From: Sphingomonas sabuli
GTDB lineage: Bacteria; Pseudomonadota; Alphaproteobacteria; Sphingomonadales; Sphingomonadaceae
Assembly (NCBI RefSeq): GCF_014352855.1
Contig: NZ_CP060697.1
Coordinates: forward strand, 2,252,001 to 2,316,000
Length of the DNA: 64,000 bases
Direction: 5' to 3'
Part shown: positions 1 through 64,000 of the stretch, piece after piece
How positions within the stretch are numbered: position 1 is the first letter of the stretch
How the letters are laid out: each line of letters opens with the position of its first letter
The notes under the pieces: model-generated
What the model saw: only the letters and a program-made list of their open reading frames with translations
Told to the model about the DNA's origin: nothing
Databases searched by the model: none
Translations under genes and position numbers: made by a program

Positions 1-6
1 GGGACG

Positions 7-960
7 ATGGACAGCGGACAGCCGCCGCAGGACTGGCTGCTGGTCGACACGACCGGCGCCGACGACATCCGCTTTGCGCTGGTCGCCCCGTCGGACCGGC
101 CGCATGTCGGTGCGGTGCATTCCGTGCCGCTGGCCGGCCTGCCGACCTTTACCGACGCCCTGCAAAGGTTCGAGCGCGACAGCGGCCATCCGCTGCGCGG
201 CCGGGACTGCGTGCTGGCGATGGCCGGAGCGGCGTCGGGCGAGATGATCTCGATGACCCGGTCGCGCTGGACGATTACGCGCACCGGCCTGGAAGCGGTG
301 TTCGGCAAGCCGGTGCGGCTGGTCAACGACGTCGCCGCCCGCGCCTGGGCGATCCGGTCAGGCCTTGCCCGCTGCGACACGCTGCGCGGAGCGGGCGCGC
401 CGAGCCTGTCCAAGCCGGGACGAATGATGATGCTGCTGGTCGAAGACGGCGTCGGCGCGGCGATCGTCGATGTCAGCCGCGACGGTCGCCTGCGCATTCT
501 CGAGACCGAGTGCGGCCACGTCGATTTCGCGCCGGCCAACAACGTCGAGGAAAAGCTGTCCGCCGCGCTTCGCGCCGGAGCGCCGTTCGTCAGCTGGGAA
601 CGGCTGCTGACGCTCGACGCGAAGGACCCGCTGTGGGCATCGGCCTGCCCGGAAGTCACCGAACTGCAGCGCGGCAAGGTCATCGCCGGGATACTCGGCC
701 GCTTCGTCGTCAACATGATCCACGCGTTCGGCGCGTGGCAGGGCGTGGTCGTGACCGGCAACCGCGCCAGCCGCATCCTGTCCGGCGAAAACAGGCTCGC
801 ATTCGAAGGTCAGTTCACCGCTCGCCGCAACTTCTCGCGCCTCGTGATGGCCGCGCCCGTCTGGCAGGTCGACCAGCGCGAACCGGTGCTCAGCGGCGCC
901 GCGGAATTGCTCGCCCAGCGCATGAGCGAGCGTGGACCGGGACTTTCGCGGGCGGCCTAA
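7..960 (+). CDS. Glucokinase-family protein, divergent, probably impaired phosphate binding
   Basis: A 317-residue protein of the bacterial glucokinase (Glk) family, which phosphorylates glucose in the cytoplasm at the entry to the Entner-Doudoroff pathway. The middle of the protein aligns with Glk: SMTRSRWTITRTGL, the substrate-side LVNDVAARAWAI (Asn-Asp pair), and ETECGHVDFAP in place of the Glk EGGHVDFAP motif. Two hallmarks are degenerate. The N-terminal DIGGT-like phosphate loop reads DTTGADDIR, and the GTGLG loop reads VEDGVGAAI. Length is normal (about 320). The ATG at 7 is the first start available, but the window begins just upstream, so operon context is unseen. It may be an inactive or regulatory paralogue rather than the working kinase. 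Family assignment is fairly secure; activity is not. Confidence 0.7.
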   Translation: MDSGQPPQDWLLVDTTGADDIRFALVAPSDRPHVGAVHSVPLAGLPTFTDALQRFERDSGHPLRGRDCVLAMAGAASGEMISMTRSRWTITRTGLEAVFGKPVRLVNDVAARAWAIRSGLARCDTLRGAGAPSLSKPGRMMMLLVEDGVGAAIVDVSRDGRLRILETECGHVDFAPANNVEEKLSAALRAGAPFVSWERLLTLDAKDPLWASACPEVTELQRGKVIAGILGRFVVNMIHAFGAWQGVVVTGNRASRILSGENRLAFEGQFTARRNFSRLVMAAPVWQVDQREPVLSGAAELLAQRMSERGPGLSRAA

Positions 961-1133
961 GCTTCGAGGTCGCCGGTATGTGATCTTTCGACACTGAGGA
1001 GCCGTCACAGCCGTCGCCGGCGAGCTTCAAGTTGTCGTCGGCATCTGGCCGACACTCCACGGCTGATCGATCCTATGGGCGAGAACCCTGCTCGCCCCTG
1101 CCACAGGAGCGAGCGGAGTCCGTCACGGTCTTG

Positions 1134-1403
1134 TCAATCGAGGCGATGGTCGACGATGAACCAGGCGTCCTCTTCCGCGTCATATTCGCACCGCCAATCG
1201 TCGTGAAACGTGCTTTGGGCGGCGCCAACAGTTGGAAAGATCCCCGCGCCGACCAGGCGTTCACGATCCTGTTTGGCGGATGCTGCTGCAGCGCGCTCGC
1301 ATTCGCCGCGCGTTTCATACGCGACGCCCGTGGGGTGAGCGATCGCACTGCTCAGACCTACGGTTGCGCCCAGGAGAAGAATTGTCACTGCCATCTTTTT
1401 CAT
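1134..1403 (-). CDS. Small secreted hypothetical protein
   Basis: About 89 residues, beginning MKKMAVTILLLG with a hydrophobic stretch and a likely signal-peptidase site near SAIAHP, so the mature product is probably a periplasmic peptide of about 65 residues. It has two cysteines (RGECERA and DWRCEYD) that could form a disulfide. Two ATG codons sit back to back (1406 and 1403). A strong AAAGGAGG at 1409-1416 favours the inner one by spacing. The gene is isolated between the glucokinase-like gene and the sucB region. No function can be assigned. The 173 bases between 960 and this gene show nothing recognisable. Confidence 0.6.
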   Translation of the reverse strand: MKKMAVTILLLGATVGLSSAIAHPTGVAYETRGECERAAAASAKQDRERLVGAGIFPTVGAAQSTFHDDWRCEYDAEEDAWFIVDHRLD

Positions 1404-1461
1404 CATGTCCTCCTTTGAATGGATGAGGAGACGATGTTGAGCGCCGTCGGGCACCGATCCA

Positions 1462-1492
1462 TGATCATCTGCTGATGATCAGCCGATGATCT
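1462..1492. promoter_or_regulatory. Inverted repeat upstream of the small secreted gene
   Basis: TGATCATC at 1462-1469 and GATGATCA at 1474-1481 form an 8-bp perfect inverted repeat with a 4-base spacer. A third half-site GATGATC follows at 1486-1492. It lies about 60-90 bases upstream of the minus-strand start at 1403, so it could be an operator, but no cognate regulator is visible. Confidence 0.3.
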
Positions 1493-1608
1493 TCTGATTG
1501 AACGCGGATGAAGAAGGCCGCCGTGCAATTGCTCGACAGTCGGGAGCTGAAATAGAGGGACTGTGCTCTTGTGTCCGCTGGCCACCCGGAGCAAACGTCG
1601 GCCGCGGT

Positions 1609-1645
1609 TTAAAGGTCGATCAACAGCCCTGTCGGGTCCTCGATC
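1609..1645 (-). pseudogene. Relic of a second sucB 3' end
   Basis: On the minus strand these 37 bases translate to IEDPTGLLIDL followed by a TAA stop, matching the C-terminus of the intact sucB at 2193 ([14 protein letters not shown]). By eye 33 of 37 bases match, and three of the four differences are synonymous or stop-for-stop. This is a diverged copy of the last dozen codons of sucB, not chance. It suggests that the DNA from about 1646 to 2192 was inserted at the 3' end of sucB, or that an incoming copy replaced the original end. Confidence 0.75.
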
Positions 1646-1656
1646 AAGCGCCCGCC

Positions 1657-1679
1657 TTCGACCCATTGCGGACATTGCC
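1657..1679 (+). repeat. Dispersed intergenic repeat, copy A
   Basis: TTCGACCCATTGCGGACATT closely resembles sequences at 2160-2181 and 61280-61301. All are intergenic or at gene ends. It probably represents a short repeat family of this genome. This copy lies 35 bases upstream of the secreted gene at 1714. Confidence 0.45.
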
Positions 1680-1713
1680 TTTCGCGCTAAGTTACCCGCA
1701 AAGGATCATCTTG

Positions 1714-2142
1714 ATGCGTCAAAAGCTCGCGCTAATCTTTTGCGGTTCGATGCTGTTACACTCGCCAACGCTTGCCCAAGCTGTTCCTGAAGGCATGCAA
1801 AAAGAGGCGTCTGGCGCGTCCGATATCTGTGGAGTCGTAGGTCAAAACGCGCTCGCAATCCGTGAGAAGCTGAGAGCGGACCCAACGATTGATGAAGAGC
1901 CATCCGGCTCTAGCCGATTTGAGACGTACTTCTCCAAGGTCGAAACCATTCAGTGGACCGTCACTACAAAGGCAGACGCAGCCTATCCTGCCGTGACTTG
2001 TGTCCATCTTTTCGAGTCTGGAGGTGGCACGGATATGAATCGGCAAATGCGCTGCGACGCCAGCCAGAACGCCTGCGACTCTTTGTTTTTAGAGTTCCAA
2101 GCTCATGATGAGCAGATCAAGAGGCAATTGAGAGGCGGCTAA
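1714..2142 (+). CDS. Secreted hypothetical protein
   Basis: A 142-residue protein. The reading frame is open upstream, but the start at 1714 is preferred because it gives a clean signal peptide (MRQKLALIFCGSMLL...TLAQA) and has AAGGA at 1701-1705, eight bases upstream. The mature part has four cysteines (SDICGVV, AVTCVHL, QMRCDAS, NACDS), consistent with two disulfides in the periplasm. No family is recognised. The gene lies inside the segment bounded by the sucB relic (1609-1645) and the intact sucB end (2193), and is bracketed by two direct copies of a dispersed repeat, so it may have arrived by transfer. Its base composition looks less GC-rich than the flanking TCA genes. Confidence 0.6.
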   Translation: MRQKLALIFCGSMLLHSPTLAQAVPEGMQKEASGASDICGVVGQNALAIREKLRADPTIDEEPSGSSRFETYFSKVETIQWTVTTKADAAYPAVTCVHLFESGGGTDMNRQMRCDASQNACDSLFLEFQAHDEQIKRQLRGG

Positions 2143-2159
2143 TCCGCGCTGTCGTCGGC

Positions 2160-2181
2160 TTTCCACCCAAAGCGGACTTTC
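2160..2181 (+). repeat. Dispersed intergenic repeat, copy B
   Basis: TTTCCACCCAAAGCGGACTT is in the same orientation as copy A at 1657-1679. It sits between the secreted gene stop (2142) and the sucB stop (2193). Confidence 0.45.
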
Positions 2182-2192
2182 TCCGCCAACCC

Positions 2193-3536
2193 CTAAAGGT
2201 CGATCAGCAGCCTTGTCGGATCCTCGATCGCTTCCTTGATGCGGACGAGGAAGGTGACGGCTTCGCGGCCGTCGACCAGGCGGTGGTCGTAGGTCAGCGC
2301 GAGGTACATCATCGGGCGGATCACGACCTGTCCGTCGACCGCTACCGGGCGGTCTTCGATCCGGTGCATGCCGAGCACGGCGGACTGCGGCGGGTTGATG
2401 ATCGGGGTCGACATCAGCGAGCCGAACACGCCGCCGTTCGAAATGGTGAAGGTGCCGCCCTGCATATCCTCGATGCCCAGCGTGCCTTCCTTGGCGCGCT
2501 TGCCATATTCGGCGATGGCGAGTTCGATTTCGGCGAAGCTCATGGCGTCGGCGCTGCGCACGACCGGCACGACCAGGCCCTTGGGCGCGCTGACCGCGAT
2601 CGAGACGTCGAGATAGTCGTGATAGACGATCTCGTCGCCTTCGATCGACGCGTTGACCGACGGCACGTCGCGCGCGGCCAGCGCCACGGCCTTCACGAAG
2701 AAGCTCATGAAGCCAAGCTTGATGCCGTGCTTCTTGGCGAACAGGTCCTTGTAGCGTTCGCGCGCGTCGATCACCGCCGACATGTCGACGTCGTTGAAGG
2801 TGGTCAGCAGCGCGGCGGTGTCCTGCGCATCCTTCAGCCGCTTGGCGATGGTCTGGCGCAGCCGCGACATCTTGACCCGCTCCTCGCGGCGCTCGCCGGC
2901 GACGGCGGCCTTGGCCTGCGCCTTCGGCTGTTGCGCGGGTTCGGGTTCGGGGCTGGGTGCGGGCGCGGCTTCGCGGCTGGTTTCCTTCGACTTGGCGGCG
3001 GCAAGGACATCGTCCTTGGTTATCCGCCCGTCCTTGCCGGTGCCCCGGATCTTGGTGGGGTCGACATGATGTTCAAGCACCGCGCGGCGCACCGCGGGGG
3101 ACAGGGTGGTGATGCCGTCCTGGTCTGCGCTTGCGCCGGCCGGAGCGGGCGCTTCGGCGGGCTCAGCGGTCGCGGGGGCCGGCGCGGCCGGCTCGGCATC
3201 GGGCGCTTCTTCCGATCCGCGCGGCTGGGGGCTTTCGCCCGCGCCCGACGGGTTGGTGGGGGACGAATCCGCGCCCTGCTCCGCGGGCGTGGCGGAACCG
3301 CTTTCGTTGATGCGGGCAATGATCGCGCCGACTTCGACCGTGTCGCCTTCCTTGGCCACGGTTTCGGTCAGCACGCCGGCGATCGGCGAGGGCACGTCGA
3401 CCGTGACCTTGTCGGTTTCCAGGCTGGCGATAGGCTCGTCGGCGGCGACCGTGTCGCCCGACTTCTTCAGCCACTGCGCCAGCGTGCCCTCGGTAATCGA
3501 TTCCCCGAGCGCCGGGACCTTAACGTCAGTGGCCAT
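2193..3536 (-). CDS. sucB: Dihydrolipoyllysine succinyltransferase (2-oxoglutarate dehydrogenase E2)
   Basis: E2 core of the 2-oxoglutarate dehydrogenase complex. It transfers the succinyl group from E1-bound TPP through a lipoyl arm to CoA in the TCA cycle. The 447-residue protein has a lipoyl domain at 1-77 with the lipoylated Lys43 (LETDKVTVD), an Ala/Pro/Glu-rich linker, a peripheral subunit-binding domain near 130-170 ([19 protein letters not shown]), and the catalytic domain with the [11 protein letters not shown] active-site motif near the C-terminus. The start at 3536 ([13 protein letters not shown]) has AAGGGA upstream; a longer open frame adds only an implausible basic leader. It lies 16 bases downstream of sucA in the operon mdh-sucD-sucA-sucB. 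Confidence 0.97.
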
Positions 3537-3552
3537 GTCTTTCCCTTGCTTC

Positions 3553-6366
3553 CTACGACGCGCGGCGCGCGGGTTCTTGCTGTGCCGGGCTGCTATGGCC
3601 CAGCGCATCGGCGATCAAGGCTGCCTGCTGCTGCGCATGGCGCTTGGCGAGGCCGGTGGCCGGCGACGCAGAGGCCTCGCGGCCGGCATAGCGCGGGCGC
3701 ATGCCATCGAAACCGGCCTCGGCAAGGCAACACTCGATCAGGGGGTTAACGAAGAACCAGGCGCCATTGTTCTGCGGTTCTTCCTGCGCCCACACGATAT
3801 CCGTCAGCCCGGGCATCGCCTGCAGGCGCTTGACCAGGGGTTCGGACGGGAACGGGTAGAGCTGTTCGATGCGCACGATCTCGGTCGTGGTGTCGCCGGC
3901 CGCGTCGCGCGCGTCCATCAGCTCGTACGCGACCTTGCCCGAACAAAGCACCAGCCGCGTGGTCTCGCCCGCCCGCGGGGGTCCGAGATCGCTGAGGATG
4001 CGCATGAAATGGCTTTCGCCGGTGAAGTCGGCAAGCTTCGACACCGCCAGCTTGTGGCGCAGCAGCGACTTCGGCGTCATCAACACCAGCGGTTTGCGGA
4101 AATCGCGCAGCAGCTGGCGGCGCAGGATGTGGAAGTAGTTGGCCGGCGTGGTGCAGTTGGCGACCTGCATATTGTCGTCCGCGCACAGCTGCAGATAGCG
4201 TTCGAGCCGCGCCGAGCTGTGTTCCGGCCCCTGGCCTTCGAACCCGTGCGGCAGCAGCAGGACCAGCCCGCTGGCGCGCAGCCACTTGGCCTCGCCGCTG
4301 GCAATGAACTGGTCGATGATGGTCTGCGCGCCGTTGGCGAAGTCGCCGAACTGCGCTTCCCACAGCACCAGGGTCTTCGGGTCGGCCAGCGAGTAGCCAT
4401 ATTCGAAGCCCAGCACGCCGAATTCGCTAAGCGGAGAATCGCGCACTTCGAAGCGGCCGCCGTCGATGGTGTTGAGCGGGATGTACTTGGCGCCGTTCTG
4501 CTGATCGACCCACACCGCGTGGCGTTGCGAAAAGGTGCCGCGGCCGCTGTCCTGCCCGGACAGGCGGACGTGGTGGCCCTGCGCGATCAGGCTGCCGAAA
4601 GCGAGCGCCTCGCCGGTTGCCCAGTCGAACCCTTCGCCGCTGGAAAACATTGCCGACTTGGCGTCGAGGATGCGCTGCAGCGTCTTGTGGACGTGCAATT
4701 CGGGTGGGACCGTGGTCAACGTCCGGCCGACGTCGCACAACAGACCCTGGCCGACGGCGGTGGCGGTGTTGCGCCGCGCGAGCGGCCCTTCGCTCGGCTT
4801 GTGCAGCCCGGCCCAGCGGCCTTCGAACCAGTCCGCCTTGTTGGGCAGGTAGCTGCCGGCGGATTCGAATTCCTCGTTGAGGTGGGCGATGTAGTTTTCG
4901 CGGTGGTTGTCGATCCATTTCTGGTCGACCACGCCCTCGTCGATCAGCCGCTTGCCGTAGATTTCGCTGATCGGCGGGTGCTGCCGGATTTCGGAATACA
5001 TCTGCGGCTGGGTGAAGCTGGGCTCGTCGCCTTCGTTGTGGCCGAACCGGCGGTAGCACCACATGTCGATGACGATGTCGCGGCCGAATTGCTGGCGGAA
5101 TTCGATCGCCATCTTGCAACAGAAAGTGACGGCTTCGGGATCGTCGGCATTGACGTGCAGGATCGGCGCTTGGACCGACTTGGCGACGTCGGTCGGGTAG
5201 GGCGAGGACCGCGCGAATTGCGGGCTGGTGGTGAAGCCGATCTGGTTGTTGATGACGAAGTGCAACGTGCCCCCGGTGCCGTAACCGGGCAGTCCGGAAA
5301 AGCTCAGGCATTCGAACACCACGCCCTGGCCCGCGAAGGCCGCGTCGCCGTGCAGCAGTAGCGGAAGCACGGTCTTGCCGTGCTTGTCGCCCTTGTCGAT
5401 CATCGTCGCGCGGGCCTTGCCCAACACGACCGGATCGACCGCTTCGAGGTGGGACGGGTTGGGCAGCAGCGACAGGTGCACCTTGATCCCGTCGAATTCG
5501 CGGTCGGACGAGGTGCCGAGATGGTATTTGACATCGCCCGAGCCGCCGACGTCGGCGGGATTGGTCGCGCCGCCGGCGAATTCGTGGAAGATCGCGCGAT
5601 AGGGCTTGCCCATCACGTTGGACAGGACGTTCAGCCGCCCGCGATGGGCCATGCCGACGTCGATTTCCTCGATGCCCAGCTGGCCGCCATATTTGATCAC
5701 CGCTTCAAGCGCGGGGATGGCGCTTTCGCCGCCGTCCAGCCCGAAGCGCTTGGTGCCGACATATTTGCGGGCGAGGAAGGTTTCCCACTGCTCGGCCTCG
5801 ATCACCTTGGCGAGGATCGCCTGCTTGCCGTCGGCGGTGAACTGGACGGTCTCGTCCTTGCCCTCGATCCGATCCTGGACGAAGCGCCGCTCGTCCAGGT
5901 CGTTGATGTGCATATATTCGACGCCGATTGTGCCGCAGTAATTGTCCTGCAGGATCTTGACGATTTCCCGCACCGTGCCGCGTTCGAGGCCGAGCGAGCC
6001 GCCCAGCCAGATCGGCCGGTCGAGGTCGGCATCGGAGAAGCCGTGGTAGGCCGGGGTCAGGTCGGCCGGGATCTCGCTGTGGTGAAGGCCCAGCGGATCG
6101 AGCTTGGCAGCCAGGTGCCCGCGCACGCGATAGGTGCGGATGAGCATCATCGCGCGGATCGAATCCTCGGCCGCGCGGCGGATGACGTCGGGATCGGCTG
6201 TGGCCGCGGCGGCGTCGCGCGACGAGGCCTGCCGGACTTCCTCGATCATCGCTTCGGTCGGGTCGAGCCCGAGGTTGAAATCGTCGAGCGCGCTGACCGG
6301 CCAGTTCGGCCGCGCCCAGCTGGGGCCCGGCGCGCGGTCTAGGGAGATGGTTTGGTCGTCAGCCAT
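3553..6366 (-). CDS. sucA: 2-oxoglutarate dehydrogenase E1 component
   Basis: Thiamine-diphosphate-dependent decarboxylase that commits 2-oxoglutarate to succinyl-CoA in the TCA cycle. The 937-residue length is typical. The family landmarks are all visible: [25 protein letters not shown], the TPP/Mg region [18 protein letters not shown], and [16 protein letters not shown]; the transketolase-like C-terminal half includes [18 protein letters not shown]. It starts at [17 protein letters not shown], six bases after the sucD stop, and sucB follows after 16 bases, so the E1 and E2 subunits are co-transcribed. The third subunit (lpd) is not in the window. A 751-residue open frame on the opposite strand is a composition artefact. 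Confidence 0.97.
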
Positions 6367-6372
6367 GCGTGA

Positions 6373-8285
<1,913 letters not shown>

Positions 8286-8325
8286 CTAGACCGATGGATG
8301 GGGTCGGGCAACAGGGCCTGAAGAC

Positions 8326-8709
8326 CTAGGCGCCGTCCCCTTCGAACAGGCTGAGGATATTGCCGTCCGGGTCCTTGAACCAGGCGGTTTTCATACCGGT
8401 GCCGACATAGATGTCGCCGTCCCGTTCCAGGCCCTCGACGTCATAATGTTCGAAGCCGACGCCCTTTTCCTTCAGCGCGGCGACGGTGCCGCCGATGTCG
8501 TCCACGGCAAAGGTGATGGCAGTGGCCTTGTTGGTCCCGGCCTCGTCCGAACGGTAGACGGTGATCGGGGTGCCGCCGCCGTCGACGTCGAGCATTTCCC
8601 CGCCCATCGCCGGGCTGGTCGGGAGGCCCAGCGTGTCCGCGTAGAAGCTTTGCGCCCGGCCGATGTCGCTGACGGCGATCATCGGCGTTGCCTTGGCGTC
8701 CTTGAGCAT
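8326..8709 (-). CDS. VOC-superfamily (glyoxalase-like) protein
   Basis: A 127-residue single-domain member of the vicinal oxygen chelate fold. It starts MLKDAKATPMIAVSDIGRAQ and contains the typical FYADTLGLP and FKDPDGNILSLFE segments, the latter carrying the usual C-terminal metal-ligand Glu. Such proteins include glyoxalases, dioxygenases and antibiotic-binding proteins; nothing here indicates the substrate. It has a good AAAGGA ribosome site and stands alone upstream of mdh on the same strand, separated by 109 bases. Confidence 0.8.
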   Translation of the reverse strand: MLKDAKATPMIAVSDIGRAQSFYADTLGLPTSPAMGGEMLDVDGGGTPITVYRSDEAGTNKATAITFAVDDIGGTVAALKEKGVGFEHYDVEGLERDGDIYVGTGMKTAWFKDPDGNILSLFEGDGA

Positions 8710-8815
8710 GGTCGTCCTTTCCGTCGCTTTCCTGACTTTCAGGTAACCTATGCGGTCAACAAACGTTCACCCGCGACAGTGTAGAAATCGATCTTTCAAA
8801 AAACAGGTGATCAAC

Positions 8816-9223
8816 ATGAAGACTCTTTTCATTCTCGCCGGTGTCGCCGCGCTTACCGCGACCGCTCCGGCCGCGGCCAAGCCCGGCAAGGGCCATGGCC
8901 ATGGCAATTCGCACGCCACCCATGCCGGCAAGCACGGCGGCCACAACATGTATGGCTATGGCACCGGCAATTGCCCGCCGGGCCTCGCCAAGAAGAATGC
9001 GATGTGCATGCCGCCGGGTCAGTTCAAGAAGCTGCACCAGATCGGCCAGCGCTATCCGAACAACTACGGCAACCTGTGGTCGTACAACCAGATCCCGGTC
9101 GACCTGCGCACGCAGTACGGGTTCAACGACAACTATCGCTATTATTACGGCGACGGTTACCTCTACCAGGTCGACCCGCGCACCATGCTGATCCAGCAAG
9201 TGGTCAACGCAATCCTGCGCTAG
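8816..9223 (+). CDS. RcnB-like periplasmic protein
   Basis: A 135-residue secreted protein starting at 8816 (MKTLFILAGVAALTAT...AAAK signal peptide) after an AGGTGA ribosome site. The N-terminal part of the mature protein is rich in His and Gly (KGHGHGNSHATHAGKHGGH), a possible metal-binding tract. The C-terminal half (YRYYYGDGYLYQVDPRTMLI) resembles the RcnB domain, which in enterobacteria is linked to nickel/cobalt homeostasis. The stop overlaps by four bases the stop of a convergent lipoprotein gene. Metal binding is an inference from the histidines and family resemblance. Confidence 0.65.
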   Translation: MKTLFILAGVAALTATAPAAAKPGKGHGHGNSHATHAGKHGGHNMYGYGTGNCPPGLAKKNAMCMPPGQFKKLHQIGQRYPNNYGNLWSYNQIPVDLRTQYGFNDNYRYYYGDGYLYQVDPRTMLIQQVVNAILR

Positions 9224-9429
9224 GGTTGATTGACGGCGCGCTCGGGCGATCCGAGCGCGTTGTCGTCAATGCCTTCAAGCTCCGCGGGCGCGCGATCGAG
9301 CATGTCCTCGGCGTTTTCGAGCTGGCTGTTCTCAGCGCTCGACGGTCGGTCGCTTTCGCCGCAGGCGGCGAGGGCCAGGGCCAATAAAAAAGGGCCGCAC
9401 GCCAATCGAGGCGTGCGGCCCTTAATCAT
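9220..9429 (-). CDS. Putative small lipoprotein with terminator-encoded leader
   Basis: An open frame of 69 codons ending at 9220. From the ATG at 9429 it reads MIKGRTPRLACGPFLLALAL followed by an AAC lipobox cysteine, so a mature lipoprotein of about 45 acidic residues would result. Codons 3 to 13 coincide with a strong intrinsic terminator (9386-9422) that serves the gene just upstream. Either the frame is translated only from read-through transcripts, or translation starts internally at a TTG within LLALALAAC. The protein resembles its upstream neighbour in plan (lipobox followed by a short Asp/Glu/Asn-rich chain), so the pair may be duplicates. No function is known. Confidence 0.5.
   Translation of the reverse strand: MIKGRTPRLACGPFLLALALAACGESDRPSSAENSQLENAEDMLDRAPAELEGIDDNALGSPERAVNQP
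9386..9422 (-). terminator. Rho-independent terminator
   Basis: The arms AGGGCCGCACGCC (9391-9403) and GGCGTGCGGCCCT (9410-9422) form a 13-bp perfect stem with a 6-base loop. On the minus strand the hairpin is followed by six T residues. It ends transcription of the lipoprotein gene at 9443-9694 and overlaps the start of the next minus-strand frame. Confidence 0.9.
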
Positions 9430-9442
9430 TGGTGCGACAGCC

Positions 9443-9694
9443 TTATTCGACGTTCGCAGCAGCGTTGTCCGCCACGTTCTCGACCGCGTCGGACGCATTG
9501 TCGATGGCGTTGCTGGCGTCTTCGAGAGCGTTCTCGGCGACGTCTTCGGCGTTCATCGACGCGTTGAGGTCGGCCTCGGCGGCGTTCTCGGTGTAGGTTT
9601 CGTTCACCGTCATGTCGTTTTCGGCGGCTTCGTTCTTCGCGCAGGCGGCAAGGCCGAGCGCGAGGACCGCAACGGTCACTGCAACTTTCTTCAT
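9443..9694 (-). CDS. Small acidic lipoprotein
   Basis: An 83-residue protein with a signal sequence and lipobox (MKKVAVTVAVLALGLAAC), so it is probably anchored in the outer or inner membrane. The mature chain is very rich in Asn, Asp, Glu and Ala, with a repeating A-x-N-A-x-D/E pattern (DASNAIDNASDAVENVADNA) suggestive of a long amphipathic helix or coiled coil. A strong intrinsic terminator lies 20 bases past the stop. No family function is known; entericidin-like or other structural envelope lipoproteins share this plan. Confidence 0.7.
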   Translation of the reverse strand: MKKVAVTVAVLALGLAACAKNEAAENDMTVNETYTENAAEADLNASMNAEDVAENALEDASNAIDNASDAVENVADNAAANVE

Positions 9695-9875
9695 GATCGT
9701 TCCACTCCCTCAAATTCCCCGGCAAGCGGGGGATGGGCTCGGCCTGTCGCGCGAATCGTGCAGGCCAGCGCGCGGCATTACAGGGGAGCCCCACGGCGCG
9801 CAATTGATTAACGGCATGGATTAAGCCGAACTTTGCGCCGTTTCGAACGGCCCGCAAACGCACTCGGCGTTTGAC

Positions 9876-9897
9876 CATATAAAGAATTCTTTATATG
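9876..9897. promoter_or_regulatory. Perfect 22-bp palindromic operator of the methionine operon
   Basis: The half-site CATATAAAGAA is followed directly by its reverse complement (centre 9886/9887). It ends 14 bases before the ATG of the ArsR-type regulator at 9912, the position expected for autoregulation. AT-rich palindromes in front of methionine-cycle genes are characteristic of SahR-type ArsR regulators in Proteobacteria. The match to the regulator's true site is inferred. Confidence 0.75.
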
Positions 9898-9911
9898 TGC
9901 GATCCGAAGCC

Positions 9912-10868
9912 ATGAACCCGCTCCCGCTCGCCGACCTGTTCCAGTCCGTGTCCGACCCGACGCGCCTGCGGATTCTTGCCCTGCTGACACGGATGGAGCT
10001 GTCGGTCGGCGAACTGGCGCAATTGCTGGAACAGAGCCAGCCGCGGGTGTCGCGCCATGTCCGCATCCTGGCCGACGCCGGGGTGGTCGAGCGGCGCAAG
10101 GAGGGCAGCTGGGTGTTCCTTGCCATCGACGGCGCCGAACGCACCCGCCAGCTGCTGCAGCTGATCGACGCCTGGACCGACGCCGGTACGCGCGCCGTCT
10201 TCGACCGGGATTCCGAGCGGCTCGATGCCGTCCGCGCCGATCGCGCCGAAGCGGCCGAGCGCTATTTCGCCGCCCATGCCGACGGGTGGGATTCGATCCG
10301 CTCGCTCCATGTCGCGGAAACCGAGGTCGAACGCGCGATCGACGGCGCGCTGGATGGGCGCGGGCTTGGCACGCTGGTCGACATCGGCACCGGCACCGGG
10401 CGCATGCTCGAACTGTTCGGCCCGCGCGCCGCGGAAGCGATCGGCATCGACCGGTCCTCCGACATGCTCCGGCTGGCCCGGGTCAAGCTGGCCAGCGCGG
10501 GCGTGCAGTCGAGCCTTCGCCAGGGCGACATGTACGCGCTGCCGCTGGGCGATTCGGTCGCCGACTGCGTGATCATCCACCAGGTTCTCCACTTCGCCCA
10601 CGCCCCGGCGCAGGCGATCGCGGAAGCGGCCCGCGTGCTCAGCCCCGGCGGCACGCTGCTGGTCGCCGACTTCGCCGCGCACGAGCGCGAGGAGCTGCGC
10701 ACCCGCGACGCCCACCTCCGGCTGGGCTTCGGCGACGACGTGATGACCGGCTGGTTCGCCGCCGCCGGGCTCGACGTCGACCATATTGAACATCTTGAAG
10801 GCGGGGAGCTGACCGTGACCATCTGGCGCGGCTCCAAGCCCGAGCAGCGAAAGCGCAAGGCCGCATGA
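9912..10868 (+). CDS. ArsR-family regulator fused to a SAM-dependent methyltransferase (SahR-like)
   Basis: A 318-residue fusion. Residues 1-95 form an ArsR winged helix (LFQSVSDPTRLRILALL, and the recognition helix region QSQPRVSRHVRILADAGVV). Residues about 140-310 form a class I methyltransferase with the SAM-binding loop LVDIGTGTGRMLELFG and an acidic residue in GIDRSSDM. No obvious ArsR metal-binding cysteine pair is seen. The gene heads the metF-metH operon and overlaps metF by ATGA, so it probably senses a methionine-cycle metabolite such as SAH through the fused domain and represses the operon. An upstream in-frame GTG at 9897 lies inside the operator, so the ATG is preferred. The sensed ligand is inferred from known SahR regulators. 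Confidence 0.85.
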   Translation: MNPLPLADLFQSVSDPTRLRILALLTRMELSVGELAQLLEQSQPRVSRHVRILADAGVVERRKEGSWVFLAIDGAERTRQLLQLIDAWTDAGTRAVFDRDSERLDAVRADRAEAAERYFAAHADGWDSIRSLHVAETEVERAIDGALDGRGLGTLVDIGTGTGRMLELFGPRAAEAIGIDRSSDMLRLARVKLASAGVQSSLRQGDMYALPLGDSVADCVIIHQVLHFAHAPAQAIAEAARVLSPGGTLLVADFAAHEREELRTRDAHLRLGFGDDVMTGWFAAAGLDVDHIEHLEGGELTVTIWRGSKPEQRKRKAA

Positions 10869-11773
10869 ACCGTCACCCGCTCTCCGACGATCGCGCCCAC
10901 CTCGATCCCCTGTTCGCCAAGGCGCGGGGCGATATCGAGGTCAGCTTCGAATTCTTCCCGCCCAAGACGGAGAAGATGGCCGCGACCCTGTGGGATTCGG
11001 TCCAGACCCTGGAGCCGCTGCACCCGCGCTTCGTGTCGGTGACCTACGGCGCGGGGGGATCGACCCGCGAACGCACCCACGCGACAGTCAAGCGCATCCT
11101 CGAGGAAACCGACCTGACCCCGGCGGCGCATCTGACCTGCGTCGGCGCCAGCCGCGACGAGATCGATGCGGTCGCCCGAGACTATTGGGACATCGGCGTG
11201 CGCCACATCGTCGCCCTGCGCGGCGACCCGTCGGAGCCGGGCGCGCGGTTCGAGCCGCATCCCGACGGCTATGCCAACGCCGCCGAGCTGGTCGCCGGCC
11301 TCAAGAGGATCGCGCCGTTCGACATTTCGGTCGCCTGCTATCCCGAAATCCACCCGGACAGCGGAACCAAGTCGGCCGATCTCGACAACCTCAAGCGCAA
11401 GGTCGACGCCGGCGCCGACCGCACGATCAGCCAATTCTTCTTCTCGGCCGACGCCTTCCTGCGCTTTCGCGACGAAGCGGCAGACGCGGGGATCGACGTG
11501 GAAATCGTGCCGGGCATCCTGCCGGTGTCGAACGTCGCCACCACCCGGCGCTTCGCCCAGACCTGCGGGGCCTGCATCCCCGACTGGCTCAATCACATGT
11601 TCGAAGGGCTCGACGACTTGCCCGCCGCCCGCCAGCTGATCGCCGCCACCGTCGCGGCCGAACTGTGCGGCCAGCTGTACGCCGAGGGTGTCCGCACCTT
11701 CCATTTCTACACGCTCAATCGCGCCGAGCTCAGCTACGCGATCTGCCACCTTCTTGGAGTGCGCCCCCAGTGA
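10865..11773 (+). CDS. metF: Methylenetetrahydrofolate reductase
   Basis: FAD enzyme that reduces 5,10-methylene-THF to 5-methyl-THF, the methyl donor for methionine synthase. The 302-residue length is standard. It has the family motifs FEFFPPKTEKM near the N-terminus (with a catalytic Glu), SVTYGAGGSTRERT, ALRGDPSEPG, and the QFFFSADAFLRF segment. It starts with an ATGA overlap with the regulator gene and ends with a GTGA overlap with the first methionine synthase gene, so all four genes form one operon that supplies methyl-THF directly to the next two products. Confidence 0.96.
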   Translation: MNRHPLSDDRAHLDPLFAKARGDIEVSFEFFPPKTEKMAATLWDSVQTLEPLHPRFVSVTYGAGGSTRERTHATVKRILEETDLTPAAHLTCVGASRDEIDAVARDYWDIGVRHIVALRGDPSEPGARFEPHPDGYANAAELVAGLKRIAPFDISVACYPEIHPDSGTKSADLDNLKRKVDAGADRTISQFFFSADAFLRFRDEAADAGIDVEIVPGILPVSNVATTRRFAQTCGACIPDWLNHMFEGLDDLPAARQLIAATVAAELCGQLYAEGVRTFHFYTLNRAELSYAICHLLGVRPQ

Positions 11774-12804
11774 CCCAGTCCCAAGTCTTCCGGTCGGAAG
11801 CGACCCGGCGCATCCTCATCAAGGACGGCGCCTACGGCACGCTGATCCAGGCGGAGAAACTGTCGCCGGAGGCCTATTGCGCGGGCATGGACCTGCTCAA
11901 GGACCAGAAGGGCAATAACGACCTGCTCAACCTGACCCAGCCGGACGTCATCCGATCGATCTGCGGGCGGTTCGCCGATTCCGGGGTCGACGTGCTGGCG
12001 ACCAACACCTTCAACGCAAATCGCATCAGCCAGGCCGATTACGGGGCCGAGGCGCTGGTCGGCGAGATCAACCGCGCCGCCGCGCGGATCACGCGCGAAG
12101 TCGCGGATCGCGACGGCAAGACGCGCTGGGTCGCCGGTGCGCTGGGCCCGACCAACAAGACGCTGTCGCTGTCGCCCGACGTCAACGATCCCGCCTTTCG
12201 CGAAGTCGATTTCGACACGGTCAAGCAGGTGTACCGCGAACAGGTCGACGCGCTGGTCGAGGGCGGGGTGGACTTCATCCTGGTCGAAACGGTGTTCGAC
12301 ACGCTCAATGCCAAGGCCGCGGTGATGGCGGTGCTGGAGGCCGAGCAGGCGCTGGGCCGCGAACTGCCGCTGATGGTGTCGATGACCCTTACCGACCTTA
12401 GCGGCCGCAACCTGTCGGGCCATACGGTCGAAGCCTTCTGGGCCAGCATCCGCCATGCCCGCCCGCTGACCATCGGCCTCAACTGCTCGTTCGGCGCGGC
12501 CCAGCTGCGCCCGCACCTGAGCGCGCTGGCCGGGGTCGCGGACGCCCTGGTCATGGCCTATCCCAACGCCGGCCTGCCCAACGAGCTGGGCGAATATGAC
12601 GAAGCGGCGGAAGAAACCGCGGCCCAGGTCGGCGAATGGATTCGCGACGGGCTGGTCAACGTCGTCGGCGGTTGCTGCGGCACTACGCCGGCGCACATCG
12701 CCGCCATCGCCCGGATCGCCGCCGGCAAGCCGCCGCGCACCGTCCCGCAGCCGCGCCGGCAGACCCTGCTGGCGGGCCTCGAGCCGATGGTGATCGCGGC
12801 GTGA
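11770..12804 (+). CDS. metH: Methionine synthase homocysteine-binding subunit (MetH N-terminal half)
   Basis: A 344-residue protein equivalent to the first domain of cobalamin-dependent MetH. It binds and activates homocysteine through zinc. The zinc ligands are visible: the cysteine in [10 protein letters not shown] and the adjacent pair in [11 protein letters not shown]. The N-terminal DGAYGTLIQ loop is also present. The GTG start overlaps the metF stop (GTGA), and its own stop overlaps the next GTG (GTGA). The remaining MetH domains are on the separate downstream gene, so the enzyme is split in two polypeptides at a domain boundary, an arrangement known in several alphaproteobacteria. Confidence 0.92.
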
Positions 12805-15449
12805 ACGAGCTTTCCGACGTGAATGCCGATCCCGAACAGCAAGCTGCGGCCGGCGCCCGCTTCGTCAATGTCGGCGAACGGACCAATGTCACCGGGTCGG
12901 CCAAGTTCAAGAAACTGATCCTGGCCGGCGATTATGACGCGGCGGTCGAAGTCGCGCGCCAGCAGGTGGAAAACGGCGCCCAGATCATCGACGTCAACGT
13001 CGACGAGGCGCTGCTCGATTCCGAAGCGGCGATGACGACCTTCCTCAAGCGTATCGCGGCCGAGCCGGACATCGCCCGGGTGCCGGTGATGATCGACAGT
13101 TCGAAGTGGAGCGTGATCGAAGCCGGCCTGAAATGCGTGTCGGGCAAGCCGATCGTCAATTCGATCAGCCTCAAGGAAGGCGACGACGCGTTCCTTGAAC
13201 TGGCGCGCAAGTGCCGCGCCTATGGCGCCGCGGCGGTGGTCATGGCGTTCGACGAGACCGGCCAGGCCGACACCAAGGCGCGCAAGGTCGAGATTTGCGA
13301 GCGCGCCTACAAGACGCTGGTCGCCGACGGCACCGAGCCGCAGGACATCATTTTCGACCCCAACATCTTTGCTGTCGCCACCGGCATCGACGAGCATCGC
13401 CGCTACGCGATCGACTTCATCGAGGCTGCCCGGGAAATCCGCCGCCGCTGTCCCGGCGCGCATATTTCGGGCGGGCTGTCCAACCTGAGCTTCTCGTTCC
13501 GCGGCAACGAACCGGTACGCCGGGCGATGCACAGCATCTTCCTGTTCCACGCCATCCCGGCGGGGATGGACATGGGCATCGTCAACGCCGGCCAGCTGGA
13601 CGTGTACGACCAGATCGACCCGGAGCTGCGCGAGGCGTGCGAGGACGTCATTCTCGACCGCCGCGACGACGCCACCGAACGGCTGGTCGAGCTCGCCGAG
13701 AAATATCGCGGGACCGACGCGGCGACCGAAAAAGCGGCGGCCGAATGGCGCTCGCTGCCGGTGCCGGAGCGGCTGTCCTATGCGCTGGTCAAGGGCATCG
13801 ACGCGCACATCGTCGACGATACCGAAGAGATGCGCCAGCAGATCGCCGCCGCCGCCGGCCGGCCGATCGAGGTCATCGAAGGCCCGTTGATGGACGGCAT
13901 GAACGTCGTCGGCGACCTGTTCGGGTCGGGTAAGATGTTCCTGCCGCAAGTCGTCAAGTCCGCCCGCGTGATGAAAAAGGCCGTCGCCCACCTCATCCCG
14001 TTCATCGAGGAAGAGAAAGAGCGCACCGGCGCGACGCAGGGCAAGGGCAAGGTCGTGATGGCGACCGTCAAGGGCGACGTTCACGACATCGGCAAGAACA
14101 TCGTTGGCGTCGTTCTGCAGTGCAACGGCTTCGAGGTCATCGACTTGGGCGTGATGGTCCCGTGGCAGGACATCCTGCAGTCGGCCAACGACAACAATGC
14201 CGACATGATCGGGCTGTCTGGACTGATCACCCCGTCGCTGGACGAAATGGTCACGGTCGCGGGCGAGATGCAGCGGCTGGGGCTGAAGACGCCGTTGCTG
14301 ATCGGCGGGGCGACCACCAGCAAGGCGCATACCGCCTTGCGCATCGACCCGGCCTATGAAGGGCCGGTGATCCATGTGCTCGACGCCAGCCGCGCCGTCG
14401 GCGTCGCGTCCAGCCTGGTTTCCGACACCCAGCGCGAACCGCTGATCGCCGCGACCGCGGGCGATTACGACACGCTGCGCAAGTCGCGCGAGCGCAGCGG
14501 CCATAGCGAGCTGGCAAAGTTGGCCGACGCCCGCGCCAATCCCTTCGCCTACGACCCGTCGGGCCAGGCACCACCGCCGGTCCGCCCGGGGCTTCACCAG
14601 TTCGGCGAATGGCCGCTGCGCGACCTGCGCGCGTCGATCGACTGGACGCCCTTCTTCCGCGCGTGGGAGCTGGCCGGCAATTACCCCGCGATCCTCGACG
14701 ACGATGTAGTCGGCGCCAGCGCGCGCAGCCTGTTCGACGACGCGCAGGCGATGCTCGAACGGATGATCGCCGAACGCTGGGTCACGCCAAAGGCCACCGT
14801 CGGCCTGTGGCGGTGCAAGCGCGAAGGTGACGACGTGCTGATCCTGGCCGGCAACGACTGGGTCCGCGTGCCTTTCCTGCGCCAGCAGGTGAAGAAGCGG
14901 GAAGGCCGCTCCAACATGTGCCTGGCCGATTTCATCAACCCGGAAGGCGAGGACTGGATCGGCGGGTTCGCCGTCGGCATCCACGGCCTGTCGCCGCACC
15001 TCGAGCGGTTCAAGGCGGAGAATGACGATTATTCGGACATCCTGCTCAAGGCATTGTCCGACCGCCTTGCCGAAAGCTTCGCGGAGGTTCTGCACGCCGA
15101 GGTTCGCAACCGCATCTGGGGTTATGCCGAAGAGCATTTTTCGACTGCCGACCTGATCCGCGAGCAATTCCAGGGCATCCGCCCGGCGCCGGGCTATCCG
15201 GCCTGTCCGGACCACAGCCTGAAGCCGATCCTGTTCGAGATGCTCGGCGGCAATCCGGGCGAAGTGTCGCTGACGGAGAATTTCGCGATGCTGCCGACGT
15301 CAGCGGTGTCGGGCTTCTACTTCGGCCACCGCGACAGCCAGTATTTCGGCGTCGCCCGCATCGGTCGCGACCAGCTGGAAGATTATGCCGGCCGGCGCGG
15401 CGTCGATGTCGATCAGGCCGAACGCTGGCTGCGGCCGAACCTGGACTAG
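12801..15449 (+). CDS. metH: Methionine synthase folate/cobalamin/activation subunit (MetH C-terminal half)
   Basis: An 882-residue protein carrying the other MetH modules. A methyl-THF (pterin) binding domain starts [17 protein letters not shown] cobalamin cap and Rossmann domain contains the [11 protein letters not shown] motif, whose histidine is the lower cobalt ligand. The C-terminal AdoMet reactivation domain has [12 protein letters not shown]. Together with the homocysteine subunit it methylates homocysteine using methyl-THF. The GTG start overlaps the previous stop in a GTGA junction. Long frames on the other strand across this gene are artefacts of GC content. Confidence 0.95.
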
Positions 15450-15525
15450 GTCCGCCACCATTCGTCCCCCGCGGCTTGGCGCAGGTCGAACGGATGTTTG
15501 CATGTCGCGCGCGGGCTTGTAGCGC

Positions 15526-17610
15526 ATGGCGATGCTTCGCCGCCTGATCCTCCTGCTCGCGCTGCTGCTCGCGCCGACGTGGGCGCAGGCGCGCGGAATC
15601 GATCCCGAACTGGTCGCCGAAGGTCCCGCGGTGCCGGGCGGCGAGGTCGAGCTGGCGATCGTAATGCGCACCAAGCCCGGATGGCACGGCTATTGGTTGA
15701 ACCCCGGCGACGCCGGCCTGCCGATGGACGTCAAATGGTCGCTTCCGGCCGGTTATTCGGTCGGCACGTTCCACTATCCGGTGCCTGGCCGGCTGCTGAT
15801 CGGCGGCATCATGAATTACGTCTACGAACATGATTATGCCGTCCTCGCGCGGCTGAAGGTGCCGGCGGGCGCCAGCGGCATCGTGCCCATCCGCGCCAGC
15901 GCGACATGGCTGGCCTGCACCGACAAGATCTGCGTTCCCGAAAGCGGCGAACTGGCGCTCGACCTGGCGGTCGGGACCGGCGCGTCGAAGCGCGCGCAGT
16001 TCGACCAGTGGCGCCGCGCGCTGCCGCGTCCGCTCGCGACCCAGGCGCGCTTCGAAGAGCGCAACGGCAAGGTGCGGATCGCCGTTCCCCTGCCGGCCAG
16101 CGTCGCGGTCGACGATCCCTATTTCTTTCCCGCGGAAGACGGCGTCGCTGACTATGCGGGCGTGCAGGTGTTTCGCCGCGACGGCGACACGCTGATCGCC
16201 GAACTGCCCGGCGGGGGCCGGACGCCGCCGCGGATCAGCGGCGTGCTGGCGATTGGCGAGGGCGATGGCCTGGAGTTGACGGCCGTGCCGGGCCCGGTGC
16301 CGCAGGGCGGGGCCCCGGTCGGCGCGCTGGGCGACAACGCACTTTTGTGGGCGGTGCTCGGTGCGATCCTCGGCGGCATCCTGCTCAACCTGATGCCCTG
16401 CGTCTTTCCGATCCTCGCGCTCAAGGCGCTGCATCTCGCTCGGAGCGGCGGGGACGCGGGTCATGCGCGGCGCGACGCGCTGGCCTATGCCGGCGGCGCG
16501 ATCCTCGGCACCGGTGCGCTGGGCCTGGCGCTGCTGGCGATCCGCGCGGGCGGGAATGCCGCGGGGTGGGCGTTCCAGTTGCAGGACCCGCGATCGATCA
16601 TGCTGCTGTTGCTGCTGGCGACCGCGATCACCGCCAATCTGGTCGGCCTGTTCCAGTTGCCGACGGTCGGCGGCGGAACGCGGCCGGCGGGGAGCTTTGG
16701 CACCGGCGCGCTGGCGGCCTTCGTCGCCACGCCCTGCGCCGGGCCATTCCTCGGCGCAGCACTGGGGACGGCACTGCTGCTGCCACTCTATGGCTCGGTC
16801 CTGGTGTTTGCCGCGCTTGGCCTCGGGCTGGCGCTGCCGTTCCTTGCAGTCGCCTTCATCCCCGCGCTGCGGCGAAAGCTGCCCGCGCCGGGGCCGTGGA
16901 TGCAGCGGCTGCAACGTTTTCTGGCGATCCCCATGGCCGCCACCGCGATCGGCGCGATCTGGCTGCTCTATCGCGAAGCGGGGATGACCGGCCTGTGGAT
17001 CGGTATAGCGGCGGCCGCTGTACTGCTGGCCGCGCTGGTGCTGGTTGGCCGCGGGCAGCGGTCTGGCGGCGCGCTCATCTGGCTGGGCACCGGCGTTGCC
17101 GCGCTCGCCGTGGCCGGTGCGATCGCCGTCGCGCCGCAGCGCAACGAAGCCGCGCTGGCGAAGATCGAGGGCGCCGAACCCTGGAGCGAGGCGGCGGTGC
17201 AAAAGGTGCTCGCTTCCGGCCGTCCGGCCTTCGTCTATTTTACCGCCGACTGGTGCCTGACGTGCAAGGTCAACGAGGCCGCGGCGATCGACCGCGACAG
17301 CGTCCGCGCCGCGTTCGACCAGTCGGGGGTCCAGGTGTTCGCCGCCGATTGGACCAACGGCGATCCGGCCATCACCCGCTTTCTGGAGGGCCGCGGCCGT
17401 GCCGGCGTTCCGCTTTACCTGTGGTATGCGCCGGGCAAGCCGCCGGAGGAGTTGCCGCAGGTGCTCACCCCCGCCATGCTTACTTCCCGCGCTCGGGCAC
17501 CACGCTGGCGGGCCGCTCCCAGACCTTTCGGCCCGCGACCCAGGTTTCGACGACCTGGGTCCGGCCGAGCGCCTGCGCATCGACCTGCGTCGGATCGCGG
17601 TCGACGATGA
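15526..17610 (+). CDS. DsbD/ScsB-type thiol:disulfide interchange protein with antisense C-terminal extension
   Basis: A 694-residue inner-membrane reductase that would pass electrons from cytoplasmic thioredoxin to periplasmic substrates. It has a signal peptide; a periplasmic alpha domain (KPGWHGYWLNPGDAG, with a Cys pair in ACTDKICVPES); a multi-helix DsbD transmembrane core whose redox cysteines lie in LNLMPCVFPIL and ATPCAGPFLG; and a C-terminal thioredoxin domain with ADWCLTCK. Homologues would be expected to end near LPQVLTPAML, but here the frame continues about 43 residues, rich in Arg and Pro, antisense to the 3' end of the amidohydrolase gene (17480). That tail is probably a stop-loss extension. 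The native partner is unknown. Confidence 0.88.
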   Translation: MAMLRRLILLLALLLAPTWAQARGIDPELVAEGPAVPGGEVELAIVMRTKPGWHGYWLNPGDAGLPMDVKWSLPAGYSVGTFHYPVPGRLLIGGIMNYVYEHDYAVLARLKVPAGASGIVPIRASATWLACTDKICVPESGELALDLAVGTGASKRAQFDQWRRALPRPLATQARFEERNGKVRIAVPLPASVAVDDPYFFPAEDGVADYAGVQVFRRDGDTLIAELPGGGRTPPRISGVLAIGEGDGLELTAVPGPVPQGGAPVGALGDNALLWAVLGAILGGILLNLMPCVFPILALKALHLARSGGDAGHARRDALAYAGGAILGTGALGLALLAIRAGGNAAGWAFQLQDPRSIMLLLLLATAITANLVGLFQLPTVGGGTRPAGSFGTGALAAFVATPCAGPFLGAALGTALLLPLYGSVLVFAALGLGLALPFLAVAFIPALRRKLPAPGPWMQRLQRFLAIPMAATAIGAIWLLYREAGMTGLWIGIAAAAVLLAALVLVGRGQRSGGALIWLGTGVAALAVAGAIAVAPQRNEAALAKIEGAEPWSEAAVQKVLASGRPAFVYFTADWCLTCKVNEAAAIDRDSVRAAFDQSGVQVFAADWTNGDPAITRFLEGRGRAGVPLYLWYAPGKPPEELPQVLTPAMLTSRARAPRWRAAPRPFGPRPRFRRPGSGRAPAHRPASDRGRR

Positions 17611-19147
17611 TGAAGTCCGCCCACTTGCCCGGCTCCAGAGCGCCGATCCTTTGTTCGGCAAAGCCGGCGTAGGCGGCATCGCGAGTGAAGCCGCGGAGCG
17701 CTTCGCCCAGCGTCAGCCGCTCCGCCGGGATCCAGCCGCCGGGTGGCTGGCCGTTGAGGTCCTGGCGGCTGATCGCCGCGGACAGGCCCGGGAAGGGATT
17801 GGGCGATTCGACCGGAAAATCCGAGCCGAGGGCCAGCCGCGCGCCGCTGCGCAGCACCGACCGCCAGGCGTAGGCGCCGCCCAGCCGGTCTGGGCCCAGC
17901 CGCGCTTCGGCCATCGTTCGGTCGCTGGTCTGGTGCGTGGGCTGCATCGACGCGATGATCCCTGCCGGCTTCAGCCGCGCGATATCGGCCGGGTCGGCAA
18001 CCTGAAAATGTTCGATCCGCCAGCGCCGGTCGCCGCCATGCGCCCGGGCCAACGTTTCGAATGCGGCAATGGCCTGCGCGTTGGCGGCATCACCGATCGC
18101 ATGAACCGCGACCTGGATGCCCGCCTTGGCCGCTTCGTCCGCCTTGGCGAGGAGTTCGGCATCCTGGAGAAATTGCAGTCCGCGCGTGTCCGGCTTGTCG
18201 GCATAAGGCTGTTTCAACCACGCGCCGCGCGAGCCGAGCGCGCCGTCGCCGTACAGCTTTACCCCGCCCAAGCGCAGCCGGTCAGCGTACAGCCAGTCGG
18301 TCGGTCCGTTCGGCGCCAGCTTGCGCAGATTATCCATGTCTAGGGCATAAGCGATGATGCGGATGTCGAGCCGGCCGGCATCGCCCGCACGGCGAAAGGC
18401 GGCCCAGCCGGCGGGGTCGGTGCCCATGTCGGCGGCGGCGGTGATCCCGACCGACAGCAACGCCTGCTGGGTCTTGGCCAGCGCCTCGTCCATCTGCGCG
18501 TCGCTTGGCGCGGGGACCTTGTCGGACACCAGGGCGGAGGCGGCGTCGACCAGCAGGCCGGTCGGGCGGCCGTCGGCGTCGCGCTCGATCTTGCCGCCGC
18601 TCGGGTCCGTGGTGGCCGCGGTCACGCCCGCCGCACGCAGCGCGGCGCTGTTGACGACGATCGCGTGTCCGTCGACCCGTTCCAGCACTACCGGCCGGTC
18701 GCCGACCACGGCATCGAGGTCGGCGGCGGTCGGAAAGCGCTTGTCCGGCCACATTTCCTGGTTCCAGCCGCGCCCGCCGATCCAGGCGGCGTCGGGATGC
18801 CGGGCGGCATAGTCGCGCAGCCGGGTCTTGAGGTCGTCGAGCGAGCGGGTGCCGACGAGGTCGAGCTGGATCGCGGCAAGGCCGATGCCCATCACATGGC
18901 CGTGCGCATCGATCAGCCCGGGCAGGACCGTGCGCCCGTTGAGGTCGATCACCCGCGTCGCTGCGGGCCGCGGTTCGTCGGCGCGGACCAGCCGCAGCAC
19001 GCGCCCGTCATCATCGACCAGCAGGCCTTGGAACGACGTGATCGAACCGTCCGCCGCAGCCTGAATCCCGTTGGCGTTGGCGAACAGCGTCTGGGCCGGC
19101 GCGGGCGCGGCGAGCAGGGCGGCGAGGGCGAGAAGCGTGCGTTTCAT
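17480..19147 (-). CDS. YtcJ-like amidohydrolase, secreted
   Basis: A 555-residue metal-dependent hydrolase of the amidohydrolase superfamily. It begins with a signal peptide (MKRTLLALAALLAAPAPAQ), so it is likely periplasmic. The metal-centre landmarks are visible in order: DAHGHVMG (HxH), KLYGDGALGSRG, VAVHAIGDAAN, WRIEHFQVAD and LALGSDFPVESP. Members of this branch hydrolyse amides, formamides or cyclic imides; the substrate cannot be read from sequence. It is convergent with the dsbD-like gene, overlapping it by 131 bases, and divergent from the threonine ammonia-lyase gene with 52 bases between starts. Confidence 0.88.
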   Translation of the reverse strand: MKRTLLALAALLAAPAPAQTLFANANGIQAAADGSITSFQGLLVDDDGRVLRLVRADEPRPAATRVIDLNGRTVLPGLIDAHGHVMGIGLAAIQLDLVGTRSLDDLKTRLRDYAARHPDAAWIGGRGWNQEMWPDKRFPTAADLDAVVGDRPVVLERVDGHAIVVNSAALRAAGVTAATTDPSGGKIERDADGRPTGLLVDAASALVSDKVPAPSDAQMDEALAKTQQALLSVGITAAADMGTDPAGWAAFRRAGDAGRLDIRIIAYALDMDNLRKLAPNGPTDWLYADRLRLGGVKLYGDGALGSRGAWLKQPYADKPDTRGLQFLQDAELLAKADEAAKAGIQVAVHAIGDAANAQAIAAFETLARAHGGDRRWRIEHFQVADPADIARLKPAGIIASMQPTHQTSDRTMAEARLGPDRLGGAYAWRSVLRSGARLALGSDFPVESPNPFPGLSAAISRQDLNGQPPGGWIPAERLTLGEALRGFTRDAAYAGFAEQRIGALEPGKWADFIIVDRDPTQVDAQALGRTQVVETWVAGRKVWERPASVVPERGK

Positions 19148-19199
19148 CGACCCCGCTTAGCATTGTCGGCGACCAAGTGAACGGCTACGCCCGCCGCCG

Positions 19200-20417
19200 A
19201 TGAGTGAGCGTCCCACGATTGACGATATCCGCGCCGCGGCCACGCGGATCGAAGGCGCGGTGCTGCGCACGCCGATGCTGCACAGCAAGATCCTGTCCGA
19301 CGCAATCGGCGCGGAAATCTGGCTCAAGTTCGAAAATCTGCAATTCACGTCCGCCTACAAGGAGCGCGGCGCGCTCAACAAATTGCTGCAGCTGTCGGAC
19401 GAGGAACGGTCGCGCGGAGTCATCGCCGCGTCAGCCGGCAATCATTCGCAGGCGGTGGCCTATCACGCCCGGCGGCTGGGCATTCCGGCGGTCATCGTCA
19501 TGCCCGAGGCGACGCCGACGATGAAGGTCACGCAGACGGAGGGCCATGGCGCGAAGGTCGTGCTGCATGGCGCGATGTTCGACGATGCCTATGCCAAGGC
19601 GCGCGAGCTCGAAGCGGCGGAAGGCTATGCCTTCGTCCATCCGTTCGACGATCCGCAGATCATCGCCGGGGCCGGGACGGTCGGGCTGGAAATGCTCGAA
19701 GACGTGCCGGACCTCGACACGATCGTGGTGCCGATCGGCGGCGGCGGGTTGATGTCCGGCGTGTCGATCGCGGCGCGGGCGATCAAGCCGGGCATCGAGC
19801 TGATCGGGGTTGAGGCCGAACTCTACCCGTCGATGAAATGCGAAATCGACCGGTGCAGCCTGCCGCTCGGCGGCGACACGCTGGCCGAGGGCATTGCAGT
19901 CAAGAACCCGGGCGTGCTGACCGCTGAGATCCTCAAGGACAATCTCGACGATCTCGTGCTGGTCGCCGAACGCGATATCGAAAGCGCGGTGGCGATGCTG
20001 GTGACGATCGAAAAGACGGTCGTCGAAGGCGCCGGCGCCGCGGGGCTAGCGGCGATGCTGGACGATCCGGCGCGTTTTTCGGGCAAGAAGGTCGCGACCC
20101 TGCTGTGCGGCGGCAACATCGACACGCATTTGCTGGCCAACGTGCTGGTCCGCGACCTCGTCCGCCAGGGCCGCATCGCGCGGCTGCGCGTCGCGGCGCA
20201 GGACCAGCCGGGCGCGCTGGCGCGGATCACCGACCAGTTTCACGAAGCGGGCGTCAACATCATCGAGATTCGCCACAGCCGCATCTTCACCGCGCTGCCG
20301 GCCAAGGACACGGTGATCGAGGTGGAATGCGAAGCCCGCGATTCGGCCGCCATCGATCAGGTCGAAGCGATGCTGAAAGCCGCCGGCTTCCACGTCGACC
20401 GCGCCTCGCTCGACTAA
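19200..20417 (+). CDS. ilvA: Threonine ammonia-lyase with C-terminal ACT domain
   Basis: A 405-residue PLP enzyme that deaminates threonine (and possibly serine) to 2-oxobutyrate, feeding isoleucine synthesis or threonine catabolism. The PLP lysine is Lys54 in FTSAYKERGA, followed by the ASAGNHSQAVA loop and the Gly-rich PIGGGGLMSG phosphate loop. The last 80 residues form an ACT-like domain (LRVAAQDQPGALARITDQF) that normally binds an amino-acid effector. The size is that of the short, single-ACT form rather than the two-ACT IlvA of enterobacteria, so tdcB-like catabolic function remains possible. Confidence 0.9.
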   Translation: MSERPTIDDIRAAATRIEGAVLRTPMLHSKILSDAIGAEIWLKFENLQFTSAYKERGALNKLLQLSDEERSRGVIAASAGNHSQAVAYHARRLGIPAVIVMPEATPTMKVTQTEGHGAKVVLHGAMFDDAYAKARELEAAEGYAFVHPFDDPQIIAGAGTVGLEMLEDVPDLDTIVVPIGGGGLMSGVSIAARAIKPGIELIGVEAELYPSMKCEIDRCSLPLGGDTLAEGIAVKNPGVLTAEILKDNLDDLVLVAERDIESAVAMLVTIEKTVVEGAGAAGLAAMLDDPARFSGKKVATLLCGGNIDTHLLANVLVRDLVRQGRIARLRVAAQDQPGALARITDQFHEAGVNIIEIRHSRIFTALPAKDTVIEVECEARDSAAIDQVEAMLKAAGFHVDRASLD

Positions 20418-20519
20418 TCGGCAGTCCTGATACGGGACAGTTTGCGGCCAACCGCCGCAATGTCCGGCCACCAAGTCTTTTCAATCGCGTTTACCAGTCG
20501 CATAAACGCGAGTGAAACC

Positions 20520-21329
20520 ATGAGTGCACCGTTCCGCTTTCCCAAGTTCTTCGTCACGAACCCTTCGCCGTGCCCGTATCTTCCGAACCGGGTCGAGCGG
20601 AAGGTGTTCACGGAACTGAGCGGACGCAGCGCCAGCGAACTCAACGAAGCGCTCGGCCGGATCGGTTTTCGCCGCAGCCAGTCGGTCGCCTATCGCCCCA
20701 GCTGCGTCGATTGCAGCGCCTGCGTTTCGGTGCGCGTCGTGGCGTCGGAATTCGAAGCCAGCGGGACCCAGCGCAAGCTGCTGCGCCGCCACGGCGACCT
20801 GGAAGTGTCCGCCTGCCAGCCGTGGACGACGGAAGAACAATATGCGCTGCTGCGCCGCTACCTGGCGGTGCGTCACCCCGGCGGCGGCATGGCGGAAATG
20901 GACGAGACCGACTTTGCCGACATGGTCGAGCAGACGCCGGTACGCACCTACATGATCGAATATCGCGAGCCGTCGACCGACGGCAATCCGGGGCGGCTAG
21001 TCGGGTGCTGCCTGTCCGATCATCAGGCCGACGGCCTGTCGATGATCTACAGCTTCTTCGACACCGGGCCGGACGCGCGCAAGGGGCTGGGGACGTATAT
21101 CATCCTCGACCACATCGTTCGCGCCGCGCGGGCCGGGCTGCCGTTCGTCTATCTCGGCTATTGGGTCGAAGGGTCGCGGCGGATGGATTACAAGACGCGC
21201 TTCCGCCCGCTCGAACGGCTGGGCCGCGACGGGTGGCGCCGGATGGAAGAGTCCGAACTGCCCGAAGGGCCCGCCGAACTGTCCTTACCCTTCCGCCGGG
21301 AGCGGATGCGGCTGTCGATCGACGCGTGA
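20520..21329 (+). CDS. bpt: Aspartate/glutamate leucyltransferase (Bpt/Ate family)
   Basis: A 269-residue aminoacyl-tRNA-protein transferase that adds an amino acid (leucine in bacterial Bpt) to proteins with N-terminal Asp or Glu, marking them for the ClpS/ClpAP N-end-rule pathway. It shows the N-terminal [16 protein letters not shown] motif, the cysteine cluster [15 protein letters not shown] and the C-terminal [11 protein letters not shown] with [15 protein letters not shown]. The start at 20520 ([11 protein letters not shown]) matches the family; the longer frame would extend upstream without support. Its 3' end overlaps the convergent winged-helix gene by 45 bases. Confidence 0.92.
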
Positions 21330-22385
21330 CGCCCAGTGGGCGTGGAGCTTGTGCTCCGCGACCGCCATCGCCCCGACGACGCAGCCCGCGAACAGCGCGC
21401 CTTCCAGTCCCGCAAGAACCGCCTGGCTGACCGGTCCGAAATCGGCTTCCCCGAACAGCGCGCCGATCTGGTCCAGCCGCAGGCGCGAGTCCGGAAAGGA
21501 CCGGGCAAGTTGCGCCAGGCTTCCGCCCATCATCCGCCCGCCAAGCAGCGCGATGGACAAGCCGGCCGCCGCGCCGAGCGCGCCCGCCATCAGGATCGCG
21601 CGCCGGACCGGGGTCTCTTCGCGCATTGCCAGCCACGTTCCGATACCGACCGCGGCGCCGAGGACCAGCCCCTCGGCAGCTCCGGTGAAATCGCCGGGCG
21701 AGCGACCGAACAGCAGTTCGAAGGCGTCGCGACCGACCAGCTTGACGACCGCGCCGACGATGAGCCCGCCGGCCGCACCGCCGGCGATGGTCCAGCGGTC
21801 GAAGGGGCGCGACAGGGTGCCGGCGGCGGCGATGCCCAGCGACACGCCCGCCGCGCCGAGGACGGCGACAAGGCTGGTGATCGCAAGCAGCACCAGCAGC
21901 ACCGACGTCGCGCCCGTGCCCGGCCCGAGCGGCGCTCCTGACGCGGCAAAACCGTAAAACAGTCCGCCGAACAGGCCGGCAATGCCGCCGCCGACGATAC
22001 CTGCGGCGGCGAGTACCGGCAGGCGTGGCAGCGGACCCGCATCCGATAACGGCACGGGCCGGCGCGCGGACGTTTCGACCCGCGCGATGAACCGATAGCC
22101 ATGCTTGGGCACGGTTTCGATGAACCGCGGCCGCGCCGCGTCGTCGCCAAGCTGGCGGCGCAGCATACGCACGCACTGGGTGAGCGCTTCGTCGGTGACG
22201 GGGACGCCGTTCCATACCTCGTCGAGGAAGCGATCCTTGGACACCAGCCGCCCGTCTTCGCGCACCAGCAGCGCGAGCGCGTCGAAATAACGATTATTCA
22301 ACTCGACCGGCGTGTCGCCGCGCCGCAACCGGCGCTCGCCCTCGTCGAGGGTGAAATCGTCGAAGCGATAGACTGCGGATCCCAT
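21285..22385 (-). CDS. Winged-helix transcriptional regulator with multi-pass membrane domain
   Basis: A 366-residue protein. Residues 1-105 are an OmpR/CadC-type winged helix without a receiver domain ([15 protein letters not shown]..., [30 protein letters not shown]). From about residue 125 there is a long Gly/Ala-rich region with about six to seven hydrophobic segments. The plan is that of a membrane-bound one-component regulator like CadC or ToxR, but with a polytopic instead of single-pass sensor. It may control the divergent membrane protein gene at 22474, whose start is 88 bases away. The ligand is unknown. Confidence 0.75.
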
Positions 22386-22473
22386 TATTCAGCGATTCCT
22401 CAGCCCGCGCTCATGCCGTTCATCGTCGCTCCTGCGCATACGCGCACGGTGAAATTTTCCAGGAGGCAAGGCA

Positions 22474-23049
22474 ATGGCAGACGATATCGCAATGGGCAAA
22501 AGGACAGGCGCATTTCCATGGCGCTGGGTCGGCTGGGGGCTTGCGGGGACGTTGCTGCTGCTGCCGCTGGCGGCGATGCAGGTGACGTCCGAGGTCAACT
22601 GGGACGGGACCGATTTCCTGTTCGCGGCAATTGTCTTCGGACTGGTCGGCGGGTTGATCGAGCTGGCCGTGTGGCGCTCCACGTCGTGGATCTATCGGGC
22701 CGGCGTCTTCGTCGCGGTCGCGTGCGGTTTTCTGCAGACGTGGATCAGCGGGGCCGTGGGCATCATCGGCGGCGAGGAAAATCCGGCCGACATCCTGTAC
22801 CTTGCGGTGGTGGCCGTCGCGATCGTCGGATCGTTGCTTGCGCTTGGCCGCCCACGTGGGATGGTGTGGGCAATGCTGGCGGCTGCCGCAGTCGAAATCG
22901 CGGTGCCTTTCCTGGCCGTTGCCCTGATTCCCGAAGCCAAGGACGTGGCGCAAGACGCCAAGGTCGCGGTCCTTACCGGCGGCTTCACCGCCATGTGGCT
23001 GGCGGCGGCGATGCTGTTCCGGCGTGCGGCCCGGGCAGGGACGGCCTGA
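22474..23049 (+). CDS. Hypothetical membrane protein
   Basis: A 191-residue protein with about five predicted transmembrane helices (for example WGLAGTLLLLPLAAM, LFAAIVFGLVGGLIEL, ILYLAVVAVAIVGSLLAL, MLAAAAVEIAVPFLAVALI) and an acidic loop GGEENPAD between helices. The ribosome site AGGAGGCAAGGC upstream is good. It is divergent from the membrane-tethered winged-helix regulator, a pairing often seen for a CadC-like regulator and its target. No family function is recognised. Confidence 0.7.
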   Translation: MADDIAMGKRTGAFPWRWVGWGLAGTLLLLPLAAMQVTSEVNWDGTDFLFAAIVFGLVGGLIELAVWRSTSWIYRAGVFVAVACGFLQTWISGAVGIIGGEENPADILYLAVVAVAIVGSLLALGRPRGMVWAMLAAAAVEIAVPFLAVALIPEAKDVAQDAKVAVLTGGFTAMWLAAAMLFRRAARAGTA

Positions 23050-23085
23050 CTTCGCATTTCCCTAGCTGGCCGCTATGGATTGGCC

Positions 23086-23526
23086 ATGCTTTCCCAGAAG
23101 ACCCGCTACGCGTTGCGCTCCCTGCTCTATCTGGCGGAGCAGGGGGCGGAAAAGCCGGTGCCGCTGGCGCGCATCGCGTCGACCCAGCAGATCCCGCCCA
23201 AATATCTCGAATTGATCATGCTCGACCTTAAAAAGGCGCAGCTGGTGACCAGCCGCCGCGGGCCGCACGGCGGCTATGTCCTCGGCCGCGACCCGGCGGA
23301 CATTTCCTTCGGCGAAATCGTCCGCATTCTCGAAGGCCCGATCGCGCTCGTCCCCTGCGCCAGCGTCAATTTCTATGCGCCGTGCGGCGATTGTCATGAC
23401 GAAGACAGCTGCGCGATTCGACGCGCGTTTGCGCAAGTGCGCGAGGAGAGCGCGCGGTTGCTGGAGGGTATCTCGCTGGCCGACGGCGCGGAGTGGGAGC
23501 GGCAGTCAGGACAGGCCGATCGATAA
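23086..23526 (+). CDS. Rrf2-family transcriptional regulator
   Basis: A 146-residue winged-helix regulator. It starts MLSQKTRYALRSLLYLAE, has the recognition region PPKYLELIMLDLKKAQLV and the wing SRRGPHGGYVLGR. The distal half carries cysteines (VPCASV, APCGDCHDEDSC), which could bind an Fe-S cluster as in IscR/NsrR or serve as a redox switch. It could equally be of the CymR type, which responds to O-acetylserine and controls sulfur genes; the downstream TauE-like exporter and TonB receptor fit that reading. ATG 23086 is preferred over an in-frame TTG at 23080. Confidence 0.85.
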   Translation: MLSQKTRYALRSLLYLAEQGAEKPVPLARIASTQQIPPKYLELIMLDLKKAQLVTSRRGPHGGYVLGRDPADISFGEIVRILEGPIALVPCASVNFYAPCGDCHDEDSCAIRRAFAQVREESARLLEGISLADGAEWERQSGQADR

Positions 23527-23527
23527 T

Positions 23528-23560
23528 TCCCTATTGTCTAGTAGGAAACTAGGGATAATA
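23528..23560. promoter_or_regulatory. Candidate operator/promoter before the TauE-like gene
   Basis: TCCCTA (23528-23533) and TAGGGA (23550-23555) form an inverted repeat with 16 bases between. The following GATAATATAA resembles a -10 region. The stretch is strikingly AT-rich for this genome and lies between the Rrf2 gene and the TauE gene, so it is a natural Rrf2 target. The assignment is by position only. Confidence 0.4.
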
Positions 23561-23621
23561 TAAGCTCACCTGATTCGCACGGGCCGCATCATGCCGCCTG
23601 GACAGCAGGAGGAGCCTTGTC

Positions 23622-24386
23622 GTGTTCGACTTTTCTTCGATAACCCTTCTCGACATCCTGCCGTTCATCGCGGTCGGTTTCGCGGCGCAGCTGATCGACG
23701 GTGCGCTGGGCATGGCCTTTGGTGTCATTTCCACCACCCTGCTGGTGAGCATCGGCGTACCGCCCGCTGCCGCGTCGGCCGGCGTCCACACGGTCGAAAC
23801 CTTCACCACCGGCGTGTCGGGCGTCAGCCACATCATCAACCGCAACGTCGACTGGAAACTGCTGGCGCGGCTGGCCATTCCGGGCGTCATCGGCGGTGTC
23901 CTTGGCGCATACGTGCTGACGCAGATCGACGCCGGCACGGTCAAGCCGTTCATCCTCGCGTATCTGTCCGCGATCGGCATTTACCTGATCTATCGCGGCC
24001 TGCGCTTTCCGCCCGAACACAAGCCCGCCCGCGTGGTCGAACCGCTTGGCCTGGCCGGCGGTTTCCTCGACGCGGCCGGCGGCGGCGGCTGGGGCCCGGT
24101 GGTCACCGGCAACCTGCTCGCCCAGGGCGCCGAGCCGCGGCGCACGATCGGTACGGTCAACACCGCGGAATTCTTTCTTACCGTGAGCATTTCGATCACC
24201 TTCATCGCCACGCTCGGCTGGGCGGCCTTCACTATCGCCACGCTCGGCCTGCTGATCGGCGGCGTCGTTGCCGCACCGCTCGGCGCATGGGCGGCGAAGA
24301 TCGTGCCGCCCAAGCCGCTGCTGGTCGCGGTCGGCATCGTCCTCACCGTCACCAGCCTCTACGGCATCTACAAAGCGCTCGCCTAG
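23622..24386 (+). CDS. TauE/SafE-family sulfite/sulfonate exporter
   Basis: A 254-residue membrane protein with about seven to eight helices. It has the two related halves typical of the TauE/SafE family: the N-terminal AAQLIDGALGMAFGVIS and the repeat motif GGFLDAAGGGGWGPVV in the second half. Members move sulfite, sulfoacetate or other organic anions across the inner membrane. The start is a GTG at 23622 with GGAGGAG just upstream. An Rrf2 regulator precedes it and a TonB-dependent receptor follows 56 bases after the stop, suggesting a sulfur-linked transport unit. The substrate is not determinable. Confidence 0.87.
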   Translation: MFDFSSITLLDILPFIAVGFAAQLIDGALGMAFGVISTTLLVSIGVPPAAASAGVHTVETFTTGVSGVSHIINRNVDWKLLARLAIPGVIGGVLGAYVLTQIDAGTVKPFILAYLSAIGIYLIYRGLRFPPEHKPARVVEPLGLAGGFLDAAGGGGWGPVVTGNLLAQGAEPRRTIGTVNTAEFFLTVSISITFIATLGWAAFTIATLGLLIGGVVAAPLGAWAAKIVPPKPLLVAVGIVLTVTSLYGIYKALA

Positions 24387-24442
24387 CGGCCGCCGTTCGA
24401 CCCGGGCCAGCACCGGGCATCACAACAGCTTAGGAACTTAGC

Positions 24443-26947
24443 ATGATTGCACGTGCAATACTGATCGGCGGAGCCTTGTCTGCGATTGCTGCATCGCCCG
24501 CCATTGCGCAGGACGCGGCTCCGGTTCCGACCGAAACCGAAAGCGCGCAGGACGCGGCCCCAGTCTCGGCCGATACCGATACCCTGCAGGACGCAACGGT
24601 GCCGGAAGGTTCGCCTTCGTCCGTCGGAACAGGCGCTGACGAAGGCAGCGATATCGTCGTGACCGCGCGACGGCGGTCCGAGACGGCGCAGGATGTGCCG
24701 ATCGCAATCTCCGTCGTCGGCGGAGAGCATATCGACAACACGGGCTCGTTCAATGTCGGCAGGCTTCAGCAATTGACGCCGACGCTTCAGTTCTACAGCT
24801 CCAACCCGCGCAACACCGCCGTCAACATTCGCGGTATCGGCGTCCCGTTCGGCCTCACCAACGACGGGATCGAGCAGGGTGTCGGTATCTATGTCGACGA
24901 CGTGTATTACTCGCGGGTCGCGTCCGCGACGTTCGACTTCCTCGACGTTGCCCAGATCGAAGTGCTGCGCGGGCCGCAAGGCACGCTGTACGGCAAGAAC
25001 ACGACCGCCGGCGCGATCAACATCACCACACGGCAGCCAACGTTCGATTTCGAAGCGCGGGGCGAAGTCAGCTTCGGCAACCTTGGCTTCAGGCAGGTCA
25101 AGGGCGCGGTCTCAGGTCCGCTCAGCAGCAATGTCGCTGCGCGCGTAGCCTTTTCCGGCACCAATCGCCGCGGCACCATCTATAACGTGACCACAGACAA
25201 GTGGATCAACGCGCAGGACAATATCGGCGTGCGCGGCCAGCTGCTGTGGGAACCCAGCAGCGTTATCGACGTCTCCCTCGCTGCCGACTTCAGCCGCCAG
25301 AATCCCGAATGCTGCGGCACCGTCTTCGTTCGCACCGGCCTGACCCAACGCTCGCTCGCCCGCCAGTACGATGCGCTTGCCGAGGCGCAGAATTACCAGG
25401 TCGTCAGCACCGATCCGTTCGATCGCAAAACCGATATCGACGCCAGCCTGAATGCCGGCAACGAATTGGGTGGTCTGGCCCTTCGCGCCAACTGGGATGT
25501 CGGCCCGGGCAAGCTGACGTCCGTCACCGCCTGGCGCTATTGGGACTGGAAGCCGGAAAACGACCGCGACTTCACCGGGCTTCCTATCACGACGAAGTCA
25601 ATGAACCCGTCGCAGCACGAACAATGGACCCAGGAATTCCGCTTCAGCGGCGATTCCGGCCGGCTTGATTATGTCGTCGGGCTGTTCGGTTTCCACCAAA
25701 AGGTCCGCACCCAAGGTGTCCAGGAGCAGGGTCCCGCCGCCAGCCGTTGGCTGCTGTCAGGCGACCTTGCGAACGACCCGTCGGTGCTTAACGGCCTAAC
25801 GGCGGAAAACGACATCCGCCTAGACAACACCAGTGCCGCGCTGTTCGGGCAGTTGAGTTTCCGGGTTACCGACGCTTTCACGATCCAGCCCGGTGTCCGC
25901 ATCAACTACGACCAGAAGGATGGATCGTACGATTCCGTGGTGACCAACGGCGATGGGCAACTGGTCACGTTCGGCAGCACCGATCCGCGCATCGTCGCGC
26001 AGCGCGGCGTCCTTGCGCCGCAACAATTTCAGGTCGACTACAGCGATTGGAACGTCAGCTACGACCTTACGGCGAGCTACCGGTTCGCGCCGACGCTGCT
26101 GGCCTATGCGACCTACGCGAAGAGCTTCAAATCGGGCGGCGTCAACCTGAATGGCGTGCCGGCGGATTCCACCGGCAACCCGATCCTGGCCGCGGCGACC
26201 GTCAAGCCGGAAGCAGTCAATCATTATGAGGCGGGCCTGAAATCCGAATTCTTCGGCCGCCGCGCGATCGCCAACCTTGCGTTCTTCCGGACCGATATTC
26301 GCGATTACCAGGCGCTGGTGACCAACGGCCAGCTTGGCGTGCTTCGCGGCTATCTCGCCAATGCCGAAAAAGTCCGGACGCAAGGCGTCGAAATTGACTT
26401 TTCGATCCGGCCGACGGAGCGGTTCAACGCCTATGTAAATGGCGCGTACACCGACGCCAAATATGTGCGGTTTGTCGACGCCCCATGCCCGCCGGAGCTT
26501 TCGGGCGGCACCACCGCTGCCCCCGGTCAGGCGCCAAGCCCGCCCGGCACGCCCGGCGGAATCAGCGCCGCGAATTGCGACATTTCGGGCCAGCGGTTGC
26601 CCGGCGTTTCGAAATGGGCATCGTCATTCGGGGCCGAGGCCAACCTTCCGGCAACGCTGCTGGGTCGGGCAGGGCAAGTCTACTTCGGCTATGACGGCAG
26701 CCTTCGGTCCAACTTCTCATCCAATCCCACGCCGTCAGATTACACGTGGGTCGACGGCTACTCGCTGCATCATTTCCGTGCCGGATTCCGCGCCGACCGG
26801 GCGTTCAACGTCTTCGCCTGGGTCCGCAATGCGTTCGGGAAGGATTATTTCGAGCAGTTGCAGGTGCCGAGCGGCAACACCGGGCTGATCGTCGGAAACC
26901 CCGGCGATCCGCGCACCTACGGCGCGACCGTCCAGGTCGAATTCTAA
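24443..26947 (+). CDS. TonB-dependent outer-membrane receptor
   Basis: An 834-residue outer-membrane receptor of the sphingomonad type. After a signal peptide (MIARAILIGGALSAIAAS...AQD) comes an Asp/Thr/Ala-rich linker with imperfect AQDAAPV repeats, then the plug domain with the TonB-box-like DIVVTARRRSE and QVEVLRGPQGTLYG-type signature (here IEVLRGPQGTLYGKNTTAGA). A long beta-barrel ends in phenylalanine (VQVEF), as required for BAM assembly. Transport uses the proton motive force via TonB-ExbBD. The Rrf2 and TauE neighbours suggest a sulfur compound, but TonB substrates cannot be read from sequence. Confidence 0.93.
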   Translation: MIARAILIGGALSAIAASPAIAQDAAPVPTETESAQDAAPVSADTDTLQDATVPEGSPSSVGTGADEGSDIVVTARRRSETAQDVPIAISVVGGEHIDNTGSFNVGRLQQLTPTLQFYSSNPRNTAVNIRGIGVPFGLTNDGIEQGVGIYVDDVYYSRVASATFDFLDVAQIEVLRGPQGTLYGKNTTAGAINITTRQPTFDFEARGEVSFGNLGFRQVKGAVSGPLSSNVAARVAFSGTNRRGTIYNVTTDKWINAQDNIGVRGQLLWEPSSVIDVSLAADFSRQNPECCGTVFVRTGLTQRSLARQYDALAEAQNYQVVSTDPFDRKTDIDASLNAGNELGGLALRANWDVGPGKLTSVTAWRYWDWKPENDRDFTGLPITTKSMNPSQHEQWTQEFRFSGDSGRLDYVVGLFGFHQKVRTQGVQEQGPAASRWLLSGDLANDPSVLNGLTAENDIRLDNTSAALFGQLSFRVTDAFTIQPGVRINYDQKDGSYDSVVTNGDGQLVTFGSTDPRIVAQRGVLAPQQFQVDYSDWNVSYDLTASYRFAPTLLAYATYAKSFKSGGVNLNGVPADSTGNPILAAATVKPEAVNHYEAGLKSEFFGRRAIANLAFFRTDIRDYQALVTNGQLGVLRGYLANAEKVRTQGVEIDFSIRPTERFNAYVNGAYTDAKYVRFVDAPCPPELSGGTTAAPGQAPSPPGTPGGISAANCDISGQRLPGVSKWASSFGAEANLPATLLGRAGQVYFGYDGSLRSNFSSNPTPSDYTWVDGYSLHHFRAGFRADRAFNVFAWVRNAFGKDYFEQLQVPSGNTGLIVGNPGDPRTYGATVQVEF

Positions 26948-27045
26948 GGTGCGTAGAGTTGCCCCACGCGATGAAAAGGCTGGACTTTGCAAGTCCGGCT
27001 CCGCTTCTCCCGTGGGCGCAACATCACGCCTTGGAGTTTGCAACG

Positions 27046-27663
27046 ATGTGGGACCTTCCGCCGGTCGACCCGGCATTCGAGATCAGCGTCGCCAGCCGCG
27101 GCATGTCGAAGGGCATTGCCCAGACCGACGGCGTCCAGGTGCTGCCCAAGGCCAGCCTCAAGCTCGGCGATGTTCAGGTCGGCGCGCAGTGGAAGAACGT
27201 TACCTCGCCGGTCGCCGACGGCGAGGCCGCGCTCTTCGTCAACGTCGGCAGGCAGGTCGCCGGTTTTCAGGTCGGGGGCGGTATCGCCTACAAGTTCCAG
27301 ACCAACGTCAAGGAACCGACGGACGACACGTCATGGGAATTTTCCGCCAACGCCTCGCGCAAGTTCGGCCGCATCTCGGGCCGGATGAGTGCGGTCTACA
27401 GCCCCGATGATCTCGGCGGCGGGCGCCGGTCGCTCTACCTTGATGGAGGACCGACGTTCGACATCGACAAGGCGACCAAGCTGTCGGCCAACCTTGGCCA
27501 CCGCAGCCGCGTCAACGGCGTCGATTACACGTCGTTCAACGCGGGCGTTACGCGCAGTTTCAAGGCGCTCAGCCTGGATTTGCGCTATTACGATACCAAC
27601 CGCGGAGAGGCTGGGGAAAATTATGGCGAGCGCGTCGTCTTGCTGGGCCGTCTGTCCTTTTAG
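27046..27663 (+). CDS. Putative porin-like beta-barrel protein
   Basis: A 205-residue protein. The chain has alternating polar/hydrophobic beta strands and repeated motifs such as GAQWKNV, AGFQVGGGIAYKF and SGRMSAVYSPDDLGGG, and ends in an aromatic (GRLSF), as outer-membrane barrels do. It resembles the putative porins annotated TorF/Gcw_chp in alphaproteobacteria. The start at 27046 has GGAG nine bases upstream; an alternative in-frame ATG is at 26971. Neither start yields a convincing signal peptide, which is unusual for an outer-membrane protein. It follows the TonB receptor by 98 bases and precedes the chromate transporter gene. Confidence 0.55.
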   Translation: MWDLPPVDPAFEISVASRGMSKGIAQTDGVQVLPKASLKLGDVQVGAQWKNVTSPVADGEAALFVNVGRQVAGFQVGGGIAYKFQTNVKEPTDDTSWEFSANASRKFGRISGRMSAVYSPDDLGGGRRSLYLDGGPTFDIDKATKLSANLGHRSRVNGVDYTSFNAGVTRSFKALSLDLRYYDTNRGEAGENYGERVVLLGRLSF

Positions 27664-27720
27664 CAAGCGGCGGTCGCGCTGACCGCCGCGGTCCCGCACG
27701 TCGTCCCCTTCGCGGAGGGC

Positions 27721-29049
27721 GTGCGCACCTGGGCGCGCATTGCGGCACTCAGCTTTGGCGGGCCGGCGGGACAGATCGCGGTCATGCACCGCATCCTCGT
27801 CGAGGAGAAGAAATGGATCGGCGACGACCGTTTCCTCCACGCGCTCAACTATTGCATGCTGCTCCCCGGGCCCGAGGCGCAGCAGCTGGCCACCTATATC
27901 GGCTGGTTGCTGCACCGCACGCGGGGCGGGCTGGTCGCCGGCGGCCTGTTCATCCTGCCGGGCTTCCTCGCCATTCTCGCGCTCAGCTACGTCTACGTCC
28001 TGTTGGGCCGCTTGCCGGTGGTCGAAGGCCTGTTCTTCGGGCTGCGCGCGGCGGTCATTGCCATCGTCCTCCAGGCGCTGATCCGCATCGGGTCTCGCTC
28101 GCTGACCAATCGCGCGCGATGGGCGGTGGCGATCGTCGCCTTCGTCGCGATCTTCGCGTTCGGCGTGCCCTTTCCGCTGATCATTCTCGCGGCCGGGTTG
28201 ATCGGGCTGGCGACCGCCCGGGCCGGATTCAGTGCTTTTGCCGGCGGGGCAGGGCACGCGTCTGGCGGCGTGCATGTCGCCGACCGCGACACGGTCCTTG
28301 GCGAAAGACTGCCCGACCATGCGCGGCCGAACTGGTCATGGTCGCTGCGTATTTCCGGAGTGCTGCTGCTGCTTTGGCTGGGACCGGTGGTCGCGTTGCT
28401 GGCGCTGCTCGGCCCGGACGACGTGTTCAGCCGCATTGCCGTTTTCTTCAGCCAGATGGCGGTGGTCACGTTCGGCGGCGCTTATGCCGTGCTGGCGTAC
28501 GTCTCGCAGCAGGCGGTCGGGCAATATGGCTGGGTCACCGCGCCGGAAATGCTCGACGGGCTCGGCCTGGCCGAATCCACGCCCGGGCCGCTGATCATGG
28601 TCACGCAATTCGTCGGCTTCCTTGGCGCCTATCGCGCGGCGGGGCTGCTCGAGCCTCTGGCCGCGGCAACACTCGGCGCATTGCTGACCACCTGGGTGAC
28701 GTTCGTGCCCTGTTTCCTGTGGATTTTCCTTGGCGCCCCCGTGATCGAGCGGCTGCGCAGCAACCGCGCCCTGACCGGCGCCTTGTCGGCGATCACCGCC
28801 GCGGTCGTCGGGGTCATCGCCAATCTTGCCGCATGGTTCGCGTTGCACGCCTTGTTCGACGCCCGGCGCAACGTCGCGCTGGGCCCGTTGACGCTCGAAG
28901 TGCCGGTCTGGACGCAACTAAACCTTGCCATGGCCGCGCTGACGCTGGCGGCGATGGTCGCGATATTCCGGTTCAGGCTGGGCGTGGTGCCGGTGCTGCT
29001 CGGCACGGCCATTGCGGGGATCGTCTTGCGCCTGGCGGATCTGGCCTAG
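27721..29049 (+). CDS. chrA: Chromate transporter, long-chain ChrA type
   Basis: A 442-residue inner-membrane protein of the CHR family with two homologous halves. The signature FGGPAGQIAVMHR occurs in the first half and FGGAYAVLAYVSQQAV in the second, with ESTPGPLIMVTQFVGF further on. ChrA expels chromate using the proton gradient, and some homologues may handle other oxyanions. The GTG start at 27721 is the only reasonable one between the previous stop and the first motif. It makes the N-terminus a little short, so the true N-terminus is uncertain. It lies 57 bases after the porin-like gene, possibly in one transcript. Confidence 0.9.
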   Translation: MRTWARIAALSFGGPAGQIAVMHRILVEEKKWIGDDRFLHALNYCMLLPGPEAQQLATYIGWLLHRTRGGLVAGGLFILPGFLAILALSYVYVLLGRLPVVEGLFFGLRAAVIAIVLQALIRIGSRSLTNRARWAVAIVAFVAIFAFGVPFPLIILAAGLIGLATARAGFSAFAGGAGHASGGVHVADRDTVLGERLPDHARPNWSWSLRISGVLLLLWLGPVVALLALLGPDDVFSRIAVFFSQMAVVTFGGAYAVLAYVSQQAVGQYGWVTAPEMLDGLGLAESTPGPLIMVTQFVGFLGAYRAAGLLEPLAAATLGALLTTWVTFVPCFLWIFLGAPVIERLRSNRALTGALSAITAAVVGVIANLAAWFALHALFDARRNVALGPLTLEVPVWTQLNLAMAALTLAAMVAIFRFRLGVVPVLLGTAIAGIVLRLADLA

Positions 29050-29058
29050 GCAAAGCGC

Positions 29059-29715
29059 CTACTGGCCGGCAGGGCTTTCGAGCTTTTTATAGAGTTTGCC
29101 GGCGGCGCGCTGGTCCCAGCGGATCTGCAGCGGTTCGACCCCGCGATATGCGCCGACATGGACGTGCGGTGCATAGGACGGGCCGTTATTGCCGACCTTG
29201 GCGACAACGTCGCCGGCCTTCACGCGCTGGTCCAGCTTGATCGCGAAATCGGTGACGTGGGCAAGGACGACGACCAGCCCGTCGTCGCGCGTGATCTGGA
29301 TCATCGCCGCCGGCGGCTTGCCGCGCTGTCCGGGCTCGTTGACCTTGGCGTTCGGAAACAGGCCGGTGACGACGCCATCGATCGGCGCAAGCACGTCCTT
29401 CTGCCATGAAAACCAGTCGGCGTTGGTTTTGCCATCGGTGCGAAATTGGCGGGCGAACGACCGGTTTTCCCCGAACACCCCGCCGACGATCTGGCAATCG
29501 GTGCCAAGCGCATCGCCCACGATCGATTCTTCGCCGGCCGGATGTTCGCCGCAATTGAAATAATCGGCGAAGATCGGGTGCAGGACGACTGCCTGGATCG
29601 GACCTTCAGGCTCGACCGCCTGGGGCGGTTCGGAAAAGCGATAATCCTGCGCGGCGGACAAGGCGAAGGCCGCGGCCCCCACGGACAGGCATCGGACAAA
29701 CTGGTTCATGGGCAT
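29059..29715 (-). CDS. M23/LytM-like secreted protein
   Basis: A 218-residue exported protein (MPMNQFVRCLSVGAAAFALSAAQ leader). The C-terminal part resembles the LytM/M23 peptidoglycan endopeptidase fold: KDVLAPIDGVVTGLF, MIQITRDDGLVVVLAHVTDF, VKAGDVVAKVGNNG and the HVHVG motif that supplies two zinc-side histidines. The upstream His/Asp ligands of active M23 enzymes are not obvious, so it may be a non-catalytic regulator. The gene is convergent with chrA. The start is an ATG at 29715 with AAGGTC upstream, or the ATG two codons later. Confidence 0.72.
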   Translation of the reverse strand: MPMNQFVRCLSVGAAAFALSAAQDYRFSEPPQAVEPEGPIQAVVLHPIFADYFNCGEHPAGEESIVGDALGTDCQIVGGVFGENRSFARQFRTDGKTNADWFSWQKDVLAPIDGVVTGLFPNAKVNEPGQRGKPPAAMIQITRDDGLVVVLAHVTDFAIKLDQRVKAGDVVAKVGNNGPSYAPHVHVGAYRGVEPLQIRWDQRAAGKLYKKLESPAGQ

Positions 29716-29814
29716 GTTGTGACCTTGCCGCGCAGTGCGTGCAACCGCTTTGATGCAAAGGAAAAAGGCGAAGCCTCGCGGCCTCGCCTTCTCCACCCCT
29801 CCAGGAAAATCGGT

Positions 29815-30528
29815 TCAGGCGGCGACGGTTTCCGGCACCGGCTCGCTGACTTCGTCCGGATCGCGCAGGACATAGCCGCGGCCCCAGACGGTTTCGATGT
29901 AATTGGCGCCGCCGCAGGCAAGGCTCAGCTTCTTGCGCAGCTTGCAGATGAAGACGTCGATGATCTTGAGCTCGGGCTCGTCCATGCCGCCGTAGAGATG
30001 GTTGAGGAACATCTCTTTCGTCAGCGTCGTGCCCTTGCGGAGCGACAAGAGCTCCAGCATCGCATATTCCTTGCCGGTCAGATGCACGCGGGCGCCGTCG
30101 ACCTCGACCGTCTTGGCGTCGAGATTGACCGCAAGCTTGCCGGTGCGGATGACCGACTGGCTGTGGCCCTTCGAACGGCGCACGATGGCGTGGATGCGGG
30201 CGACCAGCTCGTCGCGGTGGAATGGCTTGGTAACGTAATCGTCGGCGCCGAAGCCCAGCGCGCGGACCTTCGAATCCATTTCGCCAATGCCCGACAGAAT
30301 GAGGACCGGCGTCGTGACCTTGGACGTGCGCAGCTTCTTGAGCACGTCATAGCCGTGCATGTCCGGCAGGTTCAGGTCGAGTAGGATGATGTCGTAATCG
30401 TACAGCTTGCCCAGATCGAGGCCTTCCTCGCCCAGGTCGGTAGTATAGACGTTGAAGCCTTCGGTGCCGAGCATCAGCTCAATGCTCTTGGCGGTCGTCG
30501 GCTCGTCTTCGATCAGCAGTACGCGCAT
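29815..30528 (-). CDS. ctrA: Cell-cycle response regulator CtrA
   Basis: OmpR-type response regulator (237 residues) that directly controls cell division, motility and DNA replication genes in alphaproteobacteria. The receiver domain has the acidic pocket LLIEDEP, the phosphoacceptor Asp in [14 protein letters not shown], and the VTKPF lysine. The DNA-binding domain matches CtrA closely ([45 protein letters not shown], and [10 protein letters not shown]). The C-terminal tail ends in Ala-Ala, as expected for a ClpXP-degraded CtrA. It is a single gene, divergent from the pseudouridine synthase operon. Confidence 0.97.
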
Positions 30529-30570
30529 CGATAAATCCCCCCGTTCGCGGCCCGTCAGGGTAACCCCCTC

Positions 30571-30630
30571 TTAACGGCCTTGAAGCGTCCATTAACCATT
30601 CGAGGGATGAAGGCAAAAGGTTAATAAAGT
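30571..30630. promoter_or_regulatory. ctrA upstream region with TTAA half-sites
   Basis: The 214 bases between the divergent ctrA and pseudouridine synthase genes contain TTAAC at 30571, ATTAACC at 30591 and GGTTAATAAAG at 30619-30629. CtrA recognises paired TTAA half-sites about 7 bases apart. No pair here has exactly that spacing, so autoregulation is possible but unproven. Confidence 0.35.
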
Positions 30631-30742
30631 GTAACAGGCTGGAATCCTTTGATTCGTTGCGGGCGAGTCACAGGTTCGTCCACAGCCCCTCCTGACGCCC
30701 GTGCATTGCGTCGCCGCCGCACTGCCCGCATGGACGCAAACC

Positions 30743-31417
30743 ATGAGCCTTGAAGACCGCATATTGTTCATCGATGGCGAAGCGATCGTCATCGACAAGC
30801 CCGCCGGGCTTCCGGTCGACGCGCCGCGGCGCGGCGGCGAAAGCCTTGTCGGGCGCGCGGGCGAATTGCGCTGCGGCTTCCGTTCGTCGCCGGTGCCGAT
30901 GCACCGGCTGGACCAGGACACCAGCGGCTGCCTGCTGCTGGCGCGCAACGCCAATGCGCGGCGCACTTTCCAGCAGGCATTCGAAGCGCGCGGCGTGCGC
31001 AAGGCGTATCTGGCGGTGATTGCGTCGGAGCTGTCGGAGGCGGGCGGGACGATCGAACTCGCGCTGGCCAAGCAATCGAGCGCCGACGCCGGCTGGCGCA
31101 TGGTCGCCGACCCTGCGGGACAGGAAGCGGTCACCAACTGGCGGCGGATCGCGGTTCGCGACGGCCATACGCTGGTCGAATTCACGCCGGTCACCGGCCG
31201 CACCCACCAGATCCGCGCGCACGCCCGCGCGGCCTTCGGCCGGGGCATCGTCGGCGACCGGGTCTACGGCGTACCGGGCGGGTCGATGCTACTTCACGCG
31301 TCGCGGCTGGTGGTCCCGCGGCCGGGCAAGCCGGACATCGACGCGACCGCGCCCCTGCCGGATTATTTCGGGGACTGGCGAACGCTCGATACGCTCGGAC
31401 CGGGCGATGAAGCCTGA
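30743..31417 (+). CDS. RluA-family pseudouridine synthase
   Basis: A 224-residue RNA-modifying enzyme that isomerises uridine to pseudouridine in rRNA or tRNA. It carries the catalytic signature PMHRLDQDTSGCLLLAR, whose Asp is the nucleophile, plus KPAGLPVD at the start and GRTHQIRAHAR. It lacks an S4 domain, as in RluA/TruC types. ATG 30743 (MSLEDRILFIDGE) is chosen because the longer frame has no family match. The gene overlaps the next (arfB) by 11 bases and so forms an operon with ribosome-rescue and sulfoxide-reductase genes. The target uridine is unknown. Confidence 0.88.
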   Translation: MSLEDRILFIDGEAIVIDKPAGLPVDAPRRGGESLVGRAGELRCGFRSSPVPMHRLDQDTSGCLLLARNANARRTFQQAFEARGVRKAYLAVIASELSEAGGTIELALAKQSSADAGWRMVADPAGQEAVTNWRRIAVRDGHTLVEFTPVTGRTHQIRAHARAAFGRGIVGDRVYGVPGGSMLLHASRLVVPRPGKPDIDATAPLPDYFGDWRTLDTLGPGDEA

Positions 31418-31814
31418 AGATGTCACCATCCCCGAAGAGGCGCTGAGCGAGAGCTTCCTCGCCGCCACCGGGCCGGGTGGGCAGAACGTCAACAAGGTTG
31501 CGACCGCGGTCCAACTGCGCGTCGACATCGAACGCCTGGGGCTCGATCCCGCGGTCGAGCGGCGGCTGGCCGCGCTTGCCGGGTCGCGGCTGACCAACGA
31601 CGGCGAATTGCTGATCACCGCGCGCCGCTATCGCACGCAGGACGCCAACCGGGCGGATGCTCGGCTGCGACTGGCAGAGCTGATCGTGAAAGCCCATATC
31701 GTTCCCAAGACACGCCGCCCGACCCGCCCAAGCCGGGCGGCCAAGGCCCGGCGCGTCGATGCCAAGAAGCAACGCAGCCAGGTCAAGCAGGGCCGCGGCA
31801 AGGTGGATTACTGA
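31407..31814 (+). CDS. arfB: Alternative ribosome-rescue factor ArfB (YaeJ)
   Basis: A 135-residue peptidyl-tRNA hydrolase related to class I release factors. It rescues ribosomes stalled on mRNAs lacking a stop codon. The GGQ motif is present (ATGPGGQNVNKVATAVQLR), and the C-terminal tail is strongly basic (RRPTRPSRAAKARRVDAKKQ), the part that enters the empty mRNA channel. There is no codon-recognition domain, in line with ArfB. It overlaps the pseudouridine synthase gene by 11 bases, and the next gene starts two bases after its stop. Confidence 0.93.
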   Translation: MKPEDVTIPEEALSESFLAATGPGGQNVNKVATAVQLRVDIERLGLDPAVERRLAALAGSRLTNDGELLITARRYRTQDANRADARLRLAELIVKAHIVPKTRRPTRPSRAAKARRVDAKKQRSQVKQGRGKVDY

Positions 31815-31816
31815 AG

Positions 31817-32296
31817 ATGTACGATTTCAAGATCGAAGCGGCCGACACGCCGACGCTCTACCGCGATCTCGCGCAGGCGCTCGACGCGCTAATCGGCGAC
31901 GAGACCGACGCGGTCGCCAACATGGCCAATGCCGCGGCGCTGATCTGGGAATCGCTGCCCGACCTCAACTGGGCCGGTTTCTATCGCAACGTCGATGGCG
32001 AACTGGTGCTCGGCCCGTTCAATGGCCGCCCGGCCTGCATCCGTATCGCGTTCGGGCAGGGCGTGTGCGGCGCGGCGGCGCAAAGCCTGGACGTCCAGCG
32101 CGTCGACGACGTCCACGCCTTTCCGGGCCACATCGCCTGCGACGCCGATTCGCGGTCGGAGCTGGTGGTGCCGATCGTCCGCGACGGCAAATTGCTTGCC
32201 GTGCTCGACCTCGATAGCCCGAAACCGGCGCGGTTCACGCAAGCGGATGAAGATGGCGCCGTCGCGCTCGCCGCGATCCTCGCCCGCGCGATTTAG
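31817..32296 (+). CDS. msrC: Free methionine-(R)-sulfoxide reductase (GAF domain)
   Basis: A 159-residue single GAF-domain enzyme that reduces free L-methionine-(R)-sulfoxide using thioredoxin. The three catalytic cysteines are present in RPACIRI, GQGVCGAA and GHIACDADS, with spacings of 10 and 24 residues, the same spacing as in the E. coli enzyme (Cys84, 94, 118). The C-terminal VLDLDSPKPARF segment is also conserved. It is the last gene of a three-gene run that begins with the pseudouridine synthase. Confidence 0.93.
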   Translation: MYDFKIEAADTPTLYRDLAQALDALIGDETDAVANMANAAALIWESLPDLNWAGFYRNVDGELVLGPFNGRPACIRIAFGQGVCGAAAQSLDVQRVDDVHAFPGHIACDADSRSELVVPIVRDGKLLAVLDLDSPKPARFTQADEDGAVALAAILARAI

Positions 32297-32403
32297 GTCG
32301 CGATGCGACTGGCGCCAGCCGCCGGGGCGGGGTCTACGAAAAACCTCGCGTAACCTGACGGGCCGAACGCGATCTTCGCCCGTTTCATTCCGCACCTACG
32401 GCG

Positions 32404-32829
32404 TCAGAATTTCTTTCCCGTGATGCGGGTGATCTCGCGCTTCACATGCTCGTTGACGATGCCCGGCAGATGCTCGTCGAGCCATTCCTTGAGGATTGGC
32501 CGGAGCATCTCGCGCACCATGTCCTCAAGCGGGTTGGCGGTTTGAACCGGCGCGCTGGCGGCGACGCTCGACAGTTCCTGAAGCGAGGCCATCGTCGTTT
32601 CGGCCGCCCGCTCGTCGAGCAGGGGCGGGCCCAGCGCCGCTTCATTCTCGATCGGCTGGTCGAGCTCGAGCACGTCGTCCGGCTCGCTCTCGGCGCCGTC
32701 GTCCGGGCTTTCGGCAAGCACTTCGGGCGGCGCCGCGACCGCGGTACGCAGCTCCTTTTCCTCGGCGATCACTTTCTTGATCGACGCCAGTATGTCTTCC
32801 ATCGAAGGTTCGCGGCCGGGGGATTGCAT
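32404..32829 (-). CDS. popZ: PopZ-type polar organising protein (DUF2497)
   Basis: A 141-residue protein of the DUF2497/PopZ family. In alphaproteobacteria PopZ forms a pole-located matrix that anchors the chromosome origin and signalling proteins. The N-terminal helix SMEDILASIKKVIAEE and the C-terminal oligomerisation region NPLEDMVREMLRPILKEWLDEHL are diagnostic, with an acidic Pro-rich spacer between. It is downstream of tolC on the same strand with 14 bases between, the usual alphaproteobacterial order. Upstream extension of the frame is not supported. It is shorter than the Caulobacter protein. Confidence 0.9.
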   Translation of the reverse strand: MQSPGREPSMEDILASIKKVIAEEKELRTAVAAPPEVLAESPDDGAESEPDDVLELDQPIENEAALGPPLLDERAAETTMASLQELSSVAASAPVQTANPLEDMVREMLRPILKEWLDEHLPGIVNEHVKREITRITGKKF

Positions 32830-32843
32830 CAGCGCGATATCGC

Positions 32844-34334
32844 TTATTGCCTTGGCGGTGTCACCCCTTTGTCGCCCGCGACGACCGGCGTCGGCGGGGT
32901 CGGGACGTTCGCCGTCGGGGTGGCGACCGGCACGTGGCGGGGATCGTTGGCCCAATCGTTCCAGTTGCCGGCAACCCGCCGGTAATTGCCCAGCGGGTCG
33001 TACAGCACGCCGCCATCCAGGTTGAGGTCCTCGGCCTGGGTTTCGCCCATCGCGTTGAGCAGCTGGAAACCGGCGACATAGGCGTCGCGGCGGGAGCTGA
33101 CGAGCGTGACCTGGGCGTTGAGCAATTCCTGTTCGGCGTTGAGCAGGTCGAGCACGTCGCGGGTGCCGACCGACAGTTCCGCGCGGTTGCCTTCCAACGC
33201 CAGTTCGGTGGCGCTGACCGCTTCATTGCTGCTTTCGATCGCCTGAAGCGCGGCGCGATAGCTGGCGAAGGCGGCGCGGGTGTTGGCGACGACCGCGCGT
33301 TCGACGCCGATCACCTGTTCCAGCACCTGGCCTTCGAGCGCCTGGGCGCGGCGGATGCGCGCGGCCGGCTCGCCGCCCTGATAGATTGGGATGCTGCCCG
33401 AAATGGCGACCGAGGTGGCGGTGCCGCTGCGGTCGGTGACGAAGGGACCGGTGTCGCCGGTCAGCTGGTTGATATAATCGCCCGACGCACTGGCGCCGAT
33501 CGTCGGCAGGCGCTGCGACCGCGCCACGCGCACGTCGTACCCGGCGGCGACCGCCTGCTGGTTGACGGCGAACAGGTCGGGGTTGTTGACGAGGGCGATG
33601 CGCACCGCTTCCTCCGGCGTCGCGGGCAGCGGCGGCAGGGGGTCGGGGGGAGCGAGCGCGTCCGGCGCCTCGCCGATCACGCGCTTGTAATTTTCGACGC
33701 TGGTGGCGAGCCGGGCACCGGCGGTGGCGAGGTTCGACCGCGCCAGTTCCAGCCGCGCCTGCGACTGGGCGACGTCGGTGCGGGTGACGTCGCCGATTTC
33801 GAACCGGTCGCTGGTCGCTTCCAAATTGGTGCTCAGCACCCGCACGTTGTTCTGGTTGAGCTCGACGATCGCACGGTCGCGGATGACATCCATGTAGGCG
33901 GCGACCGCTTCGGTGAAGACGTCGCCTTCGACCGCGTCGAGTGTCGCGCGCCCGGCTTCGACGCGGGTCTTCGCGGCGCGCACCGAATTCTTGACCCGGC
34001 CACCGCTGTACAGCGGAACGTTAAGGTCCACGCCGCCGCTCAGGCTGATATTATGGTCGTCGCCCTGTTGCTGCAGGATGATGCCGCTGCGCGTCAGGTT
34101 GCGGTTGACGCCGACGGTGCCGACGACTTGCGGGCGGCCTGCCGCGCGGGCGATGGCGACGTTGGCGTCGGTCGCGCGCAGCTGTTCGCGCTCCGCCATC
34201 AGCGTCGGGTTGGTGCGATAGGCGGCAACCAGGGCCTGGCGCAGCGTCGCTCCCCAGGCGGGACCGGCCATCAGGGCGGCGGCCATGGTTCCGATAAACA
34301 GGGCGCGGGTACGGGGCACGGTCACTCCAGCCAT
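32844..34334 (-). CDS. tolC: TolC-family outer-membrane efflux protein
   Basis: A 496-residue outer-membrane channel for type I secretion and multidrug efflux. It has a signal peptide (MAGVTVPRTRALFIG...GPAWGATL), two copies of the helical TolC repeat typified by AREQLRATDANVAIARA and SQRLPTIGASASGDY, and the conserved ELSVGTRDVLDLLNAEQELLNAQ segment. A Pro/Thr-rich C-terminal tail is present. Its ATG overlaps the stop of the upstream methyltransferase gene in a TGATG junction. The gene lies between pcm and popZ in a conserved order. Confidence 0.93.
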   Translation of the reverse strand: MAGVTVPRTRALFIGTMAAALMAGPAWGATLRQALVAAYRTNPTLMAEREQLRATDANVAIARAAGRPQVVGTVGVNRNLTRSGIILQQQGDDHNISLSGGVDLNVPLYSGGRVKNSVRAAKTRVEAGRATLDAVEGDVFTEAVAAYMDVIRDRAIVELNQNNVRVLSTNLEATSDRFEIGDVTRTDVAQSQARLELARSNLATAGARLATSVENYKRVIGEAPDALAPPDPLPPLPATPEEAVRIALVNNPDLFAVNQQAVAAGYDVRVARSQRLPTIGASASGDYINQLTGDTGPFVTDRSGTATSVAISGSIPIYQGGEPAARIRRAQALEGQVLEQVIGVERAVVANTRAAFASYRAALQAIESSNEAVSATELALEGNRAELSVGTRDVLDLLNAEQELLNAQVTLVSSRRDAYVAGFQLLNAMGETQAEDLNLDGGVLYDPLGNYRRVAGNWNDWANDPRHVPVATPTANVPTPPTPVVAGDKGVTPPRQ

Positions 34335-34984
34335 CAAAAGGTGAACGCACGGGGCTTGGCAAAACCGGGCAGGGGCGCGGCGCTGGCATCGGCGATAGTG
34401 TGCAGGCCGAAGCCTTCGCCGGCGCGCCGTCCGACCACCACGCGGCCGATGCCGCGGTCGAGCAGCGATGCGCCGAGCCGGCCGCGGTCGGTCAGCTGGG
34501 CGATGATCGCGGGCGGAATGTCCTCGACCGCGCCGTCGATCAGGATGAGGTCGTAGGGCGCGCCCTTCTTCCAGCCATCCTCCAGCGGCCCTTCGACGAC
34601 ATCGAAACCATGGCCGCGGGCGGCGGCGGCAAGTTCGGCGGAGCTTTCCAGCCCGGTCACGGCGACGCCCATGCGTACCAGCACGGCGCACGCATATCCG
34701 GTGCCGCACCCGATCACGAGCGCCCGTTCGCCGGCGACTGGCGCCAGTTCGGTCAGCAGCTTGCCGAGCAGGTCGGGGCCCGACATCGTGCGCCCGTGAC
34801 CGATCGGCACGCAGCGGTCGGTGTAGGCGATCGGCCGCGCGTCCTCGGCCACGAACGTCTCGCGCGGGACGGCGCCCATCGCCTCGACGGCCGGGCCGTA
34901 GCTGACGCCTTCGGGGCGCAGCTGCGTGTCGACCATCGCGGCGCGAGCGGCGGCGAAATCCGGAACTGGAGCGTGAATCGTCAT
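34334..34984 (-). CDS. pcm: Protein-L-isoaspartate O-methyltransferase family protein
   Basis: A 216-residue methyltransferase of the PIMT family. These enzymes methylate isoaspartyl residues in damaged proteins so they can be repaired. Visible motifs are MVDTQLRPEGVSY, PRETFV, IGHGRTMSGPDLLGKLL, the SAM loop ALVIGCGTGYACAVL, and LILIDGAVEDIPPAI. Some residues in the SAM loop and substrate motif differ from the E. coli enzyme, as is usual in alphaproteobacteria. It is coupled to tolC by TGATG. The next feature upstream is the tRNA-Cys gene; the 194 bases between show nothing else recognisable. Confidence 0.88.
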   Translation of the reverse strand: MTIHAPVPDFAAARAAMVDTQLRPEGVSYGPAVEAMGAVPRETFVAEDARPIAYTDRCVPIGHGRTMSGPDLLGKLLTELAPVAGERALVIGCGTGYACAVLVRMGVAVTGLESSAELAAAARGHGFDVVEGPLEDGWKKGAPYDLILIDGAVEDIPPAIIAQLTDRGRLGASLLDRGIGRVVVGRRAGEGFGLHTIADASAAPLPGFAKPRAFTF

Positions 34985-35178
34985 CGACTGTTATATGCCG
35001 CTAATACAGTGGAGTTGCAAGAACCCGCTTTATCGGCGCCGCGTCCTAACGCCAAGCTGAACTGTCGCCGCTGGTCGAAGAAGCAGGGCCGTTGGCGGCA
35101 TCGCGGGCCCCCGCAGCAGCGGTCCGGCGCCGGTTGCACCTTGACCGCTGGAGCAAAGCCCCCGAAATGGCGGCCCTC

Positions 35179-35252
35179 GGCCCGATGGCGGAGTGGTTAC
35201 GCAGAGGACTGCAAATCCTTGCACGCCGGTTCGATTCCGGCTCGGGCCTCCA
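35179..35252 (+). tRNA. tRNA-Cys (GCA)
   Basis: The acceptor arms GGCCCGA (35179-35185) and TCGGGCC (35242-35248) pair perfectly, with a genome-encoded CCA at 35250-35252. The anticodon loop CTGCAAA (35209-35215) contains GCA, reading the Cys codons. The T-arm sequence GGTTCGATTCC is canonical. Its 3' end is the insertion point of the mobile elements that follow. Confidence 0.96.
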
Positions 35253-35412
35253 CCCACATTTCGAGACTTAAGTCTCTGGTTTTATTGTGAAAAAAGTGGC
35301 GCTGTTCTGCGCCTTTCAGCGGACGAAAAGGTGTCCGGAGACCGCGTTAATTGCGGACGATCACGGTGATTCGAACCCGCAGTCTCCGCGGGCAAATTCG
35401 AATGCACGGTTT
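35227..35412 (+). repeat. 186-bp modular repeat, copy 1 (tRNA 3' end and flank)
   Basis: It aligns without gaps with 37452-37637 (offset 2225 bases), about 65% identical by hand count. Identity is concentrated in blocks: the T-arm CGGTTCGATTC, TCCAC-CACATTT, the palindrome GAGACTTAAGTCTC (35263-35276), the hairpin GGCGC-GTTCTGCGCC, GGAGACCGCG (35337), TCTCCGCGGGCAA (35383) and ACGGTTT. Divergent spacers of equal length (17, 17, 36 and 10 bases) separate them. It probably marks an attachment/end sequence of tRNA-targeting elements. Confidence 0.8.
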
Positions 35413-35550
35413 GGCGGCTTCGTTGCCCGACGCGTGGCCGTTGTTCGAGAAAACGGGCGCCCCGAGCTGGCACCCGTTCCCCTGTTGATCCGGCACACGT
35501 GGGAAATCTCTCCTCGCGGACGAAATCCAACATTGCAAGCAGCCGGCGTA

Positions 35551-37311
35551 CTACCAGCCAGGCGCTGCCCTCAGGAAATCAGGTTGATCGGGAAAGCCCA
35601 AGATACGGCGCTGGAGCGCCCAATCCATCGGTAGCTCAACTGAATAGAGCGTACGGCACGTCAATCCCGCTGGCTGTGATCCGTCCCGAATGGCCGCGAC
35701 GATATCCGGCGCGAGATAGTTCAGTCGCGCCAGCTGGGTGAAGCGCTTGGGATGGCAGTGCACCTTCATGGCAAGGTCGGTGACTGTATAGACGTTCCGG
35801 TCATCGAGGGCGGCCTGGGCAACCCGCGCCTTGTCCAGCATCGCCACGAGGTGCTTGTTCGGGAGCTGCGCAGACTCAGCGCTTCGTCGCTTTAGCAGGA
35901 GCGTCAATTCGCGTTTCATCGAAACAGCATTGGCGGGAATTTCTATCACGGTGGTCTGATGTGAGCGTTCCCATGCGATCGTGTCGCCGCGAAAGAGTCC
36001 GATCCCGTCCCACTGCAGAAGCCTGGGCAGTTCCGACAGGCGGACGATGATCTTGACCCAGGAGCTCGACAGTTCAATTCGCTCGATCAGCGCTTTCAGG
36101 ATGCACTGCGCACGCTTGGGCGTGGCGGATTCAAGGGCTTTCGCGATGCGATCTCCGGCACCGCAAAGCTTGTTGAGTTTGCCGTCGTGATTGCCGGTCT
36201 CGAGCAGCAGCCCCCGCACCTGCTCGCGATTGCTCAGCAAGGATGTGATCGAGCCGAGAACCAGTTGTTCAAGCGGGTCGGCTTTGACCCGGTAGCGCCG
36301 TGCCCCGTGGCGGCGGCCCCACTCCGACTGGTTGGAAATGTAATAGCGCCTGACCTCACGATAGCGTCGGTCGCGGAACACACCCATCTTGCGTCCAAAC
36401 CCATCGTAGATGAGGTCGCGCAGCAAGTCGGTCTTGTAGATCTCCACGACCTTTGCCCGCGTTCGCTTGGCGCGGAGCGCCTGGACGTCTTCCCAGAGGT
36501 CTTCGGGAATGATTGCATCGTGGATGCCGGGATAGCAGTTGCCCTTATTGCGAACCTGGCCCGCGTAGAGCGGATTGCCGAGCATATTCCACACGCTTGA
36601 GGCAGAGATTCCGCGACCGCGGACGAAGTTGCCGCGCTTTGATACGCGGCTTCTGCGTAGGACTCCGCGTCTTGCCAGTTCGCGCGAGACGGTCACGTAG
36701 CTTTTCGCCTCGAGATAGCGCCTGAACATCCAGCGGATGACCTCGGCTTCTGGCTCGTTCACGACGAGTTTCTTGTCGACGAGATCGTAACCGAACGGGG
36801 GATTGCCGCCGACAAAGAGCCCGCGCTGGCGCATTGCAGTGAACTTGTCTCGAAGCCGGTCGGAAGAGATTTCGCGTTCGAACTGTGCGAACGTGAGCAG
36901 GACGTTCAGGATGAGGCGGCCGGTACTGTCTGCAGTATCAAAGTTCTGCGTGACCGCGACAAATGCGACACCAAAGCTCTCGAACAGGTCCATCAACCGG
37001 ACGAAGTCGAGAAGGGTCCGGCTGATACGATCGAGCTTGTAGATGACGACAACGTCGACCACGCCCGACTCGACGTCGCTCAGGAGGTCCTGGAGAGCAG
37101 GGCGATTGAGGTTGCCTCCCGACTGGCCGCCGTCGTCGTAGTGCTTCGGAATTTCCGTCCAGCCCTTTGGCTGCTGGCTGGCGACGTAAGCCGAACAAAT
37201 TGCACGCTGCGCCTCAAGCGAGCTGAACTGATGATCGAGTCCCTGTTCGACGCTCCGCCGAGTGTAAATCGCGCAGCGCTTTTGCTGAAGGTCGACGGTG
37301 GTGGGCATCAT
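35551..37311 (-). CDS. Large serine recombinase (site-specific integrase)
   Basis: A 586-residue large serine recombinase. The N-terminal resolvase domain has the catalytic serine in CAIYTRRSVEQGL, the KLDRISRTLLDF segment and the AQFEREISSDRLRDKF helix. The recombinase domain follows (GGNPPFGYDLVDKKL, and WNMLGNPLYAGQVRNKG), then a long C-terminal region. Such enzymes insert and excise elements between attP and attB sites. It is the only gene between the tRNA-Cys and the second repeat copy, so the insertion seems to consist of little more than its recombinase. Two ATGs (37311, 37308) are adjacent. GC content and codon use look lower than the core neighbours. Confidence 0.92.
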   Translation of the reverse strand: MMPTTVDLQQKRCAIYTRRSVEQGLDHQFSSLEAQRAICSAYVASQQPKGWTEIPKHYDDGGQSGGNLNRPALQDLLSDVESGVVDVVVIYKLDRISRTLLDFVRLMDLFESFGVAFVAVTQNFDTADSTGRLILNVLLTFAQFEREISSDRLRDKFTAMRQRGLFVGGNPPFGYDLVDKKLVVNEPEAEVIRWMFRRYLEAKSYVTVSRELARRGVLRRSRVSKRGNFVRGRGISASSVWNMLGNPLYAGQVRNKGNCYPGIHDAIIPEDLWEDVQALRAKRTRAKVVEIYKTDLLRDLIYDGFGRKMGVFRDRRYREVRRYYISNQSEWGRRHGARRYRVKADPLEQLVLGSITSLLSNREQVRGLLLETGNHDGKLNKLCGAGDRIAKALESATPKRAQCILKALIERIELSSSWVKIIVRLSELPRLLQWDGIGLFRGDTIAWERSHQTTVIEIPANAVSMKRELTLLLKRRSAESAQLPNKHLVAMLDKARVAQAALDDRNVYTVTDLAMKVHCHPKRFTQLARLNYLAPDIVAAIRDGSQPAGLTCRTLYSVELPMDWALQRRILGFPDQPDFLRAAPGW

Positions 37312-37451
37312 CGAAGGAGCTCCTGTTTGGCGCCCCCTCGTTGCGATCTTACGCTTGTGCCTCCGCTGCCGCGATCCCGAAAGCTGGACTGGACTTCCTC
37401 GTCAGAAAGAGCGACGCACTTGACTGCGGGGGAGAATGGAACCTGTCTCTG

Positions 37452-37637
37452 CGGTTCGATTCAAGGTCGCTCCTCCACTCACATTTAGAGACTTAAGTCT
37501 CTGGTGTTACGCTAAGGGGAATGGCGCAGTTCTGCGCCTCTCAGGTGCTACAGCCCTCCGCGGAGACCGCGCCCTTCAACGGATCTTCGGCGATTCCCCG
37601 CGCGGGGTCTCCGCGGGCAAGATCTGGAACACGGTTT
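37452..37637 (+). repeat. 186-bp modular repeat, copy 2
   Basis: The second copy of the repeat described at 35227. It starts with CGGTTCGATTC, the T-arm of a tRNA, but no tRNA body precedes it, so it is a detached tRNA 3'-end remnant. The palindrome AGAGACTTAAGTCTCT (37487-37502) and the hairpin GGCGCAGTTCTGCGCC are better paired here than in copy 1. The recombinase gene lies between the two copies, while the decayed tyrosine integrase follows this one. Confidence 0.8.
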
Positions 37638-37749
37638 CGGCTGTTAAGCGCCCATCTTCGCCGTTCAAATCCGTTCGGTCAAAGCCCGAAAGCGGTCGTT
37701 AGCCTTGGCCGTTTCTTCGTCGGTCATTCTGAACCTGACGAGAAACGAC

Positions 37750-38226
37750 ATGGGTTACTCGTCATTCGATCCCGTTGGCCGCAACGTGCCTGCTTGGAAC
37801 GCGAGCAGGAAGATTGGGCCGAAGCGTGCGTTAAAGCAGAAGGAGATCTGGGCAATCCGCTTCTGGCTAAAGCAGGAAGGGCGAGTTCGTGACCGTGCAC
37901 TGTTTGACGTGGCAGTTGATAGCAAACTACGAGGTTGTGATCTCGTACGCTTGAAGATCGGCGACTTAGTGAGTGGCAACGATGTTCGGTCCTGAACTCT
38001 CGTTATCCAGCGAAAGACCGGCCGACCTGTCCAGTTCGAGATTCTGGAACCGGCGCGCATCAGCCTGTTGAAGTGGCTCGAGCGACGCGGTGGGACAATC
38101 GAGGATTACGCGTTCCCGAGCCGAGTGGACCACTCTCAGCACCTGGGCACGCGGCAGAACGGCCGCCTCGTTGATGAGTGGGTAACTGCGATTGGACTGA
38201 AGGCCGGCGATTTCGGCACTCACTCC
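37750..38226 (+). pseudogene. Decayed tyrosine-type integrase
   Basis: From the ATG at 37750 the frame encodes a compact tyrosine recombinase: IGPKRALKQKEIWAIRF, then VRDRALFDVAVDSKLRGCDL containing the first catalytic Arg. A TGA at 37993-37995 interrupts it, most simply a CGA-to-TGA change. The same frame continues with IQRKTGRPVQFEILEPARI and RGGTIEDYAFPSRVDHSQHL, then stops matching the family after DFGTHS at 38226, just before the expected LRRTK motif. The second catalytic Arg/His box and the nucleophile Tyr are gone. Both a nonsense mutation and a 3' truncation are present, so it is inactive. It represents an older insertion at the same tRNA. Confidence 0.8.
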
Positions 38227-38272
38227 TCCACCAGTGTCCCCAAGGCATGCTCGTCGAGGGCCGGACGGTGGG

Positions 38273-39604
38273 TTACGCGGTTCGGCCCGCCAATTCCCGG
38301 TTGATGAACAGCGCGCCCAGGGTGCCGATGACGCCCGACAGGAGGTAAAGCCCGATCGCCCACAGTCCGATTTGGCTCGCGAGGAACAGCGCGACGAGCG
38401 GCGCGAAGCCTGCCCCGAAGAACCACGCCGAGTTCGAGACGATGGCGGCGCCGGTGTAGCGATGCTGCCGGTCGAAGCTGGCATTTACTATGCCTGACGA
38501 TTGCCCAAAGGCGAGGCCGAGCAGGACGAAACCGCTGAGCATGTAGAACGCCTCGCCAATCTCGCCCGCGCCGAGCAATTGGGGTGCAAAGCCGCTGTAC
38601 GCTCCGATCAGCGCGGCCGACACGCCGAGCACGGCGCGACGGCCGACGCGGTCGGCAATGGCTCCGGACCCGAGCATCGCCAGCACGCACACTGCCGCGC
38701 CGAGGGCTTCGAGGAGAAGGAAGCGCACCAGGCTCTCGTTCGTGGTCAGCTTCACCCAGGACAGCGGGAACACCGTCACCAGGTGGAACAGCGCAAAGCT
38801 GGCGAGCGGGGCGAAGGAGCCCAGGACGATCGTCCGCCATTGCGCGCGAAGGGTCGCGAACGGCGGCGAAGGCTGCAGCTCGCGATTGTCGAACAGGCGC
38901 TTGAATTCGGGGGTCTGGACCAGCCGCAGGCGCGCGAACAGCGCAACGACATTGATCGCCAGCGCGACGAAGAACGGGTAGCGCCAACCCCAACTCAGGA
39001 AATCCTGCGGCGACAGGATGCCGAGGAAATAGGCGAACAGCGCGCTGGCAAGGACTAGGCCGAGCGGTGCCCCCAGCTGGGGAATCATGGCGTACCAACC
39101 CCGCTTTGCGGACGGCGCATTCAGCGACAGCAGCGAGGGAAGACCGTCCCACGTCCCGCCCAGCGCCACACCTTGCATCAGACGGAAGAAGCCGAGCAAT
39201 CCGATGCTCGCCGCGCCGATCTGTGCGTAGCCCGCCAGCAGCGCGATGGCGATCGTCGATCCGCCAAGCAGGAACAGGGCAATGGTCAGCTTCACGCCGC
39301 GCCCATGCTTCTGGTCGAGATAGGTAAAGATCAGCGTCCCGATCGGCCGTCCGACGAAGGCCAGCGAGAAAAGGGCGAACGAATAAAGGGTCGCCGTCAG
39401 CGGGTCGGCAAAGGGAAAGACGTAGCTTGGGAACACCAGTACCGAGGCGATGGCGTAAACGAAGAAGTCGAAGAATTCGCTGGTGCGACCGATGATCACG
39501 CCGATGGCGATATCCCCCGGGCCGACCTTTGCGTCATGCGAGGTAAGCAGCTGCGCATCGCGCTCGAGCGGTGTGGAGTTCGCTGCCGAAGCGTTGGCGG
39601 TCAT
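38273..39604 (-). CDS. MFS transporter, metabolite:H+ symporter (MHS) type
   Basis: A 443-residue, 12-helix transporter of the major facilitator superfamily. It resembles the MHS branch (ProP/ShiA/KgtP-like): IGVIIGRTSEFFDFFVYAIASVLVFP at the first helix, FVGRPIGTLIFTYLDQKHGRG for the loop 2-3 motif, and GVALGGTWDGLPSLL. Members import organic acids, shikimate or osmolytes with protons; the substrate is unknown. It is divergent from the oxidase operon, sharing a 109-base intergenic region with an operator-like repeat. Its 3' end abuts the truncated integrase, but the C-terminus looks intact. Confidence 0.86.
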   Translation of the reverse strand: MTANASAANSTPLERDAQLLTSHDAKVGPGDIAIGVIIGRTSEFFDFFVYAIASVLVFPSYVFPFADPLTATLYSFALFSLAFVGRPIGTLIFTYLDQKHGRGVKLTIALFLLGGSTIAIALLAGYAQIGAASIGLLGFFRLMQGVALGGTWDGLPSLLSLNAPSAKRGWYAMIPQLGAPLGLVLASALFAYFLGILSPQDFLSWGWRYPFFVALAINVVALFARLRLVQTPEFKRLFDNRELQPSPPFATLRAQWRTIVLGSFAPLASFALFHLVTVFPLSWVKLTTNESLVRFLLLEALGAAVCVLAMLGSGAIADRVGRRAVLGVSAALIGAYSGFAPQLLGAGEIGEAFYMLSGFVLLGLAFGQSSGIVNASFDRQHRYTGAAIVSNSAWFFGAGFAPLVALFLASQIGLWAIGLYLLSGVIGTLGALFINRELAGRTA

Positions 39605-39660
39605 ATCTGCTTCATCTCCCTAGGAAGGGGTGCTGGTACCTTCTTACGCCGTGTTTTGGG

Positions 39661-39687
39661 ATTGGACAAAATGTCCAATGTTGGACA
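39661..39687. promoter_or_regulatory. Operator-like inverted repeat in front of cyoA
   Basis: ATTGGACA (39661-39668) and TGTCCAAT (39672-39679) are perfect inverted 8-mers with a 3-base spacer. A further TTGGACA half-site follows at 39681-39687. It lies 26-53 bases before the cyoA ATG and also faces the divergent MFS gene. The position fits a repressor or activator site for the oxidase operon. The regulator is not identified. Confidence 0.7.
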
Positions 39688-39713
39688 CGATGGCGGAACG
39701 GTAGGGGGACCCG

Positions 39714-40892
39714 ATGCTGCAGCGAATCCTTCCCATTCCTGACCGCACGCGAGCGTGCCTCGCGCTGGCCGCGCTTGCGCTCCTTTCGGGCTGTTCGAGT
39801 GAGGTGTTGAACCCTGCCGGTGACGTCGCTCGGCAGCAGCGCGACATCATTTTCATTTCGACCGGCCTGATGCTGCTGATCATCGTCCCGGTCCTGATCC
39901 TTATCTGCCTGTTCGCGTGGCGCTATCGCAAAGGGAAGGGCGGAACCTACGACCCGAATTTCGATCACTCGACCGCACTCGAACTGGTTATCTGGTCGGC
40001 GCCGCTGCTCATCATCATCGCGCTCGGCGCCCTGACGTGGTCGAGCACGCACTTGCTCGACCCGTTCCGTCCACTCGATCGCTTGGCCGCCGGCGGCCAG
40101 GAAGCGAGCGCTCCCAAGGAAGACGTGCTGCGCGTCCAGGTCGTGTCGATGGATTGGAAGTGGCTATTCATTTATCCCGAAGAGGGCATTGCGACGGTCA
40201 ATGAGCTGGTCCTTCCGCTGAACCGCCAGGTGCGGTTCGACATGACGTCGACCAACATGATGAACACCTTCTACGCGCCCACGCTGGCCGGGATGATTTA
40301 CACGATGCCCGGGATGCAGAGCCAGTTGCACGCGGTGCTCAACAAACCGGGTACCTATTCCGGATTGTCCGCCAATTATAGCGGTGCCGGGTTCAGTGAC
40401 ATGCGGTTCACCTTGCATGGCGTCGATCGTGCGGGCTTCGAGGCATGGGCCGCAAAAGCGAAGTCATCCGGAAAGTCGCTCGACCTCGCGACCTACCAAA
40501 AGCTGGAATTGCCGAGCGAGAAAGTGCCGCCGATCGTGTTCGGCGCGGTCGATCCCGACCTCTATCGCCGGATCCTCGAACGCTGCGTCAATCCCGGCAC
40601 CCCCTGCATGTCGCAGCTGATGGCGCATGACCGGCGTGCCGGTGGCGATCCGCGCGACGTTCGGCCAGGAGCCGGCATGCCGGCGGCCGGCAGTTCGATG
40701 CCGCAACATGGCAAGCCCGAAGGCGCGCTCCTGAAATCGCCGAGTGAAAAGGGATCGGGGGCCAATATTACAAAGCCTGCCGACCCCGATGCAGCCTTGG
40801 GAACGCGCAAGCCGGGCGCCGAGGAAAATCGCAACATGTCCGCTATCCATCCCCACCATGCGCCGGCAGCCAGCCGCCAGGCGCAGGCCTGA
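39714..40892 (+). CDS. cyoA: Cytochrome bo-type ubiquinol oxidase subunit II
   Basis: A 392-residue lipoprotein ([16 protein letters not shown], lipobox Cys) with two N-terminal transmembrane helices followed by a periplasmic cupredoxin domain. The cupredoxin motif region ([36 protein letters not shown]) lacks the CuA ligands, identifying a quinol rather than cytochrome c oxidase. The C-terminus is about 70 residues longer than usual, with a His-rich tail ([12 protein letters not shown]). It is the first gene of cyoABCD-surf1-regBA, downstream of an inverted-repeat operator. Confidence 0.95.
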
Positions 40893-40912
40893 CTTTCGGA
40901 GCCGACCTCATC

Positions 40913-42913
40913 GTGTTCGACCAGCCGCTCAGCAAGATCATCTTCGGACGTCTGACCTGGGAAAGCTTTCCAGTTCACGAGCCGATCCTTCTCGTCACGT
41001 TCGCCGTGGTCGCGCTGCTTGGCGTGGGAATTCTCGCCGCAGTGACGAAATATCGCTTGTGGGGCTGGTTGTGGCGCGAATGGTTCACCACCGTCGACCA
41101 CAAGAAGATCGGGATCATGTACATGATTCTGGGCATCGTCATGCTGCTGCGCGGTTTCGCCGACGCACTGATGATGCGGCTTCAGCAGGCGATGGCGTTC
41201 GGAGGGAACGAAGGTTACCTCAACGCCCACCATTACGATCAGATCTTCACCGCCCACGGGACGATCATGATCTTCTTCGTCGCCATTCCGCTCATCAGCG
41301 GCGTGATCAACTTCGTCATGCCGTTGCAGATCGGCGCTCGTGACGTTGCCTTCCCGTATCTCAACTCCGTGAGCTTCTGGCTGACCGCGGCCGGCGCGGG
41401 TCTGGTCATGGTCAGCCTGTTCGTCGGCGAATTCTCGACTGCCGGCTGGCTCAACTATGTTCCCGTCGCGAACCTCCAGAACAGTCCCGGCACAGGGCCC
41501 GACTATTATTTATGGGCGTTGCAGATCGCGGGCGTCGGAACGACGCTGTCGGCCATCAACATGGTGACGACCGTGCTCAAGATGCGCGCGCCCGGCATGA
41601 CGATGATGAAGATGCCGGTGTTCACCTGGACGGCGCTGTGCAGCCAGGTGCTGGCGATTGCCATCTTTCCCGCACTGACGGGGGCGTTCGCGCTGCTGAT
41701 ACTCGACCGCTACGTGGGAACGAACTTCTTCACCAACGATCTCGGCGGAAACCCGATGATGTACTGGAACCTCGTCTGGTTGTGGGGACATCCCGAGGTT
41801 TACGTCCTCGTCCTGCCGGTGTTCGGCATCTATTCCGAGATCACCTCGACCTTCTCTGGCAAGCGGCTGTTCGGTTATTCGTCGATGGTTTACGCGACCG
41901 TCGTCATCACCATCCTCAGCTACCTCGTCTGGCTCCACCATTTTTTCACGATGGGTTCGGGCGCGAGCGTGAACAGCTTCTTCGGCATCGCGACGATGAT
42001 CATCTCCATCCCGACCGGCGCGAAGATATTCAACTGGCTGTTCACGATGTATCGCGGCCAGATCCGCTTCGAGCTGCCGATGATGTGGGTGGTCGCCTTC
42101 ATGATCACCTTCGTGGTCGGGGGAATGACCGGCGTGCTGCTGGCAGTGCCGCCCGCGGACTTCGTGCTGCACAATTCGTTGTTCCTCGTCGCCCACTTCC
42201 ACAACGTCATCATCGGCGGCGTGGTGTTCGGCCTGTTTGGCGGCATGGTCTACTGGTTCCCCAAGGCGTTCGGCTTCAAGCTCGACAACTTCTGGGGCAA
42301 GATCAGCTTCTGGGGCTGGGTGATCGGTTACTGGGTGGCCTGGACGCCAATCTACATCGTCGGCCTGATGGGCACCACGCGCCGTGTCCGCCATTTCGAC
42401 GATCCCAGCCTGCAGATCTGGTTCATCATCGCCGGCATTGGCGCGCTGATCATCCTCGTCGGAATCCTGGCATTCGTGATCCAGATCGCGGTCAGCATCA
42501 AGAACCGCGACAAGCTGCGCGACACGACCGGCGACCCCTGGGACGGGAGGACGCTGGAATGGTCGACCGCGTCGCCGCCCCCGCCCTACAACTTCGCCTT
42601 CACGCCCGTCGTGCATGAACTGGATGCCTGGTACGACATGAAGTCCCATGGCGCCGCGCGTCCGACGAGCGGCTTCGTGCCCATCCATATGCCGCGCAAC
42701 ACAGGCACCGGAGTTATCCTTGCCGGCCTTTCCGCCGTGCTCGGCTTCGCCATGATCTGGTACATCTGGTGGCTCGCCGCCTTGGCCTTCGCCGCGCTGC
42801 TGGTGGTCGCGTTCGGGCACAGCTTCAACTACAACCGCGACTACTACATTCCGGTCGACGAGGTGACCGCCGAAGAGTCGGCGCGGACCCGCCTCCTGAA
42901 GGCGGAGGCCTGA
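40913..42913 (+). CDS. cyoB: Cytochrome bo-type ubiquinol oxidase subunit I
   Basis: The 666-residue catalytic subunit that binds low-spin heme b and the heme o/CuB site and pumps protons. It shows the heme ligand region [15 protein letters not shown], the CuB/Tyr motif [25 protein letters not shown], and the heme ligands in [13 protein letters not shown]. The GTG start at 40913 is 20 bases after the cyoA stop. The size matches CyoB. A long open frame on the opposite strand is an artefact. Confidence 0.97.
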
Positions 42914-42916
42914 ACC

Positions 42917-43591
42917 ATGGCGACCGAGCCCACCAAGAAAGTTGCCGCCAAGCCCCGGCCGCGCAAGAAGGCGGTAGCCAAGGCGATCCCGGCGACCACC
43001 TTTTACCAGCTGAAGGACGACCACGCTCACGGTCCGGGAAGCGCGACATTGCTCGGCTTCTGGATCTACCTGATGAGCGACGCGCTGCTCTTCGCAGCGC
43101 TGTTCGCGACGTTTGGCGTGCTCGGCGCCAGTTATGCCGGCGGCCCGACCCCACGCGAGATCTTCGAATTGCCGCTGGTCGCGCTCAACACAGCGATCTT
43201 GCTGGTGTCGTCGATCACGTACGGTTTCGCGATGCTGGCGATGGACAGCGGCGCGGTAAAGCGGACGCAAATGTGGCTCGTCGCTACCGCCCTGCTCGGC
43301 ATAAGTTTCGTCGGGATCGAGCTGTTCGAATTCGGCAAACTGATCGCCGAGGGCGCCACGCCGCAGCGTAGCGGCTTCCTGTCAGCATTCTTCACGCTGG
43401 TTTCGACCCATGGAGTTCACGTCACCTTTGGCGTGGTCTGGATCGGCATCATGCTTGTCCAGGTTCAAATGCGGGGGCTCATCCCCGAGAACCGCCGCCG
43501 CCTGTTGTGCCTGAGCATGTTCTGGCACTTCCTCGACGTCGTCTGGATCGGCGTCTTCACCTTCGTCTATCTGCTGGGAATGCTGCGATGA
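42917..43591 (+). CDS. cyoC: Cytochrome bo-type ubiquinol oxidase subunit III
   Basis: A 224-residue membrane protein with five helices, subunit III of heme-copper oxidases. It has a Lys/Ala/Pro-rich N-terminus (KKVAAKPRPRKKAVAK) that is longer than in E. coli. The conserved FWIYLMSDALLFAALFATF and STHGVHVTFGVVWIG segments are present. It starts four bases after cyoB and overlaps cyoD in an ATGA junction. Confidence 0.95.
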   Translation: MATEPTKKVAAKPRPRKKAVAKAIPATTFYQLKDDHAHGPGSATLLGFWIYLMSDALLFAALFATFGVLGASYAGGPTPREIFELPLVALNTAILLVSSITYGFAMLAMDSGAVKRTQMWLVATALLGISFVGIELFEFGKLIAEGATPQRSGFLSAFFTLVSTHGVHVTFGVVWIGIMLVQVQMRGLIPENRRRLLCLSMFWHFLDVVWIGVFTFVYLLGMLR

Positions 43592-43968
43592 GCGCCTCGC
43601 CCCACGACACTACCCCGCCCGTCGCCGAGATGGCGGGACATGGTTCGAAGCAAAGCTATCTGGTCGGCTTTGGCCTGTCGGCGGTGCTGACGGCCATCCC
43701 CTTCTGGCTGGTGATGAGCGGAGCGCTCGGCAGTCCGGGCTGGACGGCGATTGCCGTAATCCTGTTCGCGGTGCTCCAGATCCTTGTTCACACGACCTGC
43801 TTCCTGCACGTCAACACGCAGGCCGAGGGCGGCTGGTCGATGATCGCGTACATCTTTACCGCGGTGATCCTGATCATCACGATCGCCGGGTCGCTCTGGA
43901 TCATGTTCCACCTCAATTCGAACATGATGCCGAGCATGATGGTGGGCGAACCCAGCAACGTTTCGTGA
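43588..43968 (+). CDS. cyoD: Cytochrome bo-type ubiquinol oxidase subunit IV
   Basis: A 126-residue, three-helix membrane subunit. The core YLVGFGLSAVLTAIPFWLVM and VLQILVHTTCFLHVN match the CyoD family, which stabilises the CuB site of subunit I. The ATG at 43588 overlaps the cyoC stop (ATGA), and its stop overlaps the GTG start of the SURF1 gene (GTGA). Confidence 0.93.
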   Translation: MSASPHDTTPPVAEMAGHGSKQSYLVGFGLSAVLTAIPFWLVMSGALGSPGWTAIAVILFAVLQILVHTTCFLHVNTQAEGGWSMIAYIFTAVILIITIAGSLWIMFHLNSNMMPSMMVGEPSNVS

Positions 43969-44657
43969 GGACGAAGCGACTCCTTTTCATTACCTTCTGC
44001 GGTCTCCTTTTCTTCCTTTTCGCCGCCTTGGGGGTTTGGCAGCTCGAGCGGCGTATCTGGAAGCTCGCGCTGATCGAGCAAGTCGACTCGCGGCTTCGCG
44101 CCGCACCCGTGCCCGTGCCTGACGTGACGAAGTGGAGGGGCTATGACGCGTCCGCCAACGACTATCGCAGGGTCGAGGCCATCGGCGTCTTCCAGAACGA
44201 TCGCGAGACGAAAGTCGACGCGCTGACCGAGCGCGGCGCCGGCTTCTGGCTGATGACGCCCTTGGCCACAGGCTCGGGCGAGATCCTCGTCAATCGCGGT
44301 TTCGTCCCAACCGACGAAGCGTCTTGGAGCCGTCCGCAAGGCCGAGTCATCGTCCGCGGCCTACTGAGGCCGACGGAACCCGACGGCCGCTTCCTGCGAC
44401 CAAACCGGCCGTCCGAGGAGCGATGGTTCTCACGGGACGTGGCGGCGATCGCTAGGGCGCGCCATCTTGCTCGGGTCGCGCCATTCTTCATCGATGCCGA
44501 CCGGTCTGGCGCGGCCAACGAGCCCCCAATCGGCGGCATGACCGTCGTTACGTTCCGCAACGCGCACCTGTCCTATGTGATCACGTGGTTTGCGCTTGCG
44601 CTACTCTCGGCGGCGGGACTGGTACTCTTGTCGCGCGACCGCCAAAAGCCGATCTGA
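43965..44657 (+). CDS. SURF1-family oxidase assembly protein
   Basis: A 230-residue membrane protein with one helix at each end (LFITFCGLLFFLFAALGVWQLERR and VITWFALALLSAAGLVLL) enclosing a periplasmic loop. The WQLERRIWK and TYR-type motif regions, and ILVNRGFVP, mark the SURF1/Shy1 family, which helps insert heme into subunit I of heme-copper oxidases. The start is GTG 43965, overlapped by the cyoD stop. It ends in a TGATG overlap with the sensor kinase gene, so assembly factor and regulator are in the oxidase operon. Confidence 0.92.
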   Translation: MRTKRLLFITFCGLLFFLFAALGVWQLERRIWKLALIEQVDSRLRAAPVPVPDVTKWRGYDASANDYRRVEAIGVFQNDRETKVDALTERGAGFWLMTPLATGSGEILVNRGFVPTDEASWSRPQGRVIVRGLLRPTEPDGRFLRPNRPSEERWFSRDVAAIARARHLARVAPFFIDADRSGAANEPPIGGMTVVTFRNAHLSYVITWFALALLSAAGLVLLSRDRQKPI

Positions 44658-45946
44658 TGGACCGCCCCCTCCTCGCCTTGACCAGCCGGCCGTTGATCGG
44701 CCGCTCTCCCAAGGCGGCGGCAGCGGAGACGATGCGGCAACTCGTGCAATTGCGCTGGATCGCCGTCGTTGGGCAACTCGTCGCGATCCTCGTCAGTCAT
44801 TTTGCGCTCGGCATCGTGCTTCCCCTTACGCCGATGCTGGCGGTCGTCGCCTTGTTGGCTGCGGCCAATCTGGTTTTTGTCGTGACCATTCACAGGCGCA
44901 TGATACCGGGCGAACTGACCATTGCGCTGTTGCTGGACATGGCCGCGCTCACGGCACAGCTCTACTTCAGCGGCGGTGCCGGGAATCCCTTCATCTCGCT
45001 CTACCTTTTGCAGGTTGTGCTTGGCGCGATCTTGCTGACGCCGCAGGTCGCTGGACTCCTGGCGCTCGCCGCCTGTGCGTTCACGGCGTTCCTCAACTTT
45101 CGTCACTTCCCGCTCTTGTTGCCGGCTGGCGACACCGGGCTCCTGCCAATCGGCCGCTGGTTGGCGTTCGTTATGGTCGCGGTACTGCTGGTATTGTTCA
45201 TCGCTCGCATCAGCCGCAATGCGAAGCTGCGTGACGCCTACGCTGCCAGCCTCGCCCAGCGCGCGGTCGAGGAGGAAGGAATTGTCCGCATGGGCCTGTT
45301 CGCGAGCGGCGCGGCACACGAGTTGGGAACGCCGCTGTCGGCGCTTGCCGTGATCATCGCAGACTGGGAGCGGTTAACAATATTTTCGTCCGATCCGGAC
45401 CTGGCCGATGAGATGGCGGATGCGAAGGCCGAAATTGACCGCTGCAAGGCGATCGTTTCGAACATCCTTCATTCGGCTGGCAAGGTGCGCGGCGTGGCAA
45501 TGACCAGCGAAAGCGCCCGGCAATTGCTCGAGACGATCGCCCAACGGTGGACCGAGCGGCGCCCGAACAGCCGGTTGAGAACAGACCTGGCGCCTTTGGG
45601 CAATGCCAGGGTCGCGGCGGAGCCGTCGCTCGAGCAGGCGCTGTGGAGCCTACTCGAGAATGCCGCGGAAGCGTCGTCCGGGCTCATCGACCTCGTCGGC
45701 GCGATCGAGGATGGCAATGTTGTGTTCGCCGTCCTCGACCGCGGGCCGGGGTTCAGCGAGGATCAACTCGACTGCGCGGGCCGACTGTATCAGTCGACGA
45801 AGGGGCCAGGTCACGGCCTTGGTCTGTTCCTCGCTGCCAACGTCGCGCGGCAACTCGGGGGGCGCCTCAGCATCGCCAATCGAGACGACGGCGGCGCGGA
45901 GGTCCTGATGCGGCTCCCGCTGATCGCGTCGAAAGCAAGCGAATGA
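44657..45946 (+). CDS. regB: RegB/PrrB-type redox-sensing histidine kinase
   Basis: A 429-residue membrane kinase with about six N-terminal helices. The quinone-sensing heptad region GGAGNPFISLYLL lies between helices. The H-box GAAHELGTPLSALAV follows, and 42 residues after the phosphorylatable histidine comes a cysteine (EIDRCKAIV), near the position of the redox-active Cys265 (40 residues after His225) of Rhodobacter RegB. The ATPase domain has the N-box LLENAAEA, DRGPGFS and GHGLGLFLAANV. It probably senses the redox state of the quinone pool and drives RegA. The start at 44657 overlaps the SURF1 stop (TGATG). Confidence 0.92.
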   Translation: MDRPLLALTSRPLIGRSPKAAAAETMRQLVQLRWIAVVGQLVAILVSHFALGIVLPLTPMLAVVALLAAANLVFVVTIHRRMIPGELTIALLLDMAALTAQLYFSGGAGNPFISLYLLQVVLGAILLTPQVAGLLALAACAFTAFLNFRHFPLLLPAGDTGLLPIGRWLAFVMVAVLLVLFIARISRNAKLRDAYAASLAQRAVEEEGIVRMGLFASGAAHELGTPLSALAVIIADWERLTIFSSDPDLADEMADAKAEIDRCKAIVSNILHSAGKVRGVAMTSESARQLLETIAQRWTERRPNSRLRTDLAPLGNARVAAEPSLEQALWSLLENAAEASSGLIDLVGAIEDGNVVFAVLDRGPGFSEDQLDCAGRLYQSTKGPGHGLGLFLAANVARQLGGRLSIANRDDGGAEVLMRLPLIASKASE

Positions 45947-46476
45947 GTGGCAAGACGCTTTTCCTGATCGAAAATGACGAGGCGTTTGCGCGGACGCTGG
46001 CCCGCTCATTCGCCCGGCGAGACTACGACGTGTTCATCGCGCGGTCCCGCTCGGCGCTGGAGGAGCTGCTCAAGGCGAAGGCGCCGGACTTCGCCGTCGT
46101 CGACCTCAAGCTCGGCGAGGGGTCGGGCCTGCCGTGCATCCCCTTGCTCGCCAGTGCCAACTCCGCGGCGCGGATCGTCGTGCTGACCGGTTACGCGAGC
46201 ATTTCCACGGCGGTCGAGGCGATCAAGCTCGGTGCCACCCACTATCTTCCCAAGCCCTGCAACACGGACGAGATCGAGGCCGCCTTCGGCAAGGACAGCG
46301 GCAATGTCGCTGAGCCGATCCGGAAGCAGGCAGGGTCGATCAAGACGTGGGAATGGGAACGCATCAACCAGACCTTGGCCGAAACGAATTTCAACATCTC
46401 CGAAACCGCGCGTCGCCTCGGGATGCATCGTCGGACCCTTGTCCGAAAACTTCGAAAAAACCCGCCGGTCCGCTGA
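45943..46476 (+). CDS. regA: RegA/PrrA/ActR-type response regulator
   Basis: A 177-residue response regulator paired with the RegB-like kinase, which it overlaps (ATGA). The receiver carries acidic residues LIENDEAF, the phosphoacceptor in VVDLKLGEGSGL, Thr in VLTGYAS and Lys in LPKPCN. The C-terminal Fis-like HTH (NFNISETARRLGMHRRTLVRKL) is the nearly invariant RegA DNA-binding motif. Its family controls respiration, oxidase choice and redox-linked metabolism. It may regulate its own operon. It is the last gene of the run. Confidence 0.95.
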   Translation: MSGKTLFLIENDEAFARTLARSFARRDYDVFIARSRSALEELLKAKAPDFAVVDLKLGEGSGLPCIPLLASANSAARIVVLTGYASISTAVEAIKLGATHYLPKPCNTDEIEAAFGKDSGNVAEPIRKQAGSIKTWEWERINQTLAETNFNISETARRLGMHRRTLVRKLRKNPPVR

Positions 46477-46943
46477 AGTGCTCGTGTCCGGGGGTTCGCG
46501 GAAAACACGAGCCTCTCGCCCCCGAGCATCACACTATGACTGGTCGTCCGCTTCTATCTCAACATGACACGCAAGCGGATACGTATATTTCGGCTAAAGG
46601 CTCAGTTGCTTTATTCGTAGCCCATAGATGCAGCCGTATGGGGGACCGCCGGGCCATCGTTACGACTTCGATGGGCGCCTCGAGCATCCTTCATACGGGC
46701 CGCAGGACCCATATCCCATCGCCGCCCTAGGCGTCATCTGGGGTGACGCGTTCGGGCGTCCAGGACCACGTGGTCCTGATTCGCGGCCGCTACCAGCAGA
46801 AAATGGCAAGCCCGGTCCGAAACACGACCGTCCGCTAGCGGCCAGGTGCCGACGAAGATTTTCGAGCACGCTCCCACTCAAGACTGAGTTTACACCGTCC
46901 TAATGTCCCTTAGAGCGCTGATTCCAAAGAACACACCTGCCGA
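46477..46943. other. Intergenic region with an 18-bp palindrome
   Basis: The 467 bases between the convergent regA and GH65 genes hold no supported gene. An open frame at 46628-46903 (+) has no ribosome site and Pro/Gly-rich low-information content. A perfect palindrome CAGGACCACGTGGTCCTG lies at 46761-46778. It is not followed by a T-tract and could be a protein site or a weak bidirectional hairpin. Confidence 0.5.
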
Positions 46944-49010
46944 TCAAATCTTCTTGAGTTCCGCGACGCTCCGATGTGCAGCTTGAAGCGACCAGGGCTC
47001 TCCACGTATCCACAACCGCTCGACTGAAATCGATCGCCACCCCGCCGGAAGAGTAATTTTCTGCTTGGGCCAGGTCGCTGGATCGGCGCCCCGAACCGCG
47101 AGCCGAGGCAAACCCAAGTAGAGGGATGTCAGCATGCCCCCGATATTCGCAAAGAAGGGCCCGGCACGGACCCTGCTGTCGGGATGGTCGGCCCGATATT
47201 CGAGACACTGATGAAAACGGCCAGCGTCGTACGCTGCGTAGCCCTCTTCAAACAATTTGAAGGCGAGCCGGCGATCGCCCCAAAGGCTTGCCCAGACTGG
47301 ATAGAGCGCCGGAAGCATGGGTGAGCCGACATAGTCACGCCAATGCGACAGGTAGAGGGCGAGCGTTGCATCATGACTCTCGTCGCTGAGCGGATAATTG
47401 TAAGGAAAAAGCGCCGCAAGCGGCGTGGGAGTCGCGCCTTTTTGTTCGTCAATTCTAAAGTCGGCGTGGGCGGCGATGGCATTGTCGGTCCGAAGCAATG
47501 GATGCAGCGCTTCGCTTGTGGCGCGCCAGATGGAAGGCGCGTTCTTCCCCAAGTCTAAGGCCGCTTGCACTGCCCTTTCAAGCACGTCTCGCCCGGCTAT
47601 GATGGAGAAGGCGTCGTCATCAGGTGGTGCGGGGATTTCCGCCGGCCCGGTGGCGCTTAAGAGATGAGGCCTACCTTCACGCCAAGCCACACGATCACAG
47701 ATAAAGTCTGCTACGCCCGCCAGCACGGGCCAGGTCCTCTCTTCGAGGAAACGCCGATCGCCCGACACGTCCGCAAAGATGCTGAAGGCGCGGGCCACGT
47801 GCATCGAAACATGTAGTGCGTGGGTCGCCGCTTCTCCTCTGCCCGGCGCAACTTCCTCTCCGGTCAATGCTCCGGCTTCCCAAGGGAAGCGAAGCCCCTG
47901 GTTGCCATAAGAACGCGCATTCCGCCGGGCGGCATCGACGCCTCGTTCCCGAAACTCCAGGATGGCACGGGCGGCGTGGGGCTGGGTGAAGGAGAGGACA
48001 GGAACACAAAAAGCGTCAATGTCCCACATCACATGACCATAATAGTAATGATAATCGGGCCATTGGGCGAGGCCGAAGATGGATGTCGCCGATGGCGAAG
48101 CCGGGTGAACGGAGGCATTCAAATAATAGAAGCCCGCGTCAATTATAGCCTGATGTTGGGAAGAGGCACCCTCAACCACCGGCCTGGCTTTCCAGATTTC
48201 AGTCCAGCAGTCCCGGTTCATCTTCCGAAGCGGGGCCATGCCAAGCCTTTTCGCCTCTGCAAGGCGACGCACTGCTTCCTCATCCGGCCGGCTATGCACC
48301 AACGACCCGACCACCGCGGTCATCTGACTAATGATAACGCGCTGTCCAGCACGAAGCGGCACCTTGAACCGCGTTTGAAGGGGCCCACGATGATCATAGG
48401 GACGAAGCCGCTCACCGTCCGGCTGTCCGCTAATCTCAGTCCAGCACGCGAAGCCACACGTTGCCAAGCCGCCATCGCTCTCCCAAAGCAGTGCGCCATC
48501 GTCGGCTGGCTCGTGCTCGCCCGGCGTGCCGAGACGCCGGCGGACGACATTGCCACGCGATGATTTATCGAGACTTAGGCCGCTTTCGACTGTGAGCGTT
48601 GCGTTGTCTGCAGAACGAATTTCCGTTTCCTGCAGGACGATATGCGGATGGGAGCGACTACAAAATGTGCGCACGCTGAGTGAAAGCTTCCTTTCAGCCA
48701 GCACCACATCGACTCTTGTCGTCAGTTCTCCCGCAGAGAAATCATAGTCCTGCTCGAGGCTCGACGCTGCAAAGGGCTGGGTCGATAAACGCGCGCCGTC
48801 GATGGCAAGATCGAGGGCCAGCGGAAACGGGACATATGCAGCTGCCTCAATCCGGCGTTCCGGGTCCAATCCCACTACGCCGTTGACGATGCATACGCCC
48901 GGCAACACAGGTAAGTCGCGCAGTCGAAGACCAACGAGGCCATTGCTTACGTATGCTGGAAGTGAGGACCCAAGCGGGCCTCGCTCCGTCTGCGGGTTGA
49001 TGATCTTCAT
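46944..49010 (-). CDS. Glycoside hydrolase family 65 protein (trehalase/disaccharide phosphorylase-like)
   Basis: A 688-residue cytoplasmic protein related to GH65 enzymes, which act on alpha-glucosides such as trehalose, kojibiose or maltose by hydrolysis or phosphorolysis. An N-terminal beta-sandwich (NPQTERGPLGSSLPAYVSNG) precedes the alpha/alpha-barrel: VMWDIDAFCVPVLSF, ARRNARSYGNQGLRFPWEAG, and SATGPAEIPAPPDDDAF, whose Glu aligns with the general acid of the family (GPDEY in phosphorylases). The start at 49010 (MKIINPQ) has GAGGG upstream; longer frames are unsupported. It follows the hemerythrin gene by 25 bases, so the two are probably co-transcribed. The sugar and reaction type cannot be decided. 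Confidence 0.8.
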   Translation of the reverse strand: MKIINPQTERGPLGSSLPAYVSNGLVGLRLRDLPVLPGVCIVNGVVGLDPERRIEAAAYVPFPLALDLAIDGARLSTQPFAASSLEQDYDFSAGELTTRVDVVLAERKLSLSVRTFCSRSHPHIVLQETEIRSADNATLTVESGLSLDKSSRGNVVRRRLGTPGEHEPADDGALLWESDGGLATCGFACWTEISGQPDGERLRPYDHRGPLQTRFKVPLRAGQRVIISQMTAVVGSLVHSRPDEEAVRRLAEAKRLGMAPLRKMNRDCWTEIWKARPVVEGASSQHQAIIDAGFYYLNASVHPASPSATSIFGLAQWPDYHYYYGHVMWDIDAFCVPVLSFTQPHAARAILEFRERGVDAARRNARSYGNQGLRFPWEAGALTGEEVAPGRGEAATHALHVSMHVARAFSIFADVSGDRRFLEERTWPVLAGVADFICDRVAWREGRPHLLSATGPAEIPAPPDDDAFSIIAGRDVLERAVQAALDLGKNAPSIWRATSEALHPLLRTDNAIAAHADFRIDEQKGATPTPLAALFPYNYPLSDESHDATLALYLSHWRDYVGSPMLPALYPVWASLWGDRRLAFKLFEEGYAAYDAGRFHQCLEYRADHPDSRVRAGPFFANIGGMLTSLYLGLPRLAVRGADPATWPKQKITLPAGWRSISVERLWIRGEPWSLQAAHRSVAELKKI

Positions 49011-49035
49011 CGCAACCCTCGCTTGGTGGCTTCGC

Positions 49036-49545
49036 TTACGCTGGCGTTTGATCCAGCGTCCTGAATTGAGGGGGAGGGACACCTTCGGTGGTGAACTTTT
49101 CTGTTAGTTCGGCCTTTCTGGCAGCCAGTTGTTCACCCAGCGCATCCATGTCCAGTCCGGCCTTTCGCGCCTGTGCAAAAAGCCCTTCCATGCGTTTCTC
49201 TTCTTCTTCGACATGGTGTTCGATCTCCTCGCTGAGGACGGTAACCTTACTGTCGTAGAATTCGTCGTCGGGCCCACCGGCAAGAATCTCGCCAATCAGA
49301 ACTTTTGCCCCGTCATGCTCGACGTAGCTCTCCTTGAGCAGGTCTTCCTCAACCTTGCCTTCGCAAGCAGGGTAAAAGATTTCCTCTTCAATGGTCGCAT
49401 GGACAGACAGCTCTAGGCAGATTTGCTGCGCTAGCTTTTCCTTCCGCCCCTCACCCTTCGCGCGTTCGAATTGCGAGAAAAGCTCTTCCACCTTGCGGTG
49501 ATCTTCCTTCAGTAAGGCAATCGCGTCTTGTCTGGCTTCTGCCAC
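49036..49545 (-). CDS. Hemerythrin-domain protein
   Basis: A 169-residue four-helix protein with the di-iron binding pattern of hemerythrins: His in LLKEDHRKVEELF, His and Glu in LSVHATIEEEIFYP, His in YVEHDGAKVL, and His pairs in EEIEHHVEEEE. Such small hemerythrins bind oxygen or respond to oxidative or nitrosative stress, and in sphingomonads are often stress-induced. The C-terminal 45 residues form a helical tail. The gene precedes the GH65 gene with 25 bases between, suggesting one transcript. Confidence 0.9.
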   Translation of the reverse strand: MAEARQDAIALLKEDHRKVEELFSQFERAKGEGRKEKLAQQICLELSVHATIEEEIFYPACEGKVEEDLLKESYVEHDGAKVLIGEILAGGPDDEFYDSKVTVLSEEIEHHVEEEEKRMEGLFAQARKAGLDMDALGEQLAARKAELTEKFTTEGVPPPQFRTLDQTPA

Positions 49546-49633
49546 GGGGATTCTCCTCGATTTCGGTTAAAGCACGAATCGCGTCTATTCAGTGAGGCAA
49601 AGCGATCTGCGCAATGCGCCGGCGTCCATCCGT

Positions 49634-49804
49634 TTAGTCGCCACGATCGCCTTGATCTTCAGGCTTAGGCGTGCGGGCGTGCTGCCGCACATCGCCGGAA
49701 AGCGATTCCGTCTGATCATCGCTTTCGCCAAATGTCCCGTCATCCTTGCGCCGTTGATAGCGCTTGTCGCCGGGGTGAGGTTGATTGAGTTCGCGCTTGG
49801 TCAT
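49634..49804 (-). CDS. Small hydrophilic stress-type protein
   Basis: A 56-residue, highly charged, probably disordered protein (KRELNQPHPGDKRYQRRKDDG, TFGESDDQTESLSGDVRQHA). The GDKRYQRR...DGTFGESDD pattern recurs in small alphaproteobacterial proteins of unknown function. The ATG at 49804 has a strong GAGGAG ribosome site, and an EcfG-like promoter candidate starts about 20 bases upstream. No catalytic features are present. Confidence 0.65.
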   Translation of the reverse strand: MTKRELNQPHPGDKRYQRRKDDGTFGESDDQTESLSGDVRQHARTPKPEDQGDRGD

Positions 49805-49822
49805 GGCATTCTCCTCAGCAGC

Positions 49823-49849
49823 GGAACTCATTCAATTTACCGCCGTTCC
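49823..49849. promoter_or_regulatory. Symmetric EcfG-type general-stress promoter candidate
   Basis: GGAAC (49823-49827), 17 bases, GTTCC (49845-49849). Read on either strand it is GGAAC-N17-GTT, matching the alphaproteobacterial general-stress sigma EcfG consensus (GGAAC-N16-17-CGTT) apart from the first -10 base. The minus-strand reading would start near the 56-residue gene; the plus-strand reading faces the small DNA-binding gene at 49962. Confidence 0.6.
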
Positions 49850-49961
49850 CAGCCGGCCCGGAACAAGCCGCTAGACCATAACAAATGATATGAAAAAATG
49901 TGCTTGAACGGAGGATGCGCAGCGCGTTTAGCGGCGACTATCAAGAGCCTGGGATGTCAAA

Positions 49962-50138
49962 GTGACTTTGAAACATTCGAAACCAAACGCAGGCCTCCCT
50001 TGGTCCGAGCAAGAGGATGAGATTTTAAGAGGTGCTTGGCCGGAACCTGATGTGCGCAGCATCGCAGCGACGATAGGTCGAAGCCGCGAGGCAGTTGAAA
50101 AGCGTGCACGGACTATTGGCCTTAGGCGTGCACGGTGA
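49962..50138 (+). CDS. Very small SANT/Myb-like DNA-binding protein
   Basis: A 58-residue open frame starting at GTG 49962 (or TTG 49968). It encodes a single helix-turn-helix domain: GLPWSEQEDEILRGAWPEPD, SIAATIGRSREAVEKRART and a basic end (IGLRRAR). The W-S-x-x-E-D-E-I-L opening and the R-S-x-x-A-V-x-x-R-A helix are the pattern of GcrA-like and SANT/Myb-like domains, so DNA binding is likely. The upstream ATG at 49954 is out of frame and stops after three codons. The gene ends 16 bases before the small membrane protein gene. Its target is unknown. Confidence 0.6.
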   Translation: MTLKHSKPNAGLPWSEQEDEILRGAWPEPDVRSIAATIGRSREAVEKRARTIGLRRAR

Positions 50139-50154
50139 AGCGGGAAAACACCTT

Positions 50155-50355
50155 ATGGACTGGAAGCTCCTGGGCTATTCTATCTCAAGCCTCAGTGTCT
50201 TGGCCCTCGGAACTGCGGCCTGGCCCGGAAACGACGGATTTTGGTGGCATGTCCACGTCCTGATTTTCGGAATGGTAACCTCGGTGATCGGAATGGGCTG
50301 CCGCTACGTCTCCCACCGCATTGACCGGAGAAAGATCGAAGAAGCTGCTCACTGA
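50155..50355 (+). CDS. Small membrane protein
   Basis: A 66-residue protein from the ATG at 50155 with two hydrophobic helices (LLGYSISSLSVLALGTAA and WHVHVLIFGMVTSVIGMG) and a charged C-terminus (SHRIDRRKIEEAAH). The start is chosen because it begins just before the first helix; an upstream TTG frame would add a poorly conserved leader. It follows the tiny DNA-binding gene and overlaps the convergent HicB-like gene by seven bases. The function is unknown. Confidence 0.5.
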   Translation: MDWKLLGYSISSLSVLALGTAAWPGNDGFWWHVHVLIFGMVTSVIGMGCRYVSHRIDRRKIEEAAH

Positions 50356-50822
50356 ACTGTTTGAGCGATCTTTATGGCTTCGCCGACCGCTCTCGCCGAC
50401 GACTCTGTGCGGGTGTTACGCGCCGTGTTGGACCTAGCTTCTGTCTCGGCCAAATAGTGCTCGGCGGCCTCGATAAAAAAGGCTGCTCGGTTGCAACTTA
50501 CTTTGTCGATCCGGCTCGCGAGCTTTGGATCAAGGTCAATCCGAACGGTTTTCGGTTCATAGGGCACGGATACGTCCAAGGCGAAAAGGACAATGTCAGA
50601 GCCGACCGGGGGGGCCTCATCCGATGGAAGGGGTATCGGCAGCTCTCTAGCCCCTAACGCGGCGATCCGCGCCTGAAGCAAATGCTCGGCCCGTTCCGCG
50701 CAGCGAAGCATATCAACGTCCTTCACCACGAGGTCCGGAAACTCGGTGATTCTTGCTACACAACCATGCGACGTCTTTCTGACAATCGCCCGGTAGCGCC
50801 GCTTTGTAGGCTCAACGGTCAT
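50349..50822 (-). CDS. HicB-like antitoxin-family protein with C-terminal ribbon-helix-helix
   Basis: A 157-residue protein with two modules. Residues 8-65 resemble the HicB partial RNase-H fold (YRAIVRKTSHGCVARITEFPDL, CAERAEHLLQARIAAL). Residues 88-125 look like a ribbon-helix-helix DNA-binding domain (KTVRIDLDPKLASRIDKVSC, FFIEAAEHYLA). HicB antitoxins neutralise the HicA mRNA interferase, but no HicA-like gene (short, double-stranded-RNA-binding fold with a conserved His) is next to it. It overlaps the upstream gene in an ATGA junction. It may be an orphan antitoxin used as a regulator. Confidence 0.65.
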   Translation of the reverse strand: MTVEPTKRRYRAIVRKTSHGCVARITEFPDLVVKDVDMLRCAERAEHLLQARIAALGARELPIPLPSDEAPPVGSDIVLFALDVSVPYEPKTVRIDLDPKLASRIDKVSCNRAAFFIEAAEHYLAETEARSNTARNTRTESSARAVGEAIKIAQTVQ

Positions 50823-51115
50823 TCATTGCCCTTCTTGCGCCGCGTTTCCCAACCCTTTTTTGCAGCCGCGGAGCGCGATTCACTGGTATGCGACAAACCG
50901 CTTTTGCGTCCGCCCCTGCGCGAAGATTCGTGGGTGTCTTTCTTGCCGCGGCCGGAACCAGACTTATTTCCTCCGCCGCTCTCCTTGTTGACCGTCGCCC
51001 ATGCGCGGCTCTTGGCTTCTTTCGCTCCCACGCCTTGGTCTTCATAACCGTCGGCAATATGTTCAGCCTTACGCTTCTGCTTATCGGTGTACTTTCCCTT
51101 ATCTCCGCGAGGCAT
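50819..51115 (-). CDS. Small basic protein annotated in relatives as plasmid-stabilisation protein
   Basis: A 98-residue, Lys/Gly/Ser-rich protein. The N-terminal MPRGDKGKYTDKQKRKAEHI and RAWATVNKESGGG segments, followed by a Gly/Lys-rich tail (SSRRGGRKSGLSHTSES), match a family often labelled plasmid stabilisation protein in alphaproteobacteria, though that role is unproven. Members are usually chromosomal and stress-related. The start at 51115 is preferred over one two codons upstream. It is translationally coupled to the HicB-like gene (ATGA). Confidence 0.65.
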   Translation of the reverse strand: MPRGDKGKYTDKQKRKAEHIADGYEDQGVGAKEAKSRAWATVNKESGGGNKSGSGRGKKDTHESSRRGGRKSGLSHTSESRSAAAKKGWETRRKKGNE

Positions 51116-51197
51116 GTGCACTCCCCTATTTAGCTAGGGAAACGTTCTGAGGTCGGTCTGGTGCCAAACCCTCAACGCAACATCTTGCTAACAAATG

Positions 51198-51920
51198 TTA
51201 AGCAGGTGGTCCGAGCATTAAGTATGTCGGATCGAATTCTCCGATGCGGCAAAGCTTTTCAAAGTCGAGGATACGGCTGCAGCCGCGGCTGATTCCAATG
51301 GCGCCTGCGTCCGCCAGCGCCTTAAGGGTCCGACTGATGTGAACCGGTGTCGTCCCTGCGAGCTCGGCAAGCTGGCTTTGAGTAAGCGGAAAAGATGCGC
51401 CCTCTTTCTCAAGCCCAGCAGCCTGAGCACGTGTTCCATACTCGCAGAGGATATGGGCGACTCGGCTTTTTGTGGATAGCCCGCTCAGGACTGTAACCCA
51501 TTTGGCCAAGATACTGGCATCAACGACCGTGTCGCGCCAGAACGCCATTGCGAGATCCGGATATTGATCGTGCAGGCGTCGCAGGTCGGTATGCGGCACT
51601 TCGTAGATTGCGCAATCGGTGAGCGCCGTGATGTTCCAGCGAGCGACGGGAACGGCGACAGAATGGAGATCGCACATATCGCCCTCAATGTAGAGCGCTG
51701 CGGTGCGCCGCGAGCCGTCTGAAAATTGTTCGGATCGACCGATCGTCCCGCTTGCAACCAAGCACGCAAAGCTCGTAATCTGGCCGGATCTCACAAGGTC
51801 CCACCGCGCCTTTTTCTCAGTCCGTGGCGGGTCAAGCGCCAAAAGCGAATTTTGGGCCTCCTGCGAAAGAGCGCTGCGCAGCAGCAGGCGGTTAAGAAAA
51901 CGCGAAAGAGGCCGATCCAT
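51198..51920 (-). CDS. Crp/Fnr-family transcriptional regulator
   Basis: A 240-residue regulator with an N-terminal cyclic-nucleotide-binding-like sensor (RSGQITSFACLVASGTIG, LYIEGDMCDLHSVAV, WNITALTDCAIYEVPHTDL) and a C-terminal winged helix (FPLTQSQLAELAGTTPVHISRTLKAL). It lacks an FNR-type N-terminal cysteine cluster, so oxygen sensing through Fe-S is unlikely. The sensor glycines resemble the sphingomonad Crp-like regulators whose ligand is unknown. It sits in the stress-gene zone as a single transcription unit. Confidence 0.85.
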   Translation of the reverse strand: MDRPLSRFLNRLLLRSALSQEAQNSLLALDPPRTEKKARWDLVRSGQITSFACLVASGTIGRSEQFSDGSRRTAALYIEGDMCDLHSVAVPVARWNITALTDCAIYEVPHTDLRRLHDQYPDLAMAFWRDTVVDASILAKWVTVLSGLSTKSRVAHILCEYGTRAQAAGLEKEGASFPLTQSQLAELAGTTPVHISRTLKALADAGAIGISRGCSRILDFEKLCRIGEFDPTYLMLGPPA

Positions 51921-52407
51921 GCCGCCGAAACGCGCAAGGGGCGACTGAGATCATTGTTTTGACGATTTGGATGGATAGCTGCTCAGCCTCGCTTTCTTCC
52001 CCTCGCCGTCGCGGTTCGGCACCACCGGCAGCTGTGGCCTCACACTTTGAAGGAATGCACCAACTAGGGGCGGTCAATCTTGGCCGGATCCGCGGAGAGT
52101 GTTGTATAACAATAGGCGGTGGTGGATGGAGCCTTGACGACCAAGGCGCCGCAGACGTCGTTGCCGGCCAAGACCCCAAGCGAATCGTGCCTTGAGCCTC
52201 CGTCACGCTCAGATGCCGGTTACGACAAGCCGCTGACCGCGCGGGTACGGAAGCCACCACCGGCATTGCCAGCTACTGTGACTATGCCAGTTGTTATAAG
52301 ATTACGTGAGGAACATTCCTATCGCGCTTTTGTTTCCCTAGCGGGAAGGGGGGGGCTGAGGTGGCCGTTTTCCAAGCATGTTGAGTTAGCGCGCCTGGAG
52401 GGGTCAA
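51921..52407. other. Intergenic region upstream of the hybrid kinase
   Basis: These 487 bases contain several short open frames on both strands, none with a ribosome site or recognisable motif. The right end holds a promoter candidate (52310-52334). No RNA structure is recognised. Confidence 0.5.
52310..52334 (+). promoter_or_regulatory. EcfG-type promoter candidate before the hybrid kinase
   Basis: GGAAC at 52310-52314, a 17-base spacer, then GTT at 52332-52334 on the plus strand. It is the same pattern as the symmetric site at 49823 and lies about 75 bases before the kinase start at 52408. Confidence 0.45.
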
Positions 52408-55400
52408 TTGGACGTCAAAAATCAAGCTCCGGCAAGCTGGAACGCCCATCGTCTTGCCACACTAGTCTCCCTCAACGACCAGATTCGCGATCTCGAGAAT
52501 CCTGCTAAGGTCGCGTACACCGCTGCGGAAATTCTCGGTAAGGCGATGAACGTGAGCCGCGCGGGCTACGGGACGATTGATCCTGAACTTGAGACGATCA
52601 CGATCGAGCGTGATTGGAATGCGTCCGGAATTCAGTCGCTCGCCGGCACGCTCCATTTCAGGGACTATGGATCGTACATCGAGGACTTAAAGCGCGGTGA
52701 GACAGTAGTCTTTGCCGACGCTGAGAAAGATCCTCGGACGGCAGATACCGCGGACGCATTGAAGGCTATTAGCGCGCAATCGGTAGTCAATATGCCAATC
52801 AGCGAGCGCGGAGGCTTGGTTGCGCTGTTGTACCTCAATCACGCGACCGCCCGGGAGTGGAGACCGGAGGAGCTCGACCTTATTCGGGACGTAGCCGAGC
52901 GGACGCGCTCTGTGGTTGAACGTCTTCGGGCTGAAAAGCAGCTCAGAGAGCGCGAAGAACGATTCCGCACGGTCTACGAAAATGCGGCCGTCGGCATGTT
53001 GGAGGTCGACGCCGATTGGAGAATCCAAGGGGCGAATGCCGCCTACGCTCAATTAGTCGGAATTTCTCGCGAGGAGCTCAAAGGTCAAAACTGTCTTGCC
53101 TTCACGCACGACGAGGATCTGATCCTCAGTGCCGAAGCCCTTCGAGAAGTGGCATCAAAGCCCAATGGCGAGCGCATCAGCTTCGAGAAACGCTATGTCA
53201 GGCCCGACGGAAAGACCATTTGGATCAGGAGCAATCTGGCAAAGGTCGGTGGCGATGGCGACACTGCACGATTCTTAAAAATCGTCGAGGATATCACTCA
53301 CGCCAAGGCGGCCGAAAAGGAGTTGGAAGAACAGCGCCGCATCCTCGAGGTCCTTAACGAAACCGGTGCAGCGGTAGCGGCAGAACTCGAGACTGAGCGT
53401 GTCGTGCAGATCGTGACTGATGCCGGCGTCGAGCTTACGGGTGCGGCGTTTGGAGCATTTTTCTACAATGTAGTCAGCGATGCTGGCGAGGTTCTCACAC
53501 TATACACTCTTTCCGGTGCCAATCGCGCCGATTTCGAACAATTCGGTCATCCCCGTCCCACGCCTGTGTTCGCCCCCACGTTCAGGGGCGAAGGCGTCGT
53601 TCGGTCGAACGACATCACGGCTGATCCCCGATACGGTAATAACCCGCCGCATAAGGGCATGCCCGAGAACCATTTGCCGGTTCGCAGCTATCTTGCGGTC
53701 CCAGTCATCTCGCGCTCGGGAGAAGTCATCGGCGGACTCTTTTTCGGGCACCCCGAGATTGGGATCTTCACCAACGAGTCAGAACAACTCATTGTTGGCC
53801 TCGCCGGTCAGGCGGCCGTTGCGATCGACAATGCCCGGCTTTTCCAGGCAGCACAGCGTGCAAACCAGACACTCGAAGAGCGGATCGAAGCGCGCACGCA
53901 AGAGCTTGAGCATGCGAATGCGGCGTTGCGGCAGGCGCAGAAGATGGAAGCGGTCGGGCAGCTCACGGGGGGTATCGCCCACGATTTTAACAATCTGCTC
54001 ACGGTCGTAACCGGCAACATCGACATGGCCATGCGGTCTATGTCTGCAAGCGGCGCGATCGACCCCCGGTCCCAGCGCGCGCTCGAAAACGCGATGAAGG
54101 GCGCGGAACGCGCGGCTTCTCTCACCCAGCGCCTCCTCGCGTTCTCCCGCCGACAGCCGCTCGCGCCGAAAGCCATCGACGTCGATAAGCTCGTCGTTGG
54201 CATGTCGGATTTGTTGAACCGGGCCCTGGGCGAAACTGTGAAGCTCGAAATCGTTACATCGCCTGGTCTGTGGCGCGTCGAGGCGGACCCGAACCAGCTC
54301 GAGAGCGCCATTCTCAATCTTGCAGTGAACGCACGCGACGCCATGCCGAAAGGTGGTGAGCTCGTCGTGGAGACGACCAACGCCCGTCTGGACGAAGAAT
54401 ATTCGGCTCAGCACGCCGAGGTGGCTCCCGGCCAATATGTGGTTGTCTCCGTCACGGACACCGGCACCGGTATGCCCAAGCATATTCAGGAGAGGGTCTT
54501 CGAACCCTTCTACACGACTAAGGAGCCGGGCAAGGGCACCGGGCTTGGCCTCTCGATGGTCTACGGTTTCGTCAAACAATCTGGCGGACACATCAAGATC
54601 TACTCAGAAGAAGGTCAAGGGACGACGATTAAGATCTATCTGCCGCGATTGATGAGCGAGGTCGTAGCGGATGACGGCAGCGCTGTAACTCAAGGCTTGG
54701 AGACGAGCGCGAGCGAGGAAGTTATCCTTGTGGTGGAAGACGATGACGATGTTCGAGCCTACACCGTCGAGTGCTTGCGCGAGCTCGGATACAAGGTTCT
54801 GGAAGCGCATGACGGGTCCTCAGCCTTGCGTCTTCTTGAACGACAAAATGGCCCAGTCGATCTTCTGTTCACCGACGTGGTAATGCCGGGCATGACCGGC
54901 CGCGAACTTGCCGACGAAGCGAGGAAGGTTCAGCCACATCTCAAGGTGCTGTTCACCTCCGGATACACCCGCAACGCGATTGTTCATGGGGGACGCCTCG
55001 ATCCTGGCGTTGAAATGATAGCCAAGCCATTCACGTATGCGGCCCTAGCCCAGAAAGTTCGCGACGTGCTCGATGCCGGCACAACCGGACGGATCCTCGT
55101 GGTCGAAGACGACCCGACCGTCCGATCACTTACAATGGAGCTCCTCATCAGCCGCGGGTACAGCGTCGAGGAAGCTGGCGGCGCAACCGAGGCCTTGTCC
55201 AAGATCCGCTCGGCGCAAGGTCGCTACGATGCGGTCTTCATTGCGAACATTGCAGGCAAGAAGGATTCGATGTGGCTACGCGGTGAGCTTCGAAAGCATC
55301 ATGCCGACATGCCGGTTTTGATCGCTGCGGAAACCAAAGAGGCTCCAGCGCTTCGGTCACGGTTCGAAGCTGACCGCTGCACTGCGGTTATCGAAAGGCC

Positions 55401-55467
55401 GTATAACGGGGCGAAACTTCGCGAAGCACTCGGCCTTCTCGGAGCGCGTTGTCCGGGAAAGTTTTGA
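52408..55467 (+). CDS. Hybrid sensor histidine kinase (GAF-PAS-GAF-HisKA-HATPase-REC-pseudoREC)
   Basis: A 1019-residue soluble kinase with no transmembrane helices. In order: a GAF domain (about 20-170); a PAS domain (RFRTVYENAAVGMLEVDADW, about 185-300); a second GAF (about 310-485); a coiled coil; HisKA with the phosphorylatable His in GGIAHDFNNLLTVVTGNID; HATPase (LNLAVNARDAMPKGG, TDTGTGMPKHI, GLGLSMVYGF); a receiver with phosphoacceptor Asp (LLFTDVVMPGMTG); and a second receiver-like domain that reads AVFIANIAGKKDS where the Asp should be. The start is TTG 52408 behind GGAGGGG. An EcfG-like promoter candidate precedes it. The input signal is unknown. Confidence 0.9.
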   Translation: MDVKNQAPASWNAHRLATLVSLNDQIRDLENPAKVAYTAAEILGKAMNVSRAGYGTIDPELETITIERDWNASGIQSLAGTLHFRDYGSYIEDLKRGETVVFADAEKDPRTADTADALKAISAQSVVNMPISERGGLVALLYLNHATAREWRPEELDLIRDVAERTRSVVERLRAEKQLREREERFRTVYENAAVGMLEVDADWRIQGANAAYAQLVGISREELKGQNCLAFTHDEDLILSAEALREVASKPNGERISFEKRYVRPDGKTIWIRSNLAKVGGDGDTARFLKIVEDITHAKAAEKELEEQRRILEVLNETGAAVAAELETERVVQIVTDAGVELTGAAFGAFFYNVVSDAGEVLTLYTLSGANRADFEQFGHPRPTPVFAPTFRGEGVVRSNDITADPRYGNNPPHKGMPENHLPVRSYLAVPVISRSGEVIGGLFFGHPEIGIFTNESEQLIVGLAGQAAVAIDNARLFQAAQRANQTLEERIEARTQELEHANAALRQAQKMEAVGQLTGGIAHDFNNLLTVVTGNIDMAMRSMSASGAIDPRSQRALENAMKGAERAASLTQRLLAFSRRQPLAPKAIDVDKLVVGMSDLLNRALGETVKLEIVTSPGLWRVEADPNQLESAILNLAVNARDAMPKGGELVVETTNARLDEEYSAQHAEVAPGQYVVVSVTDTGTGMPKHIQERVFEPFYTTKEPGKGTGLGLSMVYGFVKQSGGHIKIYSEEGQGTTIKIYLPRLMSEVVADDGSAVTQGLETSASEEVILVVEDDDDVRAYTVECLRELGYKVLEAHDGSSALRLLERQNGPVDLLFTDVVMPGMTGRELADEARKVQPHLKVLFTSGYTRNAIVHGGRLDPGVEMIAKPFTYAALAQKVRDVLDAGTTGRILVVEDDPTVRSLTMELLISRGYSVEEAGGATEALSKIRSAQGRYDAVFIANIAGKKDSMWLRGELRKHHADMPVLIAAETKEAPALRSRFEADRCTAVIERPYNGAKLREALGLLGARCPGKF

Positions 55468-55621
55468 CAGGAGCGGTTGGCGGGCGCGACGAGCAGCAAT
55501 GCTAGATTGGTAGTTGGATAGTTAGGTTTTATGAAGACGGTCGAATGCCGCCAGGAAGTATCACGCGGACGGACCGCTTTTGGCCAGCTTGAGCTGTCAG
55601 GCCGAAAGGCCCAGCCAGTAG

Positions 55622-55834
55622 TCAGAGGGGTATTTGGAAGACGGCCCGTTGATTTTCGTCCACCACCCGTAGCCAACCAATATAGGGTGGTTTGCCGGCC
55701 AGAACGCGCGCTTCCCAGAGGTCGACGATGTGGGCGGCGGCGTGTCTTCTTACCGTCTCAATGTGCGGCAGGTCTGTGCCCACTAGATCGGGGATTGTGC
55801 CGTCATCCGCGTGCACATTAAGAAAATACCTCAC
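55622..55834 (-). CDS. DUF6894-family small protein
   Basis: A 70-residue protein (MRYFLNVHADDGTIPDLVGT, ...WLRVVDENQRAVFQIPL) of a family common in Rhizobiales and Sphingomonadales and of unknown function. The MRYFLNV start, the central helix (ETVRRHAAAHIVDLW) and the RVVDENQRAVFQIP end are conserved features. It lies downstream of the Hsp20 gene on the same strand, separated by a strong terminator, so it probably has its own transcript. The 154 bases towards the hybrid kinase show nothing recognisable. Confidence 0.75.
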   Translation of the reverse strand: MRYFLNVHADDGTIPDLVGTDLPHIETVRRHAAAHIVDLWEARVLAGKPPYIGWLRVVDENQRAVFQIPL

Positions 55835-55847
55835 GTCTGTCGTCCTG

Positions 55848-55881
55848 AAAACGGCAGGCCCCAGGGGAGGCCGGGGCCTGC
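55848..55881 (-). terminator. Intrinsic terminator after hsp20
   Basis: The arms GCAGGCCCC (55854-55862) and GGGGCCTGC (55873-55881) form a 9-bp perfect stem with a 10-base loop. On the minus strand the hairpin is followed by CGTTTT (T-tract complement of 55848-55851). It starts just past the hsp20 stop at 55889. Confidence 0.8.
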
Positions 55882-55888
55882 GCAGAAA

Positions 55889-56386
55889 TCAAGCGTCCTG
55901 TAATTGCTTCGATGCTCTCTTTGGCCGTCCAGCATCGCGGGAAGGGGCGTCAAGCCGCCTGGTCTCGCCGCTGCCAATGCCTATCTTGCGCGGCTTCATC
56001 GCCTCAGGGATTTCCCTGATGAGCTCAATCGACAAAAGTCCGTCGTTCAAGTCGGCACTTGTGACCATGATGTGATCGGCCAAGCCGAAGCGGCGTTCGA
56101 ACGAGCGGTTAGCAATGCCGCGATGGATATAGGTCGCATCGCCATCCTCGCGCTTTTGACCGCTGACGATCAGCTGGTTTTGATGCGCGGTGATATCGAT
56201 CTCATCCTGCGAGAATCCGGCCACCGCAAGCGAAATGCGGAACTGATTATCGCCGAGCTTGATGAGATCGAATGGCGGGTAGTTATCCTGCGACTGACCC
56301 GAAGCGCTGTTCTCCAGCAATTCGAAGAGACGGTCGAAGCCAACCGTGGAGCGCCGGAAGGGCGCGAAGTCGAAAGCACTTGGCAT
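55889..56386 (-). CDS. Hsp20/alpha-crystallin small heat-shock protein
   Basis: A 165-residue IbpA-type small heat-shock protein, an ATP-independent holdase that binds unfolding proteins. The alpha-crystallin domain runs from PPFDLIKLGDNQFRISLAV through DEIDITAHQNQLIVSGQK to NRSFERRFGLADHI and the GLLSIELIREIPE strand. The C-terminal tail has the usual I-x-I-like motif region (RKIGIGSG). The start at 56386 (MPSAFDFAPF) has GGAGG nearby. The promoter region carries sigma-32-like elements, and a terminator follows the stop, so this is a monocistronic heat-shock gene. Confidence 0.92.
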   Translation of the reverse strand: MPSAFDFAPFRRSTVGFDRLFELLENSASGQSQDNYPPFDLIKLGDNQFRISLAVAGFSQDEIDITAHQNQLIVSGQKREDGDATYIHRGIANRSFERRFGLADHIMVTSADLNDGLLSIELIREIPEAMKPRKIGIGSGETRRLDAPSRDAGRPKRASKQLQDA

Positions 56387-56471
56387 TTTCCATGTCCTCC
56401 ATCTGAAGCGACTGGCGGACTCCGGCACGAGGCCGAGGCCCGTCACCGGGCCCGATGTGGCACCCGGCGGC

Positions 56472-56503
56472 GGGGAAATAATTACGACATTTCAAGTTTC
56501 AAG
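56472..56503 (-). promoter_or_regulatory. Heat-shock (RpoH-type) promoter candidate for hsp20
   Basis: On the minus strand CTTGAAA (complement of 56490-56496) is followed after 14 bases by CCCC (complement of 56472-56475), matching the sigma-32 consensus CTTGAA - N11-16 - CCCCAT in its core. A second CTTGAAA lies immediately upstream (56497-56503). It is 86-117 bases before the hsp20 start. Confidence 0.65.
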
Positions 56504-56605
56504 AGGGCCCGTGCAGGTCTCAAATCGACCCTCAAACGACTGTAAGAAGACCGTTTGCTAACGGCCAACATCAGCCGAAAGCGATTCCGATCAGGTTACC
56601 GCTGT

Positions 56606-58177
56606 TTAAACTTGATCAGCCCATGCAAGTGAAACCCGTTCCGCAGCAAGTAGCTCGAGAGACTCCGAGCGCTTCCCTTTCAGAATTGCTTTCTGGACCG
56701 CCGGCGCGAGAAGTCCCAGGGCCATGACACGCCGCTGGCGCTGCCATGAGGGTGCTCTCGCCCGACGGTGTTCCTGTGGTTCTGTCGGCGACATCGAATG
56801 CTCCCGCAGAAGCCGGTGCGCGGACCGGAGCAGCGAAATCGCATCGCCATTCGCGGCCTCGACCGCGACGCGACCGATTAATCTGCCCCCGCGGAAGACG
56901 GGCTGCCGGTCAACGACAGTGCGGAGAAGGTTGCCCTCGATGGCGACGCGATGCGGTTCAATATGCGCCTGCAGACGCGAAGTTGCCCCCGCTGCAGGTT
57001 CGTGCGGCTCCAGTAGCGCGCCGGCGTCAACCACAATTTGGATGCTCCGATCGCGCAGTTCGACGCGATCGAGCAGCGACAGCGCATCCTCGGAGGTGAC
57101 ACTCCGCTGGAAGAGGCTGGAGAGCGTGTGGAGCACAAGCCGCTCCAGGCGCGCAGCGGGAACCCTTCTCGCCGGCTTGGGGCTGTCTGGCCCGGGATCC
57201 AGCGAGCCCGACACATAGTAGCGGTAGAGCCTGCCGCCGCGCCCGTAGCTGAAGCTGGTCGTCATGACCTTGCCATCAGCGTCGCGAGCAAAACCAGCCA
57301 GCCAACACTCGTCCTTGCGCTTCGGTGCCTCACGCCGCTTCTTTCGATTCTCGGCAAGCGCCGCCTGGACCTCGTCGAACAGCTGCTTGCTCACGATCGC
57401 CTCGTGCTCGCCGTCGTGCACTACACCGCGGTGGACGATCTCGCCGAGGTAGAGGCGGTTCTGCAGCAGATAGTAGAGCGCGCCGCAGCTGAACGGTTTG
57501 CCGCCATGCTCCTTGCCCGAGCGCGACGTCCATCGCTTCGAGAGGATTCCGTCGCGGCGCAGCTCTTTCATCAGCGCCACGCCTGACCCGAGGCCGAGAT
57601 AGCGGGTGAAGATGTGCCGCACCTGGTCGGCCTCCGCCGTGTTCACCACCAGTCGGCGTTCCTGGAGATCGTAGCCGAGCGGGATGTTCCCGCCCATCCA
57701 CATGCCCTTGGCTTTCGACGCGGCAATCTTGTCGCGAATGCGCTCGCCGGTGACCTCGCGCTCGAACTGCGCGAACGACAACAGCACGTTGAGCGTCAGC
57801 CGACCCATGCTGGTCGTGGTGTTGAAGGCTTGGGTTATGCTGACGAACGAGACTCCTCGCGCGTCCAGGCGTTCAACGATCTTCGCGAAGTCCATCAGCG
57901 AGCGGGTGAGCCGGTCCACCTTGTAGACGACAATGATGTCGACCTTGCCGGCGTCGATGTCGGCAAGGAGGCGCTGCATCGCGGGCCGATCGAGATTGCC
58001 GCCGGAATAGCCGCCGTCGTCGTAGCGGGCGGGGAGGCCGTTCCAGCCTTCGCCGGTCTGCGAGCGGATGTAGGCCTCGCAGGCCTCGCGTTGCGCGTCG
58101 AGGCTGTTGAACTCCTGCTCAAGGCCCTCTTCGGTCGATTTGCGCGTGTAGATCGCGCAGCGAACTCGCTTGGTCAC
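56606..58177 (-). CDS. Large serine recombinase of the accessory island
   Basis: A 523-residue large serine recombinase. The catalytic Ser lies in CAIYTRKSTEEGLEQEF. The domain continues with GGYSGGNLDRPAMQRLL, VYKVDRLTRSLMDFAKI, the AQFEREVTGERIRDKI helix, then the recombinase domain (GGNIPLGYDLQERRL, and LYYLLQNRLYLGEIVH). It is clearly related to, but distinct from, the recombinase at 35551. Its GTG start overlaps the DUF2924 stop (GTGA). DUF3489-DUF2924-recombinase runs are common in alphaproteobacteria. No att-like repeat was found around it, so its element boundaries are unknown. Confidence 0.92.
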   Translation of the reverse strand: MTKRVRCAIYTRKSTEEGLEQEFNSLDAQREACEAYIRSQTGEGWNGLPARYDDGGYSGGNLDRPAMQRLLADIDAGKVDIIVVYKVDRLTRSLMDFAKIVERLDARGVSFVSITQAFNTTTSMGRLTLNVLLSFAQFEREVTGERIRDKIAASKAKGMWMGGNIPLGYDLQERRLVVNTAEADQVRHIFTRYLGLGSGVALMKELRRDGILSKRWTSRSGKEHGGKPFSCGALYYLLQNRLYLGEIVHRGVVHDGEHEAIVSKQLFDEVQAALAENRKKRREAPKRKDECWLAGFARDADGKVMTTSFSYGRGGRLYRYYVSGSLDPGPDSPKPARRVPAARLERLVLHTLSSLFQRSVTSEDALSLLDRVELRDRSIQIVVDAGALLEPHEPAAGATSRLQAHIEPHRVAIEGNLLRTVVDRQPVFRGGRLIGRVAVEAANGDAISLLRSAHRLLREHSMSPTEPQEHRRARAPSWQRQRRVMALGLLAPAVQKAILKGKRSESLELLAAERVSLAWADQV

Positions 58178-58587
58178 TTCGGCTGTTCTCGAAGCCCGAA
58201 GAACCTGAGGCCGTTCCAGCGCGTGCCGGTGATCTCCCGCGCAACCTGTGACAGGCTGCGATAATCGTGGTCGTCATACCTGAACCCGCTTTCCAAGACG
58301 TCGACCTCGTGACGCCGGCCCTGCCATTCGCGCGACAGTCGCGTGCCGGGCTCCAGCACGGGTGTGGGCGGCGGGAGTGTCTCAGCGTTCAGCAGGCGAA
58401 TCGTTGCCGCATCAAGCCCGCCGAACGCATCCGCCTGGATTTTCCACGCAAGCAGTCGCGCGAGCAATTCCGTCGAGCGCATCTTCGGCGGCTCGCCGTA
58501 GCGCCTGCGCCATTCGTCTCTCAGACCATGGAGGTCGAGCGCCTCGAGCGCTCGAACCTCCGCTGTTATCCGATCGGCCTTCTTCAC
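58174..58587 (-). CDS. DUF2924 protein
   Basis: A 137-residue protein of the DUF2924 family: ALDLHGLRDEWRRRYGEPPK at the N-terminus, LLARLLAWKIQADAFGGLD, and the C-terminal GFRYDDHDYRSLSQVAREITGTRWNG. The family nearly always lies beside serine recombinases in alphaproteobacterial islands. The last region (RSLSQVAREITGTRWNG) resembles short DNA-binding or recombination-accessory segments. The GTG start overlaps the DUF3489 stop, and its own stop overlaps the recombinase GTG, so the three genes are tightly coupled. Accessory function in recombination is inferred from context. Confidence 0.85.
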   Translation of the reverse strand: MKKADRITAEVRALEALDLHGLRDEWRRRYGEPPKMRSTELLARLLAWKIQADAFGGLDAATIRLLNAETLPPPTPVLEPGTRLSREWQGRRHEVDVLESGFRYDDHDYRSLSQVAREITGTRWNGLRFFGLREQPK

Positions 58588-58829
58588 GCGACCGGCTCGG
58601 CTCTGATCGAATAGCGCGTTGCGCCATCGACCTTCCGTTTGTCGATCGTGAAGCCTTTCTTGCGCAGGCCGGTGAACGCTGCGCGCGCGCTGTGCCGAAG
58701 CCAGCCAGTCGCTTCCACGATCTCGTCGAGTGTGGCACCGCCGTCGCGCCGGAGCATTTCGAGCGCGGTGTCTTTCGTGCTCGGCTGCTTAGCCGATGCC
58801 TGTCGCTTGTTCGCTTTTCCTTTGGTCAT
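58584..58829 (-). CDS. DUF3489 protein
   Basis: An 81-residue, basic protein of the DUF3489 family, probably winged-helix-like: DTALEMLRRDGGATLDEIVE, ATGWLRHSARAAFTGLRKKG, and FTIDKRKVDGATRYSI. The pattern suggests a small DNA-binding protein, plausibly a regulator or recombination directionality factor of the adjacent recombinase. It starts with ATG 58829 and ends in a GTGA overlap with DUF2924. The 148 bases upstream (to the DUF5681 gene) contain no recognised feature. Confidence 0.8.
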   Translation of the reverse strand: MTKGKANKRQASAKQPSTKDTALEMLRRDGGATLDEIVEATGWLRHSARAAFTGLRKKGFTIDKRKVDGATRYSIRAEPVA

Positions 58830-58977
58830 TGTGGGCGTCCTCTGTCGTGGGCCAGCATGATTGCTGTCCCACCACCCACAGCCCCGCCGGTCGCGCCGGC
58901 TAGGGCGGCGGCCGCATCAGCGACCGCGATTCACATGAACAGCAATGCTCGCTTTGCGGTCGAAGTCGAGTTGGTTT

Positions 58978-59748
58978 TCAAGCGGCCTCAGACTCGGAAT
59001 CGTCACCGTCTTCTTCCTCGTTGTCAGCAACCCGGGCACGACCTTCCAACTTGGCTTGATAGCGTTCCGGCAGCGCGTCGTTGATCTTGTCGAAAATCCT
59101 TTGCTCGAAGAGGCGCCAGTCTCGGTAGCGCTCTGCGTACTCAGGTTCTTCTTTTTCGAGGCGAGCGTATTCGAGAACCTCTCCCTGAGCTTCGTTGCGG
59201 CGCGCGATCAACTCGTCCCACTTTGCCTTTTCTTCTTTAGTCATCGGACCCGCGATTCGAAAAGAACCACTGCGATAGTCGATCAGGACGTCATCCGGAT
59301 GTGGGAGCGGCTGGGGATCGGGAAGGCCAAGCTTCTTGCAGCGCTCGATTTCCTGGTTCCATTTCACTTTGTACTCGGTGAACGACTCCATCAGCTCATA
59401 CTGAGCCTGGAACTGCTCCTTCTCGATGTTCTGCACCAGCTGTGCGAGTGTCTTTTGAGCGAAGCGATTACCCTTCACCGCGGCTACGCCCATGGCGCGA
59501 AACACTGCCTGGATCGCCGGCAGCTCGATCAGAGTATCACCCTCGCGCAGGACCACGGGGCGATATGCTTCGGCCAGCAACATGTCCTGCGTCGGTCTGT
59601 CGGAGCCTTTCAGTGGGGTTTTGTTTTTCGCTCCCTTTGGACGACCACGCGGATTGCCCGACACTCCCTTTTGGAACCGGTGTTCGGCGGGCGGCTTGCC
59701 GTAGCCGACGAGGTACCCCTTACTCGTTTCCTTGTCGTCTCTGCTCAT
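58978..59748 (-). CDS. DUF5681-domain protein
   Basis: A 256-residue, highly charged protein. The N-terminal YGKPPAEHRFQKGVSGNPRG followed by RPKGAKNKTPL is the DUF5681 signature, a short basic segment commonly found in phage-type and methylase-associated island genes. The rest is helical and rich in Glu/Lys with an acidic C-terminus (NEEEDGDDSESEAA). Its ATG overlaps the methyltransferase stop (ATGA), so the two are co-expressed. In other genomes DUF5681 proteins often neighbour terminase or methylase genes; the biochemical function is unknown. Confidence 0.75.
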   Translation of the reverse strand: MSRDDKETSKGYLVGYGKPPAEHRFQKGVSGNPRGRPKGAKNKTPLKGSDRPTQDMLLAEAYRPVVLREGDTLIELPAIQAVFRAMGVAAVKGNRFAQKTLAQLVQNIEKEQFQAQYELMESFTEYKVKWNQEIERCKKLGLPDPQPLPHPDDVLIDYRSGSFRIAGPMTKEEKAKWDELIARRNEAQGEVLEYARLEKEEPEYAERYRDWRLFEQRIFDKINDALPERYQAKLEGRARVADNEEEDGDDSESEAA

Positions 59749-61073
59749 GCGGCCGCTCCCAACTCAGGAGCGGAACGTTGCTCGGCGACATCCTCGAAGC
59801 AGTCGCGTCCTGCCAGCTTTGCACGCTTGCCAGTGAACTTTTCCCATCGGCGGATGATCGTGTCGCAATACGCGGGATCGAATTCGATTAGGCGGGCGCA
59901 GCGACCGGTCTTTTCGGCAGCAATCAAGGTTGAACCCGAGCCCCCGAAGCAATCGAGAACGATCTCGCCGCGCCGGCTGCAGTCGCGGATCGCGTCGGCG
60001 ATCAGCGCCACGGGCTTTACCGTTGGGTGCATTGCCAGCTCTTCGTTGCGCGAGGCGGTCGGGCTGCTAATGCCTGCATAATCCCAAACGTTCGTTCGGT
60101 AGCGACCGGTCTCACCCAGGCCGAAGCTATTGGTGTGCGGGGCAGTGCCGATCTTGAACACGAATACGAGCTCGTGCTTGGAACGATAGAAGGCACCCAT
60201 CCCGCCGTTGGTTTTGTTCCATACACACAGGTTCTTGAACTCGGTGAACGCCGAGCGCCCGGCAGTGACCAACTCGCCCATGTGCCGCCAGTCCATGCAG
60301 ACATAAGCAATGGCACCGTCGCGGCAGCACTTTGCGGCGTTGCCGAGGGTCTCGGTCAGGAACTGGGTGAAGGCAGTCTCGGACATCTCGCCGGCGCCCA
60401 TTGCAAACTCGCGGTGGCGAACCTGGCCCAGTCCGCAGACGTGGCCGTCGATCGGCACGTTGTAGGGCGGGTCAGTGAAGACGAGATCGGCGCTCGCTCC
60501 GTCCAAGAGCAACGCGAAATGGTCCGCTTTCCGGGAGTCACCGCAGAGCAGACGATGGCGGCCCAGGTGCCAGAGATCACCCTGTCGGCTAACCGTCACC
60601 TCCGCAATCGGGGGAACTTCGTCTTCGGGCTGATCCGCACCGTCAGCAGAGCTTTCGCTTGCGGCGTCGAGCACCAGGTCGATTTCCGCGAGCGAGAAAC
60701 CAGTCAGCTCGACGTCAAACTCGAGGTCTACGAGTGCCTGCAGCTCGATCGCCAGTATCTCGCGGTCCCATCCAGCATTGAGAGCCAGCTTGTTGTCCGC
60801 GAGAACGTAGGCACGCCGTTCGTCTGGACTGAGATGCGACAGCGGCAGTGTCGAGACCTCTTCGAGCCCGAGCAGCTTGGCGGCTGCAAGACGGCCGTGA
60901 CCGGCGATGACTGACCCGTCGTCGGCGATGAGGATCGGGTTCGTGAATCCGAACCGTTCAATCGAATCAGCGATCTGTCGGATCTGTTTTTTGGAGTGTG
61001 TTCGAGCGTTGCGCTCGTACGGTCTTAGCTCAGAGACTTTTCTGTACGCGATTGCGACACGTGTATTCGACAC
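59745..61073 (-). CDS. ParB-domain DNA methyltransferase (beta-class, probably N6-adenine)
   Basis: A 442-residue fusion. Residues 5-110 form a ParB/Srx-like domain (RNARTHSKKQIRQIADSIER, VIAGHGRLAAAKLLGLEEV). A site-specific DNA methyltransferase follows, with catalytic motif IV VFTDPPYNVPIDG (DPPY suggests adenine N6) placed before the SAM-binding motif LDCFGGSGSTLIAAE, the order of the beta class as in CcrM. A variable target-recognition region lies between. There is no adjacent restriction enzyme gene. The start is GTG 61073; no ATG is available upstream. It is the first gene of the island operon. The recognition sequence cannot be read. Confidence 0.9.
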   Translation of the reverse strand: MSNTRVAIAYRKVSELRPYERNARTHSKKQIRQIADSIERFGFTNPILIADDGSVIAGHGRLAAAKLLGLEEVSTLPLSHLSPDERRAYVLADNKLALNAGWDREILAIELQALVDLEFDVELTGFSLAEIDLVLDAASESSADGADQPEDEVPPIAEVTVSRQGDLWHLGRHRLLCGDSRKADHFALLLDGASADLVFTDPPYNVPIDGHVCGLGQVRHREFAMGAGEMSETAFTQFLTETLGNAAKCCRDGAIAYVCMDWRHMGELVTAGRSAFTEFKNLCVWNKTNGGMGAFYRSKHELVFVFKIGTAPHTNSFGLGETGRYRTNVWDYAGISSPTASRNEELAMHPTVKPVALIADAIRDCSRRGEIVLDCFGGSGSTLIAAEKTGRCARLIEFDPAYCDTIIRRWEKFTGKRAKLAGRDCFEDVAEQRSAPELGAAA

Positions 61074-61270
61074 TCTGTTTCCCCCACCGCATTTGCGTCT
61101 CCCCCCTTCCGAAGCCGCATTTCACCCGCAGGATAAGATAGCCAATTTGCGAAACAAAGCAAGAACAAACCAGCTACAAAACAGAACGTCTCGTCGCAAA
61201 TGCCACTCTAATGTTCGCAGGATCCGAACCGCCTCTTAGCAGTCAGTCTGTCGCTGTGACGGTCTGCGCT

Positions 61271-61302
61271 TAGTGTCCGTTTCCGACCCATTGCGGACAC
61301 TA
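61271..61302. repeat. Dispersed repeat copy C within a 9-bp hairpin
   Basis: TAGTGTCCG (61271-61279) and CGGACACTA (61294-61302) form a 9-bp perfect stem with a 14-base loop. The right part, TTTCCGACCCATTGCGGACA, matches the dispersed repeat at 1657 and 2160. The stem overlaps the stop codon of the hydrolase gene, so it may act as a weak terminator. The rest of the 226 bases between 61074 and 61299 shows no gene. Confidence 0.5.
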
Positions 61303-62304
61303 GGGCCCCATCGTCAACTTGAAGAACCTGACCACATCCGCGTTGAACTGCTGATGAAAGGCTGCGCGGGCGAAGCCCTTCGGGTCGCTGCACAGTTCGC
61401 GGGGGCCGATCAAACCACAAGGCATGAGGAACGAGAAATGAACTGCATTCGGGACTGCATGCATTTCCGCCTTCGCTCCGAGTAAATTTGCAATGTGCTT
61501 CGCGTTGGTCGGCAAGGGCACCGTCTGATCAGCAGTGCCACCCCAGAGTTGCACGGGCACATTGACGCCGGACAGGCTTGCCGCGTCGAATGTGAAGCCA
61601 AGGCCGGGCGCCGCCAGGACCGCAGCTCGGATACGTCCGTCTGACGGCCAGGATGTCCGCCGGAAATTCTCGTATCTCTTCGGTAAGGTCGTCTTGCAGA
61701 TGAACTCGGAGTGCGCCGCACACTCAGTATAAATGCGGCTCAGGTCCGGTCTGCCGCCGATGGCGATGAGGCCTGTCGTAGCGCCTGCAGAAAATCCGAA
61801 TATGCCGATCCGTTGTGCATCGACGTGGGCGCGATCCTTCCACGAGGTGAGCGCTCCGTCGATTGTCTTCTGTATGTGCCGCGTGCGGTTCAGGAGCCAC
61901 GGCTCGATGTCGCTTGCTGTTTCGAAGGTGTCGCCGGGATGCGTCGGCGCGATGACGATGAACCCGTTCTCGGCCAACGCAATCGCTGTGTCGGCGTGGC
62001 TTACGGCAGATCCCGCAGTGCCGTGTGAGAATATAATCAGCGGCAGCCGCGCGCCGTCTACCGGACCATTCGTCGCGACGCGTTGCCCGCCGCTCCCCAG
62101 CAGCATGAAGCCGGGTTTGGCTGTCGTTGGATACCAGACGCCGGCAGCAATCCGCGAATGTCCCGGATCGGCAATGGCGATCTGCTGGAAGCCCACCGGC
62201 CGCTTAGGCTCAATTGCTGACTGGTAGACGTAAAGCGCTAGTCCCGCGACGACCAGCAGCAGGACGAGGACGACTCCTCCAAGGATCTTAAGTGCCCGTT
62301 TCAT
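61300..62304 (-). CDS. Alpha/beta hydrolase (PAF-acetylhydrolase/dienelactone-hydrolase-like), membrane-anchored
   Basis: A 334-residue alpha/beta hydrolase with an N-terminal membrane helix (LKILGGVVLVLLLVVAGLALYVY). The nucleophile elbow is GIFGFSAGATTG; the oxyanion/His-Gly region is LIIFSHGTAGS; the catalytic His is probably in VPNAVHFSFLMP near the C-terminus. Four cysteines (ECAAH, FICKT, MPCGL, ELCSD) may form disulfides outside the cytoplasm. Homologues act on esters or lipids; the substrate is unknown. The start at 62304 (MKRALKILGG) overlaps the end of the GNAT gene by 17 bases, consistent with one operon. Confidence 0.8.
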   Translation of the reverse strand: MKRALKILGGVVLVLLLVVAGLALYVYQSAIEPKRPVGFQQIAIADPGHSRIAAGVWYPTTAKPGFMLLGSGGQRVATNGPVDGARLPLIIFSHGTAGSAVSHADTAIALAENGFIVIAPTHPGDTFETASDIEPWLLNRTRHIQKTIDGALTSWKDRAHVDAQRIGIFGFSAGATTGLIAIGGRPDLSRIYTECAAHSEFICKTTLPKRYENFRRTSWPSDGRIRAAVLAAPGLGFTFDAASLSGVNVPVQLWGGTADQTVPLPTNAKHIANLLGAKAEMHAVPNAVHFSFLMPCGLIGPRELCSDPKGFARAAFHQQFNADVVRFFKLTMGP

Positions 62305-62851
62305 CGCGCTTCTCCCCTTCGGCGTAGAGTTGGACGTCGAGTTGCAGGTAGACGCTGTCACAGGGCCGCCCGTTGACGACGTAGGTCGCCGTCTCCCTCC
62401 CGGTTTCCACGAACCCGCACTTTTCGAGAAGCCGAAGGCAGGCGGCGTTGCGCGGGTCTACGTCGGCGGTAAGCTCATCGGAGCCGCGCCGTTTCACATG
62501 TTTGATGTACGCTTGAAGCGCCTCCTTCGCAAAGCCGCGGCCCCAGCAGTGGCGGCTGATGATGAAGCCTAATTCCGGAGGGCGCCAGGTGCCGAGCTTG
62601 CCGATGACGACGCCATCGTACTCAATCACGAACTCATCACTTTCGTGCGCCGCGTCGGCCGCAATCATGCCTGCGAGCCATGCCTCCGTTTGCGAGAGAT
62701 CAACGTGCGGCGGCGTCGACCAAAAGCGCATCACTTCGGCATCCGACATGATCGCGTGAATGGCTGAGAGATCGCAAGCGCGCGCGCGGCGCATGCGTAG
62801 CCGCTCCGTACGAAGCTCCCGGGTGCGATTTGCAGTTGTCACGCGTCGCAT
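62288..62851 (-). CDS. GNAT acetyltransferase, RimJ/RimL type
   Basis: A 187-residue N-acetyltransferase of the RimJ/RimL branch, which usually acetylates protein N-termini or small amines. It has the opening TERLRMRRARACDLSAI, the FWSTPPHVDLSQTEAWLAGM segment, the acetyl-CoA loop region FIISRHCWGRGFAKEALQAYI, and AACLRLLEKCGFVETGR near the end. The start at 62851 (MRRVTTAN) overlaps the end of the MFS gene (62839) by 13 bases; the longer frame is unsupported. It is the middle gene of MFS-GNAT-hydrolase, a grouping that could be a resistance or detoxification operon. Confidence 0.85.
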   Translation of the reverse strand: MRRVTTANRTRELRTERLRMRRARACDLSAIHAIMSDAEVMRFWSTPPHVDLSQTEAWLAGMIAADAAHESDEFVIEYDGVVIGKLGTWRPPELGFIISRHCWGRGFAKEALQAYIKHVKRRGSDELTADVDPRNAACLRLLEKCGFVETGRETATYVVNGRPCDSVYLQLDVQLYAEGEKRDETGT

Positions 62852-64000
62852 AGGGCTGGTCCTCGTGGCGCGTGGCTCAGCTGCCGCAGAGAGAAAAGCG
62901 CGGCGGCTAAGCTGAATAGCGCAGCTAGAAAAAAGATGCAGGGCAGCGTACCGATTGGCGGCGACAAGGTGAAGGTGAGTGAGACAATCACACCGCCGGC
63001 GGTTTGACCGGTGAGCCGTGCCGTTCCCTGGATTCCGCCCGCTGCTTCGCCCCGGTCTTCCGGCGCCAGCAGGAACAGGTTGCGGTTGTTCGGTATCTGG
63101 AACAGGCCGAATCCGGCGCCGCACACGGTGGCGTAGAAGGCAAGCACCACCGGGCCCGGCTGCAACGCTGCAATCGCCAATAGCGCTGCCGATAGGATCA
63201 GCGTGCCCGAGGCACACAGAGTGGCGGTACTGACCCGCTCCGCCAGCTTTGCAGCCAACCGACTGGTCAACGCGACCGTCAGCGGCCAGCAGGCAAGCAC
63301 CTGGCCGGTAACAACTGCGTTCTGGCGCAATGTGTTCTGCAGGTAGAAGGGCAGCGCAAGCAGACCCGCAGACTGGGCAACGAAGCAGAGCATCGAGGCG
63401 CTGACTGCAAGGCGCAAACTACGGTCTCCCATGAGGTCCAGCGGGAGGAGCGGCGCAGCTCTGAACCGGTTGCGCCGGACCAGAAAGCCAAGACACGCTG
63501 CTCCTGCGAACGCGAGAAGTGCGGCTGCAAACGGTATCGCGACGAGGTTTTCGAGGGCCAAGAAGAGAAGCGCCGCTGCCGCCGCGTGGAATACGATGCT
63601 GCGCGGGTCGGCACGCGTACCCCTGCCGCTATCCGCCGGAAGCGCGGAGGCGGCGGCGAACGCGAGCATCCCGACGGGCAGGTTAAGCAGGAACAGCGCC
63701 GGCCAGGATGCCGCAGCAAGCACGAATGCGCCGATCGCGGGCGCCGCGGCCGCGCAGATTGCCACGTTTAGCGCGTTCCAGCCGATCGCCGCGCCAAGAC
63801 GATCGCGTCCGAGCACGCTTCGCAGCAACGGAATGCCCAAAGCCATCACGGCCGCGCCGCCGATGCCCTGCACGAACCGAGCTACGACAAGCGCAGGGAA
63901 ACTGGAGGCAAGCGCCGCCGCCAATGACGCCGCGGTGAAGATGGACACGCCGAGTACGAACAGCCTGCGACTGCCATACCGGCCGGCGACGTGCGCCGCC
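62839..64000 (-). CDS. MFS transporter, EmrB/QacA-like, partial at window end
   Basis: The gene runs off the right edge, so the N-terminus is missing. The visible part has a loop 2-3 motif (HVAGRYGSRRLFVLGVSIF), the VARFVQGIGGAAVMALGIP segment in helix 4, and the antiporter motif region near IGWNALNVAICAAAAPAIGAFVL. About ten hydrophobic helices are in view, of the DHA2 drug:H+ antiporter type with 14 in all. It would be the first gene of an operon with the GNAT and hydrolase genes. The export substrate is unknown, and the resistance function is inferred from the family. Confidence 0.85.
   Translation of the reverse strand, partial: AAHVAGRYGSRRLFVLGVSIFTAASLAAALASSFPALVVARFVQGIGGAAVMALGIPLLRSVLGRDRLGAAIGWNALNVAICAAAAPAIGAFVLAAASWPALFLLNLPVGMLAFAAASALPADSGRGTRADPRSIVFHAAAAALLFLALENLVAIPFAAALLAFAGAACLGFLVRRNRFRAAPLLPLDLMGDRSLRLAVSASMLCFVAQSAGLLALPFYLQNTLRQNAVVTGQVLACWPLTVALTSRLAAKLAERVSTATLCASGTLILSAALLAIAALQPGPVVLAFYATVCGAGFGLFQIPNNRNLFLLAPEDRGEAAGGIQGTARLTGQTAGGVIVSLTFTLSPPIGTLPCIFFLAALFSLAAALFSLRQLSHAPRGPALCDA

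Follow-up and report, generated by a model that had tools for sequence, protein, structure and literature searches.

The two tandem copies of a block-conserved 186-bp sequence found behind a tRNA-Cys gene of Sphingomonas sabuli are, close to certainly, the ends of integrative elements whose large serine recombinases (LSRs) target tRNA genes. The fuller reading, to which a probability of roughly two in three is given on the basis of sequence comparison, is that they are the tRNA-proximal attachment ends of LSR elements and carry a module of phased DNA sites that would control recombination.

Within the window, meaning the whole 64,000-nt stretch of DNA that was analysed, an intact tRNA-Cys(gca) gene (35179–35252, forward strand; identified by ARAGORN and Rfam) overlaps copy 1 (35227–35412, forward strand), which comprises the tRNA from the T-arm to CCA and, from the element closest to it, the subterminal module; given the extent of the tRNA gene, the start of copy 1 falls inside the T-arm. 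An LSR gene of 586 aa (35551–37311, reverse strand), convergent with the tRNA and encoding Resolvase and Recombinase domains and a C-terminal region assigned to phrog_14161, lies between the copies. On its far side are a degenerate tRNA-Cys 3' end reaching from the T-loop to CCA (37452–37477, forward strand), which marks the junction of two elements, and copy 2, the module of the older, displaced element (37478–37637, forward strand; E = 2.2e-25 against a sequence-only model from nine tRNA-Cys-type copies, whose training rows include both window copies and hence copy 2 itself). The ungapped pair at about 65% identity described in the initial annotation was recovered exactly, 35227–35412 and 37452–37637 agreeing at 121 of 186 positions (65%) at an offset of 2225, with identity dropping beyond the borders of the alignment. 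When the 2.51-Mb genome was searched with copy 1 (blastn), copy 2 was the only other significant place (E = 4.2e-17, 93 nt) and the next, unrelated place had an E value of 0.235. As in the Islander tyrosine-integrase islands (PMC4383910, in its available text), the window holds an intact tRNA (35179–35252) together with a degenerate displaced 3' fragment (37452–37477), but the recombinase between the copies is a serine recombinase and the only tyrosine recombinase is broken and lies outside them. What is left of this small tyrosine recombinase sits behind copy 2 (37750 to approximately 38235, forward strand). It scores below the Pfam cut-off (E = 0.077) and is 62% identical to a piece from another locus that passes it (E = 6.2e-7); relatives occur in seven other loci. 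The right border of the window element was sought through synteny of an MFS gene (38273–39604) and was not defined in this way; in the genomes where both could be located, the MFS gene sits elsewhere than the tRNA-Cys gene.

When tRNA-Cys was searched together with the sequence behind it, 60 of 61 genomes in the genus gave a match, for the most part covering the tRNA, and the block pattern was present behind tRNA-Cys in eight genomes. The nine-copy model matched 12 of 71 genus genomes (E 0.01) and 36 of 397 family genomes (E 0.001), the own genome being included in both counts. Some of the weaker matches in the genus lay behind tRNA-Ser or tRNA-Leu, and an LSR of this family was absent behind several of the genus copies over the distance examined (up to 6 kb past the tRNA). 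Among the 29 module-selected loci examined, drawn from 42 places outside the own genome, an intact tRNA (Leu, Ser, Thr or Arg) was directly upstream in 21 and an LSR match was within 1.5 kb in 18, and most of the remaining eight show, by eye, a CCA-ending remnant.

The linkage was also approached from the recombinase, using a profile of 12 such LSRs against named genomes and the best 80 of at least 569 confirmed relatives. Among these best 80, a convergent tRNA gene occurred in 56 loci at a distance of 165–475 bp (median, 223) beyond the point where the LSR match ends, with 13 isotypes and 22 anticodons represented (14 isotypes with Cys). The module was anchored in 40 of these 56 tRNA-linked loci and was not anchored in the other 16, which include all four Tyr and both Asp loci. 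Looser criteria gave a module-like anchor, which may in some cases be due to chance, in nine of the 24 loci lacking a convergent tRNA; five of those nine have a displaced T-loop. In 15 of the 80, no tRNA was seen within 1.5 kb and no module could be anchored, with less than 500 bp available past the LSR in four. The LSR-bearing records among the best 80 were mostly Alphaproteobacteria, with a few MAGs labelled otherwise. Relatives of the LSR were present in 11 plasmid records and eight phage records, of which the four phage records examined had no usable annotated att site. Of the two plasmids examined, a Sphingobium megaplasmid combines tRNA-Gln with the module and the LSR, and the other has the LSR, no tRNA and, by eye, no module. 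Because tRNA and LSR linkage emerged in both search directions, the copies are taken to be the ends, on the tRNA side, of two LSR integrative elements lying in tandem. The recurrence of the block pattern beside tRNAs and a recombinase, which the initial annotation had proposed as its test, is thereby borne out in the module-first and LSR-first searches, and the 'element end' part of its suggested recombinase-recognised element end is strongly supported by the joint occurrence of blocks, tRNA and serine recombinase. Its view that the pair is not a recent simple duplication also holds, since both copies belong to a widespread family. A local recent duplication was rejected because the pattern is widespread in other genomes.

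The sequence shared by tRNA and displaced copy points to where the crossover would lie. In the window and at two further loci, L162 and L146, the likeness between the two starts at approximately the T-loop (GGTTCGA) and is slight upstream of it, and a similar, weaker boundary is seen at L116. At five other displaced ends, the stretch from T-loop to CCA precedes the module. On the strength of the shared sequence and the displaced ends, the T-arm of the tRNA is the likely attB, and the T-loop-to-CCA segment of the window tRNA-Cys would have been supplied by the inserted element, as the tandem copies and displaced ends suggest. An exception is L189, where a 47-nt repeat starts further upstream and may derive from another kind of element. 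Distal tRNA fragments were rare within the few kb examined, with matches of at least 20 of 26 positions in three of 56 named loci (L146, L162 and L189) and a fragment found in one of 27 other loci (L116).

Conserved blocks extend approximately 160 bp past the tRNA. In copy 1, these are an IHF-like site (35269–35281, forward strand; one mismatch to YAANNNNYTGATW) that overlaps the palindrome block, a TTCCGCGG-TT-like block termed B3 (35305–35315, forward strand; separated from the tRNA 3' end by 52 bp), and an inner inverted repeat with its GAGAC half at 35338–35342 and its GTCTC half at 35382–35386 (both forward strand). Two of the blocks as initially annotated proved narrower than the family. 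The perfect palindrome GAGACTTAAGTCTC is present in the window copies, the other tRNA-Cys copies sharing AGTCTC at that place, and the GGCGC…GCGCC hairpin exists in part of the family only, with the TTCCGCGG-TT-like block recurring more widely. In some other lineages an IHF-like motif occupies the place of the palindrome. Across modules, the GAGAC/GTCTC inverted pair is spaced by approximately 42–47 bp and is flanked by element-specific inverted arms. The arms were tested in modules anchored on GAGAC..GTCTC without using the flanks, which placed 68 of 85 modules (17 were not placed). The mean pairing score of arms with their true partners was 5.65, compared to 3.99 ± 0.13 for permuted partners (0 of 2000 permutations), and 25 modules scored ≥7 where 2.0 were expected, indicating that the arms vary by locus yet remain mutually inverted. 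The window copies have a clear inner GGAGAC/GTCTCC pair and weak outer arms, both copies falling among the 40 of 85 modules without a qualifying arm pair. Outer-arm identity did not separate cleanly when compared with LSR identity and target.

The distances between these sites are banded. From the tRNA end to GAGAC, measured in 69 modules (16 of 85 were not anchored), the values fell at 82–86 bp (n = 19), 91–96 bp (n = 9) and 101–108 bp (n = 40), with none among the 69 at 87–90 or 97–100 bp; a single value of 125 bp probably came from L189, where the first copy is a different sequence, and is taken as spurious. Block B3, counted at ≥8 of 11 matches (48 modules), was positioned 52–54 or 61–64 bp behind the tRNA in 45 of 48 modules and 31–33, 39–44 or 50–53 bp ahead of GAGAC in 45 of 48. 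The steps of approximately 9–11 bp correspond to one turn of DNA, and the Rayleigh R was 0.67 at a period of 10.0, a value that does not amount to a true probability as the bands share ancestry. Mapped onto the LSR tree, the spacing classes required 6, 7 and 6 changes (55, 38 and 38 rows, respectively), up to two of which were forced by outlier labels. With 6–7 changes on the tree, the regularity is not one inherited state, and the independent events are few. Bands approximately 10 bp apart would fit protein sites phased on DNA.

An excess of IHF-like sites was found near the tRNA. Exact matches to the IHF consensus YAANNNNYTGATW occurred within approximately 60 nt of the tRNA end in 8 of 85 modules, where 100 shuffles gave a mean of 0.09 and never more than 1, and 17 of 85 matched with one mismatch or none (mean of the shuffles, 2.35; highest value, 7). 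In the opposite orientation there were one exact match and four with no more than one mismatch, as against means of 0.13 and 2.69 after shuffling.

Taken from the computed element-end identity, the linkage to tRNA and LSR, the T-loop boundary at several tandem or displaced ends, the covarying arms and the banded spacing, the preferred reading of the copies as attachment ends would operate as follows. The LSRs would insert elements into the T-arm of tRNA genes, and since the element would bring the 3' part of the tRNA, from T-loop to CCA, insertion would rebuild the tRNA; if another element later entered that tRNA, the older end would be displaced outward, leaving tandem copies. The module of approximately 160 bp is best read as a phased nucleoprotein site, in which separate DNA sites at helically regular spacing (an IHF-like site in some lineages, B3, GAGAC/GTCTC and the arms) would be bound by the recombinase, perhaps through its extra C-terminal domain, and perhaps by IHF. 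The bound DNA would then fold into a complex governing recombination at the T-loop, comparable to the arm sites of lambda integrase with serine chemistry in place of tyrosine chemistry; the identity of the binding protein, the folding of the complex and any part it plays in setting direction or in regulation are presumptive. A wider proposition, tentative and held at somewhat under even odds, is that a widespread LSR clade has evolved a lambda-integrase-like attachment apparatus, with phased arm sites, an added C-terminal domain, help from IHF and a T-arm crossover, convergently for serine chemistry.

An unlikely alternative to the phased module is that its blocks are ordinary, combining a minimal att half-site of the LSR with regulatory repeats and the terminator of the tRNA or of the LSR, and play no part in recombination. 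Short att sites used without a host factor have been described for serine integrases (PMC4111918, in its available text), and a GGCGCAGTTCTGCGCC-TTT stretch looks terminator-like by eye in part of the family, but the conservation spans approximately 160 bp behind LSRs that are mostly 40–60% identical to one another, and banded spacing over several sites together with co-changing arms exceeds what a terminator should need.

Also unlikely is a structured RNA, either a small RNA trailing the tRNA or a structure in the 3' UTR of the recombinase mRNA, with the blocks as its stems. The initial annotation had raised an RNA behind the tRNA and compensatory changes as its check; the locus-specific inverted arms do covary, and the consensus fold shared by the nine Cys copies is weak (−9.97 kcal/mol; covariation term, +0.35), with compensated changes in 2 of 11 pairs. 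The tRNA promoter could drive reading of the region, the 3' arm is offset by approximately 15–20 nt in the manner of RNA internal loops, and the consensus folds of subgroups give the arm and an inner stem (Thr, −25.5 kcal/mol; Leu2, −18.6 kcal/mol). An RNA stem is expected to tolerate G-U clearly more than A-C; however, the arms contained G-U and A-C at 13/13, 6/3 and 30/22 in three arm analyses. Nothing except the tRNA matched Rfam 15 at the gathering score and there was no credible weak match over the module, and spacer lengths banded approximately 10 bp apart also argue against stems. Similar G-U and A-C counts, a weak Cys fold, the lack of an Rfam match and the banded spacing together favour DNA sites over RNA.

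The LSR of the window matches PF00239 (113.2 bits; cut-off, 23.3) and PF07508 (56.4 bits; cut-off, 21.1), and R18 and S20, presumably the catalytic residues, are among the columns invariant in 62 sequences, the window LSR included. The LSR profile matches the structures of TP901-1, A118 and other integrases up to approximately position 480 of 562, and the C-terminal ~120 residues match phrog_14161, a small family named recombinase, in both proteins tested. A conserved stretch of this region, RLxRLAFLAPDIVxAILxGRQP, looks like a helix-turn-helix; comparison of the C-terminal domain with helix-turn-helix families gave sub-threshold matches only (SopB, E = 0.074, 2 of 26; IclR, E = 0.06, 1 of 26), and unrelated families scored better. 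An identity as CcrA, CcrB or CcrC of the SCC cassettes was rejected, the best score being 122.5 bits for CcrB against an NCBIfam equivalog cut-off of 900. One LSR alignment (A4) excludes eight of 58 LSR slices with stops near the N-terminal end.

On a tree of 70 LSRs (quick search; one short LSR was left out), the tRNA isotype changed 23 times compared to 48.7 times with shuffled labels, suggesting that target choice tracks the protein, with many switches. IS110/IS1111-type bridge-RNA systems have a non-coding RNA with loops that match the target, and a guide of this kind in the module would explain how one recombinase family reaches many tRNA types (14 isotypes). A few isolated direct matches fit such a guide (e.g., 11 of 11 positions at one locus), and the idea is barely credible and was rejected. 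Reverse-complement matches to the own tRNA (7.38) were similar to those to other tRNAs (7.22), the own tRNA doing better in 43% of 56. Direct matches (8.19 vs. 7.26; own better in 52%) owed their excess mainly to L189 and L146, each of which has a second tRNA end and beyond which own-tRNA matches were no commoner. Targets cluster on the protein tree, and at L127, where the LSR is aimed at tRNA-Arg and groups with LSRs of tRNA-Leu loci, the arms resemble by eye those of the tRNA-Leu loci.

Set beside known systems, the window LSR has its Resolvase and Recombinase domains in common with the serine integrases phiC31, Bxb1, A118 and TP901-1; the family differs from these in its target at the tRNA 3' end, in the approximately 160 bp conserved beyond the tRNA and in the phrog_14161-like C-terminal region. 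In the available text of the sources consulted, the att sites of serine integrases are stressed as minimal and short (PMC4111918), serine integrases were not known in 2014 to target tRNA genes (PMC4383910), serine-recombinase elements are placed inside genes in a review of mobilizable elements (PMC5704250), the integrases of sequences in tRNA genes of S. meliloti are tyrosine recombinases, one of which also resembles a serine recombinase (PMC11476347), and serine integrases using tRNA genes are not specified by Integrase-On-Demand in 2026 (PMC12884075). The ssrA islands of Dehalococcoides with the CcrB-like DsiB (PMC3146451) share a reverse-strand serine recombinase near attL at an RNA gene, tandem islands and islands without the integration module; they differ in having tmRNA as the only target, in their occurrence in Dehalococcoides and one marine fosmid and in a second, small serine recombinase within the module, and no phased sites are described in the available text. 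A serine recombinase of the alphaproteobacterial Paracoccus phage vB_PamS_Pami6 is assigned to tRNA-Met, a single case; 11 of the 15 serine recombinases considered there fell into a cluster for which no sites were identified (PMC6536676, in its available text). The attP of lambda is a multi-site region of approximately 200 bp with IHF (PMC4111918, in its available text), and some modules here have an IHF-like site; here the recombinase is a serine recombinase and the sites are predicted. A literature search that covered few subscription papers found no description of this tRNA-wide LSR family or of the module, with DsiB at tmRNA and the one Paracoccus phage at tRNA-Met as precedents. If the proposed apparatus is real, one enzyme family colonises up to 14 tRNA isotypes, switches targets repeatedly and stacks in tandem, and a complex, regulated att site was invented convergently for serine chemistry. 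A tRNA-targeting LSR clade with a long phased module would break two rules, that serine integrases, prized as tools needing a single enzyme (PMC4111918), have minimal sites and that tRNA targeting is a tyrosine trait. It would also supply integrases directed at tRNA genes, which are present in every genome, and would give studies of specificity naturally occurring pairs of related enzymes that differ in target.

The gene next to the LSR may add to the machinery. An ORF directly upstream of the LSR was obtained in 21 of 22 loci, and the ten tested were eight DUF2924 and two DUF3489, a position that makes these proteins candidate directionality or accessory factors. In the window element, 140 bp separate the start of the LSR from copy 2, which leaves no room for a DUF2924 gene. 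Its LSR has the longest branch of the LSR tree, and the window element may be a reduced or decaying derivative.

Among the ten loci tested for genes neighboring the large serine recombinase (LSR; L123, L124, L136, L139, L156, L170, L179, L181, L196, and L198), the gene adjoining the LSR on its upstream side encoded a DUF2924 protein in eight and a DUF3489 protein in two, and these genes are candidate directionality or accessory factors.

The second copy of the tRNA-side element end (window 37452–37637) is immediately followed by a small, broken tyrosine recombinase (window 37750–38235). Other small recombinases related to it occurred ~1.0–1.3 kb before the LSR start in loci L132, L178, L180, L189, and L194, at a distance of 3 kb beyond the LSR in L151, and behind the module, the ~160 bp following the tRNA 3′ end, in L043. 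That last locus belongs to a set (L108, L114, L117, L100, L039, L040, and L043) that possess the module and lacked an intact LSR within the ≤6 kb examined behind the tRNA. In L114 the LSR is reduced to a short C-terminal fragment. The inverted arms of the L108 module are perfect (11/11). Such modules may be either remnants or ends usable in trans.

At L189, the tRNA-Tyr is followed by a 163-bp insert bounded by a 47-nt tRNA repeat, beginning at tRNA-Tyr position 38 and with its second copy at +163; this is a distinct small insertion preceding an LSR element. In L045 (genome G018), a partial tRNA-Cys comprising its 5′ half (46 nt, 93% identity; 5064–5109 in tRNA-oriented coordinates) lies ~2.4 kb upstream of the intact gene, indicating another insertion or duplication at this locus.
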